DNA from: a virus
IMG/VR virus record: IMGVR_UViG_3300023118_000002
Span: 1-60,247 of that record
Direction: 5' to 3' (one strand)
Length of the DNA: 60,247 bases
Below are positions 1 through 60,247 of this stretch, piece after piece (the stretch's first letter is position 1; the number at the start of each line of letters is the position of its first letter). The notes below the pieces were generated by a model, which was not told where the DNA came from, did not search any database, and saw only the letters and a list, made by a program, of their open reading frames with translations. A program made the position numbers and the translations under genes.

Positions 1-45
1 AGGGTTTTGCTCACTTTCCGGTAGCGCGTTAGTTACTTCATCCAT
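1..45 (-). CDS. 5' end of the 61-aa hypothetical gene (duplicate copy at the contig end)
   Basis: These bases hold the start codon and the first 15 codons (MDEVTNALPESEQNP) of the gene whose complete copy lies at 59980..60165. The start codon overlaps the stop of the next gene upstream (45..251) as TAATG, so translation is probably coupled. On the circle this is one gene, not two. Confidence 0.7.
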   Translation of the reverse strand, partial: MDEVTNALPESEQNP

Positions 46-127
46 TAGATAGTGGCTCTAGGAAACGCGTAGATAAAGAGCACAATACCCAGTACAAGGT
101 TGAATGCTCCGATGAGAGACAGCCCGG
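1..127. repeat. 127-bp terminal direct repeat, left copy (circle overlap)
   Basis: Bases 1-127 are identical to 60121-60247. A gene (59980..60165) reads across the join and is intact only because of the overlap, which shows that the molecule is circular or circularly permuted. The exact 127-bp length matches a common assembler k-mer, so an assembly overlap is likelier than a biological terminal repeat. Confidence 0.95.
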
Positions 128-251
128 TACTCACTCCGGAAGACATACCTACGCCACGTGCCATGTAGGACCAGAATCGCAGAATGTATGCAATACCAAT
201 GATCAAGGCAAGGACCGCGATGAAAAAAAGCAGGAGGTTAAGGAAGAGCAT
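45..251 (-). CDS. Small two-helix membrane protein (68 aa)
   Basis: The protein is almost entirely hydrophobic: a first membrane helix spans about residues 2-25 and a second about 40-65, joined by a short loop with a few charged residues (RFWSYMARG). There is no signal-peptidase site, so it is probably an integral inner-membrane protein. It lies downstream of the surface-anchored protein gene (373..1953), separated by 121 bp, and its stop overlaps the start of the following gene. I do not recognise the family. A holin-like or exclusion role is possible but nothing in the sequence decides it. Confidence 0.75.
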   Translation of the reverse strand: MLFLNLLLFFIAVLALIIGIAYILRFWSYMARGVGMSSGVSTGLSLIGAFNLVLGIVLFIYAFPRATI

Positions 252-372
252 GGTAGTACCTTTCTAAAAGTTAGTGAGGGGCGCAATTATCTCTAGGGGG
301 GATGAGATTTTGCTGTCTTTTATATCTGGCCTAATCGGGGGAACCGGCCAAGAGCCCACATCAAATATGTTA

Positions 373-1953
373 CTAGCGGTTCATCGAACGGCGGCGAATC
401 ACAACGCTGGCTGCGAAGAGAATCACACCGAAGATGAAGATCCCAAGAGCAATGGCACTCGTGGAGTTGGTGTTGGAGCTCGCACCAGTTGATGCAAGAA
501 CTTCAGCCGGGACAGGAGTCGTCTTGACAACTACCGGAGCAATCGTCTCGACAGGAGCAGGAGTCGTCGGCGTAACAACTACCGGGGGCTCCACAACAGG
601 CGGCTTTGCGTACTTCAGATCGAAGCAGTCACCCTTTGCTGCAACGAGAGTCGCTCCGTCACCCTTGGCATAGGACGAACCAGTCTGCCAATGGATGGAA
701 GTGATCTTGTTGTGCGGGTAGGCCGCGGCGATCTCAGCAATGGTCTTGCCAAGGAACACGTTCTTGCTACCGACATTCGCAACCGAGGCCTGAGTGACAT
801 TGTGATCGGTGATGGAAAGGGAGTTGTAACCACCCAGTCCGTCGCCAGTCAGGTCCACCACGAACCGGAAGAAGATGCCGTTTCCGACAACATCCTTATC
901 GGTCCAGTTGATGCCCGTAAAGCCCTGCAGGTTGCCGTTGGTCGGGTAACCGAACTCCACCGGAGTCTTATCGCCCTGGCTCACAAACGACTTGCCATCT
1001 GCAATATCTGCAGGAGCGTGGTCATCTGACTCAGTGTAAGCGCCACCGACGAACGTACACTTCTCGCCTGCAACCGGAGGAGCGACGTAGCAAGCAGCCG
1101 AAGCGTCTGTGCTTTGAGTTACACCAGTTGCAGGAAGCACGACGAGCGTCTGAGAAAGCAGGCCAACGACCTTGGTTCCCTTCGGGTACTTCGCATCAAA
1201 GCCAGGTCCAACTTTCTGAACGGTGGCAATATACGTACCAGGTCCCGTGTATGCCTTGTTCAAATATACGCGGAAGCCGTCACCCTCGTACCCGTTCGGG
1301 TTCTGGGCAGCAGGCCAACTCGTCAGAGGCAGCAATCCAGCAGTGTCACACGTGGGGGGATTGACCGCAAGCGGCCCAACCTCGATTGTGGTAACGGTGC
1401 AGGCGGGGGTAGTGAAGACGTTGTAAACCTGACCGGAAGCCGGCCAAGACTCGTCTCCTCCGTTGAGAACACCCTTGGTAACTAGAGCGGTCGTCTTCGC
1501 ATCATCCGCGTAGAGATCGAACTGGTAAGTCGTCCCACACTTGGTAGCGAAACTGTCGAACTGGTGGACATCCGTGCTGGTGGTCAGACCGTCATGCACG
1601 AGTGCCTGGGGGAATTTAGGCTGCAAGTTGAGCGCGCCCTCCCAGATAGCCGCGTGGTACGTCACGACGGGTGCCGTTTTCGTCTCCTGCACCGGCTCCG
1701 TGGACACCGGCGTAACCTCTGTGACGGGGTCCGGGGAAGTAGACTTCGGGAGTTCCGAGGGCGTAACGTTCGGCTCGGAAACCGGCTTCTGGGCTTCGAC
1801 TGGCGTCGTCGACTCGACGGTAGGGGTCTCGGTGACGACCTGAGCCGTATCCGTGGGCGTGCCGACCTCGTCTGCTGTGGCGGGGCCGGCCAGTGCTAAA
1901 CCCCCGAAACCGAGGGACAGGACTAGTCCTGCTGCTGCAAAGATCTTTTTCAT
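373..1953 (-). CDS. Secreted surface protein with LASTG cell-wall sorting signal
   Basis: The protein begins with a classical signal peptide (two Lys, then a Leu/Gly/Ala-rich core, cleavage near ALAGPATA|DE around residues 22-28). A Thr/Pro/Val-rich low-complexity linker follows to about residue 95, then a Cys-containing ectodomain. The C-terminus has a second Pro/Thr/Val linker, the motif LASTG, a hydrophobic helix (IALGIFIFGVILFAASVVI) and a basic tail RRRSMNR. This order (LAXTG, helix, Arg tail) is the sorting signal of class E sortases of actinobacteria. I infer that the host sortase displays the protein on the cell wall, perhaps to block superinfection or to change adhesion. Two ATGs are adjacent after AAGGAGTAA; the second has better spacing. 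The stop of the upstream gene lies within this start region. Confidence 0.88.
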   Translation of the reverse strand: MKKIFAAAGLVLSLGFGGLALAGPATADEVGTPTDTAQVVTETPTVESTTPVEAQKPVSEPNVTPSELPKSTSPDPVTEVTPVSTEPVQETKTAPVVTYHAAIWEGALNLQPKFPQALVHDGLTTSTDVHQFDSFATKCGTTYQFDLYADDAKTTALVTKGVLNGGDESWPASGQVYNVFTTPACTVTTIEVGPLAVNPPTCDTAGLLPLTSWPAAQNPNGYEGDGFRVYLNKAYTGPGTYIATVQKVGPGFDAKYPKGTKVVGLLSQTLVVLPATGVTQSTDASAACYVAPPVAGEKCTFVGGAYTESDDHAPADIADGKSFVSQGDKTPVEFGYPTNGNLQGFTGINWTDKDVVGNGIFFRFVVDLTGDGLGGYNSLSITDHNVTQASVANVGSKNVFLGKTIAEIAAAYPHNKITSIHWQTGSSYAKGDGATLVAAKGDCFDLKYAKPPVVEPPVVVTPTTPAPVETIAPVVVKTTPVPAEVLASTGASSNTNSTSAIALGIFIFGVILFAASVVIRRRSMNR

Positions 1954-1956
1954 CAT

Positions 1957-2238
1957 TTACTCCTTGTTTGGGTCGTGCCTGAATATTTCGATGGTGTCTG
2001 CTCTGTTTAGAAGTACCGGGGGAATTGCGAGGAGTGGTGCTGTCGTTTCGTAAACAACATCTGTTCCAACCGCTAGATGAATCTGAATTGCGTTTATAGT
2101 TCCAACTTCGCCATGACCTTCAATATCAACGAAATACGGAACTTCAGAGTCAGCTGCCAGAGCTTTGCGGTATTCACTTTTACCAGATCTTGGTGGACCT
2201 GTCAAAATAGTGAAATGGCCTTTTTGTACTGCCGACAT
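1957..2238 (-). CDS. Mini P-loop protein with Walker A motif (about 93 aa)
   Basis: Residues 14-22 read TGPPRSGKS, a clear Walker A loop after a short beta strand (HFTILTG). The rest is much shorter than any usual P-loop NTPase, and I see no convincing Walker B acidic pair, although YFVDIEG could supply one. It may be a stripped-down nucleotide kinase or a nucleotide-binding regulator. AAGGAGTAAATGATG precedes the start and overlaps the end of the 36-aa gene upstream, and its stop abuts the start of the surface-protein gene. This tight spacing shows one operon. Confidence 0.7.
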   Translation of the reverse strand: MSAVQKGHFTILTGPPRSGKSEYRKALAADSEVPYFVDIEGHGEVGTINAIQIHLAVGTDVVYETTAPLLAIPPVLLNRADTIEIFRHDPNKE

Positions 2239-2248
2239 CATTTACTCC

Positions 2249-2359
2249 TTACAGAATGTAGAAACCGTTTTCATCCTGAGGAGGAAGGTTACCGGCTTCA
2301 ATCAAATTACCGATCAGGTCGGCCAAATCAAATATATCTTGAACGGTCATGTCGTCCAT
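2249..2359 (-). CDS. 36-aa microprotein
   Basis: The reading frame starts at ATG after AAGGAGGAACC and encodes an acidic 36-residue protein (MDDMTVQDIFDLADLIGN start, NGFYIL end). The strong ribosome binding site and the exact fit between its neighbours support it. I recognise no domain. The pattern VQDIFDLADLIG recalls VQDVYDEMTREQ in the 57-aa gene at 2607..2780, so the two may be related. Confidence 0.65.
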   Translation of the reverse strand: MDDMTVQDIFDLADLIGNLIEAGNLPPQDENGFYIL

Positions 2360-2424
2360 GGTTCCTCCTTAAGTTGAAAGCGAAGGGGGCCAAGCGATTG
2401 CTCAGCCCCCAAATATATAGCTAG

Positions 2425-2607
2425 TTACTCAGCAGCCTTTTTGGCCGCATCGGTAATGTCCTCAAGGACCTCGACTGCCTTGTCGCTGGGTGCGATCTTG
2501 ATGAGGCCGGCAGCGAGCGTGACAGCTACGACACCTGCACCGATGATCACGGTACGACGGATGATGGTGCCCTTGTTGGCGTTGATGGTGCGGATGAAGT
2601 TCTTCAT
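2425..2607 (-). CDS. Single-helix membrane protein (60 aa)
   Basis: A basic N-terminus (KNFIRTINANKGTIIRR) is followed by one membrane helix (TVIIGAGVVAVTLAAGLI) and an acidic, Lys-rich amphipathic tail. This predicts an N-in membrane anchor with a short exposed helix. AAGGAGAAAACTG precedes the ATG, which overlaps the TGA of the upstream gene as ATGA. It belongs to a run of similar tiny membrane proteins between 2.4 and 6.8 kb. Function unknown. Confidence 0.75.
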   Translation of the reverse strand: MKNFIRTINANKGTIIRRTVIIGAGVVAVTLAAGLIKIAPSDKAVEVLEDITDAAKKAAE

Positions 2608-2780
2608 CAGTTTTCTCCTTGTTTGGGTTTTGAATCGAGTAACTCTTGAAGATGCTCTACAAGAGTCGTCATAACTATTTCTTGTGTGTCTAAAACAGAT
2701 CCAACTAAGAACGCAACTACAACCTGCTGTTCTCGAGTCATTTCGTCATAGACGTCTTGAACGGTTCTTGCTTTAGTCAC
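2607..2780 (-). CDS. 57-aa protein resembling the phage delta/scaffold motif
   Basis: The gene starts at GTG, overlapping the upstream TGA (TTGTGA), and ends in ATGA overlap with the next gene. The protein contains TVQDVYDEMTREQQVVVAFLVG. The pattern (V-x-D-V-Y-x-x-M-T-x-E-Q-x-x-V-V-x-x-L-V-G) resembles the region around residues 198-212 of the capsid polyprotein here (TLTPKQTEVVEYVIG) and short phage proteins that I recall from Firmicutes phages. It may be a small helical oligomerisation module. I infer this from the pattern only. Confidence 0.6.
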   Translation of the reverse strand: MTKARTVQDVYDEMTREQQVVVAFLVGSVLDTQEIVMTTLVEHLQELLDSKPKQGEN

Positions 2781-2932
2781 AATCCGGTTCCTTCACATTC
2801 CGGACAGTGGCAGACTTCGAATTCCATGTAGCCGCACGCTTCGCATTTACACGGTCCCCGATCGTCTGGTACCAGATCATTGAAACATCGATCTGTAGTC
2901 TTGCCGGGGGAGAGCTCGGAAGCTAATGGCAA
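2777..2932 (-). CDS. Small Cys-rich zinc-ribbon-like protein (about 51 aa, TTG start)
   Basis: The frame ends with CKCEACGY and CHCPECEGTG, two CxxC-type knuckles that would bind zinc, so the frame is protein-like. No ATG fits; a TTG lies 7 nt after GGGAGG inside the 3' end of the upstream gene (56-nt overlap). The downstream GTG overlaps its TGA. The start is uncertain. An alternative 35-aa frame begins at the ATGA overlap but looks like non-coding sequence. Confidence 0.45.
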   Translation of the reverse strand: MPLASELSPGKTTDRCFNDLVPDDRGPCKCEACGYMEFEVCHCPECEGTGL

Positions 2933-3671
2933 GACAAGGCCTCCCATCCGGAGTCAGCGCACTGTTGAACTCGATACTCATCTTGTTCTCAGGAGCGAAT
3001 CCGACCTGTTCGCCGACAACGGCGTCTTCGAGACCTACCAGGTGATAGAACTCGTTGAGTGACATGTACATCTCACCGTCAATAAGCATTTCGTTGATGT
3101 CGTTCTGAGCAGAACGAATCTTCTCCATACTCGAGGTGAAATATCGACGGGTGTAGGTGTCGAGGCAAAGTACGTCTCCGGTACCGATCACAAGAGCGTC
3201 TTCGCTAGGCGGAGGATTCTTTTCGATCTGCTTCTTGACTACCTCGGTACGGACCTGATCTTCCTTGGTCTTTCCGAGTGCCTCTACTACCTGCTCTTTG
3301 TACTCCTGGAACGCGCCTTCAGTAATTGCGAAAGCACCTACAAGAGCGGCCTGACGCCTCGAGTTGATGCTCTGAGCACCGATGATACAGGCGACCGTTG
3401 CAGCTCCAGTTGACAATGCCGGAATATAAAGCGTCCAGTTGAGCTTGACCAGATCCCAATTGGTAAGAAGCTTAGGTTCAGCTCCTCCTGCTTTATATTC
3501 CGCCTCCATGTCACTGATGAGGTTGTCGGTTTTACGGACGGCTCTAGGTGTTGCTTTGACCGCCAGTATAGCTGTACTGAAAACTCCAGCTACGGCCAGA
3601 CCCGTCAGGATGACAGGTGACTTTGTTTGAACGCCTTTTACAGCATTCCTAGCGACGACGGCGAGGGACAT
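2877..3671 (-). CDS. Membrane protein of the DUF6353-like phage family (paralogue 1)
   Basis: The protein has an N-terminal membrane helix (residues ~19-38), a second hydrophobic region (~78-100), then a long cytosolic or periplasmic domain ending in a conserved LNEFYHLVGLEDAVVGEQVG block. The layout and several blocks match the 299-aa protein at 55234..56130 (P-x-x-L-T-G, S-x-x-F-x-x-Y-x-x-x-V-x-x-x-L-G, LNE-x-Y-x-x-x-G, V-G), so the two are paralogues. I recognise the family from phages of Firmicutes and actinobacteria, from memory as DUF6353; its role is unknown. The start overlaps the end of the upstream gene by 23 nt. Confidence 0.8.
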   Translation of the reverse strand: MSLAVVARNAVKGVQTKSPVILTGLAVAGVFSTAILAVKATPRAVRKTDNLISDMEAEYKAGGAEPKLLTNWDLVKLNWTLYIPALSTGAATVACIIGAQSINSRRQAALVGAFAITEGAFQEYKEQVVEALGKTKEDQVRTEVVKKQIEKNPPPSEDALVIGTGDVLCLDTYTRRYFTSSMEKIRSAQNDINEMLIDGEMYMSLNEFYHLVGLEDAVVGEQVGFAPENKMSIEFNSALTPDGRPCLAISFRALPRQDYRSMFQ

Positions 3672-3867
3672 AAATTGCCTCCGGCTTTCTAATTGTGTTT
3701 ACATCATAAAGTACGCGGCCGTTTGCGAATTTACGAATTGCTCTATTCATCCTGCGCCGTTCAAAGAATCTACGCAGGCTGTTTGCGATCGGTTTGCGGA
3801 AATATCCCAACCACAGCAAAGCTGCAAGAGGAATAGCGATCGACCACGGGATGTTATCGGGTGTCAT
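3649..3867 (-). CDS. Single-helix membrane protein with basic tail (72 aa)
   Basis: MTPDNIPW is followed by one membrane helix (SIAIPLAALLWLGYF) and a strongly basic C-terminal region (RRFFERRRMNRAIRK, ending PRRRR), typical of a membrane anchor with a cytosolic nucleic-acid- or lipid-binding tail. TTGAAAGGAGAGAACAA precedes the ATG. The gene lies right behind a terminator-like hairpin and overlaps the DUF6353-like gene, so the pair is probably co-translated. Confidence 0.7.
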   Translation of the reverse strand: MTPDNIPWSIAIPLAALLWLGYFRKPIANSLRRFFERRRMNRAIRKFANGRVLYDVNTIRKPEAIYVPRRRR

Positions 3868-3890
3868 TTGTTCTCTCCTTTCAAGAAAGA

Positions 3891-3923
3891 AAGCCATACC
3901 ACAGGATTAGTGTGATATGGCTT
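3891..3923 (-). terminator. Hairpin between membrane-protein genes
   Basis: Arms 3891-3898 and 3916-3923 are perfectly complementary (8 bp); after one mismatch a further 4 bp pair around a 7-nt loop. In the direction of transcription the hairpin is followed by TTTCTTTC, so it may terminate the transcript of 3948..4127 or act as a processing site just before the next ribosome binding site. Confidence 0.6.
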
Positions 3924-3947
3924 ATTGCAGTTTTGCAGTTGGCGAGA

Positions 3948-4127
3948 TTACTCGGCCGACTCTTCTTCGGGCAGGACCGCGTTGAGGATTGCTCCAGAGA
4001 TCAGCGTGACCGCGACCGCTGTTGCAACACCGAGAACGATGTTCACGGCAAGCTTGGTGGCGAGGGCTTTGCTGACCTTCTTGAGCTCATCCTTGTTGAG
4101 GTCTTTGATGACGGTAGAGGTGGGCAT
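3948..4127 (-). CDS. Single-helix membrane protein (59 aa)
   Basis: A charged N-terminal helix (VIKDLNKDELKKVSKALATK) precedes one membrane helix (LAVNIVLGVATAVAVTLISGAIL) and an acidic end (PEEESAE). The ATG follows TCTTGAAAGGAACTACA. A conserved phage promoter lies 30 nt upstream (4157..4182), so this gene has its own transcript. Function unknown. Confidence 0.75.
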   Translation of the reverse strand: MPTSTVIKDLNKDELKKVSKALATKLAVNIVLGVATAVAVTLISGAILNAVLPEEESAE

Positions 4128-4156
4128 TGTAGTTCCTTTCAAGAGGTATTACTGGT

Positions 4157-4182
4157 CATTATATGCCCTGTTTTTTGCGCGA
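4157..4182 (-). promoter_or_regulatory. Phage promoter, TCGCR-N5-AACA-N5-TATAATG family
   Basis: On the minus strand the site reads TCGCG, 5 nt, AACA, 5 nt, TATAATG. TATAAT is a perfect -10 hexamer. It stands directly upstream of the 59-aa membrane protein gene and overlaps the start of no gene. Confidence 0.75.
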
Positions 4183-4183
4183 G

Positions 4184-4537
4184 TTATCCGGGGTAACGGA
4201 GCTCGATATACTCTTCCGAGAAATCAGCCGAGTCAGTCACGAAGAGCTTTACACCTACGAGCGTGTCATCAACTAAATTGTTATTCCCTCGAGGCATGAG
4301 GAACGAGGGGAACGTGTTTACGAACAGGTTAAGGTCAACCATCGGAGTAACCGTGCGATACACAACGTGCAAAGCTGGCTCCCCCTCAGATGCAAACCAA
4401 GTATCACCCTGAATATCCAGAGCAGGCTCGATGTAGGGAGTGTCCGGATTGGCCTGAGGAGGCAGTAGTCGATACATCTGCGCTTCCAGTACACCGATCT
4501 CTTCGGGCATGATACCCATGTGAATTGCAAGACTCAT
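4184..4537 (-). CDS. Hypothetical protein (117 aa)
   Basis: A soluble acidic protein with mixed alpha/beta composition, several PP and NP turns and aromatic residues (DTWFASEGEPALHVVYRT). No membrane helix or nucleotide motif is visible. The start ATG overlaps the TGA of the upstream gene (TGATG) after GGAGAAGAT. I do not recognise it. Confidence 0.65.
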   Translation of the reverse strand: MSLAIHMGIMPEEIGVLEAQMYRLLPPQANPDTPYIEPALDIQGDTWFASEGEPALHVVYRTVTPMVDLNLFVNTFPSFLMPRGNNNLVDDTLVGVKLFVTDSADFSEEYIELRYPG

Positions 4538-4710
4538 CAATCTTCTCCTTCTAGGTGGTCTACGATCTTCGCAAACTCGAGGTTGTCATTAAGTGTCCGA
4601 AGCATCTCGAAAGCTTCGTTTAGTGCTTTGATTTCATCTTCTTTGCGGATCAGGGCAAATATACTTACACCCAGGGCTGCACTTGCGATGACGATAGCGA
4701 TTTTATTCAT
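4537..4710 (-). CDS. Membrane-anchored helical protein (57 aa)
   Basis: The N-terminus forms a membrane helix (IAIVIASAALGVSIFALI) followed by a charged coiled helix (RKEDEIKALNEAFEMLRTL). This gives an N-terminal anchor with a cytosolic helix. AAAGG 6 nt before the ATG is the only binding site. Its stop overlaps the next start. Confidence 0.65.
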   Translation of the reverse strand: MNKIAIVIASAALGVSIFALIRKEDEIKALNEAFEMLRTLNDNLEFAKIVDHLEGED

Positions 4711-4770
4711 ACGCGACCTTTGCAAAGTAAAACCCTAGGCCGTGAGGCTTTCGGGTATTGGATCTTTTAG

Positions 4771-4923
4771 TTAAACGAGTTTGGATGCTCGGTAGGCGTA
4801 TGCGGAGGATTCCACAGTCTTAGCGACGGCCTTCAGGAGTCCGGTTGCTACTACAGCAGCGGACAAGAGAATGGTCGCGGCGAAGATGGGGTCTTCTTCG
4901 AAACGGGCTTTGAGTTTCTTCAT
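4771..4923 (-). CDS. Single-helix membrane protein (50 aa)
   Basis: MKKLKARFEEDP precedes one membrane helix (IFAATILLSAAVVATGLL), and the end is polar. The ATG follows CTCTTGAAAGGAAAACCA, the same leader used by the 54-aa gene at 5821..5985. A promoter of the conserved family (4947..4972) stands 24 nt upstream. Confidence 0.7.
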   Translation of the reverse strand: MKKLKARFEEDPIFAATILLSAAVVATGLLKAVAKTVESSAYAYRASKLV

Positions 4924-4946
4924 TGGTTTTCCTTTCAAGAGGGTTT

Positions 4947-4972
4947 CATTATAGGGGTTGTTTTTAATGCGA
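4947..4972 (-). promoter_or_regulatory. Phage promoter, TCGCA-N5-AACA-N5-TATAATG
   Basis: On the minus strand: TCGCA, TTAAA, AACA, ACCCC, TATAATG. All three conserved blocks are perfect. The site overlaps the last codons of the 41-aa zinc-knuckle gene and drives the 50-aa membrane protein gene. Confidence 0.8.
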
Positions 4973-5089
4973 GGCTTTATGGCATTTGCAATCACAGTCT
5001 ACGTGTGCGCCTTTATACCCCCGAATATCGTTCTTGCATTCTTCGTGGTTGCCCATAAAGCATTCGTTGGTAAGTGCTTCTCCACTCAC
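4964..5089 (-). CDS. Cys/His-rich zinc-knuckle microprotein (41 aa, GTG start)
   Basis: The frame starts at GTG within GTGA overlapping the stop of the upstream gene, 6 nt after GGAGGTGA. It contains CFMGNHEEC and ends HVDCDCKCHKASH. The CxCxCH ending recurs in small actinophage proteins and should bind zinc. Its last codons overlap a phage promoter, which means the promoter sequence is also constrained as coding sequence. Confidence 0.6.
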   Translation of the reverse strand: MSGEALTNECFMGNHEECKNDIRGYKGAHVDCDCKCHKASH

Positions 5090-5316
5090 GTAGTCACCTC
5101 CTCATCCACCTTGAGAGTTGTCAGCTCGAGGTTCGGATAATGGCGCGCGAAGACGGATTCCGGCATGATCAGAAAGCGCGGACGCTCGCTCCAATCCTCG
5201 ACCAGAATCCAGCCAATGTTCGTGGTGTAAGCCCGCTCATCGACACCTGAAATATGATGCAGGAGATTGGTGTTTTTCTCGGTTACTTTCCAGGCTTTTG
5301 TTTCTTGATTAGCCAT
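5086..5316 (-). CDS. Hypothetical protein (76 aa)
   Basis: A soluble protein rich in beta-forming residues (GWILVEDWSERPRFLIMPESVF). It lies in a tightly overlapping three-gene run: its ATG overlaps the upstream TAA and its TGA overlaps the downstream GTG. I do not recognise it. Confidence 0.65.
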   Translation of the reverse strand: MANQETKAWKVTEKNTNLLHHISGVDERAYTTNIGWILVEDWSERPRFLIMPESVFARHYPNLELTTLKVDEEVTT

Positions 5317-5453
5317 TACTTTGCTTCCTCTTCCGCGCGAGCGATCTTGAGTTGTTCTTCCCAGTGCTCAACTTCGTCCCAGAAGCCGAGGCCTGTAGCC
5401 AGCTTACAAAGCTTCTCGAGCGATTCAATCGAATATCCGGTACTGTTGGTCAT
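5316..5453 (-). CDS. Small helical protein (45 aa)
   Basis: AAGGAGTAAATGATG precedes a 45-residue acidic helical protein (IESLEKLCKLATGLGFWDEVEHW). The second ATG has the better spacing. The stop overlaps the following start (TAATG). The good ribosome binding site and the exact fit between neighbours support it. Confidence 0.65.
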   Translation of the reverse strand: MTNSTGYSIESLEKLCKLATGLGFWDEVEHWEEQLKIARAEEEAK

Positions 5454-5463
5454 CATTTACTCC

Positions 5464-5661
5464 TTAAGACAAACGGTTTATCAGGATCTTGCTGAGTGTG
5501 TTGAGTCCGATTATGATGGCGATTCCAACGATGAGCTTCTCTGCTGCGTGGTCAATTACATACGTGACCTGGGCAGGAATCGGAATATCGTTTGTAGCAG
5601 GTTCAGGTGCTGCTTTGGGTTGCTCTTTTACGATGCGAACCTCGAGTTTACGACCAAGCAT
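5464..5661 (-). CDS. Membrane protein with C-terminal anchor (65 aa)
   Basis: A basic beta-like N-terminus (MLGRKLEVRIVKEQPK) and an Ala/Pro linker lead to a C-terminal membrane helix (KLIVGIAIIIGLNTLSKILI). It therefore looks tail-anchored. The ATG follows TCTTGAAAGGAGACCCT. Two promoters of the conserved family lie upstream (5763..5788, and a weaker 5683..5708). Confidence 0.7.
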   Translation of the reverse strand: MLGRKLEVRIVKEQPKAAPEPATNDIPIPAQVTYVIDHAAEKLIVGIAIIIGLNTLSKILINRLS

Positions 5662-5682
5662 AGGGTCTCCTTTCAAGAGAAA

Positions 5683-5708
5683 AATTATAACCTGTGTTAG
5701 GTTACTGA
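5683..5708 (-). promoter_or_regulatory. Weak second copy of the phage promoter
   Basis: On the minus strand the site reads TCAGT, 5 nt, AACA, 5 nt, TATAATT. Spacing and the AACA and TATAAT blocks match the family, but TCGCA is degenerate. It lies between the strong promoter at 5763..5788 and the 65-aa membrane protein gene. Confidence 0.45.
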
Positions 5709-5762
5709 AAAATATCTTACGGATTCGAACCGTGACGCCCCACAATGTGCGAGAGTATCTTT

Positions 5763-5788
5763 CACTATAGGGCTTGTAATTCATGCGA
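5763..5788 (-). promoter_or_regulatory. Phage promoter, TCGCA-N5-TACA-N5-TATAGTG
   Basis: On the minus strand: TCGCA, TGAAT, TACA, AGCCC, TATAGTG, preceded by TATAGTTTT as in other copies. It drives 5464..5661 with an unusually long leader of about 95 nt, which contains a tRNA T-arm-like hairpin at 5719-5733. Confidence 0.7.
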
Positions 5789-5820
5789 AAAACTATAGGC
5801 CTTGTTAGGGCCCAATAGCT

Positions 5821-5985
5821 TTATTGGATGTTGAACGGGTGATCTTCGGTGACAATTCCGTGAAATGCTTTTTTATTCAAGTTTTGGAGCTTTCGGAGTG
5901 AGAGACCAACTACGATCGCGGTTGCGAGGCAGACAGTCCCAAACAGGATAGCTACTTGCGTTGAGGTAAGTTGCGATTCATTCAT
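5821..5985 (-). CDS. Single-helix membrane protein (54 aa)
   Basis: MNESQLTSTQ is followed by one membrane helix (VAILFGTVCLATAIVVGLSL) and a short basic then polar tail. The ATG follows CTGAAAGGAAAACCA. A perfect promoter (6008..6033) stands 22 nt upstream, so this is a one-gene transcription unit. Function unknown. Confidence 0.7.
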   Translation of the reverse strand: MNESQLTSTQVAILFGTVCLATAIVVGLSLRKLQNLNKKAFHGIVTEDHPFNIQ

Positions 5986-6007
5986 TGGTTTTCCTTTCAG
6001 AGGGGTT

Positions 6008-6033
6008 CATTATAGGCTATGTTTTCCTTGCGA
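6008..6033 (-). promoter_or_regulatory. Phage promoter, TCGCA-N5-AACA-N5-TATAATG
   Basis: On the minus strand: TCGCA, AGGAA, AACA, TAGCC, TATAATG, preceded by TTATAGTTTT. It drives the 54-aa membrane protein gene. Confidence 0.8.
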
Positions 6034-6078
6034 AAAACTATAACCTTTGTGGAATTACCGTGAGGTTATAGTTGGATG

Positions 6079-6336
6079 TTAGTTTGCGGGTATAAACCAC
6101 ATGGGGGTGTTTGGTGCAACGACTGTTTCAATGATTTCGGTAACGCCGTACTTGCGTACATCATCGAGGTACGGGTTGGACAACATTTCTTCGTACACCT
6201 TTTTAAGTTCGAGATCAGGGGCATGTTTGAGCGACACTGCTGCGTAGGCAATGACCGCTCCTCCAATTGCTGCTCCGGCGTAAAGGGCGTAAAAAGTCAG
6301 TTCGTCTTTATGGTTTTTGATGAATGTCTTAAGCAT
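6079..6336 (-). CDS. Membrane-anchored protein (85 aa)
   Basis: A charged N-terminus (MLKTFIKNHKDELT) leads to one membrane helix (FYALYAGAAIGGAVIAYAAV) and a soluble tail of about 50 residues with an acidic helix (ELKKVYEEMLSNPYLDDV). The ATG follows TCTTGAAAGGAGAACCCC. It has its own promoter (6367..6392) and lies behind a strong terminator, so it is separately controlled. Confidence 0.75.
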   Translation of the reverse strand: MLKTFIKNHKDELTFYALYAGAAIGGAVIAYAAVSLKHAPDLELKKVYEEMLSNPYLDDVRKYGVTEIIETVVAPNTPMWFIPAN

Positions 6337-6366
6337 GGGGTTCTCCTTTCAAGAGAAATTAGGGTT

Positions 6367-6392
6367 CATTATAGGCCGTGTTTTCCTTGCGA
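6367..6392 (-). promoter_or_regulatory. Phage promoter, TCGCA-N5-AACA-N5-TATAATG
   Basis: On the minus strand: TCGCA, AGGAA, AACA, CGGCC, TATAATG, with TTATATTTTT upstream. It sits directly after the terminator at 6411..6456, a typical terminator-promoter junction. Confidence 0.8.
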
Positions 6393-6410
6393 AAAAATAT
6401 AACGTATGTA

Positions 6411-6456
6411 AAAAGGGAGGACTAGTCGGCTATTAAGCGTTCTAGTCCTCCCTTTT
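6411..6456 (-). terminator. Strong terminator hairpin
   Basis: Arms 6411-6425 and 6442-6456 form a perfect 15-bp stem with a 16-nt loop. On the minus strand it starts AAAAGGGAGG and ends CCTCCCTTTT, so the stem runs into a T-run, the standard intrinsic terminator form. It ends the transcript of 6486..6773. Confidence 0.85.
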
Positions 6457-6485
6457 GGGAGTGCTATTGATTGGGTTAGCGGGTA

Positions 6486-6773
6486 TCAGATTTTCTTGAT
6501 CATACTGTAGCTTTTCGAGGTGACAGCACCGATCGATTCTTTCGAGATCACGAGGAGGATTCCGAGGATGTTCACTCCAGCACTGACCCAAACGTCTTTG
6601 CTTACGGCGGTCTTCTTTGGCTTGTTGCCATTGAGGACGTCGTTGAGTTTGACAATTTGGTCTGTGATGCGAGCGTACTCCGCGGAATCGGGATCGTGGG
6701 TTTCGAGATCGGCGATTGCGATGTTGATCATCTTTTCAAGGTGAGGGTATTGTTCAGGTGTTTTCTTCAACAC
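6486..6773 (-). CDS. Membrane-anchored helical protein (95 aa)
   Basis: The first 60 residues form charged helices (YPHLEKMINIAIADLETHD..., ITDQIVKLNDVLNG). A C-terminal hydrophobic helix follows (VWVSAGVNILGILLVI). The C-terminal anchor after a soluble helical domain resembles a tail-anchored phage protein. TCTTGAAAGGAGACCCTCG precedes the ATG. It has its own promoter (6798..6823) and terminator (6411..6456). Confidence 0.75.
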   Translation of the reverse strand: MLKKTPEQYPHLEKMINIAIADLETHDPDSAEYARITDQIVKLNDVLNGNKPKKTAVSKDVWVSAGVNILGILLVISKESIGAVTSKSYSMIKKI

Positions 6774-6797
6774 GAGGGTCTCCTTTCAAGAGGGGTT

Positions 6798-6823
6798 CAC
6801 TATAGCACTTGTTTTTACTGCGA
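6798..6823 (-). promoter_or_regulatory. Phage promoter, TCGCA-N5-AACA-N5-TATAGTG
   Basis: On the minus strand: TCGCA, GTAAA, AACA, AGTGC, TATAGTG. It begins 2 nt after the stop of the holin-like gene, so it uncouples the small membrane-protein genes from late transcription. Confidence 0.75.
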
Positions 6824-6824
6824 A

Positions 6825-7277
6825 TTACTGATCGTAAGGCTGAATCGGGTTTACAACCTGGATGACACTCTGAGCTGCTTCTACTTTGGCAACACCCTTG
6901 TCATCAACCGTGGCAGAGTTGCTAGGCGATACGATGAGTCCATCGGTACGGATCTGCACGCCGAACTCAGTTGCTGCGGCCTTAATAACACCGATCAGCA
7001 CCAGAATAACCTCGGACCATGTAATCTGATGCGAGATTGCATACGGCAGCACAAGCGCAATAGCTGCACCAGCCAGATCCACGAGGGTCTTTGTAGCTCC
7101 CGGCCACTTACCTGGCAGAAGGGACACGAGACCCACCGACACAACGGTCGACAGGAACAGCGCGCTCAGCTGCAGGAAAGTAACCAGGTCGAACGTCTTG
7201 ACTGCAGAAACCGCGGTGAGGACCACGATAAGCAGACCGAAGATACCTGCGCCATACTTCTTAAGTACAGTGTTCAT
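6825..7277 (-). CDS. Holin-like membrane protein (150 aa)
   Basis: Two or three hydrophobic segments lie at about residues 9-27 (IFGLLIVVLTAVSAVKTF), 33-53 and 64-100, followed by a soluble tail of about 45 residues. It is the last gene after the tail genes, a usual place for a holin or holin-like protein in actinophages. The endolysin is far away (32540..33346), so this assignment is an inference. The ATG follows AAAGGAGAAAAGA. An upstream in-frame extension exists but lacks a ribosome binding site. Confidence 0.7.
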   Translation of the reverse strand: MNTVLKKYGAGIFGLLIVVLTAVSAVKTFDLVTFLQLSALFLSTVVSVGLVSLLPGKWPGATKTLVDLAGAAIALVLPYAISHQITWSEVILVLIGVIKAAATEFGVQIRTDGLIVSPSNSATVDDKGVAKVEAAQSVIQVVNPIQPYDQ

Positions 7278-7321
7278 TCTTTTCTCCTTTGTTTTGTCAA
7301 AATATCCCCCCGGGCATTTTT

Positions 7322-8134
7322 CTAGCCTGTCTGCTTCCAAACGCCAGCCACCTTAACGAAAGGCTGTGCCATGACCCAGACACCGTTCACCTTAACATAA
7401 GGAACCGCGTATTTCCACAAGCCACCTACCTTAACCCGCATAGGTGCAATCGTCTTGACCGTGACGGGGGCTGAGTTAACTGAGTACTGACCTGCAGAAC
7501 CGTTATGCGCATACACGACGTATGTGTAAACGGTACCTGGGATCAAGCCAGTGTCCTGCCTAGAGACGTTGTTCTGGAATGAGACGTCTGTATATGCGCC
7601 AGTCATAGAAGATCCTAGCCATCTACGCAGCAAATATCCGTCAATACCTGCACCACCATTGTCGCCCGATCCACCCCAAGTAAGGGTCATGGATGTAGGC
7701 ATGACATTGCTAGCTACAGGCGTACCAGGCTGGCTCGGAGGTTTTGGAATACGAGGATAGGGACCAATAGATCCGTAATCCGTGCGGTTCCACACAGACC
7801 AGCTAAGCGTCTGTGCAACGCTATCAGCGCCTCGGTTACCTGCTCCGTCATGTCCGAGGTTTACACCCCAGGGACCGTCATACCATCGTTGAGCTCCAGC
7901 ACCTACACCTGAAGGAAGCGTACCACCGTGACCGTTACCACCAGCGCCACCTACAGTAGCTGTCTGGGCGCCGTTGTTATTATTGAACGATCCCGAAGTC
8001 CCTCGGTTAATAGCACCAACCCAGTAATAAACGGTTGAATAGTTACCACCTTGATCCTGCGAAACTAGATCAGCGTCGGTGTAGAACTCAGTAGACGGGG
8101 ATGATACGTTTACACCTACACGTCTAGTTGCCAT
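7322..8134 (-). CDS. Minor tail protein with fibronectin type III domain
   Basis: A Gly-rich N-terminal half (about residues 1-130, with GGAGGNGHGG) is followed by a fibronectin type III-like domain (residues ~133-227; PGTPVASNVMPTSMTLTW, then GYLLRRW and TYVVYAHNGS). The C-terminus has three short repeats of the form V-K-V-x-G-x-W (VKVGGLWKYAVPYVKVNGVW, then VKVAGVWK). It lies between the holin-like gene and the distal tail genes and probably forms part of the tail tip or a receptor-contacting fibre. Confidence 0.75.
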   Translation of the reverse strand: MATRRVGVNVSSPSTEFYTDADLVSQDQGGNYSTVYYWVGAINRGTSGSFNNNNGAQTATVGGAGGNGHGGTLPSGVGAGAQRWYDGPWGVNLGHDGAGNRGADSVAQTLSWSVWNRTDYGSIGPYPRIPKPPSQPGTPVASNVMPTSMTLTWGGSGDNGGAGIDGYLLRRWLGSSMTGAYTDVSFQNNVSRQDTGLIPGTVYTYVVYAHNGSAGQYSVNSAPVTVKTIAPMRVKVGGLWKYAVPYVKVNGVWVMAQPFVKVAGVWKQTG

Positions 8135-8144
8135 ACGAAGCCTC

Positions 8145-8390
8145 CTATGGCAAGGTCATGAGATAGATGTCTTTGTCAGCGCCGTCCGTATTAAGTGGGG
8201 CTGCAGTACCTGAAGTGATACCTGCAGCCGCCTGGAATGCTGCGTGACCGACTGGAATCAGTCCTTTGACCTGAGCAATGTAATCCCGGGTTCGGTTGAT
8301 CTCTTGAGCTCCCAGCTTTACCCTGCCAGGATCTCCGGTATTTGGAACGAGGGCATAGCCCGCCGCAGTTGCGTCGTCTCCAACAGCCAT
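8145..8390 (-). CDS. Small tail-tip protein (81 aa)
   Basis: A short soluble protein (PNTGDPGRVKLGAQEINRTRDYIA...) with a Gly/Ala/Pro-rich end. Its position between the Gp37-like tail protein and the FN3 protein, with 10-bp gaps, suggests a minor tail component. The middle resembles the helical N-terminal segments that trimerise actinophage fibres. No firm family. Confidence 0.6.
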   Translation of the reverse strand: MAVGDDATAAGYALVPNTGDPGRVKLGAQEINRTRDYIAQVKGLIPVGHAAFQAAAGITSGTAAPLNTDGADKDIYLMTLP

Positions 8391-8434
8391 TACTTACTCC
8401 TTTCCAAAGTAAACTACTCCTATTTTGACGTTCA

Positions 8435-9871
8435 TCAAGGCTCGTCTGCCCAATGGATTGCGTCCGGCACATCTTGCCATACGGTCTGACCTTGAGCAGC
8501 CCAAACGCCAGGGGTAATCACCAGACGCGAGGATAGAGTCGGATAGGACTTTTCGCCGGCTGCATCTTGGCTAAAGATCTGCTCAGTGACTCGAACGTTG
8601 TTAACGACACTGTCTTGGTTACGCACTTCAAGAATGTCTCCGAGGAAGTAGTCCTTGTCGTACTTATAAGATCCGAACTGCGGGATCTCGCCGTCGAATG
8701 CTGTGATGTTGTTGTACTTTTGTAGTTCTTGCAGTCCCTTAGCCGTTAGAAGCGCAGCCAAAGCCGCATCTTCAGTTGGATTGTAAGCAGTAGAAACGTT
8801 GCGAGCTGCGGTAATGTCAGTAATCTGGGCCGTAGTAAGAGTTGTACCAACTAGCGCTAGAACCGTGTTGATGTTGACTATGTCCTGAGGAAGTAGTCTT
8901 TGCAACTTACTGATCTTAGCGAGCGAATCGTTCTGGAACTGAGTCGTCGTAGTAAGACCCTGAGCCACCTTGATTGATGCCTGCTGAGCAGCAGTAACCG
9001 TGTAAACCGGAACTCCACCAGAACCCGCAGTTGTACGATCCGGGAAAGTGATGTCCGACGTAACATAAAGAACATGTCTTGAGAACCCTGCAGTTGCAGG
9101 ATCGATACTTGGCTCATAGACCTTTTGAGTGCCGTCTGGACTAAAGACGTAGGCCATGTTCTTGTACTGTTTTACAGAAGTCAAATATGACGAGTTCAGC
9201 AGGTTGTCAAGCACGGGGGCAAATACCACGGCGGGTAGTGCAGTCTGTCCTGTAGTGCGGTCATTACCAGAATATACATTGAAGAACAGCTGGGAGTTAT
9301 CCGCATTACGGGTGATTCTAAAGCCGAGGTCATACGTCTGACAAACGGATTTAAGAGCCGAGAGAACGCTTGTAATATCGATGGATACTGTGATAGACGT
9401 TGACGGCTCTGCAATAGTATCTGCAGGATATAGATTACCTGCCGCGTAGAAAGGCAACACATCAGCTGCGTCAAGAAGTCCATCGACCATTACGTTCTTA
9501 AATATCTGACGAGCTATGGCGGCGGGAAGACCGGTGATAACCCACTTGGGCTCCGCAGTCGTCCCGCCTACCATAGTATCTCGAGCTACACGGTCATCCA
9601 GTAGAATTTCAATGGATGACCCTGTCACAATAAGGACTTGAGAGCCGTCACTGTTACTCTTGTCTTCAATAGTCTCAATCGTCATGATTCGATTTGAACG
9701 GTTCATGGCTAGCAGCGTGCCCTGTGTGAGCAAGTTGCGGTTTGCGAGCGTCGAATGGATGTTCAGAGTAAGATCCCCGACATCGTTGTAACGCTCGGCC
9801 CAAACCACCGAGTCAAAGCTGTCAATGACAGCCGTTCGACGAAGAAGGCCGTCTAGGACATAGAGTTCCAA
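8435..9871 (-). CDS. Tail protein of the ReqiPepy6 Gp37-like family
   Basis: The 478-residue protein begins MELYVLDGLLRRTAVIDSFD and has the pattern SVVWAERYNDVGDLTLNI followed by IMTIETIEDKS, which is characteristic of the siphovirus ReqiPepy6 Gp37-like (tail-associated, Tal/gp27-type hub) family. It follows the distal tail protein gene directly (1-nt gap), as expected for the baseplate hub. It probably closes the tail tube and contacts the tape measure C-terminus. Confidence 0.85.
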   Translation of the reverse strand: MELYVLDGLLRRTAVIDSFDSVVWAERYNDVGDLTLNIHSTLANRNLLTQGTLLAMNRSNRIMTIETIEDKSNSDGSQVLIVTGSSIEILLDDRVARDTMVGGTTAEPKWVITGLPAAIARQIFKNVMVDGLLDAADVLPFYAAGNLYPADTIAEPSTSITVSIDITSVLSALKSVCQTYDLGFRITRNADNSQLFFNVYSGNDRTTGQTALPAVVFAPVLDNLLNSSYLTSVKQYKNMAYVFSPDGTQKVYEPSIDPATAGFSRHVLYVTSDITFPDRTTAGSGGVPVYTVTAAQQASIKVAQGLTTTTQFQNDSLAKISKLQRLLPQDIVNINTVLALVGTTLTTAQITDITAARNVSTAYNPTEDAALAALLTAKGLQELQKYNNITAFDGEIPQFGSYKYDKDYFLGDILEVRNQDSVVNNVRVTEQIFSQDAAGEKSYPTLSSRLVITPGVWAAQGQTVWQDVPDAIHWADEP

Positions 9872-10693
9872 TTAAAGCCCTCCGTACTTGTCTGTGTATG
9901 TGATTGTGTATGGAATTGGTGCGCCCGCGATTAGAAGACGTAGCTTGTTAGCCCCGGGGGTAAGTACCAGCCACGGAGATGCAGGAGACACGCCATACAG
10001 AATGGATGTCTCAACACCGCCGCGAGTGAGAGTAGCGTACTTGTTACCCTGCGCTGTACTGATCTTCAGAATATCCCCAGCTAGCAAACTAGACGCAAAG
10101 TCCAATTCATACTGAGTCGCATCTGCACCTCGTTGATACAGTGCGAAACCAGATATAGGCCGGTTCACATTGAGTGTGAAGAGGAATCCAGTCTCGGATG
10201 TACCGATGTAATTTGCGGTTGATTCAGTGGCGTCGGAAACCGAGGTACCACTGATGAGCTCGTTTGTCATGCCGATGAAGTCTGGCAAGAAACAAATAAT
10301 GGAGATTTTAGAATCGGGGTCCGACGTGAAGCGGGGAGAATCGTTAGACTCCACCCGCCCCACAATCGTAACCACAAGACCGTTGTCTTCATAGAAACGG
10401 AGCTCGATGTACTGCTTTGTCATGAACCACTTATAGAGGTTATCGCGCAGAGCCTTAGGTGTGGTCAAGGCCCAATCGGGCGCGAAACCAATATTAAGGA
10501 TCAGATTGCGAGCATCTCTACGAGCGGATTCATACTCCACGCCGTCTCGGTTGGCGAAGCTTGAAGTAACGATTGTGGCTTTGACAGGGTCAAGACCATC
10601 GATACTCTTCAGCGTATAGCCACTCGAAATATCCTGAATGGGGAGAGTTAGAACGGCGCCAGCACTATTTCGGGCTTCCACTTTGGTCAACAA
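9872..10693 (-). CDS. Distal tail protein (Dit-like, siphovirus-type tail component)
   Basis: The 273-residue protein has the Dit-like N-terminal beta domain with YTLKSIDGLDPVKATIVTSS, NRDGVEYESARRDARNLILN and LYKWFMTKQYIELRFYEDN, followed by a galectin-like C-terminal half. Its place between the tape measure gene (28-nt overlap) and the Gp37-like hub gene is the standard order. It forms the hexameric ring at the tail end. Confidence 0.85.
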   Translation of the reverse strand: MLTKVEARNSAGAVLTLPIQDISSGYTLKSIDGLDPVKATIVTSSFANRDGVEYESARRDARNLILNIGFAPDWALTTPKALRDNLYKWFMTKQYIELRFYEDNGLVVTIVGRVESNDSPRFTSDPDSKISIICFLPDFIGMTNELISGTSVSDATESTANYIGTSETGFLFTLNVNRPISGFALYQRGADATQYELDFASSLLAGDILKISTAQGNKYATLTRGGVETSILYGVSPASPWLVLTPGANKLRLLIAGAPIPYTITYTDKYGGL

Positions 10694-13600
10694 CGCCTAG
10701 TTCTCCCTTCAAGGTAGACAGCTGGTTCTGTGTTTGACGATAGACTTCCGACGTAGACAGAGCCTTCGGAGAGTTGTTGTTCTGGATGAATGTAACGGAC
10801 TTCGAATCGGGCGATGGGTTGTTTGCTTCCAACGTGAGTACTGCGTTCCTAGCCTGTTCCTGCAGCGACACAGAGGTCGCAACGTCGTTAGACGTATCAA
10901 GAGACAGGCTTGGCGTAGGCAGCATTCCAGGAATGTTCTTAGCTCCAGCCTGAATAGCCGACAGATCAAGGACCGGTCGAATAGTAGGTGTAGAGTCCAT
11001 GGAATCACTCAGAATATCCCCAGCACCAGCAAGAGAGTTCTTAAGTCCTGCAATTGCAGAATCACCAATACCACCTGCGGCAGCTTCTACCCGGTCGTAC
11101 TTGTTTTCGATACCAAGAGCAGCACCTTCACCAGTCCACTCACCAAGTCCAGTTGTAACCTTTGATGGAGAGTTGATACCTAGAACCTTCTTGATAGCAG
11201 CAGGGATAGCATTAGCAATGCGCTTAGCTGCGTTAACAACTGTGTTGATACCATTGACTAGTCCAGTAGACATACCACCCGTGATAGCATCAGCCAGGTT
11301 TAGACCGGCGGCAACCATCTTGGAGCGGTTATCACGTATACCGTTAGCAAGACCATTCACGAATGAAATGATCAGGTTGATACCAGCATTAATAATATCG
11401 CCAAGTTTGCTAGATACACCATTAATGAAGTTTACAATAATGTTAATACCCTGCTTAGCAATTTCACCGATGTTGCTGGCAATACCCTTCAGAATGCCGG
11501 AAATGATCTGCAGACCAGCCGTAACAAGCGCAGGAAGCAAGATCACCAAGGCATTCACCAACGATATGATGATAGTTGTTGCTACTTCGACAATCTTTGG
11601 TACAACCTGTTGAACTGCATCAAGCATTGCCAGAAGCAAAGCCACAAATGCATTAACCAAGTCAGGTGCTTTTTGACCAATGACTACTACCATAGACACA
11701 ATAGCTTCACCAATGGCAGCACCCAATGCGGGAAGCTGCTGCATGAAAGCTGTAAGCATCTGAGTAAATAGCAAGATCCCAGCGCCACCAATACCGACAA
11801 GCAAGCCGATACCAACTGCTAGTAGCCCAACACCTTCAGCTGCCAGGAATACACCCGTTCCGATCAGGAGGATTGCTGCTCCAAGGAGCAAGAAACCGAC
11901 CGAAGCCGGAATCAGCAATATACCCATAACCGCAAGAATGCCAAGTCCAGCAGACAGCACGGTCATGACCTTTCCGATGCCTTCCCAAGGGATAGCAGCG
12001 AGAATAGCCAAAGCCGGAGCCAGGATTGCAATAGCCAAGGCTACAGCCACGATAGCAGCAGCACCAAGCAAAGCAACAGGACCTGTGAATCCAAGTAGCA
12101 GAATGATTCCCGTAAGCACCACAAGTACCGCAGTTAGAGCCACGATACCGGAGATGATGTTTGGGATGGGTAGTGCACCAAGCAACGCCACAGCACCAAT
12201 GAGCGGTACCAGAGACAGAGCAATAGCACTAATAGCAACGGCTCCAAGCAAAGCCTGTGGTCCTGCGAAGCCAAGAAGCAGAACTGCTCCCGTGATTGCA
12301 GCAAGCATTACAACGAGCCCAGCCATACCAGCGATCAGGTTTACCAAAGGCAAAGCACCAAGCGCGGCTACAGCACCCGTGAGGATAGCTAAAGCCGGAG
12401 CAATGATAGCAATAGCCCCAGCACCAAATAGCACCTTTGGTCCCATATCACCCAGTAGCTGCAAAGTACCGACAAGAGCGGCCAATACAATGACCAAAGC
12501 AAGCATACCTTGAATAAGGTTGTTTACCGGAAGGGCACCGAGAATAGCAATTACTCCTGCAAGTAGAGCCAAAGCCGGCGCCATAATAGCGATAGCTCCA
12601 GCCGCAGCAAGGATGTTTGGTCCTATCTTAGCCATCAAGTTCAAAGCACCAACCAAAGCACCAAGAACCACGACCAAGGCAAGAACACCTTGAATAAGGT
12701 TAGGTAGAGGGATAGCACCAAGAATAGCAATAGCTATAGCCAACACGAGAATTGCGCCTGCGATAACCTGCATAGCAGAAGCAATAGCAAGAGCCGTAAA
12801 GACACCCTTTTGGCCGCCGAGCTTACTGAAAGCCTCGAACATCAGAAGAAGTTCCTTCATCAGACCACCAATAGCCGCCAATGCCAGACCCAGCTTAGCC
12901 GGATCGACAAGACTAAGCGCGACAGCCGAAGCTGCGAGCAACGCTACAGCAATAGCAATCTGAGTAAGAGTCTTTGCGTTGGTGTTCATCTCAAGCGCCT
13001 TGAGATTTGTTCTCAGAGATCCAAATATGAGGTTGAACTTAGTAACAAAGGACAGCTTGTTACCCTGCAGGATACCACCCAGGTTTCCAAAGAAACCGTT
13101 TAGAGCTGCAAGGAAACCTGCAAACAGACCGGTGTTGATGGCTTTGATAGCGTCATCAAACTTAAGACCGCTTAGAGCAGCCTTAACCTTAGTAACCGCA
13201 GTAGAAATACCCTCGCCAATACCTTCAAATATAGGCTGGAGGAAGCCCCATACGGCCTTGGCGACCGTAACAACACCATTCCAGAAACCCTGGAAGAACG
13301 CTGCCAACTCGAAGAGACCCTGGAAACGATCTTTTACCTTATCAACAAAGTTTCCTACATTGTCGCCACCCTCTTTAAGATGGGTAAGCGTCTCAATACC
13401 GTCTCCGATAATACCGAAGAAAGTCTTAAGAATTCCAATAGGAACAGCGATGATAGCTGCAAGCCCCTTGAAGAAAGTCTGGAAGACAGTACCCTTACGG
13501 ATTGCGTCATCCAACTTTACAAGGAAATCTCCAACTCGAGCTGCGATCTCAAGGAAAGCATCTGAGCCTTCAGCGGTATATCCGAACAGCTGAGCAAAAG

Positions 13601-14882
13601 CACTAATTAGAGCACCAACAGCTTGCCCGACAATATCAAATACCGCGAAGACACCCTTAAAAACTCGTGACAGCTGCTCAGCAGTTGCGGTAGTAGGAAT
13701 AAGAGCTTCTGAGAAGTCTCTCAAGAACTGAGCTACCGATTCAAATTGCTTAGCAGTTACCGGCGGGAAAATATCCCCGAAGGCATCTCGAATCAAAACA
13801 CCAATTTGCTTAACCGCATTGAAGACGTTAGCCATCGCATCAGCAACACCTTGAGCAATGATCAGCAATCCGTCAAACTGCAAACCATTAGCTACGTCAA
13901 CGCTACCGGCAGAGAACAGTCCAAACAAGGTACCGAACTGGCTAAGCACTGGCGCAAGAGCATCATGAATGCGGTCGAACATGGGACCAAGAGCGTTGAA
14001 GATATCGCGCATACCCAAGAAATAGGGGGAAGCTACATCTGCACCGATTCGAGCCAATGCCGCGTGCATGTTGGCAAGAGCACCTGTAAAGGTTTCGTTT
14101 GCCTTAGCTGCGTTAGCACCGAATGCTTCGTTCATAGCATCCGAGAACTGCTGGAAGCTAATATCACCAGTCGAGACTAGATCTCGAATCTCCTCTTCAG
14201 ATTTACCAAGGGACTTACCCAGGGTAGCTGCGGCATTGACGCCATAGGAAGACAGCTGCGTCAGCTGCTGACCCATAAGTCGGCCGTTACCAGCAATGGT
14301 TTCGAAGATTTGCGCGATGCTAGAATATCCAGAACCAGTCTGCGCAGCAACACCTGCGACCGAGCGAAGAACCGTCTCAAGTCCATTACCAGCTGTAATA
14401 CCAGAGGCACCAAACTGGGCAGCTGCAGTAGCAGCATCATCAAGACCAAACGCGGTTCCGCGCACAGCACCAAGCGCTGCGTCCATCGTTGCTTGGATAT
14501 CAAGACCAAGACCCTGGAATTGAAACTTAGCCTGCTGAAGCGCTAGAGCTCTTTTTGCACCACCATTGACAAGAGGGTCGATTAGACCTGCAGCGATGTT
14601 TTTGCCCGCGTCAAGCGCTCCTGTAACCAGATAGTTAATAGCTGATAGTCCAACAGCACCAAGGACAGAGAACTTACTCGAGATGTTCTGGAGAGCGGAT
14701 TCCATGTTCTGCAAAGAGAACCGGTTACTCGCCGCCTGAACAGCATCGATACCCGAGGTAGCGCCATCGAGCTTAAGGCTGTCTTTAAGACCTGCAATGC
14801 TCTTCGTGGTCTGATCCACGCCTTGTTCGAACTGAGCATTGTTGAACTGCATGTTTACGACGCGATCATCGATACTACTCAT
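10665..14882 (-). CDS. Tape measure protein (1405 aa)
   Basis: The largest gene. The N-terminal part has the tape-measure pattern (NAQFEQGVDQTTKSIAGLKDSL) and a segment rich in FGLDDAATAAAQFGASG. The middle, about 11950-12720 in the window, holds about five tandem hydrophobic repeats of roughly 62 residues, each with L-G-A-[IL]-P-x-x-N-L-I-x-G and a long Ala/Leu/Val stretch; these are probable membrane-inserting segments used in DNA ejection. The C-terminus is helical and polar. ATG overlaps the TGA of the upstream tail-completion gene (ATGA). It sets tail length; 1405 residues predicts a tail of roughly 200 nm by the usual 1.5 Å per residue rule. Confidence 0.92.
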   Translation of the reverse strand: MSSIDDRVVNMQFNNAQFEQGVDQTTKSIAGLKDSLKLDGATSGIDAVQAASNRFSLQNMESALQNISSKFSVLGAVGLSAINYLVTGALDAGKNIAAGLIDPLVNGGAKRALALQQAKFQFQGLGLDIQATMDAALGAVRGTAFGLDDAATAAAQFGASGITAGNGLETVLRSVAGVAAQTGSGYSSIAQIFETIAGNGRLMGQQLTQLSSYGVNAAATLGKSLGKSEEEIRDLVSTGDISFQQFSDAMNEAFGANAAKANETFTGALANMHAALARIGADVASPYFLGMRDIFNALGPMFDRIHDALAPVLSQFGTLFGLFSAGSVDVANGLQFDGLLIIAQGVADAMANVFNAVKQIGVLIRDAFGDIFPPVTAKQFESVAQFLRDFSEALIPTTATAEQLSRVFKGVFAVFDIVGQAVGALISAFAQLFGYTAEGSDAFLEIAARVGDFLVKLDDAIRKGTVFQTFFKGLAAIIAVPIGILKTFFGIIGDGIETLTHLKEGGDNVGNFVDKVKDRFQGLFELAAFFQGFWNGVVTVAKAVWGFLQPIFEGIGEGISTAVTKVKAALSGLKFDDAIKAINTGLFAGFLAALNGFFGNLGGILQGNKLSFVTKFNLIFGSLRTNLKALEMNTNAKTLTQIAIAVALLAASAVALSLVDPAKLGLALAAIGGLMKELLLMFEAFSKLGGQKGVFTALAIASAMQVIAGAILVLAIAIAILGAIPLPNLIQGVLALVVVLGALVGALNLMAKIGPNILAAAGAIAIMAPALALLAGVIAILGALPVNNLIQGMLALVIVLAALVGTLQLLGDMGPKVLFGAGAIAIIAPALAILTGAVAALGALPLVNLIAGMAGLVVMLAAITGAVLLLGFAGPQALLGAVAISAIALSLVPLIGAVALLGALPIPNIISGIVALTAVLVVLTGIILLLGFTGPVALLGAAAIVAVALAIAILAPALAILAAIPWEGIGKVMTVLSAGLGILAVMGILLIPASVGFLLLGAAILLIGTGVFLAAEGVGLLAVGIGLLVGIGGAGILLFTQMLTAFMQQLPALGAAIGEAIVSMVVVIGQKAPDLVNAFVALLLAMLDAVQQVVPKIVEVATTIIISLVNALVILLPALVTAGLQIISGILKGIASNIGEIAKQGINIIVNFINGVSSKLGDIINAGINLIISFVNGLANGIRDNRSKMVAAGLNLADAITGGMSTGLVNGINTVVNAAKRIANAIPAAIKKVLGINSPSKVTTGLGEWTGEGAALGIENKYDRVEAAAGGIGDSAIAGLKNSLAGAGDILSDSMDSTPTIRPVLDLSAIQAGAKNIPGMLPTPSLSLDTSNDVATSVSLQEQARNAVLTLEANNPSPDSKSVTFIQNNNSPKALSTSEVYRQTQNQLSTLKGELGVVDQSGSPK

Positions 14883-15271
14883 GCTGATTGCACCGCCTTC
14901 CATACAGCATCTGAGATGTCATCAAACACGCCTTTAGTGGCAGGGTTGATGAAGTCTACACCTTGAACATAACCGCCTGTTCCGGTTCCATGACCGTACT
15001 GAAGCATGATGACGATCGGAGTTCCTTGTCGATCCTTATTACTGTTGAGCCATGAGATGGAGTAACCGCCGCCAGAGTTTTCTACTGTGTAGTACCAGCT
15101 GGCGGCGGTTAGACCTGTTTCGGAAGGTGTTGCGTTGGCAAGAGCATCTACGCCCATTTGACCGTAGAAGTTCAGCACATCGAAGATAGAGCCTGCTTTC
15201 ATTTCCTTAAGGAAACGGTCAAGGTTGTTAGTGTCGCCACTACTCCTAATCGATATGATGCCCACATTCAC
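14879..15271 (-). CDS. Tail-completion/minor tail protein (HK97 gp10-like)
   Basis: The 130-residue protein has TGLTAASWYYTV and LQYGHGTGTGGYV, a motif pair seen in tail-completion proteins of the HK97 gp10 type (Y-G-H-G-T-x-x-G-G-Y-V). Such proteins normally lie between connectors and tail tube; here the gene lies between a fibre gene and the tape measure. Its stop overlaps the tape-measure start. Confidence 0.75.
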   Translation of the reverse strand: MNVGIISIRSSGDTNNLDRFLKEMKAGSIFDVLNFYGQMGVDALANATPSETGLTAASWYYTVENSGGGYSISWLNSNKDRQGTPIVIMLQYGHGTGTGGYVQGVDFINPATKGVFDDISDAVWKAVQSA

Positions 15272-15286
15272 CTCCCATTTTGATTA

Positions 15287-15505
15287 TTACTGCTCGGGTT
15301 CAGTCGGAACCAATTCCATGCGAGCTTCGATCGAGTCCGTTGCGATTACCTGACGGTCCATATCGCTCGTGGTCGAAAAGAAGTAAGTCAGACCGATGTG
15401 AGTTCCGTCCACGAGGACACCATGCGAGAGCAGCTCTGCCGCCACCTCAGGTGATCCGTCGTTGTCAATTCGGATGTACTTTGTTTTAAGACGCCAAAGA
15501 TCCAT
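15287..15505 (-). CDS. Hypothetical protein in the tail operon (72 aa)
   Basis: A soluble acidic protein (MDLWRLKTKYIRIDNDGSPE...) ending PTEPEQ. It starts at the TAATG overlap with the stop of the fibre gene and precedes the tail-completion gene by 15 bp. I see no known motif; position suggests a tail component or a chaperone. Confidence 0.6.
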   Translation of the reverse strand: MDLWRLKTKYIRIDNDGSPEVAAELLSHGVLVDGTHIGLTYFFSTTSDMDRQVIATDSIEARMELVPTEPEQ

Positions 15506-17214
15506 TAATACCCCTTAATTAAGAATGACGAATAGTCCACGCCATCCAAAGATACCCATGTTGGTGTACCTGAGTTTGGTAGGATGTTTCCGCCGTTTTG
15601 TACGTCCAGCCGCATTCCGACGTCAGTGCCAATAGATGCAAAGATTTCGTTATACCGCGGACGAATTTGAGATGATATACCCAGAGCCATATGGTTACCC
15701 ATAATACCTCCGGTCCAAAGACCAAACAAGAAAACTTGTCGATCGGGAGTTACCGAGTAACCTGGATTACGCCAATTACTACCGTAGCCAACCCAACTGT
15801 TAGCTCCATTAATTCCAATGAATGGTATTTTATTTGGATCAACTAGAGAGACTTGACTGAGAACCACGGTTTGTCCAACAGCCAAGGACTGACTCATGTT
15901 AAACTGTTTGGTTCCAGTCAAAGGAGTAATCGAGTTCGTTCCGAACCTAAAAGCACGTACAGAAACACCCGGACTGACTACAAGATGATGTGAAGCACCT
16001 GGATAGTTAAAAGGCATATCCGTCAAAGTGCCCATTACTGCGTTGGCCGTGTAGGCCGCGGTAGCAACGATCATTCCCTCAAATATCACTACACCATCAG
16101 GGTCAATTGTATATCCTGGTGGGTGTGCAGTTGGGGCGCCGGAATATCGAGCGCCCGTGTAAGCAGCCCATCCCGATCCAAGATATGGAACAAGTGACTT
16201 GAACGTAGCAAGGCCAAGATCCACCGCACTTTTCGCTCTGAACCTGATATTGTTTAGGCTAAACCAGGTAGCTACAGTTCCACCATTGTAACGAATATAA
16301 CCGTCAGTACCTACAAAGATTGTAACAAGCGAGTTCCCGTTAAGGATATTGTACTCTTGTTCGTAGGATGGTCGCATTCCAACAGGAAGCTGAGCGATGA
16401 TTGATCCAGCCAGCGGCGCAGAATTCAAAGTCTGAATAAGACCATGAAGTCGGACTACGCCATATCGACTCATCGTGGTATGTATTTGACCAGCAAATGA
16501 GCTTAGTTTACCGTTAGCTAAATAAGCACCGACTTGATATCTTGGAGCCCCGTATGAATCATTGAGTTCATTGATGTCATTATATAGTGCCCAGCCGTTT
16601 TGCAGATCAATGGGAATCTGCTTAGCATACTTAGCAAATGCTGGATATGCCCGATCAACAAACCAAGTGGCCGAACCATCTTGACCGATGCGACTGACGA
16701 TGACAACTACACCAGGTTCGATCTTATAGTCATGCGGATCGATAAATGCAGTCTTAGTTCCACTATCGCCCTGATTAGCATCCAAGATAACTGGAGCGGT
16801 ATTACCTGAGCCGCTCCAAGTTGGATCGATAATACCCGAAAATGTCTGACGGGCGGCAAACAAACCAAGGGGGGTAACTGCACGGGACGCATCAAGCGCT
16901 GATACAGTTTCAGCTTGAGTTGCAAGCTCGACCAAACCACGACGATCAGTAGTGGCCGTAAGAGCCGCGAGACCCGACGGAGTTACTGCTCGAGTGGTAT
17001 CGCTACCAGCAATAGTTTCAACCGAAGTTGCAAGCTCTACAAGACCTGAAACGTCAACAGTAGCAGCGATGGGATAAACAATACCCGCATCGTACGTACT
17101 ACCATCATGGCGAGTAAGGATCAATCGACCGGAACTGTTAACCGTTCCAGAAACGATGGTGCCGTTCTCAATGGCGAGCATACGCTCTTTAGTGAATACC
17201 TGAACGGTTGCCAC
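15505..17214 (-). CDS. Tail fibre-like protein with internal repeats (569 aa)
   Basis: Residues ~55-110 contain two copies of the tail-fibre repeat G-L-V-E-L-A-T-x-x-E-T-x-x-x-x-D-x-x-R-A-V-T-P, widely found in phage fibres. The rest contains several modules with the pattern W-x-x-Y-x-x-x-x-x-x-Y then G-Y-T-x-D-P-D-G-V-V-x-F-x-G (about residues 210, 350 and 480), ending in beta-rich sequence. It is probably a trimeric fibre with a receptor-binding end. The position, between tail-tube paralogues and the tape measure, is unusual for a fibre and suggests that it attaches along or near the tube. Confidence 0.75.
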   Translation of the reverse strand: MATVQVFTKERMLAIENGTIVSGTVNSSGRLILTRHDGSTYDAGIVYPIAATVDVSGLVELATSVETIAGSDTTRAVTPSGLAALTATTDRRGLVELATQAETVSALDASRAVTPLGLFAARQTFSGIIDPTWSGSGNTAPVILDANQGDSGTKTAFIDPHDYKIEPGVVVIVSRIGQDGSATWFVDRAYPAFAKYAKQIPIDLQNGWALYNDINELNDSYGAPRYQVGAYLANGKLSSFAGQIHTTMSRYGVVRLHGLIQTLNSAPLAGSIIAQLPVGMRPSYEQEYNILNGNSLVTIFVGTDGYIRYNGGTVATWFSLNNIRFRAKSAVDLGLATFKSLVPYLGSGWAAYTGARYSGAPTAHPPGYTIDPDGVVIFEGMIVATAAYTANAVMGTLTDMPFNYPGASHHLVVSPGVSVRAFRFGTNSITPLTGTKQFNMSQSLAVGQTVVLSQVSLVDPNKIPFIGINGANSWVGYGSNWRNPGYSVTPDRQVFLFGLWTGGIMGNHMALGISSQIRPRYNEIFASIGTDVGMRLDVQNGGNILPNSGTPTWVSLDGVDYSSFLIKGY

Positions 17215-17228
17215 ATCGTCTCCTTATC

Positions 17229-18005
17229 TTATAGTGAGCTGAGTTGAAAAGTATCTTCGCTTATTTGAATAACCGTAGGCCACGTCAGTTCAGCAGTATC
17301 GCTAGTAACCATGTGGACAGCCTCATCTGGACCGCTAATTGTAGCCGTTCCATCACCGTTGTCGGTAACTTTAAATATAGCTGTTGCTTCAAAGAGCGCA
17401 AGCACCTCAAGAATTGAAGGGAAATGCGAAGGTGTAGTCTCGGTACCGTACAAGAGATTCTCAAGTGCGAGCATGGTAGAGGTATAAGCCTTTGTAGAAT
17501 CCACAAAAATATGAGATGTGGGTCTTGCCCCTGGAACGTAAGCTGGAGTGGTAGAGAGATCCCAGTTAAAGGTCTCGGCGTCTACATCTCCATTAAGACT
17601 AGCATGATCTTTTGATGCTGGTTTCAAATATCCATTGTAGACCAGATGTAGAAGGTACCCCCGAGCAGTACCCTCCACATCTGAACCAAGCAAACTCCGA
17701 TATGAGAGATTGAATGGTGGTCTAAATTGCCCGCTAAAAGCCGGCTGTGCAAACCCATCATAGGGTAACATCTCATCAGGATACGTGTATGCCTCTATCG
17801 ATGCTGAGAAAGTTCCAAGATCAACTTGATTTACCTTCTTTTGACCATCAATATAAAGAACCGTTTGACTGTCGTTATCATCCGTTTCTTTTATAGACAA
17901 CAACCCATTCCAAGGAACACCGATGCCTGATTTGGGATAGAACACTCCACGGTCCAGGCCGGTTTCAAAATATCGAGAACCAGCCAGATCCCACTGAAGT
18001 CTCAT
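17229..18005 (-). CDS. Third tail-tube-like protein paralogue (about 258 aa)
   Basis: The N-terminus L-x-W-D-L-A-G-x-R-x-F-E-T-G-x-D-R-G-V-x-Y, then VPWNGL, SASIEAYTYPDE and LSYRSLLGSDVEG, matches the two other tube-like proteins (18007..18648 and 19233..20108) block by block. It carries its own C-terminal extension of about 60 residues (FKVTDNGDGTATISGPDE), replacing the Ig-like domain of the first copy. The ATG follows GGGAGCTAGC; the upstream stop lies inside this sequence. Three tube paralogues suggest a tube built from different subunits or decorated at specific rings. Confidence 0.8.
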   Translation of the reverse strand: MRLQWDLAGSRYFETGLDRGVFYPKSGIGVPWNGLLSIKETDDNDSQTVLYIDGQKKVNQVDLGTFSASIEAYTYPDEMLPYDGFAQPAFSGQFRPPFNLSYRSLLGSDVEGTARGYLLHLVYNGYLKPASKDHASLNGDVDAETFNWDLSTTPAYVPGARPTSHIFVDSTKAYTSTMLALENLLYGTETTPSHFPSILEVLALFEATAIFKVTDNGDGTATISGPDEAVHMVTSDTAELTWPTVIQISEDTFQLSSL

Positions 18006-18006
18006 G

Positions 18007-18648
18007 CTAGCTCCCAAATATAGATACGATCTCCGCCATTGTAGGCATCCGAGGATCTACCCCTAGAGAGCCATACAGAATGTTTTCAACAGCAGTGATA
18101 TGTGCCAAAGTGGCAAGAGTCGAATTGATAACCAAATGAGCAGATGGCTTGAAGCCCGTAATAACCGGCGGAACTGTAGTAACAGCCCAACTCAAGGTCA
18201 AAGGCTCAACATTATCACCGATTGTACTACGGTCTCGATCAGCGGGCTTTGCAAGAGCATTGTATACTAGGTGTAGCTTATACCCATGGTTTTCTGCTTC
18301 TACATCGTTACCTATGAGAGTGCGATACGAAAAGCCAAACTGCTTACGAGGCTGCTGAGTAATGAAAAGTCCAGCATAGATGCTAGAAGTACCATCGCAC
18401 GGCCCAAACTCCGCCGGGGCAGAAAAGGCTTCAATGGTTGCATTAAACTCTTCAGCACTTGAGATTTGAAGGAATTTGATTCCATCCAAATAGTAGGCTT
18501 CCGGTTCTCCGCCTGACGGTGCCTCTTTCACCGATGTCAAGCCGTTCCACGGTACGCCCGCAGCTGCGTTTGGGGGAAACAGAACACCCCGATCTACACC
18601 GGTCTCAAAATTGCGAGTACCAGTTGCACCCCAAACTAGCCTCGTCAT
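18007..18648 (-). CDS. Second tail-tube-like protein paralogue (213 aa)
   Basis: Same fold and landmarks as the major tail protein: RLVWGATGTRNFETGVDRGV, VPWNGLTSVKE, EFNATIEAFSAP, CDGT and FSYRTLIGNDVEAE. It ends soon after the core, without the Ig-like C-terminal domain, so it is the minimal version. It is separated from the first copy by the 18652..19221 gene. Confidence 0.8.
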   Translation of the reverse strand: MTRLVWGATGTRNFETGVDRGVLFPPNAAAGVPWNGLTSVKEAPSGGEPEAYYLDGIKFLQISSAEEFNATIEAFSAPAEFGPCDGTSSIYAGLFITQQPRKQFGFSYRTLIGNDVEAENHGYKLHLVYNALAKPADRDRSTIGDNVEPLTLSWAVTTVPPVITGFKPSAHLVINSTLATLAHITAVENILYGSLGVDPRMPTMAEIVSIFGS

Positions 18649-18651
18649 TTG

Positions 18652-19221
18652 TTAACCCTTCGTATTGAATTTAGCCTTACGTTCTGCGTTCAGATCTCGC
18701 TGCAGCTGTGCAGCTTCCTTCTTAGGCATCATCTTTTTCTTAGGATCGTTCTTGATGTTCACAACTCGAATGAGCGTAAGCAAACGATTAAGATGCCAGT
18801 CCTGAACTTGAAAATCTATTTGCAACGCAACGAGCCAGTAATAGATAATCTCGGCGGTTACTACCTCACCTGAGTTACCTTTAGGCGCGTTGGGATTGTC
18901 ATTAAACCAGGTAGCTGTCATCTTTCGATTGATGTAGGCACCTACCTCGTCGATTACTGGGTCCGGAATGTACGCGTAAACCTCCGGGGGAATTTCCTCG
19001 GAAAGCGTCATGCATCGGATGTAATCTAAAGTCTCTTCTGTGGTTCGCGCTTCCTTACCAAGGAATGGCTTTTCCCACTTTTGCTCCCATTTTGACAGGG
19101 AGACAAGAGAGTGCTCTAACGTGATCTTGGTCTCTTGCGTGTAGATGAAACGATTAGTCTCATCATTGAAGAGTTCCTGTTGTGGGATCGTAATCGTGAG
19201 CACTCTCTTGCCTCCTTTCAT
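18652..19221 (-). CDS. Tail assembly chaperone-like protein (189 aa)
   Basis: The protein contains KITLEHSLVSLSKWEQKWEK, TTEETLDYIRCMT, a segment TAEIIYYWLVALQI and WHLNRLLTLIRVVNI, a set of blocks that I recognise from proteins after the major tail protein in siphoviruses of Firmicutes and actinobacteria; they are usually taken as tail assembly chaperones. I see no slippery site for a frameshifted partner in the last codons. Its basic, Lys/Met-rich tail (PKKKMMPKKEAAQL) is notable. Confidence 0.7.
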   Translation of the reverse strand: MKGGKRVLTITIPQQELFNDETNRFIYTQETKITLEHSLVSLSKWEQKWEKPFLGKEARTTEETLDYIRCMTLSEEIPPEVYAYIPDPVIDEVGAYINRKMTATWFNDNPNAPKGNSGEVVTAEIIYYWLVALQIDFQVQDWHLNRLLTLIRVVNIKNDPKKKMMPKKEAAQLQRDLNAERKAKFNTKG

Positions 19222-19232
19222 TCTGTCAGGAT

Positions 19233-20108
19233 CTAGACGAAGTCGTAGAACCAGGTGTTGTCGGTCAGATCCGGGAAGGAGTAACCGTTTGCGGGCTCTG
19301 CACGAACCAGCGTGTCCTTCGTAAGGACCTTAGCGCCCGGCGTGTACAGCACACCAGTCTCGTCGTTGTAGTAGTTGACACCAACAACGGTCGGGATGGT
19401 AAGCGTGTGCGTACCAGACACGTAAGCCGGCTGGGTCGGAGTAACTTCGTTAACCGTACCGCTGAAGAACGCAAGAACTGCAGCGGGAGACGGAAGGTAA
19501 GCATCCTGCCCAACAGAACCGTAAATTGCCTGCTCGAGCGCTGCAAGACCAGCCGGGTCGACCTTCGTCGAATCGATGATGATGATTGCAGACGGCTTGA
19601 GACCGGGAACAGGAATCGGCGTAGTCGTGAACTTCCACGAGAACGTGATCGCGTCAGGCGAGTCGTTGACGGTCGCGTAAGCCTTCTCGGAAGGAGCAGC
19701 AAGTGCACCCCACACAAGATGGATCTTGTAACCGTAGTCCTGGCCCTCAACATCGTTACCGACGAGCGTCTGGTACGAAAGACCAAACGTACGGCGAGAC
19801 TGCTGACCGACGGAAACACCCGGGCTCGGAGTTGCGGTGCCATCGCACTGGGCAAACTCGTCGGGGTATGTGTAGGCCTCGATCGTGCCGGCGAACTCTT
19901 CCGCTGAGACCAGGCTCAGGTAGTTGATGTTGTCGGCGTACTTTTTGGTGACTTCAGCGCCAGAAGGCGACTCGGTAACAGTCGTAAGACCGTTCCAAGC
20001 TACACCCTCAACGTATGCACCAGTATTGTCCGGGAGGTACAGAACCCCATGACTAACACCGGTCTCGTACTCGCGCTCACCAGTCTGATCCCAAAGGAGC
20101 TGAGACAT
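19233..20108 (-). CDS. Major tail protein with C-terminal Ig-like domain (291 aa)
   Basis: Tube core at residues 1-220 (QLLWDQTGEREYETGVSHGV, VAWNGLTTVTESPSG, GTIEAYTYPDEFAQCDGT, LSYQTLVGNDVEGQ), then an Ig-like or Big-type domain at ~225-291 (PAYVSGTHTLTIPTVVGVNY, ANGYSFP). This C-terminal domain is closely similar to the C-terminus of the capsid protein here (PTFVNGTGVVTIPAVTGV). It probably decorates the outside of the tail. It lies directly downstream of the tail terminator gene, the standard place for the main tube protein. Confidence 0.85.
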   Translation of the reverse strand: MSQLLWDQTGEREYETGVSHGVLYLPDNTGAYVEGVAWNGLTTVTESPSGAEVTKKYADNINYLSLVSAEEFAGTIEAYTYPDEFAQCDGTATPSPGVSVGQQSRRTFGLSYQTLVGNDVEGQDYGYKIHLVWGALAAPSEKAYATVNDSPDAITFSWKFTTTPIPVPGLKPSAIIIIDSTKVDPAGLAALEQAIYGSVGQDAYLPSPAAVLAFFSGTVNEVTPTQPAYVSGTHTLTIPTVVGVNYYNDETGVLYTPGAKVLTKDTLVRAEPANGYSFPDLTDNTWFYDFV

Positions 20109-20120
20109 ATAACTTCCTTT

Positions 20121-20441
20121 CTAGAAGTATAGTGAGTAAATATCGTGATAAAGTTCATCTGTTTGAAACTGACGCAGAAATGTGGTCATTTTCAAAGCGG
20201 CAACTTTGTCGGGAATGGGGCTATCAGGATCGTCTGTAATAACAGTGACCTGATAACGATTGGTGTGTGAATATGGAGCGTTGTTGGCGAATATACTCCG
20301 AGTGTCATCCCGTGCATAGATGATGCAAGGGTAAGTAAGTTTCAATTTTGGTTTAGGCTTGAAATATACTTTTAGTTTCTGCTCAGGGAGTTCCCCCATC
20401 AAAGTTTCCAGAACGGTCTGGAGCCGATGCCTTGGGCCCAT
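20121..20441 (-). CDS. Tail terminator-like protein (106 aa)
   Basis: LKLTYPCIIYARDD, RYQVTVITDDPDSPIPDKVAAL and the final YHDIYSLYF form a pattern found in phage proteins between the head closure and the tail tube; these are thought to be tail terminators. The ATG follows AGGAGGTGTGTACA and lies inside the end of the upstream gene (59-nt overlap). Confidence 0.75.
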   Translation of the reverse strand: MGPRHRLQTVLETLMGELPEQKLKVYFKPKPKLKLTYPCIIYARDDTRSIFANNAPYSHTNRYQVTVITDDPDSPIPDKVAALKMTTFLRQFQTDELYHDIYSLYF

Positions 20442-20754
20442 TGTACACACCTCCTAACGTAAGATTGAGTCTTCGATCGACAACCTCAACAGTCGAAACT
20501 GTCCAAAGCGTGCCCATCCAAGTTACGTATCGAATGTTAGCAAAATGCATGTTTGCATAGGCATCCGCAACAATACTTAGTGTGTTCCCGACAGTGATCT
20601 CATTAGTAGCAGTATCACCTGGATTCAAACGACGATTGTTGCGAAGGACGTCACCATAGGCATTACGCTCTACGATGACGTCCTTCCACACACCAGGCGA
20701 AGTTTCTACTTGAGCAGGCTCAGCATAACCGAGCTGTCCGAAGAACTTAGCCAT
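20383..20754 (-). CDS. Head closure/head-tail connector protein (123 aa)
   Basis: The protein has GQLGYAEPAQVETSPGVWKD, VIVERNAYGDVLRNNRRL and a beta-rich middle (ANIRYVTWMGTLWTV). The pattern G-V-W-x-x-V-I-x-E-R-x-x-x-G-D-V-L-R-N is known from head-closure proteins of similar phages. It lies between the capsid protein and the tail terminator. Confidence 0.75.
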   Translation of the reverse strand: MAKFFGQLGYAEPAQVETSPGVWKDVIVERNAYGDVLRNNRRLNPGDTATNEITVGNTLSIVADAYANMHFANIRYVTWMGTLWTVSTVEVVDRRLNLTLGGVYNGPKASAPDRSGNFDGGTP

Positions 20755-20767
20755 GGATTACTTCTTG

Positions 20768-22774
20768 TTACGCGGTACGAGTGAACGTCCAGTCGCGGTC
20801 GCTGTCGTGCTGGATTCCGTAGTTCGGAGCCGGAACGGCCTCGATGTCGAAAGTAGCGTTGACGGCGATAGCAGGCTGTGCACCCGAGTTCAGGACTGCG
20901 CCAGTGTTCGCGTTCTTGTAGATCACGCCAGTAACGGCCGGGATCGTGACAACACCAGTGCCGTTGACGAAGGTCGGAGCCTGAGCAACGACCACGTGGT
21001 CAGCGTTGATGACGAACGTGACAGCCGACTTCGGCTTGGTCAGCGCACCGGAGATGCGAGTCTCCAGCAGGTACTTCTGCTGGTTGTAGTCGATGTCGAA
21101 GAAGTCGAAGAGGTTGATCTCTCCACCAGCGTCAGCACCAACGGTGTAGTCCGCGAGGTTAACCGCGATACCAATGATGTCGGCGTTGTCCTCCATGACC
21201 TCGACGGTCACGATGTCGGCGACGGTCAGGGCAGCTGCGAGCTCTGCCTTGGTTGCGTACAGACGACGACCCAGGGTGTCCTTCACCAGGATGAGCTTCG
21301 TGAAGACAGCACGAGTGGTGTAGAAGGTGGGGGTACCGGTACCCTTGTAGTTGTTCAGACCCACAACAACAGCATCGATCAGGTCGTTCGGCGCGAGGGT
21401 CGAGGACAGCGGAACGGTGGTGTTGTACATGTCGACGTCGTACGCGATCGGGCGGACGGAGTCCTCGTCGATCTTGTCGTCGTCGTCGGACTCGCGGTTG
21501 TCACCAACGAGGATGGCACGCGCGATTTCCTCGTCGAGCATGACGCGCATCTCAGCCTGAATCCAGACCAGGATGTTGACCTCGGTGATGTCGATGATGT
21601 CATCGCGGTCGAGCTTCTGCTTCTTGTAGACCGTGGTCGGCGTGGTGATGCGACGCAGGAGCTTGATGACCTCGTCCTTCTTGAGGTTACCCTTGACGTA
21701 ACCCTTCGCACGAGCCTCATCTGCCGTCAGGTCAGCCGAGAACGACTTGATCCGAGCAAACGGGCTGTGGTGGGTACCATCGAGAACGTTCTGCACCCAC
21801 TCCATACGACGGGAGACATAGGTGATGCCGTTCTGGTCCAGCTTGGCGTCGGGGAACAGCAGGTCGATGTTCTCGATGCCGTAGTCCGCCGCGTGAGCGA
21901 GGAACGACTGCTTGAGCGAACCGAACTTCGGGCCGTCATCGAGGATGGTCTGAAGCTGAGCCGAGGTGAGCTTCGGACGCTGGGCGCCGTGTGCCAGCGT
22001 GTCCCCGTTCTGCTCGAAGGCGTTGCGCATGTTTTTGATTCCTTCCTGAATCGTTTCGTCGACGTGAGCAAGGAACTCTTCGTCATCAAGTACTGCGGAG
22101 TGTGCTACGGTGCTGCTCGAAGTGGCCTCTTCAACGGCGGCGCCGATGACGTACTCCACAACTTCGGTCTGCTTCGGGGTGAGAGTCTTGAGAATGTCTT
22201 CGACAGTCTCGTTCTCATCCGTTACAACAGTGGACTCGTGCTGAAGCTTCTGCTCCTGCTCGTCGTCCGTCTTGGTGGTGATCTTGTCTCCCACAATTTC
22301 TCCTTCGGGACTTTCGTGCTGGAGCTCTTCTCCAGTGAAAATTACTGCTTCGTCTTCGATGACATCATAGGTTCCGTCACCGTGTGCTAGACTGACATTG
22401 TCAATCTTGGCTTCCATGTTTGCGCCCTGCATTACGAGACTTACTTCCGTAATGTCACCATGCTGGACCAAAGAACCAAGCTGCTGAAGGTTCTTAGCAA
22501 AGATAGAGAGGCTCTCAATGTCACCGTTCTGAACGAGCTGCTTGCCCATCTGACCAGACTCGGTGTCATTAAAGAATCCATAAGTGTAGATGCTGCCATC
22601 TCGGTTCTCGAGAATAGCGTGACCAAGAACATTGTCGAGGTTATCATGACGATGCTTCCAAACTAGCGGGACGGTAAATTTGTCCTGGTGCTTGAAAGCG
22701 TCGGGCATGATAGTCCGTCCATCGCTGCACTTGATACCACTCTTAGTTGCCCATCCACTAAAATCTGCTTCCAT
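20768..22774 (-). CDS. Fused prohead protease, scaffold-like region and major capsid protein (668 aa)
   Basis: Residues 1-125 match the HK97-type prohead protease fold: His in WKHRHDN (~41-43) and the nucleophile region ESLSIFAKN (~88-95), then EVSLVMQGANMEAKID. Residues ~126-300 are an acidic, helical delta/scaffold-like region with repeated L-[AQ]-H sites (SLAHG, LQHES twice, TVAHS, FLAHV, TLAHG, FLAHA), which I infer to be processing sites. Residues ~300-600 are the HK97-fold capsid (YGIENIDLLFPDAK, TPTTVYKKQKLDRDD, MLDEEIARAILVGDNR). The last ~70 residues form an Ig-like domain shared with the tail tube. Protease, delta region and capsid protein are usually separate or paired genes; a single fusion requires self-processing in cis. 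Confidence 0.88.
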   Translation of the reverse strand: MEADFSGWATKSGIKCSDGRTIMPDAFKHQDKFTVPLVWKHRHDNLDNVLGHAILENRDGSIYTYGFFNDTESGQMGKQLVQNGDIESLSIFAKNLQQLGSLVQHGDITEVSLVMQGANMEAKIDNVSLAHGDGTYDVIEDEAVIFTGEELQHESPEGEIVGDKITTKTDDEQEQKLQHESTVVTDENETVEDILKTLTPKQTEVVEYVIGAAVEEATSSSTVAHSAVLDDEEFLAHVDETIQEGIKNMRNAFEQNGDTLAHGAQRPKLTSAQLQTILDDGPKFGSLKQSFLAHAADYGIENIDLLFPDAKLDQNGITYVSRRMEWVQNVLDGTHHSPFARIKSFSADLTADEARAKGYVKGNLKKDEVIKLLRRITTPTTVYKKQKLDRDDIIDITEVNILVWIQAEMRVMLDEEIARAILVGDNRESDDDDKIDEDSVRPIAYDVDMYNTTVPLSSTLAPNDLIDAVVVGLNNYKGTGTPTFYTTRAVFTKLILVKDTLGRRLYATKAELAAALTVADIVTVEVMEDNADIIGIAVNLADYTVGADAGGEINLFDFFDIDYNQQKYLLETRISGALTKPKSAVTFVINADHVVVAQAPTFVNGTGVVTIPAVTGVIYKNANTGAVLNSGAQPAIAVNATFDIEAVPAPNYGIQHDSDRDWTFTRTA

Positions 22775-22796
22775 TTTGACTCTTACTCCTTTCGTG

Positions 22797-23510
22797 CTAG
22801 AGATGGTAATAGTGCTTTAGACTTTTATGCTTCTTGCTAGATTTGCGTTTAGCCTTTGCTTTTCCGCGAGCTTTCTTCTTTGGCGGTGGTTTGACATAGC
22901 CCGCAACCTGATCGTGGATGTTCTGCTTTTCAGTATCCGCAATGTTTTGGTATTTAGCTTGCAAGTCATCCATTGCTTTAGAATAGGCTTCGCGCGCAGA
23001 CTTTACTGCATCCGAGAGTTCGTTTGAAATTCGTGCACGGTCTCTCGCGGCTTGACCAGCGGCGTTGTTATACTTGTCGCCAGATTCTTTAGCAGCTCTA
23101 GCTTTGATCTGACGATTCTGTTGCTCGATAAATGCACGCTGTTTAGGCGTAGCATCGGCAGGTATTGGATTTAGTTTGACAGCTGTATTAGCTGCCACAA
23201 GACCCTTTACAATGTCATCGAGTGTAGAATTGATTTGATCAACTGCAGCTTGGGCTTTCGCAACGAGCGCCTCAAGTTTAGCCTTTTGAGCTTCTTGAGA
23301 TGATGTTAGCTCAGCCTTTTTAGCTTTAGAGATGCTATCCCTAGCAACCGCATAAGTATCTCTTTGCTCCTTAGAAGTAAGAGCCGAACGCGCATTCTTA
23401 TCAGCCAACTGCTTAGTACGCTCGTAATATTCATGAGCTTTTACTGGATCGTAGTAGGGAGATGAATAATGCGCTAAACTTTGCTCGTCATACGTCGGAG
23501 TGTCATCCAT
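22797..23510 (-). CDS. Internal head/structural protein with LAHY motif and basic tail (237 aa)
   Basis: The N-terminus reads DEQSLAHYSSPYYDPVKAHEYYERTKQL; the YDPVKAHEYYE block is known to me from virion proteins of Firmicutes phages. A long charged coiled-coil region follows (~40-200), and the C-terminus is strongly basic (PPPKKKARGKAKAKRKSSKK). It lies between portal and capsid gene, where scaffold or minor head proteins lie. The basic tail suggests DNA contact inside the capsid. It shares the SLAHY site with other proposed capsid cargo. Confidence 0.75.
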   Translation of the reverse strand: MDDTPTYDEQSLAHYSSPYYDPVKAHEYYERTKQLADKNARSALTSKEQRDTYAVARDSISKAKKAELTSSQEAQKAKLEALVAKAQAAVDQINSTLDDIVKGLVAANTAVKLNPIPADATPKQRAFIEQQNRQIKARAAKESGDKYNNAAGQAARDRARISNELSDAVKSAREAYSKAMDDLQAKYQNIADTEKQNIHDQVAGYVKPPPKKKARGKAKAKRKSSKKHKSLKHYYHL

Positions 23511-24913
23511 TACTTACCCGATCCGATTTTCTTAATCTTGGCTTCCAGTTGAACCATTGCGTTCTCAAAGATTGCGTTCTGTTCATCTGAAATATCCGGA
23601 CTGGGGGTTGGTCCTGCAGTAATGGCCTGCTGTTCACCACCTGGACGAATTGGGGTTGATGGAATCTCACCCAAATCTGTAGAGCTGGGTGCAGGAACGC
23701 CTGCCTGAATCGGAAGATTCTTGTTCAGGAGCTTATCCGCATTCGGGTCACTAGAAGGCTTAAAGCCAAGCAATCCGCGGAATTCGTTCGAGGACAGAAT
23801 CTCGTTTCGAGTGAGTTTATCCGCAAGCTCCGCAAGATCCTGGATAGCCAGAAGCTTGAAGGGATCACGGTAGTACTCAATCGACTGACCCTGGGCACGA
23901 GCGGTCTTGGTAAGGAAAGACGATTTCATAGACTCGGTAATTGCACCGAGAATAGGCTCAATTGTACGATTGTAGTAATTAAGCAGCGTCTTTTCATCGG
24001 CAGTACCGTTGAACACCGACTCGGCAAGACCCAGTTGAGAATATAGCATTCCGGTCAAGAACTGCACCTGTGCAAGCATGTTGTTCTCAACAGGACGGTT
24101 CAGCTGAGTAATCTTTTCAGTAGCATCCGTGTAGGCTACTCCGTACTTAGATCCCTTAAGCTGATTCTCAATATCCCGAGCACGCTCTTCAGCCTGATCC
24201 TTACGTGTCTCGTTCTTGACAGCATATGGAAGCTGAATGATCAGGTCGAGCTTACCCGAACTCGCCGCTTCGTCGATTGAGTCAAGAAGACTAAGCTTCC
24301 GAAGCAATCGCTGATACGTTGAGTTGGGCTCGTTCATTACCGAATATAGCGGGTTCTCAACAATAGCCACAACGTCTTTTGGCATTGTAATCTCTTCTTT
24401 GACACCCTTTATGTCATTGTAGACCCGGAGGCGAACATGGCGGGGGTACCAATTGATGATCTCACCTACACGCAATGTGAAAATATCGTATGTACCGGAG
24501 AGAAGCGGAGTATCCGAAGTATCAATCGGAACGATAGCAATGTATCCCTTGTCAAAGAGAGTCATTGCTACATCCTGACGGAAAGCTCGAGCACCCTGGT
24601 CAATATTTGCTTTAAGCGTCAAGCAGTTGTTAAGGCCGCTCTTTGCATCGCGCAGATAGTGCTTGTTCTCATCCAAATATACGTGGTTCATGTTGATTGC
24701 AGCCACGTCGATTCCAACGCGAGTGTAGATGGAAGTAATGATAGAACGATCATTACTAACAGCCATTCGGTTACGACCAGGACTAGCGCCAGAGTTTACA
24801 GACCCACCAAATCCCATTCGGGTTGGACCCTGAACAGGCTGATCCATAAACGCATTCCAAGCGTGTGCCAGTTGTTTAACTCCGTTTGCGGCTCTATCAA
24901 ATAGTGATGCCAC
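23510..24913 (-). CDS. Portal protein (467 aa)
   Basis: The protein has portal landmarks: an N-terminal clip region with RVGIDVAAINMNHVY, a wing/stem region with LLDSIDEAASSGKLDLIIQLPY, and the crown helices LLNYYNRTIEPILGAITESM. C-terminal Pro-rich sequence follows. GTG is the start, 6 nt after GGAGGTGA. Position between terminase and capsid genes agrees. A QLAHAW site occurs at residues 14-19, similar to the LAH sites in the capsid region. Confidence 0.88.
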   Translation of the reverse strand: MASLFDRAANGVKQLAHAWNAFMDQPVQGPTRMGFGGSVNSGASPGRNRMAVSNDRSIITSIYTRVGIDVAAINMNHVYLDENKHYLRDAKSGLNNCLTLKANIDQGARAFRQDVAMTLFDKGYIAIVPIDTSDTPLLSGTYDIFTLRVGEIINWYPRHVRLRVYNDIKGVKEEITMPKDVVAIVENPLYSVMNEPNSTYQRLLRKLSLLDSIDEAASSGKLDLIIQLPYAVKNETRKDQAEERARDIENQLKGSKYGVAYTDATEKITQLNRPVENNMLAQVQFLTGMLYSQLGLAESVFNGTADEKTLLNYYNRTIEPILGAITESMKSSFLTKTARAQGQSIEYYRDPFKLLAIQDLAELADKLTRNEILSSNEFRGLLGFKPSSDPNADKLLNKNLPIQAGVPAPSSTDLGEIPSTPIRPGGEQQAITAGPTPSPDISDEQNAIFENAMVQLEAKIKKIGSGK

Positions 24914-24948
24914 TACATGTCACCTCCTTTCGAGATTCGAATTGAAAG

Positions 24949-25923
24949 TTATTTGACGACATACTTCCCATTCTTAAGGATAAGTTTAATGACCTCGTGA
25001 CCGGTGTCAATTGACTTAACGCCTTTAATGGTGTTGTATCCGCGATTTACAATTTCAGGATGCGCAAGTAAATAACGGCCGCCGTATTTGACAGTTGCGT
25101 AACCAGCAACTAAAATTCCTGCACCGATTAAATCCTTCTTAAGCGAGTATTCTTTCTTTGGGGCCAAACGGTTGTTATAATCTTTCCGAATAGCACTAGC
25201 TTTGGTAAAAGAATTCTGGCGGTTAGCACGATCGATCTTTGCTTGGTTTGCCGATTCAATTTCAGCTTTATGCCGACCCCAGTGCATACCAAGAACACCA
25301 TGATGAGCCAAAGAATCATCTTCAGGATCAAACTGATTCAGAGCTCGCTCGATGTAATTAATAACCTCTGCTGGATCTAATTCATCGTGTTTAATTGAAG
25401 AGACAGGAATGTTAAGTTCCATAGATGTTAATCCACCCCAAATATCATCAGCTGGACTAAGAATCTCAGTTGTCTTAAAACCCATTTTTTCATAAATATG
25501 CAAAGCGTCCGGTGATTCACCGGGAACTTCAAGCGTTAACTTAGAAATGCCTTTGTCGCGCGCATAATCAATAACACCTGAAACTGCAGCCGAAGCATAC
25601 CCATTCCCACGATGAGCTTTCTTAACGCCCAACCAAACAAGATTTAGAGAATCAGGAGTATCTTGATTGAAAGCGGCTTCTCCAACTTTTTCACCCTTGG
25701 CGTTTTTAAGAGTGAAGCTATGATACTGCTTAACTCTTTCCGCATAACCAGGACTTAGTTTAGAAAGAAGCTTGGGTATGCCAGATGTTGCATCTCGAGA
25801 CACCACAAGCGTTCCGCCACCTTTTAGCTTCTTGGTAAAGGTTGGTCGAGGTTCTTCTTTACGATCGCCCCAGTGCATACCAAGAACACCGTAGTGAGCA
25901 AGGGTCTTATTCAAATATGACAT
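24949..25923 (-). CDS. GNAT-type acetyltransferase flanked by HYGVLGMHWG tags (324 aa)
   Basis: Two copies of the tag occur: TLAHYGVLGMHWG at residues ~7-19 and SLAHHGVLGMHWG at ~204-216. Between them is a GNAT acetyltransferase core: LVWLGVKKAHRGNGYASAAV (the acetyl-CoA-binding R/Q-x-x-G-x-G/A motif as RGNGYA) and KLTLEVPGESPDALHIYEKMGF (motif B). After the second tag a basic linker, a short hydrophobic stretch (LIGAGILVAGYATV) and a terminal domain follow. It lies between terminase and portal genes. I infer a virion-carried enzyme that acetylates a host or phage target early in infection. The second tag may allow cleavage into two products. Confidence 0.8.
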   Translation of the reverse strand: MSYLNKTLAHYGVLGMHWGDRKEEPRPTFTKKLKGGGTLVVSRDATSGIPKLLSKLSPGYAERVKQYHSFTLKNAKGEKVGEAAFNQDTPDSLNLVWLGVKKAHRGNGYASAAVSGVIDYARDKGISKLTLEVPGESPDALHIYEKMGFKTTEILSPADDIWGGLTSMELNIPVSSIKHDELDPAEVINYIERALNQFDPEDDSLAHHGVLGMHWGRHKAEIESANQAKIDRANRQNSFTKASAIRKDYNNRLAPKKEYSLKKDLIGAGILVAGYATVKYGGRYLLAHPEIVNRGYNTIKGVKSIDTGHEVIKLILKNGKYVVK

Positions 25924-25931
25924 TCTACTCC

Positions 25932-27707
25932 CTACTCAAAGGCGGCCTTGTTAGCTTTATAAGCTACGTATGCATCCAGGAGGGCTGCCACGTTATCAAT
26001 TTTGGCTTCTTGACGCTTTTTGTAAAGCTTACGGTTACCATTGGTGTCTTCCATGGTTACAGCGTTACCCATAGCGAACATCATAAGTGCCTCATCAAAT
26101 ATAAGCATGCGAGTTTTAGACGTCAAAGTCTCTTCACTCAAATGCTTAAGTTCACCAAGAGGAACAGACTCGGTTCGAGCTCCCTGAATGACTTTCTCTA
26201 TGCCAAAGGGACCATTCATAGCTTCCCATCGCTTTACAAATTCGGCAGCATTGTAAGGGTCATACCCAAACGCACGCACGTCGTACTTGAAAGTTTCAAT
26301 GTGATGCTCGAGGTCATCGTAAACTTCCATCATGTCAAGGTTGATACCCTGCAAAACGTGAAGTGTACCTTCGTTCAAGAACTCTTCATACTTAGCTCGC
26401 ATAGCACCAGGAAGTTTGTCCATAGTGTTTTGCGAGATGTAGCTGCGAGTCTTGATTCCAAAGGAACCGTCGCTCATTGGGAAGAGGAATGTGAAAGCTG
26501 TAAAGTCATCACCTTGCGAAAGGTCCGCACCCATAGCGCACATCATACCGGCGAAACGCTGATCACGATGTGGAACTACAGGAATCGTCTCTTCATAAGT
26601 GAAGAAGTAAGTGAAGCCTTCCATTGGAATGCCAAAACGCTTGGCTAGGATGTCATTACGAACCGAAGGGTTAATCACGGCACGCTCAACATCCTGCGCA
26701 TACACTTCATAAGGTACTGTAATACCTAGGTTAGGATTAGCCTTAAGCCACATGCTTTCATCCGCTACTTCTTCGATAGAATCGAGTTTGTAGTGGAAGA
26801 TTGAAATGTGAGGAGCAGCTGGACCTTCGCCGCGAAGTATAGTAGCAAGTTCCATTTTGATTGTATCGCCAGCACCGTTTCGTACGGTACCTTCAGAGCT
26901 GATAGCGACAATCAGATAGTCATCCAGCTTTGACGCACCCTGCTCAATTGCGCCGATTACGTCTTCACGGACGTCGCCGGAAAGCCATTCGTCAACGGTA
27001 GAGATCTTAGGGCGTAGACCTTGCAGCTTGTTGATCGACATCGGTCGAATTTCAAGAAGTGAGTCGGTTACGAAGTTCTGGATTCCCTTTTTAGTGGAGG
27101 CCAAGTGCTGACGAGCGGCGCGGTTGCCTGTCGTGTTCTGCAATGACCCGAGAGTCAAGAACTTAAACAGTGGACCTTGTGCTCGAGTGATTGCCGTTCT
27201 AAACGGAGACATCACTTCTTCGGCTTGTTTCATCGTAGGCGCAGTTGTGATCTGATGAGTTGTTGAAGTATCGATGTTAAGGAAGTAAGCTTGAATGAAG
27301 TAAGCATACATCGACTTAGCAGCGCCTCGAGCAACAATCAGATACTGCTTAACGGTCAAACGCTTCTTGATCAGTTTTGTTTCGTGATGTCCGCCGTGAT
27401 TGTCCTTTGATGGAACGTACACGGTTCTTTCAACGAAGTAAAACCAAGCAAGAAGCTGTTCTGCCCAAAGCTTAAACGATTCAAGCATGTGAAGCTTGTT
27501 ACCGTCAGTAAGCGTAAGTTCGGTTTCACAATACGAAATAAAACCATCAATGGCTCTGTCATCGTAATAATAGAAAGGGTTGGCGATGAGCTCTTCAATG
27601 CGGTTCATCTCCATAGCAATTTCCTTGTTTACAGGAATATCGCCGCGGAGGACTGCATCGCGGAAAGCTGCAAAATACTTTGGTGTAGCTGTGTTTGATA
27701 GGGCCAT
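25932..27707 (-). CDS. terL: Terminase large subunit (591 aa)
   Basis: The ATPase domain has a modified Walker A (VARGAAKSMYAY), followed by IYSTVDEWLSGD-like DExD region (ISTVDEWLSG) and VAISSEGTVRNG motif III. The C-terminal RNase H-like nuclease has MGADLSQGDDFTAF and YDPYNAAEFVKRW. It packages DNA into the prohead. The ATG follows GGAGGTTGGCG. Downstream GNAT and portal genes are 9-26 bp apart. Confidence 0.92.
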   Translation of the reverse strand: MALSNTATPKYFAAFRDAVLRGDIPVNKEIAMEMNRIEELIANPFYYYDDRAIDGFISYCETELTLTDGNKLHMLESFKLWAEQLLAWFYFVERTVYVPSKDNHGGHHETKLIKKRLTVKQYLIVARGAAKSMYAYFIQAYFLNIDTSTTHQITTAPTMKQAEEVMSPFRTAITRAQGPLFKFLTLGSLQNTTGNRAARQHLASTKKGIQNFVTDSLLEIRPMSINKLQGLRPKISTVDEWLSGDVREDVIGAIEQGASKLDDYLIVAISSEGTVRNGAGDTIKMELATILRGEGPAAPHISIFHYKLDSIEEVADESMWLKANPNLGITVPYEVYAQDVERAVINPSVRNDILAKRFGIPMEGFTYFFTYEETIPVVPHRDQRFAGMMCAMGADLSQGDDFTAFTFLFPMSDGSFGIKTRSYISQNTMDKLPGAMRAKYEEFLNEGTLHVLQGINLDMMEVYDDLEHHIETFKYDVRAFGYDPYNAAEFVKRWEAMNGPFGIEKVIQGARTESVPLGELKHLSEETLTSKTRMLIFDEALMMFAMGNAVTMEDTNGNRKLYKKRQEAKIDNVAALLDAYVAYKANKAAFE

Positions 27708-27721
27708 CGCCAACCTCCTTT

Positions 27722-28141
27722 CTAAAGGTTCTTCATGATTACCATTGCCGCTTTCACACCATACTTGTTGAGGATGGTGGCGCCCCTAGCTACGGCTTTT
27801 TGGCCGACAGGGGTCCGCAAAAGAGCTGCGGCCGCCGTAACAGTAGTTCCAACACCGATAAGAACTTTAACCGCATCATTGCCTTTTTTGATTTTGGCAA
27901 TAGCGGTCTTGTCAGTCTTCAGCTTGGAATATTGCTGTTCAAGCTGCAAACGCTCATTAAGTTTTCTAAGATCTGCGTTCGAAAGGTTGCGAGAGCCCTG
28001 TCGATTGAGCTCACGTGCCTGTGCGTGATCCGGGTGCGGGGGAGCTTTAATTTTTTTGCTTCGTGAGATATCATCCTTACGACGACCCCAGTGCATTCCT
28101 AGAACACCGTAGTGCGAAAGAGTCTTTCCAAATGTCGGCAT
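27722..28141 (-). CDS. Small tagged virion protein (HYGVLGMHWG, 139 aa)
   Basis: The protein begins MPTFGKTLSHYGVLGMHWGR, continues with a basic region and NLSNADLRKLNERLQLEQQY, a block that I recognise from tagged phage proteins of Firmicutes, and ends with a hydrophobic helix (VLIGVGTTVTAAAALL) and a basic tail. It therefore has a tag, a helical linker and a membrane-active segment, which suits a virion-delivered or internal protein. It lies directly upstream of terL. Confidence 0.75.
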   Translation of the reverse strand: MPTFGKTLSHYGVLGMHWGRRKDDISRSKKIKAPPHPDHAQARELNRQGSRNLSNADLRKLNERLQLEQQYSKLKTDKTAIAKIKKGNDAVKVLIGVGTTVTAAAALLRTPVGQKAVARGATILNKYGVKAAMVIMKNL

Positions 28142-28153
28142 GTCGCCTCCTTT

Positions 28154-28723
28154 CTATGCTGCGATCATTAGGTCTACGCCGTACCATGCAGAACTAGTTC
28201 CTGTATCTGAACCACCGCTAAGTGCCGGTGCTCCATAGTTGTATCTAGAACCAGGCACAGCACTTTGAAGTGGGGCTACCGTTTTGGCTGCGGCTAGAAC
28301 TCCAGAAACTGCGGGGTAACTTACATTGAACAGCGGTTCTCCAGCAGCAGGTCTGATAAATATGGCGGCGCTAACTGTTGCGGCATTAACCATGTTATAT
28401 GGAGTCGCAAATGGCAATTCGTTATACCCGGCAACTGCATTAGTGTCAATTCCCTGAGCCAAGACACTCGACCCGGTTGAACCTGCAAATAAGAACGAGG
28501 TTAATAGTTGACCAACACCTTCGGTAGGCATCCAAAATCTAATACCTGTTGCTACTACGCCAGATGCCGTAGCTGACAACGTGACCGCCAGCACTAGACC
28601 ACCTGATTGATTAGCATCAGTATTGGTACCTGAAGGAGTCAATCCTGCATTTGACGGAAAATATGCTGTACCAGATGATCTACGTTTTGCGTAAAGACCT
28701 CGAGCTCGGAGTAAACTACTCAT
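28154..28723 (-). CDS. Beta-sandwich head/fibre protein, DUF4082-like (189 aa)
   Basis: After a basic start (MSSLLRARGLYAKRR) the protein is beta-rich: GLVLAVTLSATASGVVATGIRFWMP and TPYNMVNAATVSAAIFIRP, then Y.VSYPA, resembling DUF4082-like carbohydrate-binding sandwiches. The ATG overlaps the upstream TGA. It ends a run of three beta-rich proteins that share the start M-S-[LS], so it is probably a head-fibre or decoration subunit that binds cell-surface sugars. Confidence 0.65.
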   Translation of the reverse strand: MSSLLRARGLYAKRRSSGTAYFPSNAGLTPSGTNTDANQSGGLVLAVTLSATASGVVATGIRFWMPTEGVGQLLTSFLFAGSTGSSVLAQGIDTNAVAGYNELPFATPYNMVNAATVSAAIFIRPAAGEPLFNVSYPAVSGVLAAAKTVAPLQSAVPGSRYNYGAPALSGGSDTGTSSAWYGVDLMIAA

Positions 28724-29100
28724 GCAAGATCTCCAACAACCAACCAAGTATTAGTGGCCTGCTTGCGAATGGACGCACCAGAATACTGTGCTCGAGTCTT
28801 AAGAAGTGAACCTGCGCTTCGAAGAGTTGTACCCGTGCCTGCGGCAATAGTAACTTGACCAGCACCCATTTGATCGATCTCGATAATAGTCCCAATTGGG
28901 AAAGCTACAGATGAGTTTTGGGGAACTGTAACAGTGATTGCAGAAGCATTAGTACATTCAACAGCTTTGCTTGCATCGGCTAGGACCAAAGTATAAGTGG
29001 TTCCGGTCTGAGCGTTTACCGAAATATACCTTGGTCCTTTACCGTTGATAGCAGTTGCCACTGCAGCAAAACCTAGTGCGATCTGACTTGCTAGTGACAT
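28720..29100 (-). CDS. Head fibre/decoration protein (126 aa)
   Basis: MSLASQIALGFAAVATAING is a short helical oligomerisation start shared with the next upstream gene (MSLVSQLQLAFVRIG). The rest is a beta domain with YTLVLADASKAVECTN and FPIGTIIEIDQMGAGQVTI, a pattern of phage fibre-tip domains. It lies with two other fibre-like genes between the connector and terminase genes. Confidence 0.7.
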   Translation of the reverse strand: MSLASQIALGFAAVATAINGKGPRYISVNAQTGTTYTLVLADASKAVECTNASAITVTVPQNSSVAFPIGTIIEIDQMGAGQVTIAAGTGTTLRSAGSLLKTRAQYSGASIRKQATNTWLVVGDLA

Positions 29101-29112
29101 TAGCTATCCTCC

Positions 29113-29766
29113 TTAAACGAGTGCAGCGACGAAGCCGGCCGCAAAGTCGGTTGTAGTATCTCCAACGAGCGATGCATCTTGAGCTCCAGAGACATCGGCA
29201 ACAACTAGTGTAACGTTACCGGTCTTGCCTGCTACGGCAGTAACAGATCCAGCGGCAGTGATCTGCTTCCAGTCGGCCAACGTCGTAGGCGAGTCGCTAG
29301 ACAGAACATACGTGAATCCGTTGTCTGCCCTAATCGCCATGTCACCACGCTGAGCCGTAAGCGCAAGCATCGCTGCCTGGTTAGTGGGCGTAAACGTTTC
29401 GTTGATAGCAAGAGGAGGAAGAGCTGAGGTTGGAAGTAGACCTGAGAAATCAGACCATACCAAAGTTACGTCGGCGGAAAGAGCTTTACCATTGATTTGG
29501 CGAGTAGTCGGAACTTTGGTACCGACAATAGACTCGACCTTGGTGGAAGAATATACGGTCGACGAGGATGCTGCTGCGTCATTGATAACCGCGCCTGCAC
29601 CAGAAACACTAGCCTTGACTTCATTGATCGCAGAAACCAAATTAGACTTGGCCGTAGTAGTAAGGGTCGAAAGATCACCCTGTTTGGTAGCCATCTCGCT
29701 TCGAACCGTTTTAAACTCGGTGCCGATACGAACGAAAGCTAGCTGTAGCTGTGACACAAGTGACAT
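29113..29766 (-). CDS. Head fibre protein (217 aa)
   Basis: The N-terminus MSLVSQLQLAFVRIGTEFK matches head-fibre proteins of actinophages. Helical repeats follow (LVSAINEVKASVSGAGAVIND), then the fibre domain ...TRQINGKALSADVTL and GDMAIRADNGFTYVLSSDSP. I infer a trimeric fibre attached to the capsid. The ATG overlaps the TAA of the 52-aa gene. Confidence 0.7.
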   Translation of the reverse strand: MSLVSQLQLAFVRIGTEFKTVRSEMATKQGDLSTLTTTAKSNLVSAINEVKASVSGAGAVINDAAASSSTVYSSTKVESIVGTKVPTTRQINGKALSADVTLVWSDFSGLLPTSALPPLAINETFTPTNQAAMLALTAQRGDMAIRADNGFTYVLSSDSPTTLADWKQITAAGSVTAVAGKTGNVTLVVADVSGAQDASLVGDTTTDFAAGFVAALV

Positions 29767-29924
29767 TACGCTAGTCCATTCTCTAGATAGGTTTCGAGCC
29801 CAATTGGGTCATCGTAAGCGGGGTGGGGCGTTGGATCATCAATATGCGCAAGAAGGGCCGCATTAGCACCCTCTCCATTTTGATCCGGGCCTAGTTCATC
29901 GAGAAAACCAATGAGTTCTTTCAT
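29766..29924 (-). CDS. 52-aa protein of actinophage type
   Basis: The protein reads MKELIGFLDELGPDQNGEG and ends with LAHIDDPTPHPAYDDPI...ENGLA. The H-I-x-D-P-T-P-H-P-A-Y-D block is common next to head-fibre genes of actinophages. Both ends overlap neighbours (ATGA upstream, TAATG downstream). It may cap or fold the fibre. Confidence 0.65.
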   Translation of the reverse strand: MKELIGFLDELGPDQNGEGANAALLAHIDDPTPHPAYDDPIGLETYLENGLA

Positions 29925-30427
29925 GATGCTTTCCTGTAGATTCGTCCAGACACGAAATCGATACCAACCGCGTCAACCGGAGCATTCGAAGGAAAGTCTT
30001 CAAGACCGGTAAGATCCCAGATCGAAGGCTTACCTTGAACAGGACCCGGAACTGTGGGTACATTGGTTCCTGGAATGTTTGGTACTGACGAAGCAGCAAC
30101 GACAAGCCGCCATTCGGATTCTTTGATCTGACGCTCAAGAGCATCGGTCGCAAACCCAGTCGTGGGCGGGTCAAACATAAGCTTAACTCGCATGAAGATG
30201 TAGGACTTGACCATGTTGATGTTCTTCTGGACACCGATCAATTCATCCCACGTAGTATCTTTGGAAGTGACAATAAGTTGATCATCATCAGGTCCAATAC
30301 CCAGCTGGGTAAGAGTCGATAGAACAGAGTTGATGTGAATGAACACATCGAGATCGAAGGCCGTTTCCTCCTCAGGAATTCCAAGCATCTTCTTGGTGCT
30401 GGTCAGGATACTATCAATGTCAGCCAT
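29921..30427 (-). CDS. Head-tail connector/adaptor protein (168 aa)
   Basis: DSILTSTKKMLGIPEEETAFDLDVFIHINSVLSTL and the later TWDELIG, KSYIFMRVKLMFDPPT blocks match gp6-like head-tail connectors. The Pro/Val-rich C-terminus is an extension. Unusually it lies upstream of terminase, away from the closure and terminator genes. AAAGGAGGCCGCG precedes the ATG, and the terminator at 30453..30485 stands before it. Confidence 0.75.
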   Translation of the reverse strand: MADIDSILTSTKKMLGIPEEETAFDLDVFIHINSVLSTLTQLGIGPDDDQLIVTSKDTTWDELIGVQKNINMVKSYIFMRVKLMFDPPTTGFATDALERQIKESEWRLVVAASSVPNIPGTNVPTVPGPVQGKPSIWDLTGLEDFPSNAPVDAVGIDFVSGRIYRKAS

Positions 30428-30452
30428 CGCGGCCTCCTTTCAAAAGTTTAGT

Positions 30453-30485
30453 GCGGGCCCCAAGACTAGACCTCGAGGGGCCCGC
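30453..30485 (-). terminator. GC-rich hairpin before the head genes
   Basis: Arms 30453-30461 and 30477-30485 (GCGGGCCCC and its complement) form a perfect 9-bp stem around a 15-nt loop. It separates the lysis/terminase-small operon from the connector gene. No long T-run follows on the minus strand, so it may be a weak terminator or a stability element. Confidence 0.65.
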
Positions 30486-30493
30486 GTGCCAGA

Positions 30494-30571
30494 TTACTGG
30501 CAGGAGTCACACTGAAGGTCATCCATAGGATCTACGGGAACAGCGTAACCAGCAACGGAATCATTGTCCAT
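30494..30571 (-). CDS. 25-aa microprotein of a conserved actinophage type
   Basis: AAAGGAGAAATACCCA precedes ATG and the frame encodes MDNDSVAGYAVPVDPMDDLQ then CDSCQ. The end P-[VI]-D-P-M-D-D-L-x-C-x-S-C-Q recurs, to my memory, in tiny proteins near the terminase genes of actinophages, so the length is real. The CxxC pair may bind zinc or form a disulfide. It lies between HNH nuclease and terminator. Confidence 0.6.
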   Translation of the reverse strand: MDNDSVAGYAVPVDPMDDLQCDSCQ

Positions 30572-30588
30572 TGGGTATTTCTCCTTTT

Positions 30589-31005
30589 CTACCACAGGCT
30601 TGTGTCGCCCGGGCGTCTTTCTACCATAGGTTGAGGAAGCATTGATGCGTCACCATAGTGAATAGCATTGTGGGTATTATGAGTTACGGTGATAAGATAC
30701 TCGGGGTCCAAAATATCCGGATCACCATCATCGAGATCTTCTAGTCGCATAGGGTTCATGTGATGAATGATAACCTTATCAAATATCTGATAACCGTCTA
30801 TACCTAGATCACAACCATCATCACGCACGATCACAATATCACGAACGCGCTTCCACTCGACCGAACGGTAGAACTGTTGATTGATCCATCTGTCAAAACC
30901 GAAAGTGGACTCACCAACGGTAGCTCGAAGTTGTAAGTAATCGTATCGTTCTTCAAAAGTCTGAAACTGTGACATTTCAGAATATGATCTGACCCGGTTA
31001 CTCAA
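30589..31005 (-). CDS. HNH endonuclease next to the small terminase
   Basis: The core has VKR-like basic start, then CDLGIDGYQIFDKVIIHHMNP (H-H as first HNH pair), ILDPEYLITVTHNTHNAIHYGD (N...H). The first zinc cysteine pair is partly lost (only one Cys in RDDGCDLG). HNH nucleases beside the terminase help cos cleavage in HK97-like phages, so a cos-type mechanism is likely. ATG overlaps the end of the small terminase gene. Confidence 0.85.
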   Translation of the reverse strand: MSNRVRSYSEMSQFQTFEERYDYLQLRATVGESTFGFDRWINQQFYRSVEWKRVRDIVIVRDDGCDLGIDGYQIFDKVIIHHMNPMRLEDLDDGDPDILDPEYLITVTHNTHNAIHYGDASMLPQPMVERRPGDTSLW

Positions 31006-31330
31006 TGGTATTATCCGAAGAAGGCTGGTAACCCTTGAAGGCGTTCATAGCCTCCTCGAACAATTCTTCGACCCTACCTGCTGAAGCCAAACTTTCAACT
31101 CGTGCCTGGGCTAGAAGAGTTTCTTGCTCGAGCTTTAGTCGCTCAAGTCTCTCTTTCTCAGTAGCAAGCTTTAGGAAGTGAACCGTCTCTTGCGATGACG
31201 CTGTTCCCGAAAGAAGCTTTCTTTCAACTACGTCCATTGCCAAAGCAATCAATTGATTCTCTCGGCCTTGCGGGGTAGTTGCCGGCGGTCTTTTGCTCGC
31301 CGGGTTGTCGTCTTTTCGAGACGTCACCAT
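30998..31330 (-). CDS. terS: Terminase small subunit-like protein (110 aa)
   Basis: NQLIALAMDVVERKLLSGTASSQETVHFLKLATEKERL and the following coiled coil (KLEQETLLAQARVESLASAGRVEELFEEAM) match small proteins that I recognise upstream of HNH and terL genes in phages of Firmicutes and actinobacteria and that are thought to be TerS. It would recognise the packaging site. The basic N-terminus (VTSRKDDNPASKRPP) may contact DNA. Confidence 0.7.
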   Translation of the reverse strand: MVTSRKDDNPASKRPPATTPQGRENQLIALAMDVVERKLLSGTASSQETVHFLKLATEKERLERLKLEQETLLAQARVESLASAGRVEELFEEAMNAFKGYQPSSDNTIE

Positions 31331-31367
31331 GGGTTCATCACCTCCCTAGTTCGGACATGTTCTCCAA

Positions 31368-31838
31368 TCAAACAGAAGTGTTCTTTGGAATTGGTTTAGT
31401 TCTGAGACGTCGAATTTCTGTAACTGGTTTAGTAGAATCGAACTCGGCTTGTTCTTCAGGTGTCAGCGTAATGTTACTGCGATTGACTACCTGTCGGAAA
31501 AGATTACGGAGAGTAGTGATCTGCCAAATCTGATCGTTCTTAGTGTTCTCGAGATCGGTAACTCTAGTCCCCAGCTCAGTGTTCAACGATTCAGCTTTCT
31601 CTACCGCGGCATTAGCCCGGTCAAGGAGATCCTGATACGTTTTAATCTGACTATCCGTTCCTGAGAGCATTACAGTTGTCTCATCGAGATTAAGCTTTTT
31701 GTTGGCGTTGTTCTTATTAAGTAGAAACCCAAGAGTTACAGGTACTGCTGCGGCAATGAGTGCTAGTGTAACCGCGACACCTACCGTGCTCCAGTTTACG
31801 CTAACATCCGGAATTGCTGCTTCAAATGGTAATATCAT
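31368..31838 (-). CDS. Membrane-anchored coiled-coil protein near the lysis genes (156 aa)
   Basis: An N-terminal membrane helix (VGVAVTLALIAAAVPVTLGFLL, residues ~17-40) is followed by a charged helix (IKTYQDLLDRANAAVEKAESLNTEL...). This layout is like Rz-type spanins or structural coiled coils, but actinophages often lack spanins. The ATG overlaps the end of the four-helix membrane protein gene (31835..32296), so both probably act together. Confidence 0.65.
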   Translation of the reverse strand: MILPFEAAIPDVSVNWSTVGVAVTLALIAAAVPVTLGFLLNKNNANKKLNLDETTVMLSGTDSQIKTYQDLLDRANAAVEKAESLNTELGTRVTDLENTKNDQIWQITTLRNLFRQVVNRSNITLTPEEQAEFDSTKPVTEIRRLRTKPIPKNTSV

Positions 31839-32296
31839 TTGCTAACTTCTCCTGCCTGCTTTATAAGCGTCAGGTAGATGAAGATAACACGTGAAATTGG
31901 TATTACCAAGAATGATGAATTGAGAACGAAAGAAACGCCTCGAGCAACATCACCTTGGAAAAAAGCAAGCGCAATAAAAACTTCATAGACCAGAACTAGT
32001 GTTACTAAAGAAGCAGCACTATACATCTCAAGTCTAGCAAACTTCGGAAAGAACGTGGCTCCGAGTAAAGCGCAAAAAGCAGTTGGTAAAACTAAAGTCG
32101 AAAATGCAATTTGGAAAAAATCGCCCTGCGCCTCAACCAAGGTGGGGATAGATCCAAAAATTGAAGCAATGCCCCAAAGAAAATAGATCAGGTAAAGTGT
32201 GGCGGCTGATCTATGGTAAAGTACAGCGAGAACTTTGTCAGGTCCCCAATCATCACCGATGCGATGAAACACAGTTCGGTCTATAAATTTGCGCAT
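31835..32296 (-). CDS. Four-helix membrane protein, putative holin partner (153 aa)
   Basis: Four hydrophobic segments lie at about residues 30-48, 62-84, 92-113 and 124-147, with short charged loops (MRKFIDRTVFHRIGDDWGPDK start). It lies 243 bp after the endolysin gene. Such proteins with four helices next to a lysin occur in actinophages and are often called membrane or holin-like proteins. Function not established. Confidence 0.65.
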   Translation of the reverse strand: MRKFIDRTVFHRIGDDWGPDKVLAVLYHRSAATLYLIYFLWGIASIFGSIPTLVEAQGDFFQIAFSTLVLPTAFCALLGATFFPKFARLEMYSAASLVTLVLVYEVFIALAFFQGDVARGVSFVLNSSFLVIPISRVIFIYLTLIKQAGEVSK

Positions 32297-32494
32297 GGAA
32301 ACCCCCTAAGCTTTACGCATGGCTTTTGAAAGAATGTAGTTAGTTTTAACAGGCTTTGAAGGGAACACCAAGACTTTCACACAGTTTTTTCGGACCCGAC
32401 CGATACACCATGCGCTTGAAAGGAGGGGGTCGGAGAAGGCTGATGAAGGCCTAAGTAACCCACTTTGTGTCTTGATGTTCCCGTCAAAGCCTGC

Positions 32495-32531
32495 AGTGGG
32501 ATCGCTATCCATTTTGAGTAGCGATCCCACT
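32495..32531 (-). terminator. Hairpin after the endolysin gene
   Basis: Arms 32495-32507 and 32519-32531 form a perfect 13-bp stem (AGTGGGATCGCTA and its complement) with an 11-nt loop, 9 nt after the endolysin stop. No T-run follows on the minus strand, so it may act as a rho-independent terminator of low efficiency or as a 3' stabiliser. Confidence 0.7.
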
Positions 32532-32539
32532 GAGCTTAC

Positions 32540-33346
32540 TTACTTTAGAACTCGGTTGTTCTCGGCGTTAGCACGTTCTGCTGCGGCCTTCATGTTTGGA
32601 CCCCAAAGATCATCGCGGTCTTTGTAGCCCCACTTGGAACGAAGCCAGTTCGCAACCGAACCACGGTAGTTGACGTTAAGGAAAGTCTGCAGACCCTTAC
32701 GAGTCTTAGGGCCAGGCTTGTTGTCAACTGCAGTAGCACCACCATTGCGACGAGCAATTTTCTGGAAGCCCTCAATGTTAGAGAGCGACATCAGATCTTC
32801 TACGGTTGCTGTGTGGTAGCTCGGCGCAGGAGCGGAAGGCGCAGTTGGCGCACTTGGCGTTGCCGGCGGTGCATCCACAAGCGAACCTCGATTGGTCTTG
32901 TGCCAGGGCTCTCCGAAGTTGTAGCCTTCGTTTTCGAAGTTGAACTGTCCGGCATGATCGCGCATCCAGTTGTCTCGAGCGGTTCCACGGGTCATCACTC
33001 CCTTGTCAGCTCCGGTGTCCCGGATGTCGATTGAACGCGGACCGTTAGGACCATCGTCTTCGTGGTTGGAAGTACCAGGTGCGGCGACCGTACCAGCTGC
33101 AGAGATACGATACCAAAGCTGACCGTTCCAGCTTCGTGTGTCGTAGACCTTGCGTCCCTTGATACCACCAGAAGTTACGTAGCGCTGACGGAAAATGCTT
33201 TCCTGCTCAGCACGAGTACGAGTACCACTTGAGATGATCAAGCTCTGACCGGTGGCTGCATGGAATGCTTCGTTCATACGATCGAAGTCGGCAGCAACAT
33301 GTATCTCTACACGCTGGCCGTTACGGGTGGTGTACGAATATGTCAT
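32540..33346 (-). CDS. Endolysin, M15 (VanY-type) peptidase with cell-wall-binding domain (268 aa)
   Basis: Residues ~1-155 form an M15 D-Ala-D-Ala carboxypeptidase/endopeptidase domain: SSGTRTRAEQESIFRQRY, SNHEDDGPNGPRSIDIRD (His/Asp zinc ligands) and NFGEPWHKTN (catalytic Glu and zinc His). A Pro/Ala/Ser linker (~160-175) joins a C-terminal domain of ~90 residues with peptidoglycan-binding repeats (GPKTRKGLQTFLNVNYRG). No signal peptide is present, so it needs a holin. The start overlaps the stop of the upstream gene by 4 nt (ATGA). Confidence 0.9.
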   Translation of the reverse strand: MTYSYTTRNGQRVEIHVAADFDRMNEAFHAATGQSLIISSGTRTRAEQESIFRQRYVTSGGIKGRKVYDTRSWNGQLWYRISAAGTVAAPGTSNHEDDGPNGPRSIDIRDTGADKGVMTRGTARDNWMRDHAGQFNFENEGYNFGEPWHKTNRGSLVDAPPATPSAPTAPSAPAPSYHTATVEDLMSLSNIEGFQKIARRNGGATAVDNKPGPKTRKGLQTFLNVNYRGSVANWLRSKWGYKDRDDLWGPNMKAAAERANAENNRVLK

Positions 33347-33594
33347 TCGGTTGCCTCTGCTCCCTTGTCGTCGTCAGGTGCGTTTGCAACTGAAACGGTG
33401 TCGGCGTGTTCTACTCCGGGGACAAGAATAAGTTCACCCTTGTCATCGAGACCGAAGGCGTCGGTAATACCATCACCGTTCAGATCCTGATCGAGTGGGA
33501 GGAGAGGATTCTCGTTCCCGTCTTTCTTCCACTGAAGAAGTGCGGCCTTGATAGCTGCTTTGTCTTCGTCAGGCAGTGCTGAAATGTCGGACAT
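33343..33594 (-). CDS. Small EF-hand-like protein preceding the endolysin (83 aa)
   Basis: The protein has a helix (SALPDEDKAAIKAALLQWKKDG), then DQDLNGDGITDAFGLDD, a D-x-D-x-N-x-D calcium-binding loop of EF-hand or dockerin type, and an acidic tail (PDDDKGAEATE). The ATG follows AAGGAGAAAACTG. It overlaps the endolysin start by four bases, so it may serve lysis, for example as a Ca-dependent partner. Confidence 0.65.
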   Translation of the reverse strand: MSDISALPDEDKAAIKAALLQWKKDGNENPLLPLDQDLNGDGITDAFGLDDKGELILVPGVEHADTVSVANAPDDDKGAEATE

Positions 33595-33614
33595 CAGTTT
33601 TCTCCTTACTTTGC

Positions 33615-33651
33615 GTGGTATAGACCCCTGGAGTTTCCAAAGACATACCAC
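33615..33651 (-). other. Hairpin in the leader of the lysis operon
   Basis: Arms 33615-33621 and 33645-33651 (GTGGTAT/ATACCAC) pair over 7 bp and enclose a second hairpin TGGA-GTT-TCCA at 33629-33639. The element stands about 20 nt upstream of the EF-hand gene start, so it may control translation or end the upstream transcript. Confidence 0.4.
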
Positions 33652-33745
33652 AGAATTTCCCCCCGGGGATTTTTTGAGGACAGCGGCGATGCAGAGAGGG
33701 GGCCCGAAATTTTAGACCCCCCCTCCCCTACACCTTATAAACTCC
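33652..33745. other. G/C-run intergenic region, candidate packaging or transcription-control site
   Basis: This region has no gene and contains unusual homopolymer runs: TTCCCCCCGGGGATTTTTT, then GAGGGGGCCCG, an AT core (AAATTTTAG) and ACCCCCCCTCCCC. The AGGGGG and CCCCCCT runs face each other. Such sequence can be a cos end region in actinophages, but the site lies about 3 kb upstream of terS, so I cannot decide between cos and a terminator. Confidence 0.3.
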
Positions 33746-34006
33746 CTAGTAGTCTGAAGGCGTAACTTTTTTGTAAATCCCGAAAGGATTTTCTTTTATA
33801 AGTTCGTTAATACCTTCTAGAATTGCTGATTCCTGATCAGCATCAGAGAGATCATTACTTGTGATCACATACCTAGCCAGTAGGCCCGTCGAGTAGTAGC
33901 CCAGGTATTCATCATGGGCCAGCCATTCACTGTACTGCGTGAAAGGGTTCCATGGGTTGTCGGTTGTCGTGATCATCACTGCATGATTGTCAGTTACATT
34001 AGTCAT
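33746..34006 (-). CDS. Conserved phage protein downstream of the RNA polymerase gene (86 aa)
   Basis: The block MITTTDNPWNPFTQYSEWLAHDEYLGYYSTGLLAR and the end IKENPFGIYKKV match a conserved phage family that I remember as small proteins next to head or polymerase genes in Firmicutes phages (pattern T-x-D-N-P-x-[ND]-P-F-T-Q). It has no known function. The start is either ATG at 34006 or the internal ATG before ITTTDN. Confidence 0.7.
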   Translation of the reverse strand: MTNVTDNHAVMITTTDNPWNPFTQYSEWLAHDEYLGYYSTGLLARYVITSNDLSDADQESAILEGINELIKENPFGIYKKVTPSDY

Positions 34007-34030
34007 TACTTGCGCTTCACCATCCTTTCA

Positions 34031-36766
34031 CTACTTGTCAAGTGCTGAGTACAGTGTACTGGTAGAGATACCTAGTCTAGATGCAATCTCCGCAACTGTA
34101 TAGTTGCCTGATGCTAACATGGACTGGGCTAATGCAAGGCTAGCATTGTTAACCTTGGGCCTATCTCTTGGTGTGGCGAGGGATCTAAGATCTTCAACAT
34201 CTGTATTGTCAATGATCTGCTTAAGCTTACTGGCGGTAATGGCACCGGATTGAATGGCGTTCCATTCTTCATCAGTAATCTTAATCTTAATCTTACCAGC
34301 ACCAACCCTAGTACGTGCCTCAGTAAGGGCCATACCATTGACCTTCTTGAGGTCTGCCTTATCAATACCGGGGTTCGCTTCAACCTTAGCCCTTACAATA
34401 GACTGGGCCAACAACTGGGCTTGTCTTTCGAGGGGGGCATTCTTTAGAGCAATGTTTAGCTTAGCATTTAGAGACTTAACCTCATTACTGTAAACACTCT
34501 TAGCAGACTGGCTGTATGGAATGTTCTTAATAGTGAGGGACTCTTTTCTAGCTTCATTAGCAAGAGCCTTTAGACTATTAGCATGATCAGCATAGATGCG
34601 TTCAATTAGGGTACCACCATTACCAGACACAAGGGTATGTGCGTCATTGGTATAGGCGCCTTTCTTAACCTTCTCACGAGAGATGGTAACTTCACCCTTT
34701 TTGTTTGTATAGGTTTCATCAGCAATTACATAATGCTTGTTACCCTTAGCATCAGTCTCCCAATGAGAACCCTTTGGTACGTACATCTTCTCACCAGTAG
34801 CTGCATCAATAGGACCACCAAGGTGCACAGGCCGAGGCTTGCGAGCATCAATGTTTTTATCAGATGTAGTTCTAGAGATCAGTGTAGAGGCACCTTTTTT
34901 AGCACCATTCTGATACTTGCGCTTTAGCTCGTTAATGTTGTTGTCAAGAGCAGAAGCCTTGTAATCTAAGTTGTGTTTCTCAGCATCGATAACAACCATC
35001 GAATGACGAACAGCTCGAGCAATCTCACTTTCATGAGCACCCTTAATAGTCATGTCCGTAATTAGATTAGAAACATCACCCATAAGCTGTTGCTTAAGAC
35101 CGCCTGGATTCTTAGCTCCAGCAAGACCCTTAGTAGAATCTTTCGGAAGCTTGTACAACTCTTTAGGATCAAAGTTCTTAAGTCCACTAAGAGCGGCGGA
35201 AGTCTTAACTTTTCCGTCGTTATTAGGAATTACAAGAACTGTATCACCATCAAAGTCTGCACCTGACAGACGTTCTGCTACCTTGGCATTGATTCCAACT
35301 GCGTCCCTAGCATTCAAAGTAATTGAACGGCGAGCTTCCTTATTACTGTTGTTTACAGTAAGTTGTGGAATCTCAAAGATGCCACCATGAGGGTGACGAA
35401 CTAGAGTGACCACATCTCCATCGTGATACTTAGGAGCAAAGATTTCCGTTTCACTAAGACTGTTAATTGGAAGGATTACATGGTTTGCAGTTCTCGGAAG
35501 ACCAGTTGCTTGAAGTTTCACAGCTGAAGAATCAGCCTCGTCTGCATAAGTCTCGAGCAGCTTGCGCTTAACTCCAGGGTTTGTCAGAGCAAGGATGTCT
35601 TCTAGATCCGCACGCTTTGAGTTCTGCGTAAGATCCAACTGAGCTTTAGCAAGGGCCGGCGTCTGCTTCGAAAGGAACTGTGACGAGAAGTTATTAGACC
35701 AGGTGTACCAATCACCTTCCTCATTCACAATGTTCAGAGGCGAACGCTCAACCTTACCTGTCTTAGGATCTGTGTAACCCTTAGGCCGAGTAATAGAACC
35801 AAACGGATTCGATTCGTCTCCAGTCTGAGGCTTCAAAGCGTCTAGCTTGTTACCGGTATCTTTTTTGTTGGTATTGAACAGAATGTCAACGCCCTTAGGC
35901 AGATCATCCTTGTACATTGCCATACCCTTGATGTAGTGCGTACCATCAACAGGGACACGAACCTGAGCATAGTTTGCATTGCCCAAAGAAATGTCAGCGA
36001 CACCCGGACGAAGGTACATCACACCATCAGAAGCAGCACCACCGTCAGGACCATACTTAACCTCAACACGCTTCGAACTGATGTTAACAAGAGGGCCCAA
36101 ATCGGCGGCTTTCTTATTAGTATCAGGATCGATGTATTCAGCGATGCTATGGATTTTATCCTTGTTGTGATAAACCTCTTTAGCAGTTGTAGATTCGTGT
36201 ACTAAGACCTTCAAAGAAGTCTTCTTACCGGTACCTACCTGAGTTACGTCGGTGTAACGAATAACGTAACCCTGGTCCTTAAGCATAGCAATGCCCGTCT
36301 TAAGAGTCGTGTCACTGATTCCCATGTGGTTCTCAGTACCCTTACCGACATCGACATACTTGTACTTGTCAACGTTGTCTTTAAGGATGTTAGCAACAAC
36401 CTGGTTACGATTAGCACGCTCCTGAACAATGGGGTCCATAAGAGCCCGAACAGAAGATTCGTTCATACCCAACTGCTTACCGATTGCGCTGTTGCTCATA
36501 CCCTTATCTTTAAGAGCCATGATACGACGAGTTTTCTCGGCACGAACATCGTTAGAAGAGATAGAGCGGCGAGCACGGAGATCAGCTGTAGAACTAAAAC
36601 CCAGTCCCTCAGCAATCTTAACCTCACTCAAACCCTTCTTCTTAAGATCTTCATAGGCTGCTAGAAAGCTGACGCCACTTTGGTAAGGGTCTTCACCTGA
36701 ACCCCAAGGATAGCGTCCTGAGTGATGCGGAGTACCATAGTGAGCGAGCGTTGATTCGTCATTCAC
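34031..36766 (-). CDS. Putative virion RNA polymerase (DFDGD, two-barrel/YonO-like type, 911 aa)
   Basis: The motif RLSGADFDGDTVLVIP (about residue 515) is the metal-binding DxDGD loop of double-psi beta-barrel RNA polymerases. The N-terminus, from GTG after AAGGAGACCTTCG, reads MNDESTLAHYGTPHHSGRYP, with the LAHYG site found in other proposed capsid cargo. Two helix-turn-helix-like repeats follow (KGLSEVKIAEGLGFSS; KGMSNSAIGKQLGMNESS), and a third ends the protein (YTVAEIASRLGISTSTLYSAL). The family is found, to my knowledge, in many phages of gut Firmicutes. I infer that the enzyme is packaged and transcribes early genes at infection. Catalytic activity is predicted, not shown. Confidence 0.8.
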   Translation of the reverse strand: MNDESTLAHYGTPHHSGRYPWGSGEDPYQSGVSFLAAYEDLKKKGLSEVKIAEGLGFSSTADLRARRSISSNDVRAEKTRRIMALKDKGMSNSAIGKQLGMNESSVRALMDPIVQERANRNQVVANILKDNVDKYKYVDVGKGTENHMGISDTTLKTGIAMLKDQGYVIRYTDVTQVGTGKKTSLKVLVHESTTAKEVYHNKDKIHSIAEYIDPDTNKKAADLGPLVNISSKRVEVKYGPDGGAASDGVMYLRPGVADISLGNANYAQVRVPVDGTHYIKGMAMYKDDLPKGVDILFNTNKKDTGNKLDALKPQTGDESNPFGSITRPKGYTDPKTGKVERSPLNIVNEEGDWYTWSNNFSSQFLSKQTPALAKAQLDLTQNSKRADLEDILALTNPGVKRKLLETYADEADSSAVKLQATGLPRTANHVILPINSLSETEIFAPKYHDGDVVTLVRHPHGGIFEIPQLTVNNSNKEARRSITLNARDAVGINAKVAERLSGADFDGDTVLVIPNNDGKVKTSAALSGLKNFDPKELYKLPKDSTKGLAGAKNPGGLKQQLMGDVSNLITDMTIKGAHESEIARAVRHSMVVIDAEKHNLDYKASALDNNINELKRKYQNGAKKGASTLISRTTSDKNIDARKPRPVHLGGPIDAATGEKMYVPKGSHWETDAKGNKHYVIADETYTNKKGEVTISREKVKKGAYTNDAHTLVSGNGGTLIERIYADHANSLKALANEARKESLTIKNIPYSQSAKSVYSNEVKSLNAKLNIALKNAPLERQAQLLAQSIVRAKVEANPGIDKADLKKVNGMALTEARTRVGAGKIKIKITDEEWNAIQSGAITASKLKQIIDNTDVEDLRSLATPRDRPKVNNASLALAQSMLASGNYTVAEIASRLGISTSTLYSALDK

Positions 36767-37343
36767 CGAAGGTCTCCTTATCGATCTCAGTAATGCGGCG
36801 GTCAAAGGTTTTGATTGAATCGATGATGTGCATCAAGTCATCCAGATCCGGAACATAGATCTCAACTGCATCGCCCTTGTAGATACGAAGTTCGATGTCG
36901 ATGTCGGCCGGGTTGTGACCATACTCGAGACAAAAGATGCAGGCATAGATTTCAAGCTGGCGCATGTAAGTACGAGTAGTACCAGTCTTGAGATCATGAA
37001 TGCGAAGCATCCAACGTTCAGTCTTGGGATCGTAACGGAATGAAATGGTGTCAGCTGTACCGAAACAATTTGGAGAGTAGTACAAAGGCTGCTCTGGCTG
37101 CATTTTGAAACCGATACCGTCATTGACGTAAAGGTTCATAGTCTTACGAACGTCAGGCATTTTAACCCGAAGCGCGATCAGTTCTGCAGCGAGAGCGTGC
37201 TTACGATCTCCGAGCCTAGCTGCCTGAGCAGTGTAGACTCTTTTGTCCATAGCTTCTTCATCATAGTTAGTCCAGCTCGGGTTGCTGGGTGCCATGAGGT
37301 TAGCGTGCTTACCTGCCAACTCGTAGTGCGGATTGAAGCGCAT
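36759..37343 (-). CDS. PD-(D/E)XK nuclease, Cas4/RecB-like (194 aa)
   Basis: CFGTADTISFRYDPKTERWMLRIHDLKTG and QLEIYACIFCLEYG form the core of a RecB/Cas4-type exonuclease (G-x-x-D, then I-x-D-x-K, then Q-x-x-x-Y). No Fe-S cysteine set is visible. It probably works with the VRR-NUC nuclease upstream in DNA processing or recombination. The ATG lies after GGAGGTTCTTG. It overlaps the polymerase start by 8 nt. Confidence 0.8.
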   Translation of the reverse strand: MRFNPHYELAGKHANLMAPSNPSWTNYDEEAMDKRVYTAQAARLGDRKHALAAELIALRVKMPDVRKTMNLYVNDGIGFKMQPEQPLYYSPNCFGTADTISFRYDPKTERWMLRIHDLKTGTTRTYMRQLEIYACIFCLEYGHNPADIDIELRIYKGDAVEIYVPDLDDLMHIIDSIKTFDRRITEIDKETFGE

Positions 37344-37614
37344 CAAGAACCTCCTCTTTGTTTTCTGGATAGATAAACGCGGAGAATGACATCTGGTTCA
37401 TCTGATCAACAAACCAATCCTGGTTAGGCTGATGAGGTGCGTCTTCAGACTTTTTAACTTCTAATGCTGCCCAGCGATTCTTCCATAGAATCAGAAGGTC
37501 GGGAATTCCTTGCTGGTAGCCGGAGTCGTTCTTTTGGATTATGCATCCCGGGAACAGTTCACGCAGCTCTTTAATCAAGTCTGCCTGAAAGTCCCTTTCT
37601 AGTTTAGAGGTCAT
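37309..37614 (-). CDS. VRR-NUC-type nuclease (about 101 aa)
   Basis: The protein has ERDFQADLIKELRELFPGC, QKNDSGYQQGIPDLLILWKNR and WAALEVKKSED, the order of the VRR-NUC domain (G-I-P-D-L, then E-V-K). These are minimal Mg-dependent nucleases of the PD-(D/E)XK type, often seen with phage SNF2-like helicases, as here (39260..40498). It is the first gene after the repeat region and is driven by the promoter at 37681..37706. Confidence 0.85.
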   Translation of the reverse strand: MTSKLERDFQADLIKELRELFPGCIIQKNDSGYQQGIPDLLILWKNRWAALEVKKSEDAPHQPNQDWFVDQMNQMSFSAFIYPENKEEVLDALQSALRVGR

Positions 37615-37680
37615 CATTTTCTCCTTTAGACAAAAAGGGAAGAATTGCAGAGCCAAAAGCTACTGATATTCTATCTCCTT

Positions 37681-37706
37681 CATTATAACAGATGTTCTTG
37701 GTGCGA
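37681..37706 (-). promoter_or_regulatory. Phage promoter, TCGCA-N5-AACA-N5-TATAATG
   Basis: On the minus strand: TCGCA, CCAAG, AACA, TCTGT, TATAATG. It stands 67 nt upstream of the VRR-NUC/Cas4-like/RNA polymerase operon. A copy of the repeat GTATGCTATAAAGTCG lies directly upstream (37709-37724), in position for an activator or repressor. Confidence 0.8.
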
Positions 37707-37708
37707 TA

Positions 37709-38000
37709 GTATGCTATAAAGTCGAGGAAGCTAGACAAAAAAATTATCACATGTAAAAAACACAAATCTCAAATATTTTGGGCAAAAAACTTTTCTGTAG
37801 GAAATTTGATTTTATAGCATGCTATAATTCTAAAATTCTCGCGTAAAGAGTTTATAGCAAAATATTTGTGTTTTTGTGCAGAGGATTTCCCGGAATTCCG
37901 GGGTTTTTAGGGGGTGTCTCAAAAAAACCGTTTCTAAGACACCCCCAAAACCCTCGACTTTATAGCATACACCTCGGCCTACTTGTATGCTATAAAGTCG
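37709..38000. other. AT-rich repeat region: candidate replication origin or master operator region
   Basis: This gene-free region (37615-38008 in all) holds three exact copies of GTATGCTATAAAGTCG: 37709-37724, 37985-38000, and inverted at 37955-37970; the last two form a 16-bp inverted repeat with a 14-nt loop. A 16-bp palindrome TTATAGCATGCTATAA lies at 37812-37827, and TTTATAGC recurs at about 37852. A 10-bp hairpin (37910-37919/37937-37946) and the palindrome CCCGGAATTCCGGG lie between. The AT-rich stretches contrast with the neighbouring genes. Iterons plus AT-rich DNA next to a promoter suit an origin. Confidence 0.6.
37910..37946. terminator. Bidirectional hairpin in the repeat region
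   Basis: Arms 37910-37919 (GGGGGTGTCT) and 37937-37946 form a perfect 10-bp stem; outside it TTTTT and AAAA also pair. It lies between 38009..38530 and the promoter, so it probably ends transcription from the upstream early genes. Confidence 0.6.
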
Positions 38001-38008
38001 GGAAAAAA

Positions 38009-38530
38009 CTACGCATCGAGATAACGAAATGTAAACCCGTGATGGGTCCTAGAGCGTCCGTCACCCCTCAAACAGATGTAAATAGCATTCGCATCACCTG
38101 AAATAGCCTGTGCACATGCTCTCACCGAGTCATAGATTTCTCCTGTTTCTATGATCTGAACTCTGCGAGCCATCCGTCTAAGGCGCTTCCAGTCCCCTGT
38201 GTCTTCCCTTCTGAATATGACTGGGGTACCGTCTGATAGATTCCATCTGAGGTTAAACACGTTTAAGTTACGCGGATCACCATCGACAAAGTCTGGACTC
38301 AACAGAGTAAAGTCAACCGCATTGTAGAAGGCTACAAGCATCAATCTCCAGACAGGTCCATGAAAAGCCCAGTCGTAATACTCAAATGCAACCCAAACAT
38401 CGTGTGTCTTTCGGTCTATGGCCGTCTTTACGTAGTCCTGAGTATCGCTATTAAACACTCTTCCATATGAGCTCACACTCATGTTAGGGAAATGCCTAAT
38501 AGGTCTCCAAATCTCAGGTTCTTGATACAT
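38009..38530 (-). CDS. NUMOD-type homing-endonuclease-like protein (173 aa)
   Basis: EIWRPIRHFPNMSVSSYGRVFN is a NUMOD4 motif. The C-terminus RVQIIETGEIYDSVRACAQAIS and ICLRGDGRSRTHHGFTFRYL is a NUMOD1/intron-encoded-nuclease DNA-binding repeat. The usual HNH core in the middle is degenerate (WRLMLVAFYNAV ... DPRNLNVFNLRW retains a D/N pair). It may be a free-standing homing endonuclease that lost its nuclease or was tamed as a DNA-binding protein. ATG follows GGGGAGTGATTGG. Confidence 0.75.
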   Translation of the reverse strand: MYQEPEIWRPIRHFPNMSVSSYGRVFNSDTQDYVKTAIDRKTHDVWVAFEYYDWAFHGPVWRLMLVAFYNAVDFTLLSPDFVDGDPRNLNVFNLRWNLSDGTPVIFRREDTGDWKRLRRMARRVQIIETGEIYDSVRACAQAISGDANAIYICLRGDGRSRTHHGFTFRYLDA

Positions 38531-38534
38531 CCAA

Positions 38535-38819
38535 TCACTCCCCATTGAAATACAGAATCCTAACTTGTCCAACCGGGATCTGGAAATCTAAAAAGAAATC
38601 CGACCGATAGTCGTAACTATGTATTAGGAGGCCACAGCCGGCATTGTAAGCCTGTCTCTTAGCCTCTGTGGACTGTTGCCTATACTTCTCAACTTCGTAG
38701 CCTCTAACGTCCACAGAGCCATCTGTGTGCACTTCGAAAGCAGGAGAGAAGTTGAGCTTTATAGGACTAACGGCCCCGGGCAAGATAAGCTTCCAATGAT
38801 CCGTAGGCTTCAATCTCAT
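38535..38819 (-). CDS. Hypothetical protein (94 aa)
   Basis: A soluble beta-rich protein (FSPAFEVHTDGSVDVRGYEVEKY and LIHSYDYRSDFFLDFQIPVG). It overlaps the end of the upstream gene by 53 nt and precedes the NUMOD gene by 4 bp. I recognise no family. Confidence 0.6.
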   Translation of the reverse strand: MRLKPTDHWKLILPGAVSPIKLNFSPAFEVHTDGSVDVRGYEVEKYRQQSTEAKRQAYNAGCGLLIHSYDYRSDFFLDFQIPVGQVRILYFNGE

Positions 38820-38997
38820 CGGCAGTACTCAAAAGTTCAGATTTCATTTGCTTAGACCATATAGCGTTATGTCCAGCTCGATCTAGATCTTTGATTACGG
38901 CATCAAGAATCCTCGACTGAAATCTCAAGTTAGCTACGTATTCCAGCATTTGCAGTTCTTCCATAGATTTATCGTGATAGTCTTTACCGTCAGCCAC
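38767..38997 (-). CDS. Small helical protein (76 aa)
   Basis: A charged, fully helical protein (KSMEELQMLEYVANLRFQSR and IKDLDRAGHNAIWSKQM). It starts inside the end of the upstream gene (8-nt overlap), a sign of coupling. No known motif. Confidence 0.6.
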   Translation of the reverse strand: MADGKDYHDKSMEELQMLEYVANLRFQSRILDAVIKDLDRAGHNAIWSKQMKSELLSTADEIEAYGSLEAYLARGR

Positions 38998-39250
38998 GGT
39001 TGCCCCCCGTCTTAAATTCGGTCAAAGACCCGGCAGCCTTTAACTGATCGAGCCTAATTTGAAGACTCTCAATGCGAGCACTAGTGTGGACAGGCTTGCC
39101 AATCCTGATACCGTTAGCCATGTTCTTGAGATCTTCCTCAACGGCCTGCATGTTAAAGATCTGACTCTCAACCCAGAGCTCGAGTAACTTTTTCATTCCG
39201 TCCTCAGCGGCTTCGGGCTTACCAAACATCTGCTCATAAAAATCACTCAT
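38990..39250 (-). CDS. Small helical protein (86 aa)
   Basis: SDFYEQMFGKPEAAEDGMKK is followed by helices (LLELWVESQIFNMQAVEEDL, IESLQIRLDQLKAAG). AGGAGTAA ATG ATG precedes it, with better spacing for the second ATG. It follows the helicase gene by 10 bp. Unknown function. Confidence 0.6.
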   Translation of the reverse strand: MSDFYEQMFGKPEAAEDGMKKLLELWVESQIFNMQAVEEDLKNMANGIRIGKPVHTSARIESLQIRLDQLKAAGSLTEFKTGGNRG

Positions 39251-39259
39251 CATTTACTC

Positions 39260-40498
39260 CTATGCTGCTTTCGCGTATACCGACTTGTAGTATTTGTTCT
39301 CGTTAAAGGTTTTCTTAGTTGCTATCGCTTTCGAAATTGCGTTATCAATGGGACTGTTGGATCTGAGCGTGTAGTAGTATAGATCTGTATACGGGGTGTT
39401 GAGCCGATCAATTCTTCCCATTGACTGTTCCATGATACGGTACGAGTAATTGAGAGACCAGAAAACAATCGTGTCAGTAGTGATGCAATTCCAACCCTCT
39501 GCCCCAGCCGTATATTGAACAAAATATAGCCAGCGCTCTTTATCAGGTATCTCTTCATGCTTTTGACCATTATACTCCGCATATTCAGACAAAGTAGAGC
39601 TACCAAGTGTCCTTAGCATCTCTAATTCGTAATTGAAATTGTAGAAGACAATCAACCTTGGATGCTTTTCCATCAACTGCATCAAGGCGCCATACCGATC
39701 TTTATCCGTATTGACGACTTTTCGCATCAGGCCAAACATCTCCTGCACATCCTTGATTGGACGTTCCTCATAGATATGCCAGCGGTCTTTAACTACACGA
39801 TTAAAGAGTCCTTCGTCATAATTGACGATAATATTGGAAGTATGTCTCGTTGTCCGTCGTAGATAAGGCATCTCAACCAGCACACGTTGACGAAGTGCGT
39901 TGAGATGACGGGTTTCCACATAATGATCGATTTTTGGGAACGAGGAGAAGTTGTTGTAAACCACGTGCCGCCTTGTGAATTCCTTTCGATTTTTATAGAA
40001 CCCATTGGCAATGAAAATCGGTGCATAGTCCATCCACGTATCACCCGGGGTCGCAGAAAGGACCACCCACTTATTGGCCTTAGCAATCTTAAGGAAGGCC
40101 TTAACCCAAGCTCCACTACCAACAAGCCGTTGCTCGTCAAAAATGAAAAACGCATTAGTTACCTCCTTATATGATTCGATATTGTTCCAGGAATCAACCT
40201 TGACCTTTGTTTTACCGTTAACGGAAGTACCGTCAGCCGATAGTCCAAACGGCGGAAGTTCTGCTTCCCACTCAAGTGAGTTTCGCTTTTTCGCCGTAGT
40301 GATGATATAAAGGTCTCTAGGCTTTCTAGCATCGAACCAATCACCTTTACCATTGATTCGAACGCCTCCCTCAGCGACGTAAGCCCAGTAATAAAAGATC
40401 GCAGTACGGCTCTTGCCTGTGCCGACACCACCTTTGAGGACACATCCATTATGCATCTCCTTTGCTGCTTTGATTTGATGTGGGTCTAGCTCAAGCAT
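39260..40498 (-). CDS. SF2 (SNF2-like) DNA helicase (412 aa)
   Basis: All main helicase motifs are visible: I GGVGTGKSRT (~24-33), II FFIFDEQRL (DEQR in place of DEAH), III VVLSATPGD, V/VI GAEGWNC and MEQSMGRIDRLNTP. A short N-terminal Q-like element (LELDPHQIKAAKEM) precedes motif I. The enzyme probably remodels forks or branched DNA with the VRR-NUC nuclease. ATG follows CAGGAAACTTG; the upstream extension lacks a binding site. Confidence 0.88.
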   Translation of the reverse strand: MLELDPHQIKAAKEMHNGCVLKGGVGTGKSRTAIFYYWAYVAEGGVRINGKGDWFDARKPRDLYIITTAKKRNSLEWEAELPPFGLSADGTSVNGKTKVKVDSWNNIESYKEVTNAFFIFDEQRLVGSGAWVKAFLKIAKANKWVVLSATPGDTWMDYAPIFIANGFYKNRKEFTRRHVVYNNFSSFPKIDHYVETRHLNALRQRVLVEMPYLRRTTRHTSNIIVNYDEGLFNRVVKDRWHIYEERPIKDVQEMFGLMRKVVNTDKDRYGALMQLMEKHPRLIVFYNFNYELEMLRTLGSSTLSEYAEYNGQKHEEIPDKERWLYFVQYTAGAEGWNCITTDTIVFWSLNYSYRIMEQSMGRIDRLNTPYTDLYYYTLRSNSPIDNAISKAIATKKTFNENKYYKSVYAKAA

Positions 40499-40676
40499 CA
40501 AGTTTCCTGTAACCGAGTGCCATATGTAGCTGCTTAGGCGCATCGGGCTCAACCAACTGCATAGTGTCCGCTACAGCCTGAGCTACACTATCCGAGAAAG
40601 TTTTCTTCGTGAGCTTCTTAGGGATCTTAACTATTATCTGGCCGTGGCCTTCTATGTTAATTTTAATTTTAGCCAT
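40491..40676 (-). CDS. Hypothetical protein (61 aa)
   Basis: The N-terminus forms a beta hairpin (AKIKINIEGHGQIIVKIPKK) followed by a helix (TFSDSVAQAVADTMQLV). This beta-beta-alpha composition suggests a small DNA- or protein-binding fold. It overlaps the helicase start by 8 nt and may be a helicase accessory protein. Confidence 0.6.
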   Translation of the reverse strand: MAKIKINIEGHGQIIVKIPKKLTKKTFSDSVAQAVADTMQLVEPDAPKQLHMALGYRKLDA

Positions 40677-40971
40677 CACGCTCCACTAGATGCAAGTTAG
40701 TAACACAGTTGTCTGAATAATCCCCCGAGATATGCCGCACATCCACTTCCTCGCCGTAGTTTACAAAGAATGCTTGAGCTACAAGACGATGCACAAAGAA
40801 GTTTTTAGCAACACCATTACGTGAGAGTTTTACAATGAGCTTACCCACGTTTTTTGAGTGCACCCACGGCTTTAGATCTCGGTTATGCTTAGCGTTTACC
40901 ACCGTGCCATAATTGCTAACCGCGTAGTTGGGATATCCCTCAATCTCGACAAAGACTTCTTCTACCTGCAT
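40669..40971 (-). CDS. NUMOD4/HNH homing-endonuclease-like protein (100 aa)
   Basis: VFVEIEGYPNYAVSNYGTVVN is a clear NUMOD4 motif, followed by FFVHRLVAQAFF and VDVRHISGDYSDNCVTNLHLV, the HNH core with H...N...N (the second His replaced, R-H-I-S-G-D). It is a compact, likely active or recently degraded endonuclease. Such genes move between phages. It starts at the TAATG overlap with the gene upstream. Confidence 0.75.
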   Translation of the reverse strand: MQVEEVFVEIEGYPNYAVSNYGTVVNAKHNRDLKPWVHSKNVGKLIVKLSRNGVAKNFFVHRLVAQAFFVNYGEEVDVRHISGDYSDNCVTNLHLVERDG

Positions 40972-41132
40972 TATTTCCCCCTATTTTGGCACGAATCCCA
41001 GTGTCCACCATATGCACGAAGCCAGCCTGTATAAGGCCCATTGCAATGCGTACAAAACTCCTCACGACCAATGAGAAGTCTGTTAAAAGCTTTATGCAAT
41101 CGTGTTGCTAGTCGAAGTAAATTGATCTTCAT
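40971..41132 (-). CDS. 53-aa basic zinc-knuckle protein
   Basis: A basic N-terminal helix (MKINLLRLATRLHKAFNRLL) precedes EEFCTHCNGPYTG and HWDSCQNRGK, giving C-x-x-C and a later C for metal binding. The ends overlap both neighbours (TAATG downstream). It may bind nucleic acid. Not in any family that I can name. Confidence 0.55.
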   Translation of the reverse strand: MKINLLRLATRLHKAFNRLLIGREEFCTHCNGPYTGWLRAYGGHWDSCQNRGK

Positions 41133-41135
41133 TAC

Positions 41136-41441
41136 TTACCCCCACAGTTTGGTATAGCGTAGCTTCCAGCATTTGGTGCAAACGTAAATATAGACATCGT
41201 TGTTGTAAACCCCTCTTCGAACGTACTTAAGCTGACAACGGTGTTCCATACCGGTCTTCTCCAACTCTTTGATGTGATCTTGCAACCCTTTAAAGGTGCG
41301 TATCTCATTTATTGTCATGAACTGCATGAGATCGGCATCGGACCATTGGGTGTAGGCTACGTTATTTTTCTGTGTCTTTTTTGATGTTTTCTTCAACCGC
41401 TTGAGTAGCCACTTCAACCAAATTAGCACCATCTGCACCAT
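41136..41441 (-). CDS. Small protein with C-terminal zinc knuckle (101 aa)
   Basis: AAAGGAGGTGC precedes ATG, an excellent ribosome binding site, although the frame overlaps the end of the next upstream gene by 80 nt. The N-terminus is basic and hydrophobic (LIWLKWLLKRLKKTSKK), the middle helical, and the end has HRCQLKYVRRG...YVCTKCWKLRY with CxxC. Probable nucleic-acid binder. Confidence 0.6.
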   Translation of the reverse strand: MVQMVLIWLKWLLKRLKKTSKKTQKNNVAYTQWSDADLMQFMTINEIRTFKGLQDHIKELEKTGMEHRCQLKYVRRGVYNNDVYIYVCTKCWKLRYTKLWG

Positions 41442-41571
41442 GCACCTCCTTTACGTGATCCTCGACATCGGTCAAAGCAATGGGCTTAGCACAAGACCCA
41501 CACATGTAATAGCTTTTTCTCCACGGGTTACCATCAGGCGCCGGCAACTTCAGCAGCGTTACGATCTTCAT
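41362..41571 (-). CDS. Zinc-finger-like protein (69 aa)
   Basis: KSYYMCGSCAKPI...DVEDHVKEVHG is a C2H2 zinc-finger pattern (C-x2-C ... H-x4-H). The rest is acidic helix. ATG follows the end of the NUMOD-like gene (38-nt overlap). It may be a DNA-binding regulator. Confidence 0.6.
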   Translation of the reverse strand: MKIVTLLKLPAPDGNPWRKSYYMCGSCAKPIALTDVEDHVKEVHGADGANLVEVATQAVEENIKKDTEK

Positions 41572-41776
41572 CAATTTCTCCAAATAACTGTTTAACTAAT
41601 CTGTAAGGACTTCGGTTTGAATGCTTATCCTTATTAGCAAGGCTTACGGCCCAACTTTTGCCAGCCCAATAAGGCTCTAAGATGGCTTTGCGTCTTAGAT
41701 TCATAACACGGCCATCTTCGCACACCCAATAATTAGGAAACCCGGGAACCTGCTTCCATCTAAGCTTCCAAATCAC
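41534..41776 (-). CDS. NUMOD4-like fragment protein (80 aa)
   Basis: KLRWKQVPGFPNYWVCEDGRVMN is NUMOD4-like (P-G-F-P-N-Y-x-V-x-x-x-G-R-V-x-N), then a basic half (ANKDKHSNRSPYRLVKQLF) reminiscent of the HNH start, but the HNH core itself is absent. It is probably a remnant of a homing endonuclease kept as a small protein. Confidence 0.6.
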   Translation of the reverse strand: MIWKLRWKQVPGFPNYWVCEDGRVMNLRRKAILEPYWAGKSWAVSLANKDKHSNRSPYRLVKQLFGEIDEDRNAAEVAGA

Positions 41777-41957
41777 GCTTAGCTCTCCACTCCGCTACCC
41801 AATCTGGAAGATGTTCTGGACATGCGTGCCAACCTTCTTTAGAATGAAACCATCCTTGTTGCCCACCAGAGTGTATATACCCCCACTTATGGTTCTTAAA
41901 CCGGTTTGTACAACCCTCAACAGAACAGTAAATATACTCATCTGCGCCGTCCTTCAT
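41760..41957 (-). CDS. Zinc-knuckle protein (65 aa)
   Basis: The pattern YCSVEGCTNRFKN ... HKWGYIH ... GWHACPEHLPDW has C-x4-C, and H/C-P-E-H residues as zinc ligands. Such proteins are common among early actinophage genes. The start overlaps the stop of the upstream gene by 1 nt. Confidence 0.65.
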   Translation of the reverse strand: MKDGADEYIYCSVEGCTNRFKNHKWGYIHSGGQQGWFHSKEGWHACPEHLPDWVAEWRAKRDLEA

Positions 41958-42148
41958 CAGACAAGCTTATCTACTGCACGCTTGATAGCTTTTACAAGCT
42001 CCTTAGTTTCGAAGTTGACAACCCCTTCAGTATCATCAACGTTCTGTCGTGATTCGATCGGGAGCTCAAATGTAGTGAGCTTGTTTTCGACGTATGACCC
42101 CTCGAGCCGAATTAGTAGCTCTACATGGATTATTTCTTTGTCAGCCAT
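41957..42148 (-). CDS. Hypothetical protein (63 aa)
   Basis: A beta-rich start (KEIIHVELLIRLEGSYVENKL) leads to a charged helix (TKELVKAIKRAVDKLV). The ATG overlaps the TAA of the upstream gene (TAATG). No motif recognised. Confidence 0.6.
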   Translation of the reverse strand: MADKEIIHVELLIRLEGSYVENKLTTFELPIESRQNVDDTEGVVNFETKELVKAIKRAVDKLV

Positions 42149-42396
42149 TACTTAGCCTCCACAAGCGTGTACATTTGAATATTGTTCAGGTCTGTTAGAA
42201 TGTCAAACAGTTCAAAATCTATAGACTTCATTCCCGGGTCTTGCAATATTGTATGGCCTGGAATTAACACCGGATCATTTGCACGCCATGTAAATACGGT
42301 AGTTAACACTCGGGGAAATTCGAAGGTGGTCTTGGTATTGTCATCTTCAATTATTATGGTGACTTTTTTTGCACGCACTAAATTTATGTCGTTCAC
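42148..42396 (-). CDS. Hypothetical protein (82 aa, GTG start)
   Basis: The gene starts at GTG after TCTTGAAAGGAGAATAGTT. A soluble beta-rich protein (KKVTIIIEDDNTKTTFEFPR). It may share ancestry with the next gene, which has the similar TFELPI context (TTFELP/TTFEFP). Function unknown. Confidence 0.6.
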   Translation of the reverse strand: MNDINLVRAKKVTIIIEDDNTKTTFEFPRVLTTVFTWRANDPVLIPGHTILQDPGMKSIDFELFDILTDLNNIQMYTLVEAK

Positions 42397-42433
42397 AACT
42401 ATTCTCCTTTCAAGAAAATATAGGTTGGTGGAA

Positions 42434-42471
42434 GGGCGGTTAGAAGAGTGTAAGACCTCAACTAACCGCCC
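42434..42471 (-). terminator. Hairpin terminator or leader element
   Basis: Arms 42434-42443 and 42462-42471 (GGGCGGTTAG and its complement) form a perfect 10-bp stem with an 18-nt loop. It lies 38 nt upstream of 42148..42396, in its leader. It may end a transcript or attenuate the downstream gene. Confidence 0.6.
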
Positions 42472-42677
42472 CCTGACCCATTAATACCCGGGGAAGCAAC
42501 TCCCAGACATTTGGCGGTCACATAGCCCTTTATGGACACTGTAAATATGGCAGGGGCTTTCTACCTGGACGACTTCTCCAGTGCATACCTTTTACTTGTC
42601 ATGGTGGGCACGATGTAGTTGCTAGCTACGCTGTTGTTTGAGATATGCGCCGGATTCGGTGCGCCATCCCCACCCGC

Positions 42678-42711
42678 TCTGAGCTTAAGACACTATTTAA
42701 AGACGCTCAGA
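42678..42711 (-). terminator. Short hairpin after 42715..43047
   Basis: Arms 42678-42684 and 42705-42711 (TCTGAGC/GCTCAGA) pair over 7 bp, 4 nt after the stop of the upstream gene. The stem is short and no T-run follows, so this is a weak call. Confidence 0.4.
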
Positions 42712-42714
42712 CGT

Positions 42715-43047
42715 CTACTGGTTCATTGTGATTGCGATTTCAGAAAGCTGCATATACTCCTGAGCCAAGACTTCCTTTGACAAGACTCGAACTCTAACAA
42801 ACGTCCCGTCCCGATCAGGCAAGACCACAACAATCTGCCCAGGTTTGAGCCACACAATACCAAAAGGACTTTTACTTCGCCACCAGAGAACTGCACCATC
42901 GGTCTTTTCATAGTCAAGATCACTGGTTCGAAACGCCGGAATCCCACCGAGGGAAAGCCAATTTTGAATATCACCAACATTTTCTTCGGTGCATTCAACC
43001 GCAAACTCAGCTTCAGTGATAGGAATAACTCTTTCAACCTTAAGCAT
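42715..43047 (-). CDS. Hypothetical protein (110 aa)
   Basis: A soluble beta-rich protein: ...EEFAVECTEENVGDIQNWLS-type N-terminus, WWRSKSPFGIVWLKPGQIVVVLP in the middle. The phrase PGQIVVVLPDRDGTFVRVRV suggests a small barrel or SH3-like fold. ATG follows GGGAAGGCGCCCG and overlaps the upstream stop by 8 nt. The layout (N-W-L-x-x-G-G) recalls the two small paralogous proteins at 46448 and 47211. Confidence 0.6.
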   Translation of the reverse strand: MLKVERVIPITEAEFAVECTEENVGDIQNWLSLGGIPAFRTSDLDYEKTDGAVLWWRSKSPFGIVWLKPGQIVVVLPDRDGTFVRVRVLSKEVLAQEYMQLSEIAITMNQ

Positions 43048-43267
43048 CGGGCGCCTTCCCATCCGGTGTCTGGCTCATGAAAGACTCCACCCGAGCAAGT
43101 TCCTCGAGCTCCTCACGTGCCTTCTGATTGAGCGCCTTAACAATCAGCCCCGCCATGACAGGAGTACCTGCGTCAGGCACAACCTCGTTCCACGACGATC
43201 GACCAGCCGGCTTTTTGATGACACTGACGATACCGTTAGCTTTGAAATATGTTGCGAATTCGTCCAT
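43040..43267 (-). CDS. Hypothetical protein (75 aa)
   Basis: MDEFATYFKANGIVSVIKKP is followed by Trp/Val sequence and a helix (KALNQKAREELEELARV). GGGAGTAAATGATG lies before it; the second ATG is better spaced. No known motif. Confidence 0.55.
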   Translation of the reverse strand: MDEFATYFKANGIVSVIKKPAGRSSWNEVVPDAGTPVMAGLIVKALNQKAREELEELARVESFMSQTPDGKAPDA

Positions 43268-43689
43268 CATTTACTCCCTTCAAAGTGCATGTTTTTCTTG
43301 CCCCACCGAATGGTGATGTTGCGAGTAAGCGGAGACCGGTCAATCTCCATAACCACGCCGAGATCTGCAGCTCTATCTGTGTAGATACGTTTGAGCTGGG
43401 TGTTGCTTATAGATGGCAATGAAAGCATGAGCTGCTCAGTCAAGATGATCTCGCCCTCTTTACCAACCGGCAACGGCCAGCCTTCATAATCGGTGCGCTG
43501 AAGTCGCAACTGCTTAGCTTTTTTGTTACGCTTTTTGGCATAACGGTCATAGCTATAGGCGCGCAGCTTAGACAGACCACCGAGAATGATAACAGGCAGA
43601 ACACCCATCAAGACAATGATGATGAAATATCCAGCAGCAATGCCACCTGCAATTACGAAAAGCCACATCCACCATGTCATTTCAGGCAT
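43267..43689 (-). CDS. Membrane-anchored basic protein (140 aa)
   Basis: Residues ~5-35 form one or two membrane helices (WWMWLFVIAGGIAAGYFIIIVLMGVLPVIIL), then a strongly basic stretch (YDRYAKKRNKKAKQLRLQR) and a soluble domain ending in NITIRWGKKNMHFEGSK. It may be a membrane-tethered DNA- or protein-binding factor. The ATG, after GGAGGTACGTG, overlaps the stop of the 31-aa gene. Confidence 0.65.
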   Translation of the reverse strand: MPEMTWWMWLFVIAGGIAAGYFIIIVLMGVLPVIILGGLSKLRAYSYDRYAKKRNKKAKQLRLQRTDYEGWPLPVGKEGEIILTEQLMLSLPSISNTQLKRIYTDRAADLGVVMEIDRSPLTRNITIRWGKKNMHFEGSK

Positions 43690-43784
43690 CACGTACCTCC
43701 AGTTGTAAGGCCCGCAATGACCAGCATAACGAACAGCGCAAACATCACAATTACGACCAGGACAATACCACCGCAGCCCCTCAT
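43689..43784 (-). CDS. 31-aa single-helix membrane microprotein
   Basis: The frame MRGCGGIVLVVIVMFALFVM... is one long hydrophobic helix with a short Gly/Thr end. ATG follows AACGGGGAGTTTTAG and abuts the upstream TAG; the TGA overlaps the following ATG (ATGA). The perfect operon fit supports a real gene. Such tiny helices can act as holin or antiholin, or modulate a partner such as the adjacent membrane protein. Confidence 0.55.
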   Translation of the reverse strand: MRGCGGIVLVVIVMFALFVMLVIAGLTTGGT

Positions 43785-44018
43785 CTAAAACTCCCCGTTC
43801 AGAATATCGATCATCACCAGAGTTGTCGGCTTGCCGGCCTTGAGGTACTCCACCATCTTGTCGAAATGTTCACGACAGAGAGACATACCGCCAAGGATCG
43901 CAACCGCTTGGCGGGAATACTGCTCGCCCTCTTTGAGCTCATGAGCGATACAAAGCCGAAGCACATGCCCCGATGCGTCGATCTTTTCCTCGGTTTCAAA
44001 CTGAATTGCCTTTTCCAT
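43785..44018 (-). CDS. Hypothetical protein (77 aa)
   Basis: A soluble protein with FETEEKIDASGHVLRLCIAHEL then SRQAVAILGGMSLCREHFDKM; the two Cys and His positions (C-x-x-H ... C-x-x-H) suggest a small zinc site. ATG follows TCTTGAAAGGAGAACAA. Unknown family. Confidence 0.6.
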   Translation of the reverse strand: MEKAIQFETEEKIDASGHVLRLCIAHELKEGEQYSRQAVAILGGMSLCREHFDKMVEYLKAGKPTTLVMIDILNGEF

Positions 44019-44220
44019 GTTGTTCTCCTTTCAAGAGAAATATATCTTTTATAGCTTCGTTAGTCCGCTCAAGTCTTTCAACTTCTTGGGTAATGACTAC
44101 TGTTCCGTTTTCTAATCCCTCAAGCAATCGCTTAGCCGTTGGATCGGTATCTTGAGTCTGGATTGCCCGGTCTACAAGCGCTTGGGGGACATATGAAACA
44201 AAGGGCTCGCTTCTATCCAT
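43996..44220 (-). CDS. Hypothetical protein (74 aa)
   Basis: A helical, charged protein (LVDRAIQTQDTDPTAKRLLE, EVERLERTNEAIKDIFLL). It overlaps the next gene by 23 nt and starts at the stop of the DUF3310 gene. No motif recognised. Confidence 0.6.
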   Translation of the reverse strand: MDRSEPFVSYVPQALVDRAIQTQDTDPTAKRLLEGLENGTVVITQEVERLERTNEAIKDIFLLKGEQHGKGNSV

Positions 44221-44876
44221 TAGAGCTCTGGATCTTGCCGTTCGGAACGAATTCTTCCGATTTCATCCTGGATATACCAGATGGCTTTTTCCAAGTCGTT
44301 GATCTGCTTTTCGACCGTGTCACCACTGCCGGCTTTCAGACCATTACGCCAAAGGTACTTAAAAGCACTACCAATGTTAAAATTCCTGTGCCGAACCACC
44401 TCAATACACTCAATCCCACTTGGATCGATATTGTAGTGCTTAGGGTGGTTCACACCAGCTTGATCGATATCATTACCGGTGGTGCTCTTTTCTTCTTGAT
44501 TACTGTTCACGTGAGCATCTCTCCAATCAGGTTTAGCGATAGCAATCCCCAAGCATTTCTTACACATTGGACGAGTAGCGGTGTCATGGCTAATGTCATA
44601 CTCGAGGTTTGCGTAACTTAGTGCATTGTTAAGTCGAGGAACACCACACAATGTTTGCTCACTATCCAAAAGCGGTCTGTGAACCAAGGGAATTATCGCC
44701 TGAGGCTCATTGGCTTCTGAATTCCCCGCGGGACCTTCCGGACCTACCTGAGGTAGTTTTGGCTCCACGTATTCGTTACACTCGCACCTACTTCGTGCAC
44801 AAGGATGGCGATCTCCAGGATGCACCATCGGGTGACTACTCCACGAATGACCACAGTATTCACATAGCGGTTCCAT
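44220..44876 (-). CDS. DUF3310 protein with N-terminal zinc knuckles (218 aa)
   Basis: The C-terminal part (INHPKHYN-type block VNHPKHYNIDPSGIECIEVV, then FNIGSAFKYLWRNGLKAG and VEKQINDLEKAIWYIQDEI) is DUF3310, a small phage domain often linked to nucleotide kinases. The N-terminus MEPLCEYCGHSW...HPCARSRCECNEYV and HRPLLDSEQTLCG has several CxxC/CxC sites. The start is the ATG overlapping the ThyX stop (TAATG); the longer frame has no ribosome binding site. The neighbouring ThyX suggests a role in nucleotide metabolism. Confidence 0.8.
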   Translation of the reverse strand: MEPLCEYCGHSWSSHPMVHPGDRHPCARSRCECNEYVEPKLPQVGPEGPAGNSEANEPQAIIPLVHRPLLDSEQTLCGVPRLNNALSYANLEYDISHDTATRPMCKKCLGIAIAKPDWRDAHVNSNQEEKSTTGNDIDQAGVNHPKHYNIDPSGIECIEVVRHRNFNIGSAFKYLWRNGLKAGSGDTVEKQINDLEKAIWYIQDEIGRIRSERQDPEL

Positions 44877-45589
44877 TATGGTGCCACCCTTCCATTCCTG
44901 ACAAATGCGTCGTAAGTAGCCGGCATTGCTTTTGCAAAATGCGCTGCAACCTTCATAGCACCCATCTGGATCTCCCACTGAGGGTAGGAGCGCACCAGAC
45001 TGTCCTCCGACTCAATCCTCAGTGAGAGGAAGTTCATCAGGGAACGAGCATTGACCGTCCAGTACATCTGAGTGTAGATGTTAACCGGAAGGACCATGCG
45101 AGCAACCTCGTTAGCAATACCGGCCTTGAGCATCCACTGGTAATGCTCCCAAGCGTCTACGGCACTGTGATTGAGAATACCCTGGATGTCCATAGTAGCC
45201 TCGAGATTGGGCTCGAAAACGGGACGCATTTTTGTACCCACGTTGATCACCTTGCGACCGTGGTCTGGGGTATAGAACTTCGGGGGCAGCTCAGTGTAGC
45301 GACCGCTCATCTCATTGAAACTCGACATGCGATGACGCTGCCACTCACGAACGACAAACAGTGGTGCCTCCACAAAGAAGGTAAACATATTGTGCTCGAA
45401 CGGACTACCATGACGACCGGCCATAAGTGCCTCTATAAGGCGCTGTGGGACCGTCTCAGGCTTGTTCTCGCCCTTACTGGATACCTGTGCGGCCTGGACA
45501 ACCATGTCGTCAGAAGCCATTGCACGGACCAGATTGACAGTGATTTCACTGCTAAATTCGATTGGGGGTCTTTCGTCTACTTTACTCAT
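44876..45589 (-). CDS. thyX: Flavin-dependent thymidylate synthase ThyX
   Basis: The ThyX signature RHRMSSFNEMSGRYTE (RHRxxSxNExSxRYT-type) is complete, with the substrate Ser/Arg and FAD-binding residues. MAGRHGSPFEHNMFTFFVEAP and NARSLMNFLSLR are also conserved. It makes dTMP from dUMP with CH2-THF and FADH2, boosting dTTP for phage DNA. Length 238 is normal. The second ATG of GGAGAAAATGATG is well spaced. Confidence 0.95.
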   Translation of the reverse strand: MSKVDERPPIEFSSEITVNLVRAMASDDMVVQAAQVSSKGENKPETVPQRLIEALMAGRHGSPFEHNMFTFFVEAPLFVVREWQRHRMSSFNEMSGRYTELPPKFYTPDHGRKVINVGTKMRPVFEPNLEATMDIQGILNHSAVDAWEHYQWMLKAGIANEVARMVLPVNIYTQMYWTVNARSLMNFLSLRIESEDSLVRSYPQWEIQMGAMKVAAHFAKAMPATYDAFVRNGRVAP

Positions 45590-45788
45590 CATTTTCTCCA
45601 TAATATACAGATGTAATTCGTTGATTAATCAGGTTGAGTTCGTCCACTTGATGCATGTAAACGTCGCCAGAATACATAAAAGAAGACATCATGCTTCTGA
45701 TTTTGCGGACGTACTCTCGCTTAAGAATACGAACCAGTTTTCTGCGGGCGCGGCGTTCAGGCTGTGTGAGATACTTTTTAGTTTTCAT
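45582..45788 (-). CDS. Small basic protein (68 aa)
   Basis: A strongly basic N-terminal half (KTKKYLTQPERRARRKLVRI) with helical content and an acidic end (YYGENDE). ATGA-type overlap with the upstream gene and overlap with thyX start. It may bind nucleic acid. Unknown family. Confidence 0.6.
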   Translation of the reverse strand: MKTKKYLTQPERRARRKLVRILKREYVRKIRSMMSSFMYSGDVYMHQVDELNLINQRITSVYYGENDE

Positions 45789-46039
45789 CGGTCAGTAAAC
45801 CTTTGGACTTCTTGCTGCAAAGCCATTTCAAGAAGTCCACGACGCTCAATAAAGCGCATATCCTCCTTGAAATATGATGCCAGCTGCGCCGTTCTGCGTT
45901 GCTCGAGCTCAACTGAAGTCTGCTCAGTAATCAGAATCCAAGTACGAACATAGGGCTGATCTTCGTCGTTAACCGTATCAACAAACTCAGATATAGCGGC
46001 ATTGAGCTTATCTCGAGCCGCCTCTTTCTCTTCGTCCAT
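45785..46039 (-). CDS. Helical acidic protein (84 aa)
   Basis: A charged helical protein (EEKEAARDKLNAAISEFVDT and QLASYFKEDMRFIERRGLLE). The ATG overlaps the upstream TGA as ATGA. No known motif. Confidence 0.6.
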   Translation of the reverse strand: MDEEKEAARDKLNAAISEFVDTVNDEDQPYVRTWILITEQTSVELEQRRTAQLASYFKEDMRFIERRGLLEMALQQEVQRFTDR

Positions 46040-46227
46040 CACTCGAAGTCCTCATCCCGCTGATAGGTAATTCGACCTTCCCAAACAGGCAACGTTTCAA
46101 ACACTCGAGAAACATTCTTGTCCGAGACATTTGAAATATGGTGCTCACAGACGGCAGTACCACTTCGAATTGTGATCGCGTCGAAAGCTTCGCCTTCTTT
46201 TACCATCAAGCACACTGCACACTTCAT
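46039..46227 (-). CDS. Small zinc-knuckle protein (62 aa)
   Basis: MKCAVCLMVKEGEAFDAITI followed by TAVCEHHIS gives C-x-x-C ... C-x-H-H, a small zinc knuckle typical of phage early proteins. It overlaps the neighbours on both sides (TAATG upstream, TGATG downstream). Confidence 0.65.
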   Translation of the reverse strand: MKCAVCLMVKEGEAFDAITIRSGTAVCEHHISNVSDKNVSRVFETLPVWEGRITYQRDEDFE

Positions 46228-46367
46228 TAGTCAGTCACCAACTCAGGATGCTTGTTTACGAAATCTTCGGCCGCGGCACGGTAAATAGACATGCCAAGAG
46301 GAGCGTTATCGTCAGTCCATTCACTAAAATGATTGGCTAAAAGTTCTATAAGTTCTTGTCTGTTCAT
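46227..46367 (-). CDS. 46-aa acidic protein
   Basis: The frame MNRQELIELLANHFSEWTDD... has ATG after CTTGAAAGGAGAAACTAA and ends at the TAATG overlap. It is helical and acidic with one Trp. The ribosome binding site and overlap support it; no function can be given. The terminator at 46391..46426 stands 24 nt upstream. Confidence 0.6.
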   Translation of the reverse strand: MNRQELIELLANHFSEWTDDNAPLGMSIYRAAAEDFVNKHPELVTD

Positions 46368-46390
46368 TTAGTTTCTCCTTTCAAGAGAAC

Positions 46391-46426
46391 GGTGGGGTCA
46401 TCGACTTTTCGCCAAATGACCCCACC
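46391..46426 (-). terminator. Hairpin terminator
   Basis: Arms 46391-46401 and 46416-46426 (GGTGGGGTCAT and its complement) form a perfect 11-bp stem with a 14-nt loop, 22 nt after the stop of 46448..46738. It also lies just before the next ribosome binding site, so it may also tune translation. Confidence 0.7.
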
Positions 46427-46447
46427 GGGAATTTTTCGTAAAACTGC

Positions 46448-46738
46448 TTACGAAACTTTTTCGTACTTGCGATCAAAGACACTCGACTTGCAAGGGTAGA
46501 ACTCACCCTCGGTTCCTCGAATGATCCAGAAATCCTCGAGCGCTGCCATGATACCTTCAAGTGTGTGCACTCGGATCTGTGCCTGATGGACACCGGACTC
46601 GTTGGGCTCAACGTATTTGGCAATCCCGCCGTTGGCTTCTACCCACTCGATGATCTCGCCGGCCTGCTGCTGAGAACCATCCCAGTAACGTGCCTCGATC
46701 TCTACCTGACGGCTAAGAAACTTTTCTGCCTTCTCCAT
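46448..46738 (-). CDS. Conserved phage protein of the WIIRG-EFYPC type (96 aa)
   Basis: QVEIEARYWDGSQQQAGEII, EWVEANGGIAKY and DFWIIRGTEGEFYPCKSSVFDRKYE match a small protein that I recognise from many actinophages and other phages. The core helix, beta and GEFYPC end are typical. The protein at 47211..47483 has the same layout (ANWINERGGAADAIYY, RVANVGDVIIVGEGQYRV), so the two are probably diverged paralogues. ATG follows GGAGGCATTG. Confidence 0.75.
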   Translation of the reverse strand: MEKAEKFLSRQVEIEARYWDGSQQQAGEIIEWVEANGGIAKYVEPNESGVHQAQIRVHTLEGIMAALEDFWIIRGTEGEFYPCKSSVFDRKYEKVS

Positions 46739-47111
46739 CAATGCCTCCTTCTAGTCCAGTTAGGTTTTCCCACGAGTGGGGGGTCTCAGCATCGATATGG
46801 GTTGCCGGGAAAGTGCACCCTAGAATTCCACAAGGGTGTTCAGGAGTACCTGCCTGAGGCCGCTCGATCTCGTTGCGAGTATCCACATCGAAGTGAATGG
46901 TTCCGTGAGTAAACTGTGCATGAATGCCGAGGTTGAAAATATCCTCATCACACTCAGAGCAGTCGTACCTACGTATCTCATCGAGGTTTTCTGGGTCGTG
47001 CTTGGGTAGGATCGTGTAGTGAACTACGAGTTCTTCCGGCGTGTTGGCTTCTTTCACAATAGCCTCCACGTCATGGACCTGCTCAAAGAAAGGCTTCTCT
47101 TGATCAGTCAT
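46713..47111 (-). CDS. Hypothetical protein with zinc knuckles (132 aa)
   Basis: Acidic N-terminal half (FEQVHDVEAIVKEANTPEEL), then RYDCSECDEDIFNLGIHAQFTHG (C-x-x-C ... H-x3-H) and HPCGILGCTFPATHID, two knuckle-like sites. The gene overlaps the next by 26 nt. Probable zinc protein; function unknown. Confidence 0.65.
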   Translation of the reverse strand: MTDQEKPFFEQVHDVEAIVKEANTPEELVVHYTILPKHDPENLDEIRRYDCSECDEDIFNLGIHAQFTHGTIHFDVDTRNEIERPQAGTPEHPCGILGCTFPATHIDAETPHSWENLTGLEGGIDGEGRKVS

Positions 47112-47211
47112 CCTTTTTAGCCTTTCTTACCTCGGCTGAACCGATCGCGTAGCCAATAAAGATACACACTATTGCCGTCAGCACCCCTAAGAAGAACGAT
47201 AGGTTCTCCAT
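47104..47211 (-). CDS. 35-aa single-helix membrane microprotein
   Basis: MENLSFFLGVLTAIVCIFIG is one membrane helix, followed by a charged tail (SAEVRKAKKDD). ATG overlaps the upstream TAA (TAATG), and the stop overlaps the next start. This fits the pattern of a micro membrane protein in a dense operon. Confidence 0.55.
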   Translation of the reverse strand: MENLSFFLGVLTAIVCIFIGYAIGSAEVRKAKKDD

Positions 47212-47483
47212 TACTTCTTGAACCCTTGAAACTCGTTGGCCTTTTGGACCCTGTACTGCCCTTCGCCTACGATGATCACGTCACCGACATTGGCAACGCG
47301 CCAGCCCTTCTTGGTACGGACCTTGACACGATGACGGCTCTGGTCGCCATTACCGTCCACGTAATAGATGGCGTCAGCTGCTCCGCCACGCTCATTGATC
47401 CAGTTAGCCAGCTCTAGGAAGTTCTTGACTGTGACCTTAACACCGCGGTCACCATTCTCTAGCTTGCGTGTTTTAATTGCCAT
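47211..47483 (-). CDS. Conserved phage protein paralogous to 46448..46738 (90 aa)
   Basis: The layout helix (NFLELANWINERGGAADAIY), Asp-rich turn (VDGNGDQSRHR), then RVKVRTKKGWRVANVGDVII and VGEGQYRVQKA parallels the WIIRG family protein at 46448. The C-terminal EFYPC block is lost. ATG follows CAAGGAGTATCTC. Function unknown. Confidence 0.7.
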   Translation of the reverse strand: MAIKTRKLENGDRGVKVTVKNFLELANWINERGGAADAIYYVDGNGDQSRHRVKVRTKKGWRVANVGDVIIVGEGQYRVQKANEFQGFKK

Positions 47484-47597
47484 GAGATACTCCTTGATTG
47501 AAATTGAGGAATTGGGTTAAATACCAACCACTAAGCCATTTGCTCGACCCTAAATTCCATTTGATCGAGCAGTTACAGCCGTAATGCTGACACCCAT

Positions 47598-47634
47598 GGG
47601 GCGTGTGAAACTCCATACTATGTTCACACGCCCC
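47598..47634 (-). terminator. Strong terminator hairpin after the ssDNA-binding-like gene
   Basis: Arms 47598-47609 and 47623-47634 (GGGGCGTGTGAA and its complement) form a perfect 12-bp stem with a 13-nt loop, 19 nt after the stop. A second inverted pair (TGCTCGA ... TCGAGCA) lies further on at about 47538-47568. A short gene-free stretch (47484-47652) surrounds both. Confidence 0.8.
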
Positions 47635-47652
47635 ACAAATGATTATCATGAT

Positions 47653-48174
47653 TTAGAAAGGCTCTTCGAGAGGGTTCTCGCGGAACACAACACTAGATTG
47701 CGTACTGCTGATCTTGTTCTCGGGGACCTCTGCATACTTCATCTCGAGCTCGTCTTCCTCGATGGTGAAGTATCCACTACGAAGGTAGGCAGTAATACCC
47801 TGCTTACCGTTGAAGTCATAGTGGTAGGGGTTGACGATCAGGTCGACATTGGTGAGCACAGCCCAGTCCAGCATCGGCATGTCTTCCTCGTCGAGAGTCG
47901 TCTTGTTGCGTGAAGTCACAAGGACCAGACGCGGACGCGGCTCGCTGTTGAAGTTGACCTTGATCTTAAGGAAGGGCTGGGGCTGATCATCGTCATCACG
48001 AGGCTTGAGGTACTTCACGTTCCAGCCATCGGCCTTCATCTGAGTAGCCACATCGTCGTTCAGGAGAACCAGGAAGTTACGCTCTCCCTTGTTGTTGAAC
48101 TGTCCCTCCTTACCCGAGAAGTTACGGATACGGATCTGGACGCCCTCCATAGTGACGTCATCTTTGCGTGCCAT
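47653..48174 (-). CDS. Probable ssDNA-binding protein (173 aa)
   Basis: The pattern VTMEGVQIRIRNFSGKEGQFNNKGERNF, ADGWNVKYLKPRDDDDQPQP, then KTTLDEEDMPMLDWAVLTNVDLIVNPY and GITAYLRSGYFTIEEDELEMKY is that of a conserved protein that I recognise in replication regions of Firmicutes and actinophages. Beta-rich content and position downstream of the polymerase support an OB-fold SSB. The start ATG lies after AAGGAAGACTAAGCAA; the longer frame has no binding site. Role not proven. Confidence 0.7.
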   Translation of the reverse strand: MARKDDVTMEGVQIRIRNFSGKEGQFNNKGERNFLVLLNDDVATQMKADGWNVKYLKPRDDDDQPQPFLKIKVNFNSEPRPRLVLVTSRNKTTLDEEDMPMLDWAVLTNVDLIVNPYHYDFNGKQGITAYLRSGYFTIEEDELEMKYAEVPENKISSTQSSVVFRENPLEEPF

Positions 48175-48178
48175 TTGC

Positions 48179-48529
48179 TTAGTCTTCCTTCTGCAGTTCG
48201 TCGTTCTTTGCGATTGCCTTGTGCGCCCACATGGACGCTTCCTCGAGTGCGGTCTGAGCAAGGTCTGCTTCACGAGACTTACCGAGACGACGGTTCAATC
48301 CCTTAGCAAAGCCCTTGAAGTTCTCTCGCAGTTCAGCGTGCTGAGCAGTACTATTGTTCGGACCCTCGATGGTCGCCTTGTGGAAACCAAAGCGGTTCTC
48401 GATCTCGTCATCGCTAAGCAGGGTGTTCTCGAACTGCACCACCTCGATACCTTCGGGAAGAGGCTGTCCCGCCGGCCAGATCGGCTCCTGGGGCTGCCCA
48501 ACCGGGCTCTGGGTGTTGAATTCACTCAT
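48179..48529 (-). CDS. Acb2/Tad1-type cyclic-nucleotide sponge, putative anti-CBASS/anti-Thoeris protein (116 aa)
   Basis: Residues ~38-113 form a hairpin domain: LSDDEIENRFGFHKAT, HAELRENFKGFAKGLNRRL, SREADLAQTALEEASMWAHKAIAKN. The pattern I-x-x-R-[FY], then L-R-x-x-x-x-x-[FL]-A, then S-R-E-x-x-L-A-x-T-x-L-E-E-A-x-M-W-A-x-x-A-I-A-[RK]-N is the Acb2/Tad1 hairpin family that sequesters cyclic oligonucleotide or gcADPR signals. I infer that it protects this phage against CBASS or Thoeris. The N-terminal ~37 residues are a Pro-rich extension. It lies between the SSB-like gene and a small gene. Confidence 0.8.
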   Translation of the reverse strand: MSEFNTQSPVGQPQEPIWPAGQPLPEGIEVVQFENTLLSDDEIENRFGFHKATIEGPNNSTAQHAELRENFKGFAKGLNRRLGKSREADLAQTALEEASMWAHKAIAKNDELQKED

Positions 48530-48764
48530 CAGTTTTCTCCTTTGTTTTGTTGATTACATCTTCGGCTCGGTCAGCATCAAGCACTACTGTACTAAACCCG
48601 ACCAAACTTTCGCTCAGTAGTTCGGAGATGGCATTACCCTCATTAATCTCCATGAGAATATGCACACCATCGCCGTCTACACTTTCGACTTTTGCCTTAC
48701 CGATCGTGGCGCCTCCCTGATAATAGAGAGGCACCCAACCTTCAGCGTCTTTTCCGTCTAGCAA
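48522..48764 (-). CDS. Hypothetical protein (about 80 aa, start uncertain)
   Basis: The frame contains EGWVPLYYQGGATIGKAKVE and a beta-rich, acidic C-terminus. The upstream gene (48742..49014) covers its first part. TTG at 48764 lies behind AGAAGGCGAGTCGAC, whereas the ATG at 48818 has no Shine-Dalgarno sequence, so I prefer the TTG. Function unknown. Confidence 0.5.
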   Translation of the reverse strand: MLDGKDAEGWVPLYYQGGATIGKAKVESVDGDGVHILMEINEGNAISELLSESLVGFSTVVLDADRAEDVINKTKEKTDE

Positions 48765-49014
48765 GTCGACTCGCCTTCTTTCGTAACTTATCCGCCCGCT
48801 TTTGGTGCGCCGCGGCATAACCACGCATGTCGTCTGCACGATGCAGATGCCAATCCTGTTCTTTTTGTACGTCAGCGAGCTTCATGAAAGCTACGTCGAA
48901 ACGCTCGCTCCACTGGTTAGCTAGTTCTACCTCTTGTATCGCTTTAGCCTCCAGCTCTCTTGCTTGATTGCGCTCAGCAGCTTCTTGAGCGAGGAGATCA
49001 TACGCTGTGTCCAT
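48742..49014 (-). CDS. Coiled-coil basic protein (90 aa)
   Basis: An alpha-helical protein, acidic first (EAAERNQARELEAKAIQEVE) and very basic at the end (RADKLRKKASRLARRKRR). The ATG follows GAAGGAACAGTC. The basic tail suggests nucleic-acid binding. It overlaps the 48927..49127 frame by 88 nt. Confidence 0.6.
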   Translation of the reverse strand: MDTAYDLLAQEAAERNQARELEAKAIQEVELANQWSERFDVAFMKLADVQKEQDWHLHRADDMRGYAAAHQKRADKLRKKASRLARRKRR

Positions 49015-49127
49015 GACTGTTCCTTCTTTCCATGACGGGGGTAATATTTTGCAGTCCCCTCAGTCACTTGAACGTCGAGGAGACGGTTGAACTCTTGTCG
49101 TTTAGCTTCTACAGAACTGCTGTCCAT
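48927..49127 (-). CDS. Hypothetical basic protein (66 aa), overlapping frame
   Basis: GGAG 7 nt before the ATG supports this frame, and it follows the previous gene by overlap. It is helical and basic (SLKKLLSAIKQESWRLKRYKR). The 88-nt overlap with the next gene is unusually long; both may be real, or this may be a shadow frame. I keep it at low confidence. Confidence 0.4.
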   Translation of the reverse strand: MDSSSVEAKRQEFNRLLDVQVTEGTAKYYPRHGKKEQSWTQRMISSLKKLLSAIKQESWRLKRYKR

Positions 49128-49525
49128 ACCACTGCTCCAATCACGATCAGGGCGTCAAACACGACGCCATATAGAATACCTCGCCAAAGCCACTTACGCT
49201 TGTCTTCACGACGCTGGTTGTGACTCAGATCGTTCATAGCAAGAACAAGAGCCGCGGCTTTGACCTGCTGCATACTTCTAATCGACTGAACCGCATGACC
49301 CATTAGATGACGCATACCGCCTTTGAGATCGTGATCGGCGTCATAACCCAGATCTTCTATCTGCCGAATCCTTTCAGACATGACGTAGTAGTTCCACTGG
49401 TCCGCGTTCATCGTATCGACAGGCGGGATGTCTTTATACTCAGTGCAAGTACAATTACTAATCAAACAACGAGTGTCACCTTCTGCATGGTATGCGGTTT
49501 TATGCATACAGTTTGCACACCTCAT
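49109..49525 (-). CDS. Zinc-knuckle and membrane-anchor protein (138 aa)
   Basis: The N-terminus MRCANCMHKTAYHAEGDTRC and NCTCTEY has CxxC and CxC zinc sites; a helical middle (ERIRQIEDLGYDADHDLKGG) leads to a C-terminal membrane helix (GILYGVVFDALIVIGAVVW). It is thus a tail-anchored zinc protein. ATG overlaps the polymerase stop (ATGA), so it is translated directly after the polymerase. Confidence 0.65.
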   Translation of the reverse strand: MRCANCMHKTAYHAEGDTRCLISNCTCTEYKDIPPVDTMNADQWNYYVMSERIRQIEDLGYDADHDLKGGMRHLMGHAVQSIRSMQQVKAAALVLAMNDLSHNQRREDKRKWLWRGILYGVVFDALIVIGAVVWTAVL

Positions 49526-52500
49526 GATACGAACCATTCCACATCACCGAACTTGGCAATATTGTCCTTGGCATCGTCAACCAGATGATCGAAGTAACGC
49601 ATGTCGATTGACTTCTCCAACCCCATGGTCTTTACCATCTCAGACTCGAGCCACAAATATCCCGTAGCTCCGGTAGCCGAATGGAACTTCCCATCCTTCT
49701 CACGCTGAAGCAGTCCACCACCCTCAGTTACAGGGCAGAAGACTCCGGTCTTACCAACGAAACGCTTGTTGTCATTAGCGAGGGCCATCATCTCCTTGTC
49801 ATTAGTGAAGTCAAGCCAAAGACTCGTCTGGACCGACTTGGTCTCACACTTGTCCTTAAAGAGAATGTTCTGATGCGTGAAGAGCTTCTTGAAGACGTAC
49901 GGGTGCTTAAACTGCGCTCCCGTGGCATCCCATTCAGCCGGCTTACGTCCGTCAGTTTTCTTACCCACGAACACCGCGTCATTGACAAGACAGATCTTTT
50001 CGTAAGTTGCCTCGTGCTCGAACTCGTATCCGTAGTTCTGACCGAACTCCATGACAGCGTCGATGATGGTCTTAGGATCAGTATCCTTGGGCACCACAAT
50101 CTTGATCGAGTCGGTCTTGATGTGAATGACCTGGTAGCCGAACTCCTGCACCATCTGCTTGCAGAGAATCATGAAGAGAGCTCCACGCTTTGCCACAATG
50201 TTGTCGACATTGCGAGGATCACGGAATGCGTTTTCAAACTTCTGCATGGTGAGCCCGTAAACGATGTTGATAACAATCTTAAGCGCGTATGCCAGAGCGT
50301 CAGAACCAGAAGTGTCCTCGAGGTACTTGGCAAGCCGTCCACCAAACATTTCCCTAGCCTCGTCGAAGTTCTTACGCTTAATAGCGATACGAGCCTTCTT
50401 GATTTCGGCATAGTTCTTGGTGTACTCATCTCCAAAGAGGTTGAGCAGCTCGATCGAGGTCGGATGCATAGATGCAACGTCCAGGAGCACAACGTTCTCG
50501 TACATACCTGGCTCGGCATAAACGTACCCACCTTCACCTGTGATCTCACCATGGAAAGTCGACTTACCACTCTCAAAGGTGTATCCGGGGAATTCATCAG
50601 CAAGGTTCGTATAAACGAATTCCTCCTGCGGCCGACGGTTCTCACCGAAGACAATACGAGCCGCGTGCTGCTGAGTAGTAGCGTTAGCCGAAAGACCGGA
50701 AAGCTCAGACAGAATCTGACGAGCAATGAAGTCTTCCTTACGAGCATCAAACACTGCCTCAGTTGCGCGCACATCGTTTTCACAATATGCTGCAATCTGA
50801 TCCCACATGTCTTCTGGCGCTGGCTTGTCCCATGGAATACTCATCTCAACGTGAGGAATATCCAGATCGACTTCCCACTTCTTCAAGCTCTTCTTCTCAT
50901 TTGCGAAGTCAAAGACGTCGGTATAAGAGAGGTTGTAGGCTTCACCGAAGGTGGCATTCGGTACGTTGCTGATCAGCTTCTGACTGAGCTTGTAAAGCCG
51001 CTCGTTGTCATAACCAAGATAGCGAGCATACAGAATGTGATTGTCGTACTTCCGGTTGTTGAACCCGACGAGACGAAACTTGAGAAGTTGCTCGACCTCT
51101 GCAGGTGATGGGTTGATCATGGTAGTGACGTTCTCAGCACCATAATACTTCCAGCAGATCATGAAGAGGTTGGAATATACCTCAAGGTCAAAGATGACGA
51201 TTGGTACTTCCTTAACCTCCTCTTCAACATCCTCATACTTCTCTTCCGACACCTCAGAAGCAAACTTCATCTGAGCTACCAGACGCATAGCCGGCAACGC
51301 TTGGTTGGTCGAGTTTCCTGCAAAGGCAAGGATCTTGTTACGCATGTCAGTCACGTCATAGACGAGGTCTGAGGCATACGCATCTTCTAGAATCTTATGA
51401 ATGAAGTCCACACTAGATTTGGTACCAGGATGAATCTCCTTCCGCAGGTTCCGGTCGATCAATTCCCGGAGAGCTTTCTCCGACTTGATCTGGTCTGAAT
51501 TCATCACTTTTTTCTCCTTGGTTGGAAGTGCTCCAGGATGGAGAGTTGCCACGGGTATATTGTTACACCGAGACAATCTTCTACGAAGGCTTGCATCTCC
51601 ATTAAAGACTTTGACTTCGATTCCATCGTCGTAGACCGACGAGAGTTCCGAGACGTCTCCGTCATAGATATAGTGGAGGTGGATGCCCGCGCCACTCTTG
51701 GAGAACTCCGCGTATGTGCTAGGCCACGAGCTCGCTTTCTCGAGGCTCCTTTCCGCGCTTTTTTCACCGGTTGCATCCCTCAAATCGAAGTCGATCACAA
51801 TATGATTCTGCGGTACCTTAACGTAATGCTCTTGGGTAGTGTCAAGATCCTGCAGCATAGTATGGACTACTTTAGAATCGGCAGGAATATACTCTTTACC
51901 ATCCTTACCGATCCTCGGGTTGTTCGTCCAGAACTTCATGTAACCGTCGTCGTTCACAGAATACTGCGCCGGCATGGTTGCCATCTCACGATCGAACAGG
52001 CTTTCGGTTTCGTCCATTACCAAAGAGAACACTCGAGCTTCCTCGACATGCTTCTGTGACTTGAACTTGTCAGCAGTAAACCCGGTGTACCAGCTGCGAC
52101 TGCGTGTTCCATCCTCTGCAATGTGAACGTCTTCGAAGTTCTCGAAGTAATTCTTAAGCTCCTCACGGAACTTGTACATCGGCATAGAGAATGAGAGATC
52201 AGCTTCTTTAACGTAATCCTTGTACAGATCGAAAGCTCTTTTGAGACTAATTCCCTCCGGGTCTTTTAGGTCCTCCCAATGCCACTCAACGAAGTTGAAG
52301 AACACGTCAGTTTGCAACATCATGTCCTCCGGCACATACCCCGAGTAGTAATCCTTACCCATGTTGCGATAAACCTCGAGGGCGTGAGACGCAATTGCCC
52401 CAAGCTCGAACTCAATACGCGACATAAGTGCCTGATACTTACGAGGACTAACCTTGTTACCCGTAGGCTTCACGTCGATGAGACGACGCAACAGACCGCT

Positions 52501-53358
52501 CTTCGAGTCCGTAATCTTCACAGGCTTGTTAGTACCCATGAAGAGGAAGGCGTTGAAGAACATGTCATACGAAGGCTTGTACTTCTCGTTTACATTCATT
52601 ACCTCATGCGAGACAATAGAGTTGAGAGTGGTGTTGTCTTCGATTTTGGAGAGGTCGCCATCATGCTGTATCGCCACAAGCGGGTTGCTTTTGAAGGCTT
52701 CAGTGGCAAAGGCATTGTTATTACCAGTGAGCTGCTTGGCATTGAAGGTAACGAAATATCCTTCAGTGAGCTTTTGCAGGATGAGTAGGAAGGTAGACTT
52801 ACCAGTACCAGCGGCTCCGTAAAGAACAACAAATTTCTGGATCTGTTTAGCATCTCCGGCAATAATAGCTCCGAGAGCCCACTCAAGCTTGGCTCTCTCA
52901 TCAGGAGAGTATAGCGTTCCAATGAGCTCATCGTATGCTGAGTAATCTCCGGGTTGTAATGAATATGCCAGTCGTCTTGAAACATAGTCTTCTTTTTTCA
53001 CCTCCGTATTAGCAAATGTCAGGTCCACGTCAAGCTGTGTGCTGTTGTCACTAAGATGTCCGATGTAATTCCTGAATTGCAACCACGTATTCGTGCTGAA
53101 GTTGCCCAGGTACTTACGATGAACTTCCGTAACTGGTTCGGTGGTTACCTCATAAGCTTTAATATCCTCGTCTACTAGACGCTGAACATCGTACTCATCG
53201 GTTGACCAAAGACCCTTTGCTTCGTCCCAGATGGCATAGAAACTCCGGCCTCGGACCATAAGATCCTTGGAACGGATGACCTTGAAGTCAGGATATACCT
53301 CAACAACTCCAAGCTTTTTGCCTTCTAGCGGCCGCTCCTTAATTTGATCGAAATCCAT
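49522..53358 (-). CDS. Fused SF3 helicase, PrimPol and family B DNA polymerase (1278 aa)
   Basis: Three replication modules are joined. (1) Residues ~1-480: SF3/D5-type helicase with Walker A GAAGTGKST (181-189) and FLFMGTNKP / LLRRLIDVKPTG sensor blocks. (2) ~490-650: archaeo-eukaryotic PrimPol, VIDFDLRDATG (DxD) and SGAGIHLHYIY (sGxHxH). (3) ~720-1278: polymerase B with exonuclease motifs IFDLEVY, FNNRKYDNHILY and YCENDVRA, and polymerase motifs DVASMHPTSI (A), KIVINIVYG (B) and IKTDSI (C). One chain could unwind, prime and extend. Other phages usually encode these in two or three genes. Confidence 0.9.
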   Translation of the reverse strand: MDFDQIKERPLEGKKLGVVEVYPDFKVIRSKDLMVRGRSFYAIWDEAKGLWSTDEYDVQRLVDEDIKAYEVTTEPVTEVHRKYLGNFSTNTWLQFRNYIGHLSDNSTQLDVDLTFANTEVKKEDYVSRRLAYSLQPGDYSAYDELIGTLYSPDERAKLEWALGAIIAGDAKQIQKFVVLYGAAGTGKSTFLLILQKLTEGYFVTFNAKQLTGNNNAFATEAFKSNPLVAIQHDGDLSKIEDNTTLNSIVSHEVMNVNEKYKPSYDMFFNAFLFMGTNKPVKITDSKSGLLRRLIDVKPTGNKVSPRKYQALMSRIEFELGAIASHALEVYRNMGKDYYSGYVPEDMMLQTDVFFNFVEWHWEDLKDPEGISLKRAFDLYKDYVKEADLSFSMPMYKFREELKNYFENFEDVHIAEDGTRSRSWYTGFTADKFKSQKHVEEARVFSLVMDETESLFDREMATMPAQYSVNDDGYMKFWTNNPRIGKDGKEYIPADSKVVHTMLQDLDTTQEHYVKVPQNHIVIDFDLRDATGEKSAERSLEKASSWPSTYAEFSKSGAGIHLHYIYDGDVSELSSVYDDGIEVKVFNGDASLRRRLSRCNNIPVATLHPGALPTKEKKVMNSDQIKSEKALRELIDRNLRKEIHPGTKSSVDFIHKILEDAYASDLVYDVTDMRNKILAFAGNSTNQALPAMRLVAQMKFASEVSEEKYEDVEEEVKEVPIVIFDLEVYSNLFMICWKYYGAENVTTMINPSPAEVEQLLKFRLVGFNNRKYDNHILYARYLGYDNERLYKLSQKLISNVPNATFGEAYNLSYTDVFDFANEKKSLKKWEVDLDIPHVEMSIPWDKPAPEDMWDQIAAYCENDVRATEAVFDARKEDFIARQILSELSGLSANATTQQHAARIVFGENRRPQEEFVYTNLADEFPGYTFESGKSTFHGEITGEGGYVYAEPGMYENVVLLDVASMHPTSIELLNLFGDEYTKNYAEIKKARIAIKRKNFDEAREMFGGRLAKYLEDTSGSDALAYALKIVINIVYGLTMQKFENAFRDPRNVDNIVAKRGALFMILCKQMVQEFGYQVIHIKTDSIKIVVPKDTDPKTIIDAVMEFGQNYGYEFEHEATYEKICLVNDAVFVGKKTDGRKPAEWDATGAQFKHPYVFKKLFTHQNILFKDKCETKSVQTSLWLDFTNDKEMMALANDNKRFVGKTGVFCPVTEGGGLLQREKDGKFHSATGATGYLWLESEMVKTMGLEKSIDMRYFDHLVDDAKDNIAKFGDVEWFVS

Positions 53359-53382
53359 TGGGCCTCCTTTCAGGAGCGTTTG

Positions 53383-53928
53383 CTATACATTGATGTTCTC
53401 CATCAAGTATTGGGACATTTGGTACCATATCTCGACTTCCCGCTGGTCGTGTCCAGGGTGTCGAAGAGGGAACAACCCCTCACTTCCATCTGCTCGATAG
53501 GTGCGGTTGACGACTCCACGAATAAGTTCGTCAATTTCAATCTGGACCTGGTCGTTAAACATCTCATCGACGTAACGACGCAGGTCCAGATTATCCATTA
53601 ATCTCCAGAACCAATAGTCGGTACCCATCTGGGTCTCGAAATCCATTCTGCCGGCGAGGGCGACGACCATCTCAAGGAAACTGCATGGCTCTGATAGCCA
53701 CATCCCATCGACGTCGCCGCCCTCTTCCTCATCTACAAATCGCTGGCGCAAGTCCAGACCATCGTAGAGTCGGTTGTCATCATTAGGAATGAACCAGCTG
53801 AACTCAACCTTGTAAAGCTGCACGCACAGAAGCCAATGACTCCTTGCCGGATTACGCTGAGTGTCTGGTTCAAGTTGACGGTGTAGCCAGGTTAGATACC
53901 GCTCATCGAGTGTTCCATTAGTCGCCAT
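53383..53928 (-). CDS. Conserved protein with IPNDDNR-DGLDLR signature (181 aa)
   Basis: The motif FSWFIPNDDNRLYDGLDLRQRF, then EPCSFLEMVVALAGRMD, YWFWRLMDNLDL and GLFPLRHPGHDQREVEIWYQM is characteristic of a phage protein that I recognise from many genomes of Firmicutes phages; no function is established. It lies right downstream of the polymerase fusion and near the other shared families. Confidence 0.8.
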   Translation of the reverse strand: MATNGTLDERYLTWLHRQLEPDTQRNPARSHWLLCVQLYKVEFSWFIPNDDNRLYDGLDLRQRFVDEEEGGDVDGMWLSEPCSFLEMVVALAGRMDFETQMGTDYWFWRLMDNLDLRRYVDEMFNDQVQIEIDELIRGVVNRTYRADGSEGLFPLRHPGHDQREVEIWYQMSQYLMENINV

Positions 53929-54733
53929 CACTCTCCCGCATCTTGAGCGGCTTCGTCATCATCCGCTTCATTTCATCCTCTGGGATGATGTTAAGGACCA
54001 CACGGGTGTACGTCCGGTCGTCACGAGTGACCTCGTAGTCGTTCTCCTGACGCTCGTCACGGATATAGACCTGGTTCTCGTCGGTAGTTCCCTGGCCCCA
54101 CTTCTGATCGAAGAGCTCACCCAGAACTTGCTTGGGGTTCGGAACGATCTGCTCACTCGAGTCGATGAGCGTCTCATCCCCTTCGAAATATGTCAGCTCG
54201 AGCTTCGAGTAAGGGCTTTCGCTCTCCATGTACTCGTCGATCGAGATGACATACGGACCGTTGGGATCACGAACCGTTGTGAAGCTGGGCACAGAAGGCA
54301 CCGGAATATCCGCGTCAGCATCAACGTCGTCTACCTGGCCCGGGAAAGTAACTCCGCCGTAAGGAACAGTCTGACTCTTGAACTTCTCGATGATGCCCTT
54401 GACGTCTACCTGATTCTCAGGATCGTCATCATCAGACTCCGTCGGCTTCGGATCTGCCGAGTCGTACTCATCGATCACACCTGGATCTTCAAGAGGCTGC
54501 TCATGCTCGAGCGGACCGGTCTCCGGGTGAAGCTCAGCAACGGCCGATTCCGGAGTTGCATAGGGACCAGTCTTGTTGGCGCGATGAATATCGTCAATCC
54601 AGTCAGCCCGGATCTCTTCGACTGCTTTGTTGAAGCCCTTGGTTGCCCGGCGCATCGCTGCGAAATATCCGATGCCGAAACCGGCTCCCAGTCCTGCCGC
54701 GACAAGACCAGCGTATTTAAGTTTGATGTTCAT
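53918..54733 (-). CDS. Membrane-anchored acidic protein with conserved C-terminal domain (271 aa)
   Basis: An N-terminal membrane helix (YAGLVAAGLGAGFGIGYFAA) precedes a long acidic linker (residues ~50-150). The C-terminal ~100 residues have ISIDEYMESESPYSKLELTYFEGDETLIDSS and NQVYIRDERQENDYEVTRDDRTYTRVVL, a domain that I recognise from conserved phage membrane proteins of Firmicutes and actinobacteria. It overlaps the next gene by 11 nt. Function unknown. Confidence 0.8.
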   Translation of the reverse strand: MNIKLKYAGLVAAGLGAGFGIGYFAAMRRATKGFNKAVEEIRADWIDDIHRANKTGPYATPESAVAELHPETGPLEHEQPLEDPGVIDEYDSADPKPTESDDDDPENQVDVKGIIEKFKSQTVPYGGVTFPGQVDDVDADADIPVPSVPSFTTVRDPNGPYVISIDEYMESESPYSKLELTYFEGDETLIDSSEQIVPNPKQVLGELFDQKWGQGTTDENQVYIRDERQENDYEVTRDDRTYTRVVLNIIPEDEMKRMMTKPLKMRESDGD

Positions 54734-55149
54734 TACTTCTTCTCCTGAGTTTTGGTAGCCGGCTTGCGACGGGGGTTTCTTTTGACTGGCGGTTTGCTCG
54801 GCTCCATGTTTTTCCGAAGCTCCTGCAAGGCGGGGTTATCCCGAAATGGAGTTTGAGTGAGGTGCTCTTTTGGAACGTAAGGCATCTTCTTAAGACCACC
54901 TTCTTTTGGTATGATGAACTCTCGCGCTACTTCATCGGTGAAGACTTCGTCACCAATCTGCTCAAGGTTCTTGAGAAAGAGCTCATGGTCAAACTTAGTT
55001 CCGTCAGGCGCAGGAATATGCTTGACAGGTGCCTCTACGAGATTCTTGGTGTCCTTCATGGCCTCAGTCAATTCTTTGATCTGAGCAGAAGTCTTAAGAG
55101 TATCCTCACTGAATTTATTTGGTCGGGGTTTGGGCTTCGGAATTTCCAT
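54733..55149 (-). CDS. Hypothetical protein with basic C-terminus (138 aa)
   Basis: A soluble charged protein (EIPKPKPRPNKFSEDTLKTS; LTEAMKDTKNLVEAP; LEQIGDEVFTDEVAREF) ending in a basic Pro-rich tail (KPPVKRNPRRKPATKTQEKK). ATG ATG after AAGGAGAGA mark the start. It lies in the conserved membrane-protein operon between two families known from other phages. Confidence 0.6.
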   Translation of the reverse strand: MEIPKPKPRPNKFSEDTLKTSAQIKELTEAMKDTKNLVEAPVKHIPAPDGTKFDHELFLKNLEQIGDEVFTDEVAREFIIPKEGGLKKMPYVPKEHLTQTPFRDNPALQELRKNMEPSKPPVKRNPRRKPATKTQEKK

Positions 55150-55169
55150 CATTCTCTCCTTGTAAAGTG

Positions 55170-55210
55170 AGAGGCCGCAACGATACTTTTCAAATAGCAT
55201 TGCGGCCTCT
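55170..55210 (-). terminator. Terminator hairpin after the DUF6353-like gene
   Basis: Arms 55170-55180 and 55200-55210 (AGAGGCCGCAA and its complement) form a perfect 11-bp stem with a 19-nt loop, 24 nt after the stop of 55234..56130. No T-run follows on the minus strand. Confidence 0.65.
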
Positions 55211-55233
55211 GTGTAACTTTGAACTGCTAGTGA

Positions 55234-56130
55234 TTAGATCTTGTCGTAGATCACCCCGTCGACGTTGAAGTCGAGCCAGATGTTCTTTTCCCAACCGTTG
55301 ATGAAGTTGCGCTTGGACTGAGTGGATGCGTCATACAGACCAAAGTCGATGAAGTTGTCACCGTCCTTGCTGATGATCCATCCCACAACTGCACCTTCAG
55401 GGGTGTGCGGGAATCCGAGACGCTCATAAACCTCATTGAGGAAGATGTGCCCGGTTGCAAGCAGCTTGTCATTGAGTCGGTTCTGCTCGGACGTCAAGAA
55501 GAACTGGTTGTAACCAGCTCCATCCTGCCAGTAGTCATTACCCTCATCAAAGACACGAGCGTACTTGCTCATCTTGGTCGGGTCGACCTCAGTGACCACA
55601 GTCTTCTTACCGTCAGGACCCTTCTCCGAAGACTCGGTGATGCCCAGTCGGTAGTCCCGATCTTTGTCTGCACCGAGGTCCTCGATCACACGAGCACGGT
55701 AAGCCGCGAAGCTCTTCTCAACTGCGTTGTATGCAGCGACAAGTGCGACGTTACGCTTACGCATGATGCCGTGACCTGCAAGGATTGCTCCAGCACCGGA
55801 GATAAAGAGGGACGTAGCAGGGCCATAGAGCTTGGTGAACTCCAGCACGTTTCTCAAATATACTCTGTAAAGCTGGCGCTTGTAGTTGGCCTCGGTGTAC
55901 TCTTCAACCTCGTCAGGGTTTTCCTGAGAGAGAGCATAAGACTGCTTCGTGTCGTTGACACGGCGCTCAGCACGAGCAACCGTTTCTTCAAGACGAAGGG
56001 TAGAACGAACCGCGAGAAAAGCTCCGGCGGACATACTGACAAGACCAACGCCCGTCAGAATCTCCGGCGCGTACTTCTTGACCAGCAGCCCACCTCGGCC
56101 TACAACACCGTTGAGGCTAGTTGGTACCAT
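55234..56130 (-). CDS. Membrane protein of the DUF6353-like phage family (paralogue 2, about 298 aa)
   Basis: Two membrane helices (about residues 22-43 and 107-130) with a charged coil between, then a soluble domain with HIFLNEVYERLGFPHTPEGAVVGWI and the end WEKNIWLDFNVDGVIYD. The layout matches the paralogue at 2877..3671. I recall this family (DUF6353) from many phages; in Firmicutes phages it lies near the IPNDDNR and SVADLYDL families, as here. Function unknown. Confidence 0.8.
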   Translation of the reverse strand: MVPTSLNGVVGRGGLLVKKYAPEILTGVGLVSMSAGAFLAVRSTLRLEETVARAERRVNDTKQSYALSQENPDEVEEYTEANYKRQLYRVYLRNVLEFTKLYGPATSLFISGAGAILAGHGIMRKRNVALVAAYNAVEKSFAAYRARVIEDLGADKDRDYRLGITESSEKGPDGKKTVVTEVDPTKMSKYARVFDEGNDYWQDGAGYNQFFLTSEQNRLNDKLLATGHIFLNEVYERLGFPHTPEGAVVGWIISKDGDNFIDFGLYDASTQSKRNFINGWEKNIWLDFNVDGVIYDKI

Positions 56131-56422
56131 CATTTTTCTCCTTCATTTCTATTTCTAGTTGTTTCTCTTCCGGAGTCTTAGGTCGGACTCGGAATTCTTG
56201 TCGAACGCTGAATCTGTGATCCTCTTCTACAAGGATGTTATCAGCTCGGATGATTGTGACGGGGTATTCTTCGATCACGTAGTAAAGCGCAAATACTTCA
56301 GGAGACAGACCAGACGCATGGACCATCGCCTCAAGCCATTGCTCTTTGTCGTAAGCGATCGAGTCAACGATGTTCATGACGAACTCTTGAAACTGGAAAG
56401 GCCCGTCTCCTGTGTCAGGCAT
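56117..56422 (-). CDS. Hypothetical protein (101 aa)
   Basis: A soluble protein with FQFQEFVMNIVDSIAYDKEQ and a Glu/Lys-rich C-terminal helix (EEKQLEIEMKEKNDGTN). The ATG lies inside the end of the upstream gene (8-nt overlap). The longer frame would overlap the upstream gene by more than 200 nt, so I chose this ATG. Confidence 0.55.
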   Translation of the reverse strand: MPDTGDGPFQFQEFVMNIVDSIAYDKEQWLEAMVHASGLSPEVFALYYVIEEYPVTIIRADNILVEEDHRFSVRQEFRVRPKTPEEKQLEIEMKEKNDGTN

Positions 56423-56669
56423 TTGGGTGATCTTCAGCCAAGCCGGGTCGGATACTTCCAATAGGCCCGTGATCGGTAAGCCCTCCGGCGTTGACCATGA
56501 ACTCGGAAGCGGGGGACAGCCCGTATAGACTCTGTCCGCTTTTAAATTCGAACCCAAGAGTCTCAAGATCTCCTGATTTGACGTTTCGCCGCTCGTTAAC
56601 TTTTGAAACGGTACCGAATCCTGCGACATAATCACCTACCGCTATCTCACTTGCTGGGATGTTTAGCAT
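56415..56669 (-). CDS. Hypothetical protein (84 aa)
   Basis: Beta-rich start (MLNIPASEIAVGDYVAGFGT) and a Gly-rich end. ATG overlaps the TAA of the 48-aa gene (TAATG) after GGAGAAAGAAGATC. The I-x-V-G-D-Y-V-x-G-x-G pattern suggests a small barrel-like nucleic-acid or hub protein. Not recognised. Confidence 0.6.
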   Translation of the reverse strand: MLNIPASEIAVGDYVAGFGTVSKVNERRNVKSGDLETLGFEFKSGQSLYGLSPASEFMVNAGGLTDHGPIGSIRPGLAEDHPNA

Positions 56670-56815
56670 TAGATCTTCTTTCTCCACATAAGGGGCTCGT
56701 GCATAGAATCTGCAAATTCCCAACCCGCTTCAAAAAGAATCTTGACGACATCTTGAGGTAGACCTGAGATGACAGAAACATTCTCGATGATCTCTGCCTG
56801 CAGCGAAATATCCAT
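56669..56815 (-). CDS. 48-aa microprotein
   Basis: The frame MDISLQAEIIENVSVISG... PLMWRKKI is a short helical protein that starts at the TAATG overlap with the stop of 56815..57489 and ends at TAATG with the next gene. Double overlap in both directions supports it. No motif recognised. Confidence 0.6.
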   Translation of the reverse strand: MDISLQAEIIENVSVISGLPQDVVKILFEAGWEFADSMHEPLMWRKKI

Positions 56816-57489
56816 TATCGGATAGGCTTAGTCGCCGGCAGATCAAGCACGAATCCGTCTCGAACACTGGTGATAGTGGCACCACGCAAGTCGAACCACC
56901 CCCACTTGTCATCTGCATAGCTGCCCGTGATCTGCACAAGCTCATACAGATCGGACACCGCTGCTACATCGTAACGATCTACGATATCGATGAGGCTTGA
57001 CAGAACCAGCTCTGCCTCGGCACGGGTTTGAAGCACGATGTTGTCGAAGTTGTGAGTAGCCATATCTCGTGATGAGATCTCCCTTGAAGGGGTTGTGGTA
57101 CCACCATTACGACTGATCAAGTTATAGTTAACCTGACCTGGACGGCGACTTCCGTTACCGGGAATCCCAACACTCTGTCCGAACAGAGCACGGTTAGCAC
57201 CCTGTGAGATCATGTCAAATATAACTGTCTTGATAGCCGGCACTGCCACCTCAAAGAGGAGATAGTCACCAACACCGCGTGCATCATCACCTGTAAAAGC
57301 CTGACGAAGACGCGATGCGAGCTTTGGCTTCTGCTTAACCGCTGTCACACCCTCGAGAGGAACGATCTTAGGCTTAACTTTGCCCTCTTCGGTTGCGCCC
57401 TCTTTGCTTTTCTTGCTGTTGGGTGGGAATGCGGCACGGTTAACTCGAGCTGGATCAACCAAGGGGGTCTTTTCTTCATTTTCAGGCAT
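56815..57489 (-). CDS. Conserved phage protein of the SVADLYDL type (224 aa)
   Basis: LLFEVAVPAIKTVIFDMISQGANRALFG, NYNLISRNGGTT, NFDNIVLQTRAEAELVLSS and VAAVSDLYELVQITGSYADDKWGWFDLRGA are blocks that I recognise from a conserved phage protein of Firmicutes (usual form VSVADLYDLVG...NYTDNKYGW). N-terminal ~65 residues are a charged linker. It has no clear enzyme motif. Together with the IPNDDNR and DUF6353 families it marks a module that is shared across phage groups. Confidence 0.8.
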   Translation of the reverse strand: MPENEEKTPLVDPARVNRAAFPPNSKKSKEGATEEGKVKPKIVPLEGVTAVKQKPKLASRLRQAFTGDDARGVGDYLLFEVAVPAIKTVIFDMISQGANRALFGQSVGIPGNGSRRPGQVNYNLISRNGGTTTPSREISSRDMATHNFDNIVLQTRAEAELVLSSLIDIVDRYDVAAVSDLYELVQITGSYADDKWGWFDLRGATITSVRDGFVLDLPATKPIR

Positions 57490-57511
57490 GTTTTGTCCTT
57501 TTGCTTAGAAA

Positions 57512-57541
57512 AGCTAAATGGGTTGTTATACCCACCTAGCT
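57512..57541 (-). terminator. Hairpin with internal mismatch before 56815..57489
   Basis: Stem AGCTA (57512-57516)/TAGCT (57537-57541), two mismatched bases, then TGGGT/ACCCA around a 6-nt loop. It lies between the stop of 57548..57925 and the next gene. Weak stem; may be a leader element. Confidence 0.5.
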
Positions 57542-57547
57542 AAGTTA

Positions 57548-57925
57548 CTACTGGTTGTCCGACTCAGGCTTGTTGTCGTCCTGCTTTTTCTGGAGATCTT
57601 CGTCTGATGCGTGAAGAAGCTCCTTCTCCCAATCAGCCAAAGGCTCTTTATCACTCGGCTCGATTGCGTGATCGGCTTTCGGGTTGAACAGAGCGCTCAC
57701 CTTTTCTGCGTAGTTGTCGATCTGACTGGAGACGTGCTTTGCGGAAAGATCGCCCAGAACACCGGACAATCCCCAGCCTCCGATGGAGACCATGACTTTC
57801 TGGATCTTGCCAGAATCAAGGGGCGTAGTTGCCTTAACGAGATTGCCGACGACTGCTCCGACGCCGGCGCTTACTGCGAGTTCAGCTACACCTTTCAGAA
57901 GGCTAAGCTTGTTGATTGTTGCCAT
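57548..57925 (-). CDS. Membrane-associated small protein (125 aa)
   Basis: Residues ~8-32 form a hydrophobic Ala/Val/Gly segment (KGVAELAVSAGVGAVVGNLV), then a second Gly-rich segment (VMVSIGGWGLSGVLGDLSA), then an acidic hydrophilic tail. A perfect promoter of the conserved family lies 49 nt upstream, and TCTTGAAAGGAGAACA precedes ATG. Its style matches the small membrane-protein set at 2.4-6.8 kb. Confidence 0.7.
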   Translation of the reverse strand: MATINKLSLLKGVAELAVSAGVGAVVGNLVKATTPLDSGKIQKVMVSIGGWGLSGVLGDLSAKHVSSQIDNYAEKVSALFNPKADHAIEPSDKEPLADWEKELLHASDEDLQKKQDDNKPESDNQ

Positions 57926-57973
57926 GTTGTTCTCCTTTCAAGAGACAAATATAAAGCACCGGTTAGGGTCCTT

Positions 57974-57999
57974 CGTTATAGTGCATGTTATTTGTGCGA
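57974..57999 (-). promoter_or_regulatory. Phage promoter, TCGCA-N5-AACA-N5-TATAACG
   Basis: On the minus strand: TCGCA, CAAAT, AACA, TGCAC, TATAACG. It starts 5 nt before the stop of the lipoprotein gene and drives 57548..57925. It is the only copy of the family in this part of the genome. Confidence 0.75.
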
Positions 58000-58003
58000 A
58001 TGT

Positions 58004-58534
58004 TTACTTACTCGTGAAGATGGCGTTCTTGTACTCGAAGCTGGGGGAGTAGGCGATCGTGATATCTGCGGCGTCAGCAACGCTGAAAGCCTCGTTCCAC
58101 TTCATCGTCTGTCCAGCAAGAAGCGGGCCAGCGGGGGTGTCGCCGATGTTCTGACCGAAGTCCGAGATCGCTGCAGCCTGCTGTCCACCGGAGGTAGCTG
58201 TGGGCCACCCAGCCTGGTCGAGAGTCTTGTCCGAGTTGTTGGTAACTACGAGAGTGACCTGAATATAAGTCATTCCAGCAGTCGCTCCAGCCGCCTCAGG
58301 AGAAGGCGTGTATGGCGCTGCAGGGCTCACCGAGACGCTGACACCGTCCTTGTAGGTCACTACCTCGCCGAACTTCTTGACCAAAGGATCGGTCACAGGA
58401 GCAGGTGCCGGCTTCTCAACGGTTGCCGAGGAGGCCTTGGGATCTGCGTGGGTGGAACCCTGAACGGCGCATCCTGACATCAGGAGAACGACGGGGAGGG
58501 CGATTGCGATGCTGATTTTCTGGATGGTGTTCAT
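58004..58534 (-). CDS. Secreted lipoprotein with DUF4352-like domain (176 aa)
   Basis: Lipobox VVLLMSGC at residues ~15-22 after a basic start, so signal peptidase II cleavage and lipidation of Cys22 are expected. A linker follows, then a DUF4352-like immunoglobulin domain (FGEVVTYKDGVSVSVSPAAPYT..., YIQVTLVVTNNSDKTLD). Phage lipoproteins on the outer face of the membrane often block DNA entry of other phages; I infer superinfection exclusion here. ATG follows TCTTGAAAGGAGAAACCTAAA. Confidence 0.85.
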   Translation of the reverse strand: MNTIQKISIAIALPVVLLMSGCAVQGSTHADPKASSATVEKPAPAPVTDPLVKKFGEVVTYKDGVSVSVSPAAPYTPSPEAAGATAGMTYIQVTLVVTNNSDKTLDQAGWPTATSGGQQAAAISDFGQNIGDTPAGPLLAGQTMKWNEAFSVADAADITIAYSPSFEYKNAIFTSK

Positions 58535-58668
58535 TTTAGGTTTCTCCTTTCAAGAGAATTTATTTGTTGGTAAAAGTGTCGTTTTTATTACATAGCCTGG
58601 CAGGGCTTGTAACTGACCAGCTCACTTTAAGGCTGGAGGACGACATTCCCATCTGACTGCCATCAGCG

Positions 58669-58758
58669 TGCCCGCCCAGGGACTCGAACCCTGGATCTGT
58701 CAGAGGATATGAACATTATTTAGAGGTTCATACTTGAAGACGCTACCGTCTCGCGGGC
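58669..58758 (-). tRNA. tRNA-like element, class II-like with odd anticodon loop
   Basis: On the minus strand 90 nt fold as a tRNA: acceptor GCCCGCG/GGCGGGC plus discriminator A (one G-G mismatch), a reduced D arm, a 7-bp anticodon stem (TATGAAC/GTTCATA) with an 11-nt loop (CTCTAAATAAT), a short variable hairpin (TCTGACAGA), and a canonical T arm CAGGG-TTCGAGT-CCCTG. CCA is not encoded. The loop does not give a clear anticodon, so it may be a degenerate or special-function tRNA. Confidence 0.5.
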
Positions 58759-58762
58759 TACC

Positions 58763-58802
58763 TCTCATCGCCTATCTTGAAAGGAGGTTTGTGGCGATGA
58801 GA
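58763..58802 (-). terminator. Inverted repeat after 58809..59501
   Basis: Arms 58763-58772 and 58793-58802 (TCTCATCGCC and GGCGATGAGA) form a perfect 10-bp stem with a 20-nt loop. It lies between the stop of 58809..59501 and the tRNA-like element and may terminate transcription or mark a processing site. Confidence 0.6.
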
Positions 58803-58808
58803 AACTTG

Positions 58809-59501
58809 TTACTGCTGCGGTGCCTGGCCCGGGAAGAGATCCGTGCGAGGTGTGGACTGCTGAGTTACACCTTCCGCCGGAACTGCCGCATCTGGAACCG
58901 GAGTTCCACCGTAAGGGTATCCGTCAGGTCCAGCAGTCGGTGTCTGATACTGCTGAGGAGGCTGAACTTCCTGGGGCGCGGAGAACTGTACAGGCTGAGC
59001 GGGGGCAGTATCCTGCTGTCCCTGAGGAACTCCAAGACTTCCGGGGGTACCTGCTCCGCCCGCAACCGGAGGAGTAGGCCGCTCGGTGTTTGCACCAGGC
59101 CGAAATCCCTTGACTGCCTGTGCCTCACGATTCTTCGCAGCAATGTCTGGAGGAAGAATTGCGTTGATGAACTCCGCGGAATATCCACCGTTCTGAAGGA
59201 GCTCCATGATGAGAACAGAGTACGGCTCCGAGTTCTCAAAGCGAGCCCAGACCTCGTCGGACTTGAAGAAGGATTCACCATCCTCGCTCTTCTCACCATA
59301 GGTCCACTTGAGGATCTTGCGGAACTCCGGCATAACGACAGAGCCCTTATCTGAGGCACTGATCTTAGCCAGGGTCTCTGACCAGGTTCCATCGGACTCG
59401 AGCTCACGCATGGCAAGCTCGGCCTTGGTCAAGTTGAAGTAGAAATCTTTCGTGACCTGCTGGCCGTTGAAGTTGGTGTATGTAATCGGCTTGACGAGCA
59501 T
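58809..59501 (-). CDS. Conserved phage protein with TYTDFNG-type N-terminal domain (230 aa)
   Basis: Residues 1-125 hold ITYTNFNGQQVTKDFYFNLTKAEL, RKILKWTYGEKSEDGESFFKSD and LIMELLQNGGYSAEFINAILP, a domain that I recognise from Firmicutes phages (TYTDFNG...FYFNLT). The remaining ~100 residues are a Gln/Pro/Gly-rich linker (PVAGGAGTPGSLG...). This is one of several shared families of this region. Function unknown; it may be a structural or chaperone-like protein. Confidence 0.75.
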   Translation of the reverse strand: MLVKPITYTNFNGQQVTKDFYFNLTKAELAMRELESDGTWSETLAKISASDKGSVVMPEFRKILKWTYGEKSEDGESFFKSDEVWARFENSEPYSVLIMELLQNGGYSAEFINAILPPDIAAKNREAQAVKGFRPGANTERPTPPVAGGAGTPGSLGVPQGQQDTAPAQPVQFSAPQEVQPPQQYQTPTAGPDGYPYGGTPVPDAAVPAEGVTQQSTPRTDLFPGQAPQQ

Positions 59502-59509
59502 TGTTTTCC

Positions 59510-59989
59510 TTAAATTGCGTTGTGGTCAAAGACCTGGTTTGCGGTTTTCTTGTAGGTGTCGACGTATGTTTGGTGCCGTGTGACATCGTGTGTGACTTCG
59601 AAATATAGCCCGTCACCTGGAACTGTGGTGGAGATCATTGCTTTCCAGTTGCCCAGAATATAGGTCCACCAGACAATGTAGAGCTGCTCGACCGTCAACT
59701 CGTCTTCACCAGATTCGGCTGTGACAACTGCGTGAGCACCAACTACATACTGCTTGGCGTAGCGAAGGAAACGGTTAGGATCTTTGTCGTAATCCGAGGT
59801 GTCTTCGAACGGGGGATCTGCCTTGGAGGCCCACTTGGGTACCGAACTTCCATCGGGAAGTTTATCAATAGCCTCCTTCGAACATTGGGGACATAGTCCA
59901 GGTCCACCACAGCGCGCTCGGACTCGCTTGTACGATTCATCGTCGCTTGATGTTCCCGGAATATGATGTCCGTGACTTGTTAGAGCCAT
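59510..59989 (-). CDS. Fusion: actinophage HGHHIPGT zinc-knuckle domain and DUF6275-like domain (159 aa)
   Basis: The N-terminus SHGHHIPGT then CGGPGLCPQC is typical of small actinophage proteins and binds zinc. From about residue 70 the sequence FLRYAKQYVVGAHAVVTAES, LTVEQLYIVWWTYILGNWKAMISTTVPGDGLYFEVTHD and YVDTYKK matches the DUF6275 family of Firmicutes phages. The join of the two is unusual. Function unknown. Confidence 0.75.
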   Translation of the reverse strand: MALTSHGHHIPGTSSDDESYKRVRARCGGPGLCPQCSKEAIDKLPDGSSVPKWASKADPPFEDTSDYDKDPNRFLRYAKQYVVGAHAVVTAESGEDELTVEQLYIVWWTYILGNWKAMISTTVPGDGLYFEVTHDVTRHQTYVDTYKKTANQVFDHNAI

Positions 59990-60165
59990 CTTGGGTCCCT
60001 TTCTTCATCTGCTGGTTGTGCTTTGACGATCTCTCGGTAAGTGTCAGTCCACTGGCGGCCTGTCCAAAAGCGATCGTGAGTCACACTCCAGATCTTGTAC
60101 CCGATGGAAGTGTCGTCTGGAGGGTTTTGCTCACTTTCCGGTAGCGCGTTAGTTACTTCATCCAT
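59980..60165 (-). CDS. Hypothetical protein (61 aa), crosses the circular join
   Basis: The protein (MDEVTNALPESEQNP..., YKIWSVTHDRFWTGRQWTDTY) is soluble and Trp-rich. Its first 15 codons lie in the 127-bp overlap that recurs at the left end. It precedes the DUF6275-like gene and overlaps it by 10 nt. The WTGRQWTDT block recalls short actinophage proteins; no function known. Confidence 0.65.
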   Translation of the reverse strand: MDEVTNALPESEQNPPDDTSIGYKIWSVTHDRFWTGRQWTDTYREIVKAQPADEERDPRWL

Positions 60166-60247
60166 TAGATAGTGGCTCTAGGAAACGCGTAGATAAAGAG
60201 CACAATACCCAGTACAAGGTTGAATGCTCCGATGAGAGACAGCCCGG
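60121..60247. repeat. 127-bp terminal direct repeat, right copy
   Basis: Exact copy of bases 1-127; joins the two ends into a circle of 60120 bp. It contains the start of 59980..60165 and the 3' end of the gene seen complete at 45..251. Confidence 0.95.

Follow-up and report, generated by a model that had tools for sequence, protein, structure and literature searches.

A divergent Acb2-like hairpin protein with a proline-rich N-terminal extension, probably a CBASS-blunting sponge, in the replication region of a likely actinobacterial phage

We analyzed a single virus record of 60,247 bases (hereafter the window, meaning this whole stretch) and found that one of its minus-strand genes encodes a 116-residue member of the Acb2/Tad1 hairpin family, with a predicted Acb2-type monomer fold and conservation at key positions. 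Acb2 is well known to sequester the cyclic oligonucleotides of CBASS, and the window protein most probably acts as a sponge of the Acb2 type that binds cyclic di- and/or trinucleotides and blunts CBASS. The gene and the features around it were as follows.

48179..48529, minus strand: acb2-like gene, 116 aa (ATG at 48529, stop ending at 48179)
48410..48529, minus strand: Pro-rich N-terminal extension, residues 1-40 (in-frame coding; predicted coil, pLDDT 67-80)
48182..48409, minus strand: Acb2-type core, residues ~41-116, assigned by AlphaFold2 and conservation (bears F49, R68, R86, T93 and W101)
48530..48545, minus strand: Shine-Dalgarno region (AAAGGAG), by direct sequence reading
47653..48174, minus strand: downstream ssDNA-binding-protein gene (PF24083, E 8.1e-64), same operon as judged by packing
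48522..48839, minus strand: overlapping small upstream gene, 105 aa, no family found
49522..53358, minus strand: primase/polymerase gene belonging to the same module (59% identity with actinophage proteins annotated as primase/polymerases), replication module

The initial annotation had quoted two peptides from this region and had not given a strand; both were found in the minus-strand 116-aa translation, and the plus-strand reading of 48179-48529 is merely a fortuitous open frame. The AAAGGAG sequence is located ~7 nt ahead of the ATG. At its start the acb2-like frame shares 8 nt with the end of the upstream 105-aa gene, and at its other end the ssDNA-binding-protein gene follows 4 nt past the stop. 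The upstream gene, whose relatives were sought for comparison of starts, had no Pfam match and no relative in the viral contig set. Codon statistics trained on 24 other window genes gave an in-frame log-likelihood of +15 bits for the 29 Pro-rich codons at the start of the gene and of +58 bits for those of the core. Reference windows of 29 codons had medians of +17 bits in frame and -26 bits out of frame, and none of the out-of-frame windows in the tested genes reached +15 bits. The in-frame score thus indicates that the Pro-rich codons are truly coding, and a spurious start or an untranslated extension was ruled out by the codon statistics together with the gene packing. Translation might alternatively begin at an internal GTG (codon 30), which is preceded by a weak Shine-Dalgarno sequence, GAAGG. 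This start would open a gap of ~80 nt amid otherwise tightly packed genes; nonetheless, gaps of 80-99 nt occur three times nearby.

Membership in the Acb2/Tad1 hairpin family, which had been proposed together with an HMM search as a check, was borne out by this search: Pfam PF24729 (Acb2/Tad1 hairpin) matched residues 62-108 with an E value of 5.8e-13 and a score of 49.3 bits, above the curated cut-off of 27 bits. In the genome search the same model gave the window protein 50.4 bits, and 0 of 14 controls matched. Against a profile built from 58 relatives, with the window protein excluded, this protein obtained 99.7 bits, and none of the 1,919 shuffles scored exceeded 7.3 bits. PHROG 1454, which has no functional name in PHROGs v4, matched residues 34-112, along nearly the whole family, with E 3.9e-21. 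The number of phage records in which tblastn detected relatives was 197 at E 0.01 and 227 at E 1, the majority being phages of Mycobacterium, Paenibacillus, Gordonia, Streptomyces and Microbacterium; the relatives are at most 51% identical and mostly annotated as hypothetical. A profile scan of viral contigs yielded 434 relatives. All 10 phage relatives tested were above the PF24729 cut-off, which is also exceeded by T4 Vs.4 and by PaP2 gp26; the latter we take to be the solved PaP2 Acb2, an identification based on its length and family match rather than on an accession. Searching the PDB with the single sequence returned only T4 Vs.4 at E = 1, and the family profile was needed to match the 'Acb2 homolog 43' chain (9ptq) with E 1.3e-8; rows for influenza haemagglutinin and integrase in the profile search were dismissed as helical-coil noise. 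The profile-profile match to canonical T4/PaP2-type Acb2 (94.6% probability, E 7e-8) covered the C-terminal 32 columns only.

Alignment of 59 relatives and 11 canonical Acb2 sequences was carried out in three MAFFT modes, its N-terminal half resting on the multiple alignment and the Pfam model. Y8, K23 and T68 of T4 Acb2 were placed at F49, R68 and T93, respectively, in all three modes. Previous mutants of T4 Acb2 showed that Y8A abolishes function and that T68M reduces it (PMC12657230). Phe or Tyr occupies position 49 in 55 of the 59 relatives, Arg68 is invariant (59/59), and position 93 is Thr in 52/59. As far as the alignment indicates, positions known to matter for T4 Acb2 binding are kept in kind. 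The change from T4 Tyr8 to Phe49 is a conservative swap with loss of the hydroxyl, and Arg68 stands where canonical Acb2 has Lys (Lys23/Lys26). This Lys is invariant in the canonical set, and Lys26 presumably has a ligand role in PaMx33 Acb2. It should be noted that Trp101 and Ala98 are invariant in part by construction, as both were in the search pattern, whereas His50, Arg68 and Arg86 lie outside it. The invariants of the 11 canonical sequences, which are not a published defining criterion, are Gly-Tyr, Asn20, Lys23, Arg79 and Pro84. The window protein has G48 and F49 at Gly-Tyr, R68 at Lys23 and K104 at Arg79; lost from the canonical set are N20 (Ala65), R79 (Lys104, with Ala in about half of the relatives) and P84 (Asn109).

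By analogy with the Acb2 family, the window protein would form a homo-hexamer whose inter-protomer pockets hold cyclic dinucleotides, with Phe49 stacking on the base and Arg68 contacting the phosphate, and cyclic trinucleotides would perhaps be held at the trimer interface of the hairpins. The CBASS signal would be sequestered, not cut, so that the Cap effector would stay off and the phage would replicate. The range of ligands bound may not be the same as for T4 Acb2. A sponge directed chiefly at another nucleotide signal (e.g., cA3 of type III CRISPR, or a decoy nucleotide) and not at CBASS dinucleotides appears unlikely, yet it is the alternative that survives best. Acb2 has a separate, independent site for cA3 (PMC12043709), and the flanks of the dinucleotide pocket are unlike those of T4 Acb2, with the hairpin core and T93 retained; however, the presumed dinucleotide contacts, Phe/Tyr49 and Arg68, are conserved. 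With Phe in place of Tyr and Arg in place of Lys in its pocket, the protein is a sensible candidate for studying the evolution of ligand choice.

The location in a replication region, as initially described, was also seen here: the acb2-like gene lies among the polymerase, PF24083 ssDNA-binding, ThyX and DUF3310 genes. The sponge is probably produced together with the replication genes, and early timing would be expected from what is known of the family. In four other phages (L020, L054, L003 and JoyLin, L012), a PF24729 gene was located within a few kb of the same polymerase and ssDNA-binding pair, and in further phages relatives of ~50% identity were found near capsid, lysis/holin or terminase genes. 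Because the gene is beside the replication module in some phages and beside capsid, holin or terminase genes in others, it behaves as cargo with a favored site. These observations also bear on the idea that the hairpin protein is no longer a CBASS sponge and was co-opted, for example as a partner of the adjoining replication or ssDNA-binding proteins, which we consider improbable. Such co-option would fit three features: in five phages with this replication module the gene neighbors that of the polymerase or the ssDNA-binding protein, several canonical Acb2 invariants are lost, and a Pro-rich tail has been added. However, the relatives in capsid, lysis or terminase regions indicate that the gene is not bound to replication, the ligand-relevant positions are the ones retained, and the core is ~50% identical across very different phages. 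In three contigs (L018, L023 and L027), whose terminases share 69-71% identity with that of the window, a hairpin gene was observed immediately ahead of the terminase gene and outside the replication module. The terminase of the window is most similar to those of Streptomyces phages (76%), and its polymerase to those of Microbacterium and Arthrobacter phages; since these are all actinophage proteins, an actinobacterial host is likely, as judged by sequence similarity.

The Pro-rich extension had been called unusual, and it is both coding in frame and unusually long: 49 residues precede the invariant His in the window protein, versus a median of 14 in the 59 relatives. The next longest arm (40 residues, in L020) has in common with that of the window protein just a few residues, immediately ahead of the core. 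The model predicts the extension to be unstructured, and a special explanation for it is unneeded. It is very doubtful that the arm adds an activity, either as a tether to a phage or host protein (e.g., the neighboring ssDNA-binding protein) or as a pocket cap altering ligand choice; if it did, the protein would differ in function from a plain Acb2.

An AlphaFold2 model of the monomer, built from 59 sequences, had a mean pLDDT of 84, with values of at least 90 across most of the hairpin. It contains a short helix (residues 40-47), two long ones (61-81 and 86-111) and no strand, and the residues before 40 are coil. The Acb2 protomer consists of a short helix at the N-terminus followed by a pair of long antiparallel helices, whereas Tad1 has an N-terminal four-stranded antiparallel beta-sheet and two helices, and the loops of the sheet form most of its gcADPR pocket (PMC12043709, PMC10419184). 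The window protein thus has, in the model, the layout of Acb2 and not that of Tad1. A Foldseek structural search with the model gave no significant match, a small helical hairpin having little discriminating power. VIA listed Tad1 chains amid unrelated helical proteins, with Z of 4.0-4.7 and a hairpin identity of 21-26%; Acb2 chains were absent from its list, and its scores are within reach of unrelated helical hairpins. A Tad1-type sponge, binding gcADPR and blocking Thoeris besides CBASS, was set aside as hardly credible: PF24729 spans the hairpins of both Acb2 and Tad1 and the family profile also matches Tad1 chains (~3e-4), but the Pfam match is confined to the hairpin, and the N-terminal beta domain, whose loops supply most of the Tad1 pocket, is missing from the model. 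The initial annotation had included gcADPR binding and Thoeris inhibition, and this part was unsupported, with residues 1-39 modeled as coil; such activity would not be expected because the predicted Acb2 layout lacks the beta domain.

Compared with known systems, the window protein shares with Acb2 (T4 Vs.4, PDB 7UQ2; Pseudomonas PaP2/PaMx33, PDB 8H2J) both PF24729 and the arrangement of a short helix followed by two long antiparallel helices. By the alignment it keeps the aromatic residue (Y8/Y11, here F49), the basic residue (K23/K26, here R68) and Thr68 (here T93), and it differs in its short hairpin loop, its 40-residue Pro-rich N-terminal extension and the changes at N20, R79 and P84. 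With Tad1 (PDB 7UAV, 8KBF) it has the hairpin domain in common, without the N-terminal beta domain. Actinophage relatives also carry PF24729, are at most ~51% identical, and mostly do not have a long N-terminal extension. Published examples include the Acb2-like protein gp57 of Microbacterium phage Statler (PMC13348362) and the putative Acb2 of cluster E mycobacteriophages Xandras and BigBubba (PMC11953737), which we liken to the window protein from their descriptions, not by alignment. The Acb2-like gp61 of Curtobacterium phage JoyLin adjoins the same replication module and has a C-terminal addition in place of the N-terminal extension. The window protein is therefore an ordinary member of the known Acb2 family, in which actinophage members are already annotated. 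It adds a divergent member from an actinobacteria-type phage and leaves the picture of this sponge family unchanged, while supporting the view that the counter-defence gene is widespread beyond proteobacterial phages and moves between genome modules.

Several additional observations were made. The JoyLin hairpin protein (4977-5474 of L012) has an extra C-terminal stretch of ~80 aa with no Pfam match, and its gene is followed by one annotated as nicotinate ribosyltransferase, which hints at a small counter-defence or NAD cluster adjoining the same replication module. A 141-aa protein of the hairpin family in L038 (3995-4420) also has a C-terminal addition past the Acb2-like core. Two NUMOD4/HNH-type homing endonuclease-like genes are present in the window on the minus strand (38009-38572 and 40669-40971), and upstream of the polymerase, at 53383-60000 on the same strand, is a run of genes matching PHROG families that carry no functional assignment, namely 4678, 4695, 2152, 4079, 7539, 806, 4282 and 918.

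What the first reader, a model, noticed from the sequence alone, without database searches (positions are those of the whole stretch)
49522..53358. Helicase, primase-polymerase and DNA polymerase B in one 1278-residue protein
Walker A GAAGTGKST, PrimPol VIDFDLRD and SGAGIHLHYIY, exonuclease FDLE, and polymerase DVASMHP/KIVINIVYG/KTDS motifs follow one another in a single reading frame. This would be an almost complete single-chain replisome (unwind, prime, extend, proofread). I know separate versions in other phages but not this exact fusion with certainty.
Basis: partly seen in the sequence, partly recalled or inferred. Interest (0 to 1): 0.75.

Follow-up and report, generated by a model that had tools for sequence, protein, structure and literature searches.

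The report
Known four-in-one phage DNA replicase
This phage gene encodes one protein that combines a DNA-unwinding, a primer-making, a DNA-copying and a proofreading part; it is a real but ordinary new member of a replicase family that was named in 2020 and shown to work in 2025 (GP55 of Lactococcus phage 1706).

Summary
Homology, profiles and AlphaFold models support an N-terminal SF3 helicase (1-437), a short archaeo-eukaryotic primase domain (about 460-612), a helical domain (613-700) and a family-B polymerase with 3'-5' exonuclease (721-1278). The fusion is not a sequencing artefact: all 80 IMG/VR relatives fetched and 13 phage proteins compared keep the modules in one frame, with catalytic residues nearly invariant. 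It is not novel. The architecture is the 'HelPrimPolB' group of family-B polymerases (PMC7544198, 2020). The Lactococcus phage 1706 homologue GP55, 41% identical over its full length, has been shown to have helicase, RNA-primase, polymerase and exonuclease activities (PMC12205980, 2025). All seven GP55 residues whose mutation is described in the text I read are conserved here. PHROG 4210 covers the whole protein, and 252 GenBank phage records hold it nearly full length, mostly as 'DNA primase/polymerase'. The helicase module is the one most diverged from GP55 (31%), so GP55's UTP/dTTP dependence is the trait least safely transferred.

The parts
49522..53358 (-). HelPrimPolB / GP55-type multidomain replicase, 1278 aa, ATG start, TGA stop
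53363..53368 (-). Shine-Dalgarno AGGAGG, 4 nt before the ATG
52048..53358 (-). Module 1, residues 1-437: SF3 (D5/P4-type) helicase; Walker A 181-189 (52792-52818), acidic IQHDGD 230-235 (52654-52671), sensor N277, arginines R291/R292
   Evidence: DUF5906 7e-13; NCBIfam primase_Cterm 7.5e-13, under its curated cut-off; VIA-align Z 21.8 to SaPI5 primase-helicase 7ola and Z about 18 to vaccinia D5; K187 and R291/R292 invariant in 94 sequences
51523..51981 (-). Module 2, residues 460-612: PriS-like archaeo-eukaryotic primase domain; motif I D523/D525, motif II H560/H562, motif III E581
   Evidence: Prim-Pol PF09250 in 20 of 27 family members at a lax cut-off, best 2.5e-4; PHROG primase families at 6.5e-4 and weaker; catalytic residues invariant in 94 sequences
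51259..51522 (-). Module 3, residues 613-700: helical domain equivalent to the GP55 aHD (Y667 = GP55 Y655, F679 = GP55 F667); four helices predicted at 627-638, 649-662, 670-681, 687-696
51199..51258 (-). Variable linker, residues 701-720, low confidence in the models
50659..51198 (-). Module 4a, residues 721-900: 3'-5' exonuclease; D724/E726, D772, Y858/D862
   Evidence: D724/E726 = GP55 D712/E714
49525..50658 (-). Module 4b, residues 901-1278: family-B polymerase core; motif A D960, motif B K1027-G1035, motif C KTDS 1081-1084
   Evidence: E. coli Pol II 1.3e-7 by profile; Z 17.2 to 13 to pol alpha, KOD and Pol II; D960 = GP55 D949
47653..48273 (-). Separate phage ssDNA-binding / single-strand annealing protein, likely partner of the replicase
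   Evidence: Phage_ssDNA_bind 8e-64; phrog_4787 4e-60

Best explanation
The gene encodes a GP55-type (HelPrimPolB) replicase that carries out most of genome replication for a tailed phage in one polypeptide. The SF3 helicase opens the duplex ahead of the enzyme. The PriS-like domain, with its helical partner domain, lays down a short primer. The C-terminal family-B polymerase extends the primer and its exonuclease domain proofreads. Shown here: the intact reading frame, the domain order, conservation of all catalytic residues, and homology along the full length to a biochemically characterised enzyme. Shown elsewhere for the homologue GP55: all four activities, priming by ribonucleotides starting with GTP, strand displacement that needs the helicase, a dimer in solution, and primase and polymerase working in trans. 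Inferred for this protein: every activity, nucleotide preference, oligomeric state and its in vivo role.
For: Full-length match to PHROG 4210 and to 252 phage records. GP55 is 41% identical end to end, with K189, D509, D712, E714, D949, Y655 and F667 all conserved. All 80 IMG/VR loci fetched, of 462 relatives found, carry the same single-ORF fusion. AlphaFold models (mean pLDDT 84 and 85) match SF3 primase-helicases at Z 21.8 and family-B polymerases at Z 17.2. Non-synonymous change is far below synonymous change in every module against the 78% identical L052. Biochemistry of GP55: PMC12205980. Family name: PMC7544198.
Against: No assay exists for this protein. The fold of the primase domain was not matched to a solved structure by itself: the profile search of the solved structures gave only chance hits, and the fold searches were filled by the helicase and the polymerase. 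The helicase module is only 31% identical to that of GP55, against 59.7% for PriS and 45-46% for the exonuclease and polymerase.
Confidence: 0.95

Rival explanations
1. Only polymerase, exonuclease and primase work; the N-terminal ATPase is not a processive replicative helicase but a primase accessory or an origin-melting motor, as proposed for related D5/P4-type ATPases.
For: In GP55 the helicase domain was dispensable for de novo synthesis on single-stranded M13, and the protein was a dimer rather than a hexamer. The helicase module is the one most diverged from GP55. Most relatives whose surroundings I viewed encode further helicases elsewhere, and this window has an SF2-type helicase at 39260-40552.
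Against: GP55 unwinds DNA and displaces strands in a helicase-dependent way. Walker A lysine, sensor asparagine and the two arginines are invariant in 94 sequences.
Confidence: 0.15
2. The fusion is an assembly or sequencing artefact, or a chance run of motifs.
For: None found.
Against: The same fusion occurs in isolated, fully sequenced phages and in 80 independent metagenome contigs. Purifying selection acts in every module.
Confidence: 0.01
3. The AEP domain here acts as a polymerase or gap-filling enzyme rather than as a primase, with primers coming from the phage's own RNA-polymerase-like protein (34031-36805).
For: The RNA-polymerase-like gene has nearly the same distribution among phage records as the replicase.
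Against: GP55's PriS domain makes RNA primers and needs no partner. Residues needed for this, including Y655 and F667 in the helical domain, are conserved here.
Confidence: 0.04

Closest known systems
GP55 of Lactococcus phage 1706 (PMC12205980)
   Same: Same module order along the full length; all seven mutated catalytic and aHD residues that I checked are conserved.
   Different: 41% identity overall; helicase only 31% identical; different phage; not assayed.
HelPrimPolB group of family-B polymerases, EpsilonN-like clade (PMC7544198)
   Same: SF3 helicase and PrimPol fused N-terminally to a PolB; this is the definition of the group.
   Different: Nothing that I could test; group placement by tree was not repeated here.
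Microbacterium phage DizzyRudy gp53 and Arthrobacter, Gordonia, Streptomyces and Rhodococcus phage 'DNA primase/polymerase'
   Same: 50-60% identity over the full length.
   Different: Isolates from known actinobacterial hosts; this window is a metagenomic virus record of unknown host with 49% GC.
SaPI5 primase-helicase (7ola), NrS-1 PrimPol (6k9c/6lrb), vaccinia D5
   Same: SF3 helicase fold joined to an AEP domain; Z 21.8, 18.2 and about 18.
   Different: In those the primase precedes the helicase and there is no polymerase B; here the helicase is first.

Membership tests
HelPrimPolB / GP55-type replicase | SF3 helicase, PrimPol and PolB in one chain, in that order | tested here: met
HelPrimPolB / GP55-type replicase | Full-length homology to GP55 | tested here: met
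   41% identity over the full length
HelPrimPolB / GP55-type replicase | Helicase catalytic residues (GP55 K189) | tested here: met
   K187, invariant in 94 sequences
HelPrimPolB / GP55-type replicase | AEP catalytic residues (GP55 D509) and SxH motif | tested here: met
   D525, D523, H560, H562, E581 invariant in 94 sequences
HelPrimPolB / GP55-type replicase | aHD residues essential for priming (GP55 Y655, F667) | tested here: met
   Y667, F679
HelPrimPolB / GP55-type replicase | Exonuclease (D712, E714) and polymerase (D949) residues | tested here: met
   D724, E726, D960
HelPrimPolB / GP55-type replicase | Placement with HelPrimPolB in a PolB tree | not tested
   No tree against the other PolB groups was built
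HelPrimPolB / GP55-type replicase | Four enzyme activities; UTP/dTTP-dependent helicase; RNA priming with GTP | not testable with these tools
   Needs purified protein; shown for GP55 only

The most novel reading that the evidence does not exclude
This large clade, made up of actinobacterial phages and environmental contigs, differs from the Lactococcus branch in its helicase module: against GP55 it is 31% identical while the other modules are 41-56% identical. The helicase may therefore have been exchanged or have evolved fast in one branch, and the nucleotide used for unwinding or the oligomeric state may differ from GP55.
Probability: 0.3. Interest if true: 0.3.

Novelty: new member of a known kind. 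Interest (0 to 1): 0.15.

Why it matters
It confirms that a single-chain helicase-primase-polymerase is widespread in phages outside the human-associated ones stressed in the GP55 paper: at least 462 IMG/VR stretches and 252 GenBank phage records, many from soil actinobacteria. It gives a well-conserved second branch in which to test which GP55 properties are general.

Tried and rejected
A single-protein scan of IMG/VR with the window protein found nothing, because the patterns were too specific; the alignment scan worked. Strict regular expressions for motifs missed many relatives and were replaced by column counts on an alignment. The GP55 strong priming site CCAAC is not clearly enriched in the window: 74 against 63 with SD 10. 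A hairpin over the ribosome-binding site is no better than shuffles (z 0.77) and is not conserved. A possible second SF3 copy in the window was looked for and not found. The 2016 paper cited as the first description of the architecture (doi 10.1093/nar/gkw322) is not held and was not read.

Full report
What is there. The window is a whole IMG/VR virus record of 60,247 bases. On its minus strand, 49522-53358 is one open reading frame of 1278 codons from ATG to TGA. AGGAGG lies four bases before the ATG, and 60 of 70 relatives scored have a Shine-Dalgarno-like motif before the same start.

What the modules are. Residues 1-437 are a superfamily 3 helicase: DUF5906 at 7e-13, NCBIfam 'phage/plasmid primase, P4 family' at 7.5e-13 although under that model's curated cut-off, and an AlphaFold model (residues 1-715, mean pLDDT 83.7) that aligns with the SaPI5 primase-helicase at Z 21.8 over 373 residues, vaccinia D5 at about 18 and the NrS-1 protein at 18.2. 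Residues 460-612 carry the archaeo-eukaryotic primase motifs. Pfam Prim-Pol matches 20 of 27 family members at a lax cut-off (best 2.5e-4), and PHROG primase families match the window's own domain weakly (6.5e-4). This is the module with the weakest independent support by sequence; its strongest support is homology to GP55. Residues 613-700 are four predicted helices in the place of the GP55 aHD. Residues 721-1278 are a family-B polymerase with its exonuclease domain: E. coli Pol II at 1.3e-7 by profile, and a model (residues 440-1278, mean pLDDT 85.3) that aligns with pol alpha, KOD and Pol II at Z 17.2 to 13.

Is the fusion real. Yes. PHROG 4210 matches residues 1-1277 with 1967 bits. tblastn finds 368 phage records, 252 of them over at least 80% of the length; the listed full-length ones have 36-60% identity. 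In all 80 loci kept, the match lies in one ORF of 1195-1380 codons. Against the closest, L052 (78% identical), the proportion of changed non-synonymous sites is 0.15 overall and that of synonymous sites 0.72, with the same imbalance in each module.

Known or not. Known. Kazlauskas and colleagues named the group HelPrimPolB for exactly this architecture (PMC7544198), citing a 2016 paper that I could not read. In 2025 GP55 of Lactococcus phage 1706 was purified and shown to have helicase, RNA-primase, DNA polymerase and 3'-5' exonuclease activities, with the helical domain essential for priming (PMC12205980). The window protein aligns with GP55 end to end at 41% identity. The residues whose mutation is described in the text I read (K189, D509, Y655, F667, D712, E714, D949) correspond to K187, D525, Y667, F679, D724, E726 and D960 here, all identical. 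GP55 D509 pairs with the second aspartate of the DxD motif.

How it most likely works. As GP55: unwinding by the SF3 motor, priming by the PriS-like domain with the helical domain, hand-over to the polymerase, proofreading by its exonuclease. For this protein these steps are inferred from homology. The genome also encodes a separate ssDNA-binding/annealing protein (47653-48273), a ThyX-type thymidylate synthase, an exonuclease and an SF2-type helicase, but in the ORFs searched no second DNA polymerase or primase was found. I did not search every ORF of the window.

What differs from GP55. The helicase module is 31% identical to GP55 while PriS is 59.7%, the helical domain 37.5%, exonuclease 46.4% and polymerase 45.4%; to the IMG/VR relatives all modules are equally close at 57-61%. 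The Lactococcus branch therefore has an unusually diverged helicase, or acquired another one. GP55's UTP/dTTP dependence should not be assumed for this branch.

Verdict. A correct and careful reading by the first stage, of a protein family that is already named and characterised. Interest low.

Noticed in passing
window 34031-36805 (-): 924-aa protein, full-length phrog_4291 'RNA-dependent RNA polymerase', with GADFDGDT (the DxDGD signature of double-psi-barrel RNA polymerases, from my own knowledge) and helix-turn-helix matches at both ends; probably a YonO-like single-chain RNA polymerase, annotated in most phage records only as 'helix-turn-helix DNA-binding domain protein'. Its counts by host genus among phage records (Arthrobacter 95, Gordonia 55, Streptomyces 54, Lactococcus 13, Siphovirus 12, Curtobacterium 7, Microbacterium 4, Rhodococcus 4) equal those of the replicase, so the two seem to be inherited together.
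   Followed up: partly
L002 4983-5438 (Streptomyces phage Bing gp60) and L081 2897-3679: Small stand-alone proteins related to the SF3 helicase module (151 and 261 aa) lie a few genes upstream of the full replicase; none found in this window.
   Followed up: partly
window 2877-3671 (-) and 55234-56133 (-): Two copies of a DUF6353 (phrog_2152) gene of unknown function in one phage genome, the second close upstream of the replicase.
   Followed up: no
window 53383-53931 (-): Conserved phrog_4678 gene of unknown function directly upstream of the replicase; a gene of similar size precedes the replicase in many of the related phages viewed.
   Followed up: no
L001 7938-11888 compared with window 49522-53358: Lactococcus-branch replicases (1706, P118) have a helicase module much more diverged from all others than their other modules, which hints at module exchange or fast evolution.
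   Followed up: partly
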